Shown here: piece by piece, positions 1 to 25,698 of the stretch
Layout: each line of letters opens with the position of its first letter
Position numbering within the stretch: position 1 is the stretch's first letter
NCBI GenBank assembly: GCA_009602725.1
Contig: WELB01000040.1
Span: forward strand, 109,018 to 134,715
From: Spirogloea muscicola
Taxonomy: Eukaryota > Streptophyta > Zygnematophyceae > Spirogloeales > Spirogloeaceae
DNA: 25,698 nucleotides
Reading direction: 5' to 3'
Position numbers and translations under genes: made by a program
The notes under the pieces: model-generated
Databases searched by the model: none
What the model was told of the DNA's origin: nothing
What the model saw: only the letters and a program-made list of their open reading frames with translations

Positions 1-55
1 ACCTTGGTCAGCTGCAGCTCCGACAGCCGGCGGTACGTCTCCCCGCCCTTGTCCC
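1..55 (-). CDS. Possible exon fragment running off the left edge
   Basis: Read on the minus strand, the first 55 bases give an 18-residue open stretch (GDKGGETYRRLSELQLTK) that looks like ordinary protein. It sits directly after a possible splice acceptor, GCAG, at the end of the GCC-repeat. A stop lies upstream in the same frame, so it would need to be an internal exon of a gene continuing beyond the window. I do not recognise the product, and the stretch is too short to be sure. It could equally be 5' flank of the helicase gene that follows. Confidence 0.2.
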
Positions 56-57
56 CT

Positions 58-87
<30 letters not shown>
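58..87. repeat. (GGC)n microsatellite
   Basis: An almost uninterrupted GCG/GGC triplet run lies 5' of the helicase gene. A similar GCC run sits at the right edge of the window, just upstream of the PPPDE gene start. Confidence 0.85.
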
Positions 88-89
<2 letters not shown>

Positions 90-242
90 GTCCCAGCCTC
101 GAGCCGGGGGCTTGGCGTCTCACTCGCTGTTCCATGCGATGGCCATCATTCAGCTGCCCCCAGCTGCGGCCGCGGCCGCGGCCGCCGGCTCCTCGTCCTC
201 GGCAGGAGGTGCGACGGCCACACAGGGCGCCCGGCGCTCGCC

Positions 243-3200
243 ATGCCCGTCGCCGCGCCGTGCGAGCTGCACTACGGCGCGGCCAGGGCCAGCCTCCGCT
301 GCGGGGAGGCTGCGCTGCCACTGCCATCGCCGGCGTGGCCTACGGCTTGGTCTCGGCTGGAGTGGTGGCGGCTGTGCAAGAGGAAGCCATGCGCGGCCCG
401 TGCCTTCGACACCAGCAGCCGGCTTCCAGCCTCCGGAACGGGCCACGAGCATGCGTTGCGGCCGCTGCCTCCGTCAGAGTGGACCGGACGCAGTCGCGTG
501 GGCGAGATGGTCGGCCCGGGGCTCCTGGCCGAGGATGAGGAGGGCCAGGACGCCGATGTGCTTGAGGAGGTAGAGGAAGAAGGCGATGACGAAGGAGGGC
601 GTGCAGCCCAGCCGGAGAGAGTCATGGGGGAGGGCTTTGCCTTTGCAGGGGCTGCGGAGCCCACTGACGCTGAGCACAGAGGTGATGGCACTGATGCTGC
701 TGTGATAGCAGCACACTGCTGGAAAGAAGAAGTTACTGAAACATAATGGTCGTTGGAAGGTATAGACTTACTCACTTGGCACAGGATTGAGGAAGTTTAG
801 ATTTGCTGATGGATTGCAGGTACTTCTCATTGGTCGGGTGAGGAGCATAAGCTCAGTGGGGCCGTTTCCGAGAAGGGCTCGATGGTAGACCGAGTGTATG
901 ATCTCAGGAGCAGGTATCAGTCTGGAGAGGCTGCATCCATCTCGAGCCAGGATGTAGCAAGCCTGTATGATTTTCCTATTGACAAGTTCCAGGTACATGA
1001 TTTGTTCCTCTGTCTAGCATGCACAATTTGCACCTGAATGAGCATGCAAAAGAAGTGAATACTGCATTGTCAACTGCGCGATGTACAGATTGCTGAGAAC
1101 TGCAATCTGCAGACCGATCAGAGTGCCTTGTCTACGTCATATAGTCAGCTGTTCAAGCAATTAGTCTAGAGCAGAGTTTACTAGTTAATACTTCTTGTAA
1201 GCATCACTGCAGCGCCTGGCAATCAAGGCGTTCCTCAAGGCCTCCTCTTTGGTAGTGTGTGCCCCCACCAGCAGTGGCAAGACCCTCATTGCTGAGGGAG
1301 CTGCTGCAGTCACTTTGGCAAGAGGCAAGCGCCTCTTTTACACAACTCCCCTTAAGGCTCTCTCCAACCAGAAGCTACGGGAATTCAGGTTAATCTGCAT
1401 ACCCTATGGCTCTCACCTTGATTGACCTGAATTCTGACCATATTATTTCGCCTGCCATAGCTTCATCTCGTAGTGTTCCTAACATCGTGCAACAGGTGCA
1501 CAAACCCTCGCCTCTTTGAGTTTCTTCTTTCCACCAAAAACGGGCATCTCATATTTCTGGTTAGATGTGACGAGCAGTCTCATTACTACTCTTGTCCTGG
1601 CAGAGTCAAGTTTGGAGAGGCAAATGTGGGGCTTCTGACAGGCGATGCTGCTGTGAATAGAGATGCCCCCGTCCTCGTGATGACGACAGAGATTCTTCGC
1701 AACATGCTGTATAGCAGGTAGCTATGAGAAAGAATGTAACTGGGGTGTAGGAATTTGTGAAAACATACTTGCTGTAGGAGTCAGACAGTCCCAGAGCACA
1801 AGTTGTCAAGCTGTATAAGAGCAATGTGACGTACACATTTGACAAGGTTAATCTCCAAGCCACTTATCCTTGTTTGTGCATTACACAAGCCAATGAAAAT
1901 GTGACAAGCTTTTAGGGCTCTTATAGGCAGGCACCCTCGAGTGATATCATCTGGCACTTGGGAATGCCACTGCAAGTTAGTCCTGGATTTTAAACTCATT
2001 GGATGCTTGGTAGCTGAGATTTCTATTGATCTCAATCTGCAGTGTAGGAATCTTGGAGGAAGGAAGCCGTTTGATGGATGTTGATGCTATTGTGCTTGAC
2101 GAGGTGCACTACTTGAGTGACATCTCCAGGGGCACTGTCTGGGAGGAGACGGTAGGTGTGCATATCTCTTTTGATTCAATCTGTCTGCCATGGCTTAGTC
2201 TGGCGTGCATGCCTTTGTACATGTTCTCCGGAACGAATCAGCACAAGGTTTTCCAAAACAAGCATCAAGATCAGGTGTAGCTTATGTAACCAGGCTTCTG
2301 CAAGATCTTCCAATCTCTTACATACAATGCCACATGACACAGATCATTTATTGTCCAAAGGATGTCTTGCTCATCTGCCTCTCAGCAACTGTGGCCAACG
2401 CAGATGAGCTAGCTGGGTGGATAAGACAGGTATACCTTGATTTGAACCTTCAAAGTTGCAAAATGATTTTGTTGAGCTTGTTTAGTTCTTATGCCAATGT
2501 CTATGGCAGCGTAATATGCTGTAAGTCCTTGACATCATGCACTGCGCATCCCTGTTACCGGCACTCTTACTAATTATGCAGTGCAGGTGCACGGACCTAC
2601 TGAGCTTGTGACTTCAAATTGGCGACCAGTTCCCCTCAGCTGGCACTTCTCTATGCGAAATGCGATGGTGCCCCTGCTAAACGAGCAAGGCAGTGCTATA
2701 AACAGGTACAATCAACCCAGTTTTAGCCTGTTGATGTTTCCAGGTTGTGCATGACTACATGCATATGCATATAGCAAGCCTTGTCACAATGCCAATGGTG
2801 GCAAAACCGTCCCGGAGAGATGATTCCTCTTGCTAGGAAGAAGGCTCGCCGATTACTGGAACATTGTTACGTGATAGTTGCTATTACACCAACTGTTGGT
2901 AACACAATTCTATGCAACTTGAGTTGTCAGAAATTCAACATGATTAGCTGTTGGCATGATTGCAACCTTCCTCCTCCTCAAGCAGGTGTCTGCTGCCCAA
3001 GTCCAAGCAGGTGTTCCAGGAGTCTGCACCTTGGGAGGAATGGTTTCCGGAGACAGCTAAACCTCAAGGGGGACGAAGAGCAAGAGGTGCATCAACAGGG
3101 AATGGAAGGTCCGGCAGGAGGAAAGAGGGGAGGAGGGGTGGCAGTGACAACTTCTCAAGCTGGCTCTCACCAGAAGAGATGCAGATGCTTCGTCGCAGGC

Positions 3201-6200
3201 AGGTCCTTATGTTCTCCTCTTCAACTTGTGTCTTATCATCTTTTCGAGCATCCACTACACACGTATATCTCACGAGCTGCACAATGTTGGATCTCTTTGC
3301 AGATTCATATCCTTGTTGCACCATGTCATTGTTACAACATTCTTTCTTCCTTCTTTTCAGGTCCCTCAGCTGAGAGACACCTTGCTCCAGCTTCAGCAAG
3401 GGGACATGCTTCCTGCTATCTGGTTTGTATTCTCACGGCGGGGCTGCGACTCCGCTGTCTTCTTACTGGATGATGTCCAGCTTCTTTCAACCCATGAAGT
3501 GGCCCAGGTATGTCAGAGATTCCTGGACCTGCTTGTCACTTTATCTGTTGCCTCTGCTAGCGATAGCAATGTGTAGGACTTCATATGTTGTGCAGGTAAG
3601 ACATAGAAAGTGCTGTATTGTACGGGATCAGACATTCCCATACAAGCCCGACACTGGTTGTGATGCACATGAAAAATTACTTGCAGATAGCAGATTACAA
3701 ACGTCACTGTTTGACAGGTGAAGACAGCCGTTGATGTGTTTCGAGAACAATACCCTGAGGCTGTTAGGGAGTCACATGTTGCTTCCTTGTATCGTGGATT
3801 AGCATCACATCATGCTGGATGCTTGCCAGCCTGGAAGTCTTTCGTGGAAGAGCTTTATCAGCGAGGTCTCATCAAGGTACTGCTATTACTTCTGGTTTTC
3901 TGGTGGTCAGATTGGCCAACTGATCATGTCAAAGCTTGGCATGCGAGATTAGTCAGGCGAGCAGCAGAATCAATGAGCAACATCTCCTACTTCAGATCGA
4001 AGTGCCATCTAAGAGCGTCATGATGTACAACATCAAGAAGCTGATATAGACAGTGGAGTGCAGGTCGTTTTTGCTACAGAGACTTTAGCAGCTGGTATAA
4101 ACATGCCAGCTCGGTCAACAGTGTTGTCATCCTTGAGCAAACGCGGGGACAGTGGGCATGCTCTCCTCTCTGCAAATGCCATGCTACAGATGAGTGGAAG
4201 AGCTGGCAGGAGAGGGATTGACTTGCAAGGACACGTTGTGGTCGTGCAAACCCCCTTTGAAGGACCGGAGGAGTGCGTTGACTTGCTATTTGCTGGCCCC
4301 GACCCTCTTGTTTCACAATTCACTGCAACTTACGGAATGGTCCTCAATCTGCTTGGGGTAACCTTTTCACCCCGAAGTCAACACCCTGCTTGTAAATTTT
4401 CTGCTAGAAGCCAGACATCCAGGCATAGTACCATGCAGGTGGTCACTTCAATCTTTAGTCAGTTTGCAGATGGCATCTCTGCCGGATCCTATGCCGCACA
4501 GCCTCTCAATGTACGTCATGCGCGAACTGTCAGCAAGCTGCCGCTGTTGCCGCATCCACATCTATGGTTCCCGTACGAGCTCGTCAGATAAAGGCTTGTG
4601 ACTATGAGTAGGCTTCTTGTTGTGCGCAGGGCTCAAGAGGAAGGCCTCATGACAACAGTCAAGAAGCTGTCAAAGAGCCGCAAATTGCTCGTAGCACTGG
4701 TGGTGACTTGGAGTCCACGTCAGTCAGGAGAGGGAGGACCATGGACGAAGCTAGAGCCCTGGTGGAGCGCAGCTTCGGGAACTATGTGGGCAGTGAGGTA
4801 TTTGTGCCTCTGGATAGTTATTCAGACACTGCCAGCCCTTCTGCATACCGCCAGCTAGGTTCGAGATTCACCTCCTTTACGCTCGACTCTGTCCTTTCAT
4901 TCTATGCAGGTAATGGCTGAGGCACGGAAGCAGCTTGCAAAATTTGATGAAGACATAGCAAGAGTTAGTGAGGAGCTTAATGAAGAGGAGGAGGCTAGAA
5001 TGGCAGAACTTAACGGCAATATGCAGGCCTGGAAGCAATATGAAGAGCAGAGAGAGCTTCTCAGAGTGAGTCATTCGCTAAGGACCACAAGAATATCATA
5101 AAGCACGTGAACAGCGTGCACATTACCCGTCAGGTAGCGGCAAAGTAATGCATGCACACGATGACTTGTGCAGTGATCTCTCCATCACTCATCTGGTGCA
5201 TTCTTCCCACACCGCCAGGCAGACAGTCTTCATTTGAGAAGTTGCAGACCAGGCCAACATGACGTGTTTGCGATGATGTGTCAGGTAGAGAAGCGCAAAA
5301 TGAAGGAGCTGAAAAGCCTCGCTAGTGCGCTGCGGGTAGCGCAATTAGCACCCTTGCTCAATGAGGAGCTCTCATCTCCACAAGAGGGGCCTCCGCTCGC
5401 TATCCGCCTCGTCTACCAGGATGCTCGCAGGGGGGAGGATCGAGCTTTGACTGCGTTATTAGTCAACTTTCTTCAAGAACCACCTACAATAGCAGATGAT
5501 GCAGAGGTTTTGACTCACCAGCCTCTCCAATGTCCATTCTATCCATCTAACAAAGGTCATAATGCTTGTGCCTTCAAGGGTTTCTGCTTACTTACAGGGA
5601 ACGCACTACTTAGGTGCAGATACATGAGAAAGTTGGTTGCTTTCTGGCTATGTTTCATTTCTAGGACGATGAGGATGGCATGGAAGGTGGAAGTGAGGTC
5701 CATGTACAGCCACCAGCATTTCCCAAGGAGGGCCCAATGTCTTCTGGTGCTCAAAGAACATTGGAGGCTTCTTACTATGTGGCTCTTGGGGCTGATAATT
5801 GCTGGTATACCAACCAGGATCTTGACCAACAGCTATCAGCAAGCCTTGTTTGCAGCAATATGATCTTTTCTTCCATGACCGTCATACTTTTCTATTCAAG
5901 ACCAATGGGTAGAAAGTGATTAATTTGTTGAAGGCTTCATGTTTGTCAGGCACTTGTCAAAGACAACATGTCAGCTCGTTGACAATGATCAATCAAAACA
6001 GACCTGCTATTTGCGGCACTGCACAGGTATGCCGTCACAGCAGCAGCAATTGCAAGCGTGCACTTGACTGGCCCCGACATCCGAAGGGATTCGCTTGAGT
6101 CCCTCAAAGAGAAGGCGCCTCTAGCACCTGGGGAGTGGCAGAAGGTGGGAAGCACAGCGGATGGTACCCTGTCCACAGTGTTCACGGCTGAGGGGTACAG

Positions 6201-8303
6201 GGATACCTGGATTTGGTCGGCACGGCTGCCCCTTGTTGCCGATCTTCAGAGGCTAATGCTGAGTAAGGTAACCTACAAACCTGCCCACTGAGTTCGTTTA
6301 AATTTGCAAGTTGGGACTATGTGACAGTTGGCTTTTTTGGTTGGTACATGAAATGTGCACTTTGGTTGGTCATTTTGATGTTCTTTACATTCGCTGATGT
6401 GTAATGTAGCTCTCTGCCTGCCATCCTGTGGACATGTCTTTAGCAGTTCAGTCCTTCCAATGATCAGTTGCATAGTAGATGTATCATGCCATCAGAGCTG
6501 CCAGCAGACAGACATTAGGAATCATGTGTATGCTGCAGAGGCATCATCAGACGCTTGCACTGCAGATACGTGACCTGATGTGAAGGCTTGGCATGTTCAG
6601 GAGACAGCGGAACAAATAGAAGCAGAAGAGAAGGTAGCAGAGCAGCGAAATTATGTGTCCAGGATTCGAAAACGCGTGAAGCTGACAGATGGGTACAAGC
6701 TGCACTGCCAACTGGTGGAGCAGAATAAACGGCGGGAGGAGAAATTGCGAAAGCTTAGATCGAAAGCAGACCGTCTCAGAGAGCGTATTGCCAGTATGCA
6801 GCCAACTGGTTGGCAGGAATTTGTCCAGGTATTGGAGAGTGGTAGGGTTTGAGAGGGTGGCACAGTGGCACAGGACACAGCTGTGTGTAGGGTCTAGTCA
6901 CACATACTTCAGGACTTAAGAGTACAGAAAAGCAGATCTATGCACAGTCTTGATTGTCGATCATGTGTGCTGCAATCTTTGATTCAGGTCAACAATGTGA
7001 CTGAAATATTGAGGTGATCTTGTGCAGGTTGTCAATGTCCTGCGCAAGGCTGGGGCCATTGACTTGGACAGCCATGCCCTGCTGCCGCTTGGCGCAACTG
7101 CAGCAGCTATTCGAGGCGTTAACGAACTCTGGATGGCACTGGCCTTTAGAGACGAGAAGCTTGCAACCATGACACCGCCGCAGATGGCGTCTGTCTGTGC
7201 TGCGCTAGTGTCTGAAGGCATCAAGGTCCGTCCGGAGGCCAAGACCAGGTACGACAATGCACCACTTTCATAGCCTGTGAATACTTTTGTCATGAAGTGG
7301 CAGGTCACTGGTGGGAGGATATTAGAGATTCTTGAGATGATAATATTGCAGTGCAAGGCACACTAGCTATACCCAGGAGGAATCTGACACCCTCAGCCAA
7401 GTTTGCATTGATTGTATTTGTGCAGCATATGTCACCGTAGGTGGAATATCTTAATTAGAACAGCAGTTGCTTTGCAGATTGTTACCATTCTGACAGTCAC
7501 TGAATCTCTGCTTGATACCTGATTTGATACACAGTGCTATATATTCACCATCCCCAGAGGTCATGGATATGCTAGACAGCATTGAAGACTGCCGTCAGTG
7601 GCTGCTTGAACTGCAGTTTGAGGAGGGCGTTGGGGTATGTAAAATGTGTAGAAAGCGAGATCGTCGTCTTTTGTGGGTTTCTTGTTGTCATGCAACTGGT
7701 GCCTGACTGCTGTCACTAGCTCTGAGGAAGTCCAAGGAGACACTTAACAGTTGTGTTGTGCTCCTGTGCAGATTCCTGCCGAGCTAGATCCACAATTTAC
7801 GGGCATGGTAGAAGCCTGGGCGTCAGGAGTGTCGTGGCGAGAGTTGATGTGTGACTGTGGCCTGGACGAAGGTGATGTTGCGCGGGTGCTCCGCCGCACG
7901 ATCGATGCACTCGCACAGGTAGGAGTCAACTGACTTGCCTGCTATGCTGCACTGGAGCCTTCTTCACAGCCCCACAGCTGTTGTTGGAACATCCATTCCC
8001 TAAATCCCCAAATACTTCTGAACCTGACAGCCAGCAGCCGCTGCTCGCTGCGGGATATCTCAAGGACATGATGGAAGCTCACTTCAATCTGCTCCTCAAG
8101 GAGCAGGGCATCTCTAATGCCCAAGTTTGACCTCCACTCCACCTGAACTGAATCCAGCACCAATTGGCAACTCATTTCTGGTGCGCTTGCTTTTGCATGT
8201 GCAGATACCATACCTGCCACACATAGACCCGGCTGTAGCCAGAACCGCCAGGCAGGCTGCCCGGACGATGGATAGAGCTCCAATTAGCGAGCTCATCGCC
8301 TGA
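243..8303 (+). CDS. ISE2: ISE2-like plastid DEVH-box (Ski2-type) RNA helicase, about 21 exons
   Basis: Plant ISE2 is a chloroplast Ski2-family RNA helicase needed for plastid RNA processing, splicing and translation. Exons read: 243-681, 820-992, 1213-1388, 1604-1717, 2043-2151, 2343-2429, 2587-2705, 2986-3202, 3361-3507, 3718-3876, 4064-4357, 4630-4797, 4910-5065, 5285-5506, 5665-5908, 6002-6267, 6601-6828, 7028-7248, 7535-7634, 7772-7918, 8205-8303; all phases match, giving about 1,294 residues. Visible motifs: APTSSGKT (221-228, Walker A), DEVH (320-323), SAT (351-353), ATETLAAGINMPA (584-596) and QMSGRAGRRG (622-631). A basic Arg/Gly-rich insert lies at 3060-3150. The C-terminal half follows plant ISE2 to its end (APISELIA, then TGA). 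The first exon is the least certain part: the ATG at 243 opens an Arg/Ala/Ser-rich, transit-like stretch, then an acidic stretch like that of plant ISE2, joined at GAG|GTGATG in matching phase. The join at 5908/6002 is also unsure. Confidence 0.9.
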
Positions 8304-8968
8304 ACTCTTAGTGCCCAGCAATTGAGGGCGACGCATGTGTGCTCAAGTATACTTCTCTACTCTTCTGCCCTGCTTTCGTTCGCCTTGCGCTGTGGCCACA
8401 GAGCCGGCTTGGTTCTGCGCCTAGCGCCAAGTGGCAGGTCCGATGGCCAAAGACCTGGTACATCATCCGTGACTGAGGCGACCTGTACCCCTGCAACGAG
8501 AAGAAGGCGTAAAATTAACAAACACAGGTACTGCAGGTGTTCAGAGGCCAAGCATGGATAGCTGGCTCTTCAGACGGAGTTATCATACCGCACTTTCTCA
8601 GCTATCTGTTAGCTTTGCTGGGGCTGGGGCCGCCAGCCGCGACTGAGCTATCAAGCCCCCAAAATCGGTTGAGGTAGTGGCGGGCTGGCGATGTCGAGTG
8701 ATATTGGAAGAGGCATCTTAGTACCAGGGCATTGACATTCGGTCGTGCCCTGGGAGTGCGACGCAACGGGGAGCGACGGAGCGGGCTCTCTCTCTCCAAC
8801 GCCGTTCAATTTGACGAGAGGCCGATCAGGGGCGGCGGTTGTCGCAGTTATCTCTGCCAGGGGTTAACTGGTGACCGCGGAAGACCGCTAAGGCTGGCCG
8901 AGTTAGCCGGCCGGCCGCGCCGCGACATGCGCCGCGCGGCGCGGAGCGCGGCCCGGTGACGCCGCCGN
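8304..8968. other. Intergenic stretch between helicase and EF-hand gene
   Basis: I see no supported gene. Short open frames lack family resemblance or splice support. Composition shifts towards GC from about 8870 into the EF-hand gene. A single ambiguous base (N) at 8968 marks the point where the EF-hand reading frame is lost. Confidence 0.5.
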
Positions 8969-11940
8969 GACCCCGTGGTGGCGGAGGGGGAGCAGCGCGC
9001 CGAGGACCGCGCCTGGGAGCGCGAGCGCTTCCGCCAGGCGCGCGAGGACCTGCTCGCGCGTCACCGTGGCGCTCACGGCGGCTGGGTGAGTCCCCCGCCG
9101 GCTGCCGGTAGACCGCTGGCCTTTCCCTCCAGTGGTCGCAGATTCGAGTCCTGCCGCCGCCGCTCGCTCGACAGAGCGCCGGGCTCTCCACCCACCGGTC
9201 GCAGGTTCGAGTCCACGCTCACGGAGAGCCGGCGGCAGCTGGAACGATCGACCGCTCCGGTAGACGTCGATCGGTCGGCCGTCCGTCCTGGCTCTGCGGC
9301 GGAGGCGACGGCCTCGCGAGCTGGCTCTTATGGCGGACTTATGGAGTGGATATTGAGAGATGGAGGGTTCGAGTGGCCACAAGTACAGAGGCAAGCACAT
9401 GTAGCATGTGCTGATGGCGCCGGCGCCGCCGCTGGCCCATCAGGACCCGAGCGGCCACCGCCCGTTCGACGGCCAGGAGGTCGGGCGCGACCACGCCGAG
9501 GCGCACCGCCACCTGGGGGAGCTGGAGGCGGCCCGCCGCGCCCGCGAGGCTGCGCTGCGCCACGGCGGCGCCCAGCACCCCCGCCACCCCCACGGCTTCG
9601 CGGGTCATGACTACGAGCGGCAGCCCCACCATGAGGAGCTGCACGACGACCAGCACCACCCTCAGGCACCCATTGACCACGGGCACCACGAGGACGGCCA
9701 CCACCATCACGAGCCGCCTCACGCCGAGCATCATGGCGAGCACCATGAGCCGGAGCACCTTGACGAGCATCAAAAGTCGGAACACTACGACGGCATTGAC
9801 CATGGCGACGGCGAGAGCGGCCAACCCGGTCATGGGGAAGAGCACGGACACGACTGGGACGACCCGATCATCGATCTCCACACCGAGGACCTGGTGGGCG
9901 ACGGCGAGGAGCACGACTGGCAGGCGGGCGACTATGATGAAGACCCGGACGACTACTTCAACTATGACCACTTCAACATCACGTGGCGCATCAGCACGCT
10001 GTTCCCGCTCATCGACGTGAGCCCCACCGATGGCCGCATCTCCGAGGAGGAGCTCACCCAGTGGCATGTGCTGCAGGGTCGCAAGGCTAGCCTGCACCGC
10101 ACTGACCGTGAGATCGAAACCTACGACCGTAATGACGATGCCTTCATCTCTTTGGACGAGTACCTTGGATACGAGTCTGATGGTGAGCACCTCCAGCTTG
10201 AAGCTTTATCACTTGCTGAGTCTTAGGATTCCACCTTAGGGAATGCAAAAGTGGCAAGATCTGCAGATCAAGTATGGGTTGCTGTCAGTCACAGCCACAT
10301 TGAGCAATTCGATCGAGCATATCATACCAAAGTGAGGGATCCTTCTTGGGACAATTGATTGGATCTCAGGCAATGATAGAGCATGGCCTAAGTTTTTGTC
10401 CTTGACCACCAGCCTCTAGCTCCTTGAGCACTTCCGCTTTTTGGAGGATCAAAGTCAAGGCGTGTAGCCAGCCTGAAACAAGCATGCAGGCGTGCTTCCA
10501 GGAGGCCTTTGATCCTCTACAGGCAGGATGCGATGCTGTTCCTGCGCTTGTCTTGACTACTTTGGGCCTGCCCGCAGGGTCCGGCGAGTGGGACCAGGAT
10601 CTTCGCAACAAGACACAGGAGAAGTTTGTCATCTGTGATCTCGACAAAGATGGCTTGCTTAATAGGGACGAATTTAACGAGTGAGCACCATGGCTTTACT
10701 GCCATTCTCTGCAACTGTTGTTACTTTTATCACGGTCGTACTGCGCTTACTTGCTATACCTCTGTCAAGAAGTACTACCTCAGGGTATATGGAGAAGATT
10801 GCATCACCGTCTTTCCTCTGTTGAGAAGTTCTCTCTGAGAGCAGGTTTTTGCACCCAGAAGACAGTGAAAACGAAGTACTCAGACAGTGGCTGCGTAAGG
10901 ATGAGCTCAAGTGAGTCCCTTCCTATGCTGGAGGCTCAACCATCAGTGTAACTGAGATGCTGTGGAGTTCGTGCACTTTGGTCACACCAATTGCTAGTGT
11001 GGAAATTTAAGCAGCCACTCTTGTTTGGCGTGAGCAAGCACCTGTATTGCTCAGGCCTACATCAATCAATCCTCTTACTGTATCACCAGCCATATTCTGC
11101 AGGACTCGCGACGTGTATGAGAAAGACGGCAAGCTGTCTTGGGAGGAGTTCCACCAGGCCATGTACTCGGAGCTGCGAGACTGGAGCGAGGAGCAGCACT
11201 TCCAGGAGGTTGCTGTGAGGGGCTCCCACGTGGGTGCACAGGATCACCAGGCAGGCCCAACTTACCTCAAAATCGAGGAGGAGAAGAAGCAGAAGTCGAG
11301 GGCAATGTTTGACGAACTTGACAAGAATCATGATGGGTGAGATCGTCCACCCGAATCTTCTCCTTTCCTCTCTAGCTTTCCTGTGGGCCAGGCTGTCCTC
11401 AGGCTGGGCAGCATAAGGGTCTCTGTCGACCTTCTGACCTTTTGAGGTCACGCTGAGGCGCAACCCACATCAAGCTTATGTTGAGCCGTGAGGTAAGCTA
11501 TCTGCAATCATCACTCATGGTATGATCTGTTTTTGCTGAGTCTGTGCAGTTTCCTGACCGAGGATGAGCTGGAGCCAATCTTGGACAAGTTAGTACCAGG
11601 AGAGAGGCACTATGCCCAGCAGCAGGCCCACCACATGATGGAACAGGTTGACAATGCATGCCAAAGTGCCACGATCCTTGAATGTTTGCCGAGAGTGGTA
11701 TCAAATACGTTTCTTTCCATAAGGCTTTTGGCCAAATACATCAAGTTGGGCATTACTTTGGTTATGTTATGGATTTTGCTACTTGTGTACATGTCACAGG
11801 CTGACAGCAACAAGGACGGCCATCTATCGCTGGAGGAGATGGTGGAGCACCCCTATGTCTTCTACAACACCGCATATGAAGAGGAGGGCGAAGGAAGTCA
11901 TGCGGAGCCCGAGTTTGAGCACGAAGAGTTGCGACGATAG
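8969..11940 (+). CDS. CREC-family (calumenin/reticulocalbin-like) EF-hand protein with His-rich segment, 5' partial
   Basis: CREC proteins are multi-EF-hand calcium binders of the ER and secretory lumen. Exons: 8969-9085, 9405-10182, 10578-10680, 10845-10910, 11103-11336, 11550-11646, 11800-11940; phases agree and give 511 codons plus stop. Exon 1 (DPVVAEGEQRAEDRAWERERF) matches the segment just after the N-terminal membrane/signal region of plant homologues. Exon 2 holds a His/Asp/Glu-rich tract (about 9561-9861), then EF-hand 1 (IDVSPTDGRISEEEL, one residue longer than canonical) and EF-hand 2 (YDRNDDAFISLDEY). EF-hand 3 is CDLDKDGLLNRDEF, a fourth degenerate hand is VYEKDGKLSWEEF, the fifth is DELDKNHDGFLTEDEL and the sixth is ADSNKDGHLSLEEM. 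The end, EHEELRR, resembles an HDEL-like ER retrieval tail with two extra Arg. The signal peptide is missing because the frame stops at the N at 8968. Confidence 0.88.
9101..9217 (+). other. Two tRNA-like T-arms (B-box motifs) in intron 1 of the EF-hand gene
   Basis: At 9138-9154 the sequence reads as a T-arm: GCAGA, loop TTCGAGT, CCTGC (one stem mismatch). It is preceded at the usual spacing by a possible anticodon stem (9115-9119 with 9129-9133; nine-base loop) and a four-base variable region. A second copy at 9201-9217 carries a perfect B-box (GGTTCGAGTCC), but its T-stem is broken. The two share about 20 nearly identical bases, 63 bases apart. No convincing D-arm or full cloverleaf is present, so this is a tRNA-derived relic or chance GC-rich structure, not a working tRNA. 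Confidence 0.35.
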
Positions 11941-12960
11941 CCTGTGGCTGAGCAGGTGTCTGGACGCCCTTTCAGACTCCCTTAAGTGCACGGTGCATGC
12001 TTAGGCTTATCTTCAGCGCAGTAGCAGCACTTGCTTACCATAATACTCTTGGGCTGATGTTGTTGTCCAACAATGCTTCGCGCTGTGTAAATGGGTGATT
12101 GAGATGACTCAGATTATCCTGGGCTTGTACTCCAACATTTTGCTTTGATCAGAGCTTCACAGCATGCACGGCATGTCCTGCTTGCTGTGTGACTCCCCTC
12201 GACCGCTTGAAGGCTGCAACTAAGTACATGCGCCCTTTACTTGAGCAGGTCACTTGCAGGTGGTGATGAGCTGCTGTGACTCGCTCCCACCCTGTTCAGG
12301 TTGTAACCTAGGAATGCTCCGCACGAAGGTGCAATTATTGAGTAACTTCTGCTCTGCCTCGAGCCATTTGATTTATTTCTTCTGGTCACAAGATTGACCT
12401 CTAGCAACTTATGGGGTTTCATTTCTGGCCCCCGGCCATCATCTCTTGGAGCTCTCAATGGAGGGCTACCGTGTTTGCAGTCCATGCGCTTCAGAATTGG
12501 AAGGGCAGGAAGTGCTCTGAAAGCGTAGAGACTGCCGATTCTTCTCGAAATCAATTACTTCAATTACTTCAGTGCCTCATTGTCGCGTGACCGTACACAG
12601 CAGCTTGCAGACTTCAACATGCAAGCAACAGGCCCAGCACTGTCATGCACGGGAGTTGTGGTGGGTGCTGGTGCTCGTGTTCCGGGCTGATCAAGCTTCA
12701 CTGCCACCTTGCTTCAGTGTCTGGGTTCGTGTTGCACAGCAGGCGCAGGCCTTTGCCTTCTTGCTTCACTTTTCGCGCTCGGACTTCGTGGGCGTGGAGT
12801 GCGCTACCGTTTGTATCGACCCTGATCCCGCCAGTGGCTGCCCGCCCGCTTAGTCCTCGCCTCTTGATGCGCCAGATTGCAGGAGTACTGGCCTGGCACC
12901 AGCAGAAGGAGAGGAGCTCTGTGAAAGAGAGATGTAGAAACAGCTCATCCATGTAGACTA
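11941..12960. other. 3' flank of the EF-hand gene and non-genic DNA
   Basis: A TGTAA motif at 12087-12091, about 150 bases after the stop, is a likely polyadenylation signal (TGTAA is the common signal in chlorophyte algae). Beyond it, open frames in 12100-12960 are short, unspliceable by eye and resemble nothing I know. Confidence 0.5.
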
Positions 12961-13480
12961 TAGGTGTGAGAGGCCAGCCCATATTGATGGTGAACAAACA
13001 AGAGAGGAGGTGCGCATTGCGCGTAAAATCCAAAGGGAAGCGAATCTGGCCAGTATCCTGTCTGGGCAATAGCTAGTAAGGAGCAAAGGAAAAGCTCGTC
13101 CTTGTAAGGCAGTGGCTGTGAGAGGCCAGGCCAAAGGAAAACACTGAAGGCAAACGGAGGCGGCGGCTGGAGACTGTATGCTCATCCTATGGGGGCGAGT
13201 AATGGGCCCGTCCGAAAAGATTGCACAAGGTCCGAAGGGGGCCAGGAAGCATTGCAGTACATGAACGAGCAACTACCACGAACGATGGTCACTTGATAGA
13301 AAGAAGTGCGCGCCCATAGAGAAGAGGGGCTGGCAAGCCAGCCCAATAAAGAATGGACAATGTCCAAAGCCAAAGAAACTTGATAACCCCTGATAAGCAG
13401 CCGACCTGGAGAAGAAGTGGCTCTCCCAATGGGGGCAAGGGCTGTAACAAGCCAGCCCGAAAAGAATTGACAAGGAGAAG
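12961..13480. repeat. Highly degenerate five-unit repeat array
   Basis: Read on the minus strand, five blocks share the pattern TTG/TTC-N-CAAT-CTTT, GGGCTGGC, a short gap, then a CCATRGG-GAGC-like core followed by TTCTTTC/TTTTCC. The blocks start near plus coordinates 13473, 13360, 13228, 13148 and 12995, so spacing varies from about 80 to 150 bases. The second and first units also carry a GGCTGG...CCAGCC hairpin. Similarity was judged by eye. No coding function is apparent. Confidence 0.45.
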
Positions 13481-13786
13481 GCCTGGAGAAGGCCAACTCA
13501 GAAACGACGGCAGTGTCCACGGGGGCGGGGTCTTCTCCCTCCCCTCGAGCGCTCCCATGAGAACAAGAGAAACGGCCATCCCATATCGCTTCTTCCTCTA
13601 CTGGAAAGAGTCTTCTCTTTCCAGAAGAAGGCGCGCGGTGCGCATCAAAGTGAGGCCAATTCTAGCCTCACAAATGTCCTCTTACGGGGTAATGAGCTAG
13701 CTAAGGGGGACACTAAATATCCCCGACTGAGCACATGCATATCTGACATGCTAAGCTGAGGAGCCAAACGTTAAGGCAATGGACTA

Positions 13787-13818
13787 TTTTTCTTTTTTTC
13801 TTTTTTTCTTTTTTTTTG
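13787..13818. repeat. T-rich tract (T7C)n
   Basis: Four T runs of five to nine bases are separated by single C residues. It is a simple low-complexity tract with no visible link to a gene. Confidence 0.8.
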
Positions 13819-13904
13819 GACTGAGCAAGGCCAGGAACGGCGCACGGAAGGTACCCGCAGAGCCAGAGGGACTTGGGCTCTAGGCCCCGCTGCTGACGCC
13901 GTTA

Positions 13905-13961
13905 GGCAAAGCCGGCGGCCGGCGGTTGCCCGGCGGGACCCGACAAGGCCGCCGCTTTGCC
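13905..13961. repeat. GC-rich inverted repeat
   Basis: GGCAAAGCCGGCGGCC at 13905-13920 is answered by GGCCGCCGCTTTGCC at 13947-13961, its reverse complement except for one missing base. The 26-base spacer is also GC-rich. It would fold into a stable hairpin and lies about 150 bases left of the assembly gap, so it may have contributed to the assembly failure. Confidence 0.65.
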
Positions 13962-14096
13962 GGCGGGCCCCGCTGACGGCGCGCCGTCAAGGGGGGGGTG
14001 AGATCTCCCCACGATCCGACGGCAGTCTATGCCCCCATCGGACGGCGTCGAGGGGGGGGGAGGGGAGGGGCCGGAAGTCCTCCAGACCAGCCAAGC

Positions 14097-14338
<242 letters not shown>

Positions 14339-14412
14339 CGCGCGGGCCGCGGCGTCGCGCGCGGCGGCTCGGGGGAGCTCCCTGCTCGTCCCGGGCGCGC
14401 CGCCCGCGGCAA

Positions 14413-17400
14413 ATGGGGGAGTCGTCGGACGACGAGGGCGCGGACCGGCCCCCCGACAAGGCCGACGACGACGACGACGACAACGACAAGGAGTCGGACT
14501 TCGTGGAGGTCGATCCCACGGGGCGCTACGGCCGGGTACCGTCGCCACCCCCATCCTTGACAAGGAAAGGGACACCAGGGGCGTCGTGGGAGGCTGCTCC
14601 TCCCGCTCAGTCAGGTCGTCTGAGCAGGCGGCAGGCAGCGGGACGTGCCCTTCCAAACGTGTGCATGTCGCTTCGGCGACGTCAGTGCAAGGTTTTCCCG
14701 CGTGGCACGCTCGCGCCTGCTCGCTCTTAGGTCGCGCCTGTGAGTTGCAGTGGTTTTACATCAAGTCGTACTGCATAGGGCTTTCTCAGCAGGGCTCGGC
14801 TAGGGTCTCGGTGTCCAGCAGGTCCGTCGCTCTGCAAGCCCGTAGTTGGGGTTACCAGTATCGGTCGGCACACTGACTCTGGTGGGCAGTTGTGCGGTCT
14901 TTGTGTTGAAAGTGGTTGTGTCTCTTCCAGACCAACTTGCTGGCACCCACGGCTGTATGTGCTGTCTACTTTGAAATCACTTTCATGCCCGCGGTCCACA
15001 CAAGACAGCTGTCCTTCTGCGATGACTTACTGTGAGGCACTCAGAGCGTGACAGCATGCACCCTGTCCTTATGTGCAGTATGACGAAGTTCTTGGGAAGG
15101 GTGCCTTCAAGACTGTGTATCCTTTTCACGTCATTGCTCTAGTCGCCCTATTGCTTTGCCAGTCGCTGCATATCGTGTGCCGGGGCATTTTGCATTTCGT
15201 ATTGCGCAGAGTAGCACTCCCATCCCATGAAAGGATCTTTCAGAGAAGGTTTCAGTATTTACAAGTCTTTCCCTCTGCCAGATCAGTGCGAGGCCCTCAG
15301 CATCATAGATGGATCTGCTATCTGAGATGCGTAGCTAGGTATCCATTGTAATCCTTGACTGAGCAACAGCTACAGGGCCTTTGATGAAGTCGACGGGATC
15401 GAGGTCGCCTGGAACCAGGTGAAAGTGCAAGATGTGCTGCAAAGCCCAGAGGATTTGGAGCGGCTTTACTCTGAGGTGCATCTGTTGAAGACGTTGAGGC
15501 ACAAGAACATCATCAAGTTCTACAACTCATGGGTTGATGCCAAGACGAAGAATGTCAACTTCATCACAGAGATCTTCACTTCAGGAACATTGCGGCAGTG
15601 AGTAGTCATCCAACAGCACTGGACAATCACATGGCAGCATCTTGTTTCTCTTTGTTTTGGGTAAGATCGTCTGTTGTCAGCTTGCTCAGTGTGTAGACGA
15701 GAAAGAGAATTTCATCTGTTGACGGCAGACTTTCATTGGCAGAGGTTACTCACTGCGCAGGTGTTTGCTTCCCCTGCAGGTACCGCAAGAAGCATAAGCA
15801 TTGTGATCTTAAAGCTGTGAAGAATTGGGCTCGACAAATATTGCGTGGCCTTTTGTATCTGCACAGTCACGACCCGCCTATCATCCACCGGGACCTCAAG
15901 TGTGATAATATATTCGTCAATGGTAATCAAGGAGAAGTGAAGATTGGAGATCTTGGTCTTGCAGCCATTTTACGACAGGCTCATGCTGCTCACAGTGTCA
16001 TTGGTAAGTGTGATATAGTAGGCAATAAAGCGGTATTGTCTCCACTTCTTGTCCCTTGTTTAGAATGTCATATAGCTGGTGCAGCTAGTACATCCATGCA
16101 TGATGTGCTTGCTTATCTGCCTTCGTTTTGCCCTTTGCCCTTGTTTGTAGTGCTTGTAAGTGCCTACACGTATAGTGGTAGGAGACGGTAGATGTTGTTA
16201 TTGCCTCTACTGCTGAGTACGAATGTCGCCAGTAAGTTTGCAGAACTGCCTCCAACTGTCTGTTGTGCTGTGCTGCTCTTGGCTTGAACTTTTATACAGG
16301 CACACCTGAGTTCATGGCACCTGAGCTTTACGAAGAAGAGTACAACGAGCTCGTCGACATATATTCTTTCGGCATGTGTGTTCTAGAAATGGTGACCTTT
16401 GAATACCCCTACAGCGAGTGCATGAATGCCGCTCAGATATACAAGAAAGTTACTGCGGTGAGTCATCTGATCATCTTGACCCTCTACAAACTTTGAGTGC
16501 AGGCTGAGGATTCATTGTGTTGACCTACCCAGTGAATGCACTGGATTTTGTTAGCAATCATCTTCTGCTGTGCACTGGTAAGAAGCTAAATAGTTCTGAT
16601 GGACAATCGGGCTTATGCATTGGCTTACACAGTATCACAGATTCATTCTGTTAGCTGCAGTCTTTCAGCTGCAGATGTGATGTGAGCTGCATTCTTGTTT
16701 CCCAGGGCAAGAAGCCAGCTGCTTTGGACAAGGTCAAGGATGCAGAGGTCCGAGCATTCGTTGAGAAGTGCCTTGCCACGGCATCGAGGAGGATGCCAGC
16801 GCGGGAGCTCCTCATGGACCCCTTTCTACGGGAGGGGGAGAAGATCGAGGCTGTGGACCCCCCGCACATACTGCACTCGGACTCGCGGGCCGATAACCTT
16901 GATGCTCTGGGCTCGATCGCGGAGGATGTGCCTCACCCGTCCTTCTTGGAAAGCAGGAGAGATGCGGGTGGGCAGGAGCACCTAGCGAAGTCGGCCAGCC
17001 CTCAGCAGCAGGAGGCCGACAACGACGAGTCCGCTTCTTGCTCCAGCGTCGACTCTGGCGACCATGCTGAGGACAAGCTGCAGTTGCAGAATGAGGACTA
17101 TAATAACAAAACTGTCCCCAGGAGTCGCGACTTTAAAGTAAAGGGCAGGCGGCTTGACCACGATGAGGTCCAATTACGCCTTCGCATAGCAGATCCCAAA
17201 GGTGGGTCACTTCATCTTGCCAACACTCGTCCTCTCCATTGTGACCCCTGGTTGATCTGCTGGCCAGTATACCTCTTGCCCAACAGTCTGCCATGCATTT
17301 CTCTTTGCGATGACACTTCTTAGGCAGAAATACAGGCAACTGAAGCGGGTAGAAGACTTCTGCAAGTTGATCTGTCTGTTCCGCTGCTATGCCACCTTGT

Positions 17401-20022
17401 TCAGGCCATGTGAGGAGCATCCAGTTCCCCTTTGACGTCAAGGTGGATTCGGCGTTCAGCGTGGCAAGCGAGATGGTGGAGGAGCTCGATCTGTCAGACC
17501 AGGATGTCACCACCATAGCCGACATGATTGATGCAGAGATCATGACCCTCATGCCAGAGTGGAAGCCCGGGGTTGCTTTGGACGAGGCAACGTCCACTGC
17601 ATGCGGGAGGAGCGAGCGGGAGGAGGGCGAGGACGAGGACGACGGCGACGGGCTGCTTGTCGAGAGGGACGATGGCATCAAGATCAGCAACGACTTCGAG
17701 GCCCTGTCCAACTACTCGGCGGGGTCGATGTCGCCTCAGGCTGCGTCGCCACGCCCCTCGCCGCTGCTGGAGAGGGGCAGGCAAATCTCCCGCTCCCCGA
17801 CAAACATAGCTGGGATGCTGGCCAACACCTCCCCGCCTGGCAGGGAGGGTGTCATGCACGGTCGCTTTGCAGAGGTGACGTATCAAGAAGGCGAGGGCGA
17901 GCTACTATCTGCTTTCTCGAGTGAGGGCTCGGAGGCAGCATCCGGCCTGGAGGTGGAGCACAAGGTGCTGGACAGGGGGGCTGGCGATCACCACCACAGT
18001 GTCGAGGTGTACTCCACCAACCTGAATAATTTCAATGCGTTAGTTGAGGCGCGGAGGCAGGCTGCCACTGAGCACTACACACATGAGACGTGGAGAGACA
18101 TCAGGCCGCTTGCTGCTAAGGAGATCGAAGACTCAGACTCGGTCATGTCGCCACCAGACAAGGGCCGCCCCTGGCGCAGCTTGCCAAGTGACCGAGGCGA
18201 CAGCCCGTCGCTGCAGGAGGTTATGGGTGGAGGAGCCCACTCTGTGGACCTCACATTTGAGCAGCCGCAGGAGGCGGCGTCGCTGGCAAACCCTGACCAG
18301 TGGGACAAGGCGGAGGAGATTGTGGCAGAGAATGAGGACGACGCCATTCATCGGGAGCTGCAGCTCGAAGCGCAGCGGCAGGAGGCAGAGCTGGAGGAGA
18401 TGATGCACCAGATGAAGCTGAAGCATGAACTGGCACTGCTTGAGATTCTCAAACGGCACAAGAAGAAGGGGCCCGATGAGAGCTCAGACTCTTCCAGCGC
18501 GGTCAACTCCCCAGGGAAGCACAAGGGCGTCCCTCCGGTCATTCAGCGACTTGATCTGGAGTCGCCCCAGCTCCTGCCCCCCGTCCGTTCGCTGAACGGA
18601 ATGATGGCGCCGCTGGATCGGCGGCAGGCAATGACTCCTCCGCCGGACTTGGGAGCTGGGGCGGACAGAGGCAGGGCCCGGCTGCTGCAAATGGCGTCGG
18701 AGTTCTCTGTCAGCGATGATGAGAGATCTGCAAGGCTGGGCACCGCTGCACTTCCAGGGGCCGCGGTAACCATGGGCAGGCACCAGCTGATGGAGGAGGC
18801 TGCGAGACTGCCGCCTGGAAAGGCTGCCCTGGACATGCAGGTGGACAGTCAGCTCCATGGCTACCTGGCCTCCGACGAGGGCTGCAAGCAAGGAACCAGG
18901 CAGTACAGCCCCGTGACAGGGACCGTGCTGGACATGGCCGCCTCGCAGCCGCCACTCGTGCCGGTCCCTCGGGGGCGAAGGGAGGCCGCTTCTTTGCAGC
19001 CGTTGCCAAGAGACTATGACAAAATGGCGACCAGCAGGGTCGCGCCAGCTGGAGACACGGCCGCCAAGCCCGGAAGCATTCCTGCGTGGGAGACCTTCGG
19101 TGACTCCGGCAGAGGTAGAGCCGTGCTTGGTGGCCAAAATGCGATGGATGGCAGGAAGGCAGAGGCGGCTGACCTCCGCCGTGGCCACGGCGGGGAGTTC
19201 TTCTTGCAACAGCCTGTGCAACAAGCAGACAGAGCGTCGCCCTCACCACAGAAGACGATGGGGCTGGGGACTGGTGGCATTGGCGGACAGGCTCAGCCCA
19301 TGAGAGAGAGCCGCAGCGGGCGGTCACCTTCTCCCCTGCCTGCATCACGGGGGGCTGCTGCTGGCCAACTTGGAGGTATCGCAGGCGCCAAGGAGTTCGT
19401 GCCGGATTGGAGGGGACCCAGAGGTGATAGCTTACATCGGCGGGAGCCGTCGGCTGACGGCAGGAGGGAAGCCGAGGCTGGAGGGACGGGGAGGAAGGAG
19501 AGCGTTGGAGACAGGGATCAGCGCGGTGCCATGCTGGGGACAGCTCCGCTCGTTGCAGCCGGCCTGATCACGGGGAGCAGGAATCACTTTTCGGCTGGCG
19601 ATCTATACAAGTCTGTGCTTGACAGGGATCGTGAGCGGGACAGGGAAAAGGACCGGGACAGGGACAGGCCGGCCATGAAGGGCGAGCGCGAGAGGGATGA
19701 CAGGGATGCGGGCTCTCAATCGCCAGTGGAGGGGGAGGTTGTCGACAACATCGAGCAGCTGAGGAAGGAGATGCTGCAGAGGTCTATCGCCGAGCTTGAG
19801 GCGAAGACCCTTGAAGGCCTTCACAAGAACGGTTATTTCTCGAGTGTGCGCCAGGGGGGAGGTCAGGTGGCAACGAGTGGCAGCAGCCACTCGAGGCAAC
19901 CGTCCGGTGGCCAGGCTAGCGCAGGCACCAACAGCCAGTCGAGGCAACCACCGAGCGGCCACGTAGGCTCCGCCACACACACTCAGCCGAGACCGCCGGC
20001 CAGCAGCGTGGGCAAGAGCTAA
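14413..20022 (+). CDS. WNK: WNK (with-no-lysine) serine/threonine protein kinase, complete, 7 exons
   Basis: WNK kinases phosphorylate regulators of ion transport and, in plants, clock and flowering factors. Exons: 14413-14535, 15079-15116, 15370-15597, 15780-16003, 16300-16457, 16706-17201, 17405-20022; phases all agree, giving 1,294 residues. The Asp-rich start leads into [10 protein letters not shown] (32-41). The glycine loop GKGAFKTVY holds the WNK-type catalytic Lys52, and the usual beta-3 Lys is Asn (VAWNQ, Asn69), the family hallmark. HRDLK is at 166-170 (catalytic Asp168), DLG at 187-189 and GTPEFMAPE at 205-213. A second conserved domain of the OSR1 C-terminal type ([10 protein letters not shown] to MTLMPEW) spans about 413-475. 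The remaining roughly 800 residues look disordered, with a coiled coil (about 736-778), a DR/ER-rich stretch (about 1160-1190) and a Ser/Gln/Pro-rich end. The last exon is markedly GC-rich. The upstream gap hides the promoter. Confidence 0.95.
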
Positions 20023-20787
20023 GCCGTGGCTTCGTGATGGAGTTTCTGTTGCCTGCCCCTCTCGTGATGCAGGTGCAAAGGCCGAGCGCTTTGCCATAGG
20101 AGTTAGGGCTGCATGCCGGTGTATATACTGTAGATTGCGGGTCTGATCTCCCATTCTTTTCTCCACAGCCCCTCTCTCCCCCTCACCTCCTCACCGATTT
20201 GCAGCTGCTTTGGAGTTGTTGAACGCTGCAGCCTGTATTGTATCTTTGCGTCAGACCGCCTGTTTTGGTATTAGCAAACTGGCTAGTCTCCTGTGTCATC
20301 ACTGGCGGGTTCGTTGCTGCAGAATGGATTGCTGGCCTTCATGATGCTTGACCTGTAATTGTAAACTGTTTTTTCCTTGACCTGCGAATATTAACTTTTT
20401 GTGCTTGAGGACATTGAGCAATTTTTACCCTAGTGACCAAGGTAAGGCAGCTATAAGGAAACAGCTTATGGCAGGAGGTATTATCGGGCAGTGCTTCAGG
20501 GGTGATTAACATAGACTGGTTGGTGGTATATATCTCCTGCAAGGGCCTCGGAGAGAAGGCGTGGGGGTGCGCATGAAGTGCACGGAAGGCCAAAGCAACC
20601 CAATACGCTGTTCAGGCAAAAGCTAGTGCTACACGAGGTGAAGCCTTGTATGCCAGGGGGCTTAAGAAAACCGTGCGAAAGCTGGCTGAAGGGAAACTTC
20701 TTTACATAAGAGCGAGCACAAACTGTGTTCGACAGGCTAAGTCGGGGAACCCGGAGCACCACCACGGAAGCGCCAGTGGCCTGGCTT
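20023..20787. other. WNK 3' flank
   Basis: Two overlapping TGTAA motifs (20354-20358 and 20360-20364), about 330 bases after the WNK stop, are likely polyadenylation signals. From about 20400 onward I see no gene; short open frames have no recognisable content. Confidence 0.45.
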
Positions 20788-20834
20788 AGGCCTGGCTCAG
20801 CCAGCGTTGCCAGGCCTGGCTCAGCCAGCATGCC
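20788..20834. repeat. Two-copy 24-base tandem repeat
   Basis: AGGCCTGGCTCAGCCAGC occurs at 20788 and again at 20812, each followed by a short variable tail (GTTGCC, ATGCC). The core contains the palindrome TGGCTCAGCCA. A partial third copy (GGCCTGGCTT) precedes it. Confidence 0.7.
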
Positions 20835-21010
20835 GATGAACAGCCAAAGCATGGGAGCGATGCAAGCTTAGCGAAACACGCACTCTGTAACACACAAACA
20901 ATGCTTGTTTGATGCTAGTATGCCCCAAGCTGCCACCCCGACCACAAAGACGCGCATCAATTAGCTGGCCAGAGTGTGGAGGAGGGAGAACTGCTTTACC
21001 ACAGCAACTG

Positions 21011-21430
21011 TCAAAGTCCACAGCGGTAGAAGTGGTCCCTTCGGGGCTGGTCCTCGTGATGCCTCTCCTTTTCGTGCTCAGCATGGGTCGTTGCCCAGCC
21101 AATGACATTTAACGTTGGTGCTCCCGCTTTGAAAGCAGCTATGAGCATGGTGTCGAGGAGGAGGCGAGGCCCACCGCTCCAGGGGGTGGCGGACATGTCC
21201 AGTCGCCACACATCAGGCTTTCCGCGTTTGTTGGTGTAGGCATGGTGCCCGACGCCTCCTCTGCCAGATGATACCCAGCCTCGTAAACAATGCTAAGTGT
21301 AGCATCTTCTGGCAGGTTGTAAGAGGCAATGCGTTCACCACCCACAACACACCATAGCATGCGGGCAGCCAGAGAAATCTCTTCATAAGCTCAGTTGCCG
21401 CCCCTGGCACTGGCAGATGCAATCCAGCCA
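21011..21430 (-). pseudogene. Decayed protein-coding sequence, frameshifted, identity unknown
   Basis: Two minus-strand frames succeed each other. One (about 21360 to 21200) carries protein-like sequence such as MLWCVVGGERIASYNLPED. The other (about 21250 to 21011) continues with KPDVWRLDMSATPWSGG and MLIAAFKAGAPTLNVIGWA before a stop. Both look compositionally like real protein, and the switch suggests a single-base frameshift. The region directly abuts the left LTR, so it may belong to an older mobile element or a disrupted gene. I do not recognise the family and assign no function. Confidence 0.4.
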
Positions 21431-21455
21431 AGCAAAGGCGCCGATGATGGTGCAC

Positions 21456-21859
21456 TGTGTAACGGTAACGATGTTTAGCGACATTGGTTAGCCCAACAGG
21501 CCGACGGTTAGAAGTAATAGTATTGACAATGCATCGGCTTGCACGACAGTTGGGTGATAAGTTGGGTGCCACGTAGTACACGCATAGGCGCCACGCGTAC
21601 GTAGACACGTCATGATCCACGTGGCGACACGTCATGGTCCACGTGTCCACTGTGGACACGTGGCCTTGGCAGGTGGCAGTGCCACAGCCAGCTGGCTGCA
21701 TGGCTGTAGGACATCTGCCGGCAGGGGCTCTCCCATGTAGAGGGCTCCACCCTTGTATCAGACGCTTTCTTGGCAGACGACCAATCCATTCCACGTCTGC
21801 ATTAGCGCTGCCTTGGCTCCGGCTGCTTAACCCACGGCCGTTAGACCTGCGCCCATTTT
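21456..21859 (+). repeat. Left long terminal repeat
   Basis: It is the direct-repeat partner of 22871-23259, perhaps 75-80 percent identical by eye. It contains clustered CACGTG/ACGT motifs at 21605-21663, including a perfect 11-base inverted repeat. The boundary with the interior is placed where similarity to the right copy ends, after GCCCATTT. Confidence 0.65.
21605..21663. promoter_or_regulatory. CACGTG-rich block with hairpin inside the left LTR
   Basis: ACACGTCATGATCCACGTG at 21605 is repeated with one change at 21627 (period 22). It runs into CCACGTGTCCA (21639-21649), three bases, and its exact reverse complement TGGACACGTGG (21653-21663). CACGTG is the G-box core bound by plant bZIP and bHLH factors (established knowledge), so an enhancer role in the LTR is plausible but inferred. 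In the right LTR the same block is degraded. Confidence 0.5.
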
Positions 21860-22220
21860 GCTGGTGGAGACGACGGGTACCTTGCGCGCGAGAAGGACGC
21901 TCTCCGACGACCGACGGGTTGAGAGGAGCGCAACGACAGCGCCACCTCCTGACGACGACGAGCAAACGGCGAAGAGCGCACCGACAGCGCCACGCCACGA
22001 CGGTTCCCGACTTCGGCTCCTTCGCAGCGGCCAGGCCCTTCGAGTTCTGGCAGCGAGCGGACCGCAGTCGGCAAATCGGATGACTAGCCGGCTTAAAGCG
22101 GACGCCTGCGGCTGCATGGTGCTCCTGCTGGCTAGACGACCACGGCATGTGCCGAGCAGAGCGGCAACTGCAGCGGAGCTGAAGAGCCAGCAACACGACA
22201 TCGAAGACACGATTCGATAA
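21858..22220 (+). pseudogene. Decayed gag-like ORF start in the LTR element
   Basis: An open frame begins right after the left LTR and runs 120 codons to a TAA. Its first part is rich in Arg, Ala, Asp and Pro; its end (AELKSQQHDIEDTIR) is coiled-coil-like. After the stop the coil-like coding pattern continues into the palindrome arm in interrupted frames, indicating one nonsense change and at least one single-base indel. Position and composition fit a retroelement gag remnant, but no zinc knuckle or other diagnostic motif is visible. Confidence 0.35.
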
Positions 22221-22584
22221 GTTCGCATTGACCAGCACAGGCCGGAAAGTGCAGCAGAACGCGGCGGATCTGTTCGAGTACCAAGCAGCCACATGCAAAT
22301 TAGAAAGGCAAAAGCAGGAGGTAGAAGCATGTTGCAGTAAGCCCTCAGAGTTTGGGGTTTAGGGTGTAGGATTTAGGGTTTACGGGTCTAGGGTTTAGCA
22401 GAGGGCCTTACTGCAGCATGCTTTCTACCTCTTACTTCTGCCTTTCTAACTCGCGTATGGCTGCTTGCTGTTCGAATAAATCCGCCGCGTTCTGCTACAC
22501 TTCCGGCCTGTGCTGGTTGATGCGAAGTTGTCGAATTGTGTCTTCGATGTTGTGTTGCTAGCTCTTCTGCTCTGCTGCAACGCG
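22164..22584. repeat. Large imperfect palindrome with telomere-like centre
   Basis: The left arm (22164-22346) and right arm (22401-22584) are inverted copies of about 183 bases, clearly homologous end to end with scattered substitutions and small indels. The arms meet across a 54-base spacer built of TTTAGGG-like units. Both arms carry the same decayed coiled-coil coding pattern in opposite orientations, so the right arm is an inverted duplication of the gag-like end. The duplication has since diverged. Confidence 0.85.
22347..22400 (+). repeat. Interstitial TTTAGGG-type telomeric repeats
   Basis: The spacer reads as about seven consecutive seven- to eight-base units: TTTGGGG, TTTAGGG, TGTAGGA, TTTAGGG, TTTACGGG, TCTAGGG and a final TTTAG. 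TTTAGGG is the plant-type telomere repeat also used by many green algae. All units are in one orientation, so this is a single degenerate tract, not a head-to-head telomere fusion. Confidence 0.8.
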
Positions 22585-22784
22585 AGGTGACGTGCAGGGA
22601 CGCCAGTGGGGAGGTAAGCATAGTGACCCTCCACAGGATCCAGCGGGGCGACGAGCCACCACAAGTGGCGAGAAGACATGCAGGGCTGGCATTACAGAGG
22701 CGAGCAAAAGGGGAGCACTGTGAGCCACAGCAAACCTCGGCAACCCCCTGCACTTTTCCACTTTTTTGTTTGGTTTGATGTGCA

Positions 22785-22817
22785 TTGATTTGATTAGATT
22801 TGATTTGATTTGATTTG
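22785..22817 (+). repeat. TTTGA microsatellite
   Basis: About six five-base units (TGATT/TTTGA, one interrupted by TTAGA) lie inside the LTR element, about 50 bases before the right LTR. Confidence 0.8.
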
Positions 22818-22870
22818 CCTTGCACTCTCCTCCTAGTCCCTGAGGCTTAACTTCTCCGCCGAGGAGGCAG

Positions 22871-23259
22871 TGATGTAACAATAACGTTAGTTAGCGGCAT
22901 TAATTAGCCTAACAGGCTGACGGTTAGAAGGAGTAGTATTGACAATGCATCGGCTTGCACGACAAATGGATGATACGTTGAGTCTCACGTAGAACATGCA
23001 TAGACGCCACGTGTAAACATGTCATGATCCACGTTGCGACACGTTGTGATCCACGTGTCCACTGTAGACATGTGGCCTAGGCAGGTGGCATTGTCATGAC
23101 CTGGCTGCATAGCTATAACACAATTGCCGGCAGGGGCTCTCCAACATAGTAAGCTCCACCCTTATATTTGGCAGCTGCCTAATCCATTCCACATCTGCAT
23201 TAGCGCTGCTTTAGCTCCGATTACTTAACCCACAACTGTTAGACCCGTGCCCATTTCAA
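22871..23259 (+). repeat. Right long terminal repeat, transition-rich decay
   Basis: It matches the left LTR throughout. Many differences are C to T or G to A relative to the left copy (for example CCGACGG to CTGACGG, GGACACGTGG to AGACATGTGG), leaving this copy more AT-rich. A TATATTT near 23163 could be the LTR TATA box; the left copy has TGTATCA there. Confidence 0.65.
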
Positions 23260-24054
23260 CTGCTAAACGGAACAGATCGTTCTTGAGCTAGATATACCTG
23301 TATAATGGAAAAGAGTCTAGCTACTCGCACACTCCATGAAGACTTATGGAAAGGAGCTGGGAAAGACCATGTCTATCGTTCTTGATTGTCCCTATAAGCT
23401 TAAAAACGGAGTGTTTGTCCACTGCGTGTGTGAGACGAGCATGCGGACAATTTGGGACAACCTACCAACTCCACCAAGCCTGCGTGCCACTCCACAAGTG
23501 AAAGGAAGATGCGGAAAAACTGTGGACACAAGTGCTGATGAACAATCCCAGCACCTGTGTGTTGTTCATACCACAGAGCTCTTAGGCAAGGTGGCAATCT
23601 TATCGACCGTATGCTGCTTGCCTAGAAGTTCGCTGAAGGCATCGAGGTGCCCAGCGGCACAATTTTGCAACATAAGATGCAGCTACTTCAGTGATGTGAA
23701 GCTGAATACATGCTCGACAGGGTTCCAATATTGCAAATAGTACTCCAATGTTGTTTGTGAGACAGATAGGGATGTAAGCAAAGAAGATGCCTCATCGTAT
23801 CAATCTATTGAGTGGTGTCTTCTGCAACTATCATGAGTTTCTATAGCATGACAGCAGCATACAGCTTGGGTAGATCAGAGCACACAGTGCGGTGGTTTGC
23901 ACTTGGTCTTCTGCAAGTGTTGTGGACAGAATGGATGCAAAGTGGTTACCAACCCATTCTGGTTGCCTAAGCTTTTCACACAGCCCTCTGATTGAGTTGA
24001 GGTGCCCATGTCGTTACTTTCAGCACCTATATGCAGTTCATCCCATCTACAGTC
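23260..24054. other. Non-genic or deeply decayed sequence
   Basis: A 134-codon plus-strand frame (23336-23740) and several short minus-strand frames exist, but none shows a recognisable domain, consistent codon pattern or splice structure. The stretch lies between the LTR element and another decayed ORF and is probably old mobile DNA. Confidence 0.4.
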
Positions 24055-24070
24055 ATACATGACAGCGTAA

Positions 24071-24115
24071 TTGCAGATCTGTAAGGTCTAGGCAAAAAGA
24101 GCTGCCTCCTGCTTC
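24071..24115. repeat. Direct repeat copy 1 (45 bases)
   Basis: This block, containing AAAGAGCTGCCTCCTGCTTC, is repeated at 24441-24485 (AAGAGCTGCCTCCTTGCTTC) with roughly 80 percent identity over 45 bases. The copies are 370 bases apart in the decayed ORF. Confidence 0.65.
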
Positions 24116-24440
24116 AATGTTGCTGTAGTTGTCAGTGTTTGCAAGTCTTTCCAAGGCATGTTATTGCGAAGGGCTTCTGCCCAGGGTTCCTAAGGAAGTG
24201 CTGTCAGTTGCAAGTGCTTGGCCACAACTGAGCAACAGATGAGCAGGCACACTAGCACCCTCATCTGCAGTATATTGATACCATAAGCCTCCTGAGGAAA
24301 TCGGACAATGTGACTGCCCCACATATGATTGCTGAGCCAATCATATTCTCGCTGGTAATGCTGAGGTGCCCTTTTCTTGACCATGGCCCCCTCTATGCAG
24401 CTCACCAACTCTGCAATACGTGCTCGACGACTTTCAAGGC

Positions 24441-24485
24441 TGACAATCTGCAAGGCTCAGGCAAGAAGAGCTGCCTCCTTGCTTC
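24441..24485. repeat. Direct repeat copy 2 (45 bases)
   Basis: Partner of 24071-24115. On the minus strand both encode the same KEAAL-type peptide followed by a stop codon, so the duplication may post-date or include the stop. Confidence 0.65.
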
Positions 24486-24574
24486 TGTCTAGATATGATT
24501 GCTTCCATACCCGATCCAGGCAAGCTGCACTAGCGAGCCAAAGCAGGGGCAGCTCTGATTGGCTTGCCTTCTGC

Positions 24575-25656
24575 CTAAGCTCCTGGGGCGTGGGCTTTGC
24601 CGGCGGCGTGGCGAGCCTCCCACAGCCGATCCCGCATTGTCCCCTGCATTTCGCCATTGGGCGTTCGCAGCAGCTGCTGGCCTGGCGCCTCATCGTCCTC
24701 GTCCGCATCGTCAATGGGGACACCAGGGAGGTCCTCTGCCACGCAGGGTGTGGTGAAGTCAGCAATCCGAGGCGAGCAGGCTGACCCAGATAACTCGCAA
24801 GAGCAAGACCAGGCCTGGTTAGACTTGGGCGAGGAGAGGCGGCGGTAGGTCGCACCCTGGGCAGCGTGGTACTCGGGCGTGCGCTTCACGGCAGACTGCG
24901 GGACCTGCAGGCCCTCGGGAAGGAGGCAATTAAGCGCCCAGGCGAGGCGCGCGAGGCGGTTGATCCAGCCGGGGATGCGGCGGCGCAGCAGCCGGCTGCA
25001 CACGTCGTCCGTGAAGTGGTTGCAGTTGCGGCCAACGAGGTGGTACATGTTGCCCGCGTACTCAGCGGCGGCCGCCTCGACCAGCGCGCGCAGCGCCGGG
25101 CCCGGCAGCTCGGTGGTGCCCATCAGGATGCTCTCGCGGAACGTGAAGCCCGGCGTGTTGCGCGGCTCCACCTCGAACACGCCGCTGCTCGGGTGGTCGT
25201 GCGCGCCAAACGCGTACTCCACGCCGTGCGCTGCGCAGCAAAGCTTTCGAACATCGAAATACATTGACACTAGACCAAAGTGGCCAAGCACAACGGCAAG
25301 CACATCTCACAGTAAGCACATCCCTGATGTACATTGCCCACTAACCCGCTCAGTAACCACGTCACGCGCTGCACAAGGATTGGCGGCCCGTGAGGGGCGC
25401 AAGAGCCCTCATCCCATCAACTTTGGGTGTAGCAAGCACGGGAAAATCCAAAAGAGGTGCATCCGCTGGGAGTCGGACCCTTGCAATGCCCGCGGGCGCC
25501 CTGGAGCGAGCTCGCTCAGCGCTGGCCGGCCAGCGGGGGCTCGCTCGGCTGACCTTCGAGGCCCGAGTGGTAGATGCCGAGGCCGCACCAGTAGACGTAC
25601 GCGTTCATGGGCGTCAGATCGTACACGTTCACGTACACGGGCGTCGCCGCCGCCAT
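24575..25656 (-). CDS. PPPDE/deSI-type desumoylating isopeptidase, two exons
   Basis: PPPDE proteins are papain-like cysteine isopeptidases that remove SUMO or ubiquitin. Exon 1 runs 25656 to 25554 from an ATG in a GC-rich context; exon 2 runs 25230 to 24575 after a GCGCAG acceptor, in matching phase, giving 252 residues. The N-terminus VYVNVYDLTPMNAYVYWCGL leads to GIYHSG with catalytic His30, then EYAFGAH, the family segment FEVEPRNTPGFTFRESIL and the catalytic Cys104 in GRNCNHF, followed by INRLARL. This is the complete catalytic domain of the plant-type group. The last 110 residues form an unrelated, Ser/Asp-rich, probably disordered tail (EDLPGVPIDDADEDDEAPG). The intron (25231-25553) carries no other feature I can support. 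A GCC repeat sits directly upstream in the 5' UTR. Confidence 0.93.
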
Positions 25657-25660
25657 GCCG

Positions 25661-25688
25661 CGCCGCCGCCGCCGCCGCCGCCGCCGGC
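25661..25688. repeat. (GCC)n microsatellite in the PPPDE 5' leader
   Basis: A nearly uninterrupted GCC run lies within 5-30 bases of the PPPDE start codon. On the transcript it reads GGC, which could form structured 5' UTR RNA. Confidence 0.85.
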
Positions 25689-25698
25689 GTCGTCGTCT

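Follow-up and report, generated by a model that had tools for sequence, protein, structure and literature searches.

A degenerate telomere-like tract in the loop of an inverted repeat within a decayed LTR element of Spirogloea muscicola

A decayed, non-autonomous LTR element of 1.8 kb (21458-23258) in the genome of Spirogloea muscicola hosts two inverted arms that enclose a short tract of degenerate TTTAGGG-type units. The structure lies in a stretch of 25,698 nucleotides at C40:109018-134715, hereafter the window, and was compared with the organism's own genome (153 Mb in 471 contigs, with TTTAGGG telomeres). It is best read, with a probability of roughly 0.6, as a one-off composite repair scar in an old element, made of an inverted copy of element sequence and of telomeric filler. 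The structure looks like a kind already described rather than a new element or mechanism, and it probably has no present function beyond that of a possible, predicted source of hairpin RNA.

The left arm (22169-22346, + strand, 178 bases) keeps its native position and orientation, and the right arm (22401-22579, - strand, 179 bases) is its inverted copy. The two match at 154 of 177 aligned bases and are separated by 23 substitutions, 20 of them transitions, with three gap columns (K2P 0.148). In a 612-base stretch around them the inverted local score reaches 360, whereas 500 dinucleotide shuffles average 24 and never exceed 46. The palindrome described in the initial annotation is therefore real, with arms of 178 and 179 bases in place of the 183 given there. 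Folding bears it out as well: the predicted RNA fold of the region reaches -302 kcal/mol against -141 for shuffles, and none of 100 shuffles is as stable. No known miRNA was found at gathering score. Three miRNA families match with 47.9, 33.7 and 21.7 bits where their cut-offs lie at 135, 100 and 90 bits, and such sub-threshold matches may be what a long hairpin gives.

The hairpin loop holds the telomere-like tract, best placed at 22351-22398 (+ strand), which reads TTTGGGG TTTAGGG TGTAGGA TTTAGGG TTTACGGG TCTAGGG TTTAG and departs from pure TTTAGGG by about four base changes and one insertion. Tandem Repeats Finder reports 22350-22398, with a period of 7 and 6.9 copies. Aligned to pure TTTAGGG, the interval 22347-22400 (54 bases) scores 72, beyond all of 2000 shuffles (mean 20, maximum 49). 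Seven degenerate units thus stand at the palindrome centre, as had been proposed, in 48 bases rather than 54.

The host element is bounded by a target-site duplication, ACTG, at 21454-21457 and 23259-23262. Its 5′ LTR (21458-21860, + strand, TGTAACGG...TTTTG), also recognised from relatives in the same genome, and its 3′ LTR (22874-23258, + strand, TGTAACAA...TTTCA) are direct repeats of 385-403 bp that both start with TGTAAC. Because the ACTG duplication ties them together, both LTRs belong to one insertion. Aligned over 385 columns they show 65 substitutions, plus 18 gap columns (K2P 0.196). The left LTR shares 86-87% with a relative, C136, but 83% with the right LTR, and against each relative compared it is the right LTR that has diverged further. 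Faster change in the right LTR would explain this, as would an LTR pair that is unreliable as a clock. Among the relatives, target duplications read by eye are identical on both sides at C91 (GAGG) and C136 (CAAG), and flanks agree at three of four bases at C98 (GAGG/GCGG), at C25 (CCGG/CCAG) and around the LTR copies L019 and L022.

Directly after the LTR, CTGGTGGAGACG is present in the window, C136, C98, C91 and C370, and C25 and C102 have variants of it. The LTRs of C136, C98, C91 and C370 end in GTTTCA followed by CTGGTGGAGACGCC; the window LTR is followed by CTGGTGGAGACGACGG, which is likely a primer-binding site (putative site TGGTGGAGACGACGG, 21862-21876, + strand, with similar sequence right after the LTR in the relatives read). 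One exact pattern search of the genome found no convincing tRNA partner for it: the single match is not recognisable as a tRNA, and the reversed control gave more matches (10+5). ARAGORN finds no tRNA genes in the window, including at a pair of 42-base copies (9110-9151 and 9173-9214), 79% alike, that contain GGTCGCAGRTTCGAGTCC, which resembles a tRNA T-arm. Elsewhere in the window, at about 14107-14335, roughly 107 N followed by 122 T mark an assembly gap beside a homopolymer; the whole window contains 108 N.

Between the LTRs lie 1013 bases. Their 5′ part (21861-22168, + strand), where a small broken ORF starts, matches C25, C91, C98, C136, C102 and C370; their 3′ part (22580-22873, + strand), which ends in a purine-rich stretch just before the 3′ LTR, matches C91, C98, C136, C25 and C370. 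An interior of this size is too short for both a reverse transcriptase and an integrase, and the element is therefore taken to lack its own. The position of the arm ORF after the LTR is compatible with gag, possibly of a family outside Pfam. A Pfam scan of one window frame, one C136 fragment and the C98 ORF, which is open over 165 codons, found no gag family, and the name "gag-like" given to the arms is not sustained in these three pieces. FGGY_C, in the window frame, was the sole Pfam match below E 0.001; it falls under its cut-off and is taken as chance.

Relatives in the same genome show which parts of this arrangement are native. Matching pieces number 24 for the LTR query and 59 for the interior query, many of the latter matching the telomeric tract alone. 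Both interior ends are held by five places besides the window (C25, C91, C98, C136 and C370); C25 and C91 have the ordinary direct orientation, and C370 has a short direct repeat around the interior. In C25 the 5′ interior and a single arm are present, with no inverted copy and no tract, and the left arm of the window runs on from the 5′ interior exactly as it does there. The right arm joins native 3′ interior at a common GCA (by eye). The arms are 87% identical to one another, and C25 is 76% and 70% identical to them; with no nearer relative found for either arm, the right one is a local copy. Changes polarised by C25 in a three-row alignment fall evenly, 12 derived on the left, 12 on the right and two ambiguous; these 26 exceed the pairwise 23 because the three-row alignment puts some columns elsewhere than the pairwise one. 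A DNA search of the genome for further arms returned only C25, so that the sole other copy found in this way exists without a telomeric centre; the initial annotation had named arms lacking such a centre as an outcome that would refute it. C98 and C136 carry a related segment at the arm position that is too diverged for a DNA search; in C98 it was recognised by reading the open frame beside that of the window.

Telomeric words are absent from the element in all five relatives with both ends of the interior, and the C25 locus shows them at one place outside it. The tract is therefore not part of the family's design, and the proposal that an element family carries telomeric sequence as part of its structure is not supported for this LTR family. 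Among 15 family loci with their flanks, seven (L012, L013, L021, L045, L058, L059 and L060) contain no telomeric 7-mers and eight (L009, L019, L020, L022, L027, L028, L032 and L042) contain one to a few isolated ones; in L009 they lie outside the element, and one of those in L019 falls between two pieces of an interrupted LTR. No run of telomeric units like that of the window occurs among the matches listed for these 15 loci.

The bases around the tract hint at how it arrived. The loop is ordered CCCTCAGAG, tract, CAGAGGGCC, and the native C25 sequence at this place is CTCAGAGCAGAG. Judged from these few bases and from a single relative about 25-30% diverged, the tract seems to interrupt the native loop sequence of the inverted repeat, with CAGAG resuming beyond it; a 5-base direct repeat beside a tract with flexible edges is not a very rare chance occurrence. 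At the putative break one base, a G on the left side, is in register with the telomeric repeat. These flanking bases suggest that the tract entered the loop of an inverted repeat that pre-existed or arose simultaneously, and a chromosome end that was first healed and then duplicated is not required. The initial annotation's break healed with telomere addition and followed by inverted duplication would hold in kind, as a repair scar, without that particular route being needed.

The preferred reading, a composite repair scar, would proceed in a few steps. At or near insertion, the middle of the element would have been lost and replaced by an inverted copy of its own preceding 178 bases, the first coding segment, through strand switches at microhomology, first to the other strand and then back. 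This would have left a strong hairpin with a loop of few native bases. A break in or near that loop would then have been repaired, or the same event would have continued, with about seven telomere-type units inserted as filler, and all parts would have decayed afterwards. We infer this order of events and the enzymes behind it from the locus and from its paralogues in the same genome. The arms (K2P 0.148) and the LTRs (0.196) do not differ significantly (two-sided Fisher test on substitutions, p=0.26), and the age test therefore does not order the events. The load of the tract, four substitutions in 48 bases, is in line with the rate per lineage for both the arms (p=0.42) and the LTRs (p=0.59), a weak test on few sites, and all parts may therefore be of one age.

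An unlikely alternative is a fold-back in one step, in which a break beside the left arm is extended by telomerase and the extended end folds back, copies the arm and joins the right side. TTTAGGG on the top strand is the correct strand for a left-hand end and the tract sits exactly in the loop. In yeast, breaks give fold-back inversion or de novo telomere addition as alternative outcomes (PMC7467729). The CA(GAG) to the right of the tract, however, resembles the native left-side continuation seen in C25 and not the product of priming from a telomeric 3′ end.

Reverse transcription could also have made both the inversion and the tract, had the enzyme changed templates from the element RNA to the cDNA it was making and to telomeric RNA (UUUAGGG, TERRA-like), with integration of the product. 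This route draws on two of the five relatives with both interior ends, C136 (L058 326-3795) and C98 (L059 310-3324), which are whole-element palindromes of the form LTR, interior, inverted interior, inverted LTR, with the U3 terminus at both outer ends. Copies of CAAG flank C136, and since the final A matches too, the duplication may be one of 5 bases. The C98 locus contains a copy of the C136 site without the insertion, and the centre of the C136 palindrome falls where the purine-rich stretch meets U3. By their structure the two look like inverted cDNA integrated as a unit; to judge by them, the family has generated inverted products on at least two occasions, and their outer ends look like the work of integrase. 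Because of these products the route was kept for the window inversion, which may itself be a product of reverse transcription rather than of break repair, as the C98 and C136 palindromes seem to predate integration. The arms are not significantly younger than the LTRs, although if anything they are slightly so, and the G-rich strand is the element's sense strand, as copying of UUUAGGG RNA would give, although such agreement has a one-in-two chance. At least three template switches would be needed, and C136 and C98 are both without telomeric words, so that the route as a whole is improbable. It is rather doubtful that the family habitually switches strands into inverted cDNA and integrates hairpins, with the window copy having copied telomeric RNA in addition. 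A literature search of titles and abstract beginnings, which could miss other wordings, found no description of palindromic or inverted-duplication LTR cDNA.

The C91 (L060) and C98 (L059) elements, whose LTRs are 95% alike, lie at the same site of an older, diverged repeat. Their right flanks agree at 78% over 558 columns and 82% over 504; their left flanks, which are out of register, agree at 80% over 46 columns beside the element and 92% over 116 columns further out. Given the 92% piece, two independent insertions at one site are no more than the likelier account, and the common site may reflect a target preference.

Degenerate telomeric tracts are common in this genome. A three-unit 21-mer with at most two mismatches gives 2083 matches (1104+979), and the reversed control 6 (3+3); the matches overlap within arrays and take in terminal arrays, so that they do not number separate loci. 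Among 17 regions around tract matches, two reach a contig end (C229 and C29) and six belong to a MITE. The remaining nine are further interstitial loci, eight of them independent, since those in C44 and C1 are copies of one another. None of the eight independent non-MITE loci, a non-random sample chosen by likeness to the window tract, has matching inverted arms around the tract within 250-300 bases on each side. One of these loci, L075 (C146:65300-65850), has two degenerate tracts in opposite orientation about 230 bases apart, beside a neighbour that is coding-like by eye. A long interstitial telomeric array occupies L047 (C35:114726-117776), with 72 exact units in the locus and best matches 28 bases apart that span at least 450 bases. 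Inside another contig, at C27:905790 to at least 906261 among the matches listed, + strand TTTAGGG units nearly abut - strand units head-to-head, a junction that is either a chromosome fusion or an assembly join.

The MITE (L063 113-583; L066-L070) is a family unrelated to the LTR element, presumably pogo/Tc1-like. It measures about 471 bp, with TA at both ends, 25-base terminal inverted repeats (TACAGTCATACCTCG...) and a telomere-like palindromic core with a 65-base inverted repeat; in copy C199 only one end was recognised. Capture of a fragment of this element as templated filler could account for the window tract. One copy, C65:682429-682929, has TGTxGGA ahead of TCTAGGG, as in the tract (local score 71, one mismatch in 25), and the family has 40 matching places, some of them partial, among 40 scored of 129 candidates. 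This origin is nevertheless very unlikely: contig-terminal telomeres (77, 76 and 72) and the pure repeat (72) score as well or better, the remaining five MITE copies read reach 66, the tract lacks any MITE flank, and single variant units recur in unrelated tracts. None of the six MITE copies read contains the 8-base unit TTTACGGG. For the 25-base tract core, the window has the only exact match and seven more places lie one mismatch away; since terminal telomeres, the MITE and other tracts resemble the tract to a similar degree, it points to no unique source. An assembly or read fold-back artefact has a negligible probability, since the arms are 13% diverged and each has changes of its own, and both arm ends join native element sequence.

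Two of the observations made around the window structure may matter more than the structure itself. Palindromic whole-element LTR insertions, one with a clear target duplication, form the first of these. The second is a DNA-transposon MITE that has spread a telomere-like core genome-wide and that can inflate counts of interstitial telomeres.

Strict TRIMs have very short LTRs, about 100-250 bp, and no ORF; with LTRs of 385-403 bp, and with an open frame of 165 codons in its relative C98, the window element was rejected as one of them. It was likewise rejected as a retrozyme, as no hammerhead family was found up to E=1 in 21300-23400 and no Rfam family at gathering score in the window. In its two direct LTRs and short interior the element is like the TRIM, SMART and retrozyme groups, and a 4-base target duplication is also reported for retrozymes (PMC4918200). 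The inverted duplication around a short loop is like the fold-back inversions of yeast; unlike these, which come from a selection assay for gross chromosomal rearrangements (PMC7467729), the window structure is interstitial and has native element sequence on both sides.

A further close likeness is to the interstitial telomeric sequences left by break repair in mammals, which share a short degenerate tract, an internal site and duplicated or inverted flanks (PMC2246262, PMC7215372, PMC8537989). Telomeric insertions at breaks are well established in mammals and have at least one nucleotide in register at 77% of 47 informative mouse loci and 75% of 63 informative rat loci (PMC2246262); one-step insertion with pieces of telomerase RNA is also described (PMC8537989). 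In the horse, 19 of 66 loci with telomeric insertions show complex changes, and three of the 66 include inversions; the same report gives such complex rearrangements as absent from its authors' earlier rodent and primate set (PMC7215372). The window arms, at 178 bp, are longer than the inverted duplications of 38 and 53 bp named there for one horse locus. The window structure differs from the mammalian cases also in its host, an LTR element of a genome with TTTAGGG repeats, and in the central place of its tract. An LTR element as the host of telomeric filler provides a rough clock, and the association of such filler with an inverted duplication, as in the horse, is now seen in a TTTAGGG genome and inside an LTR element.
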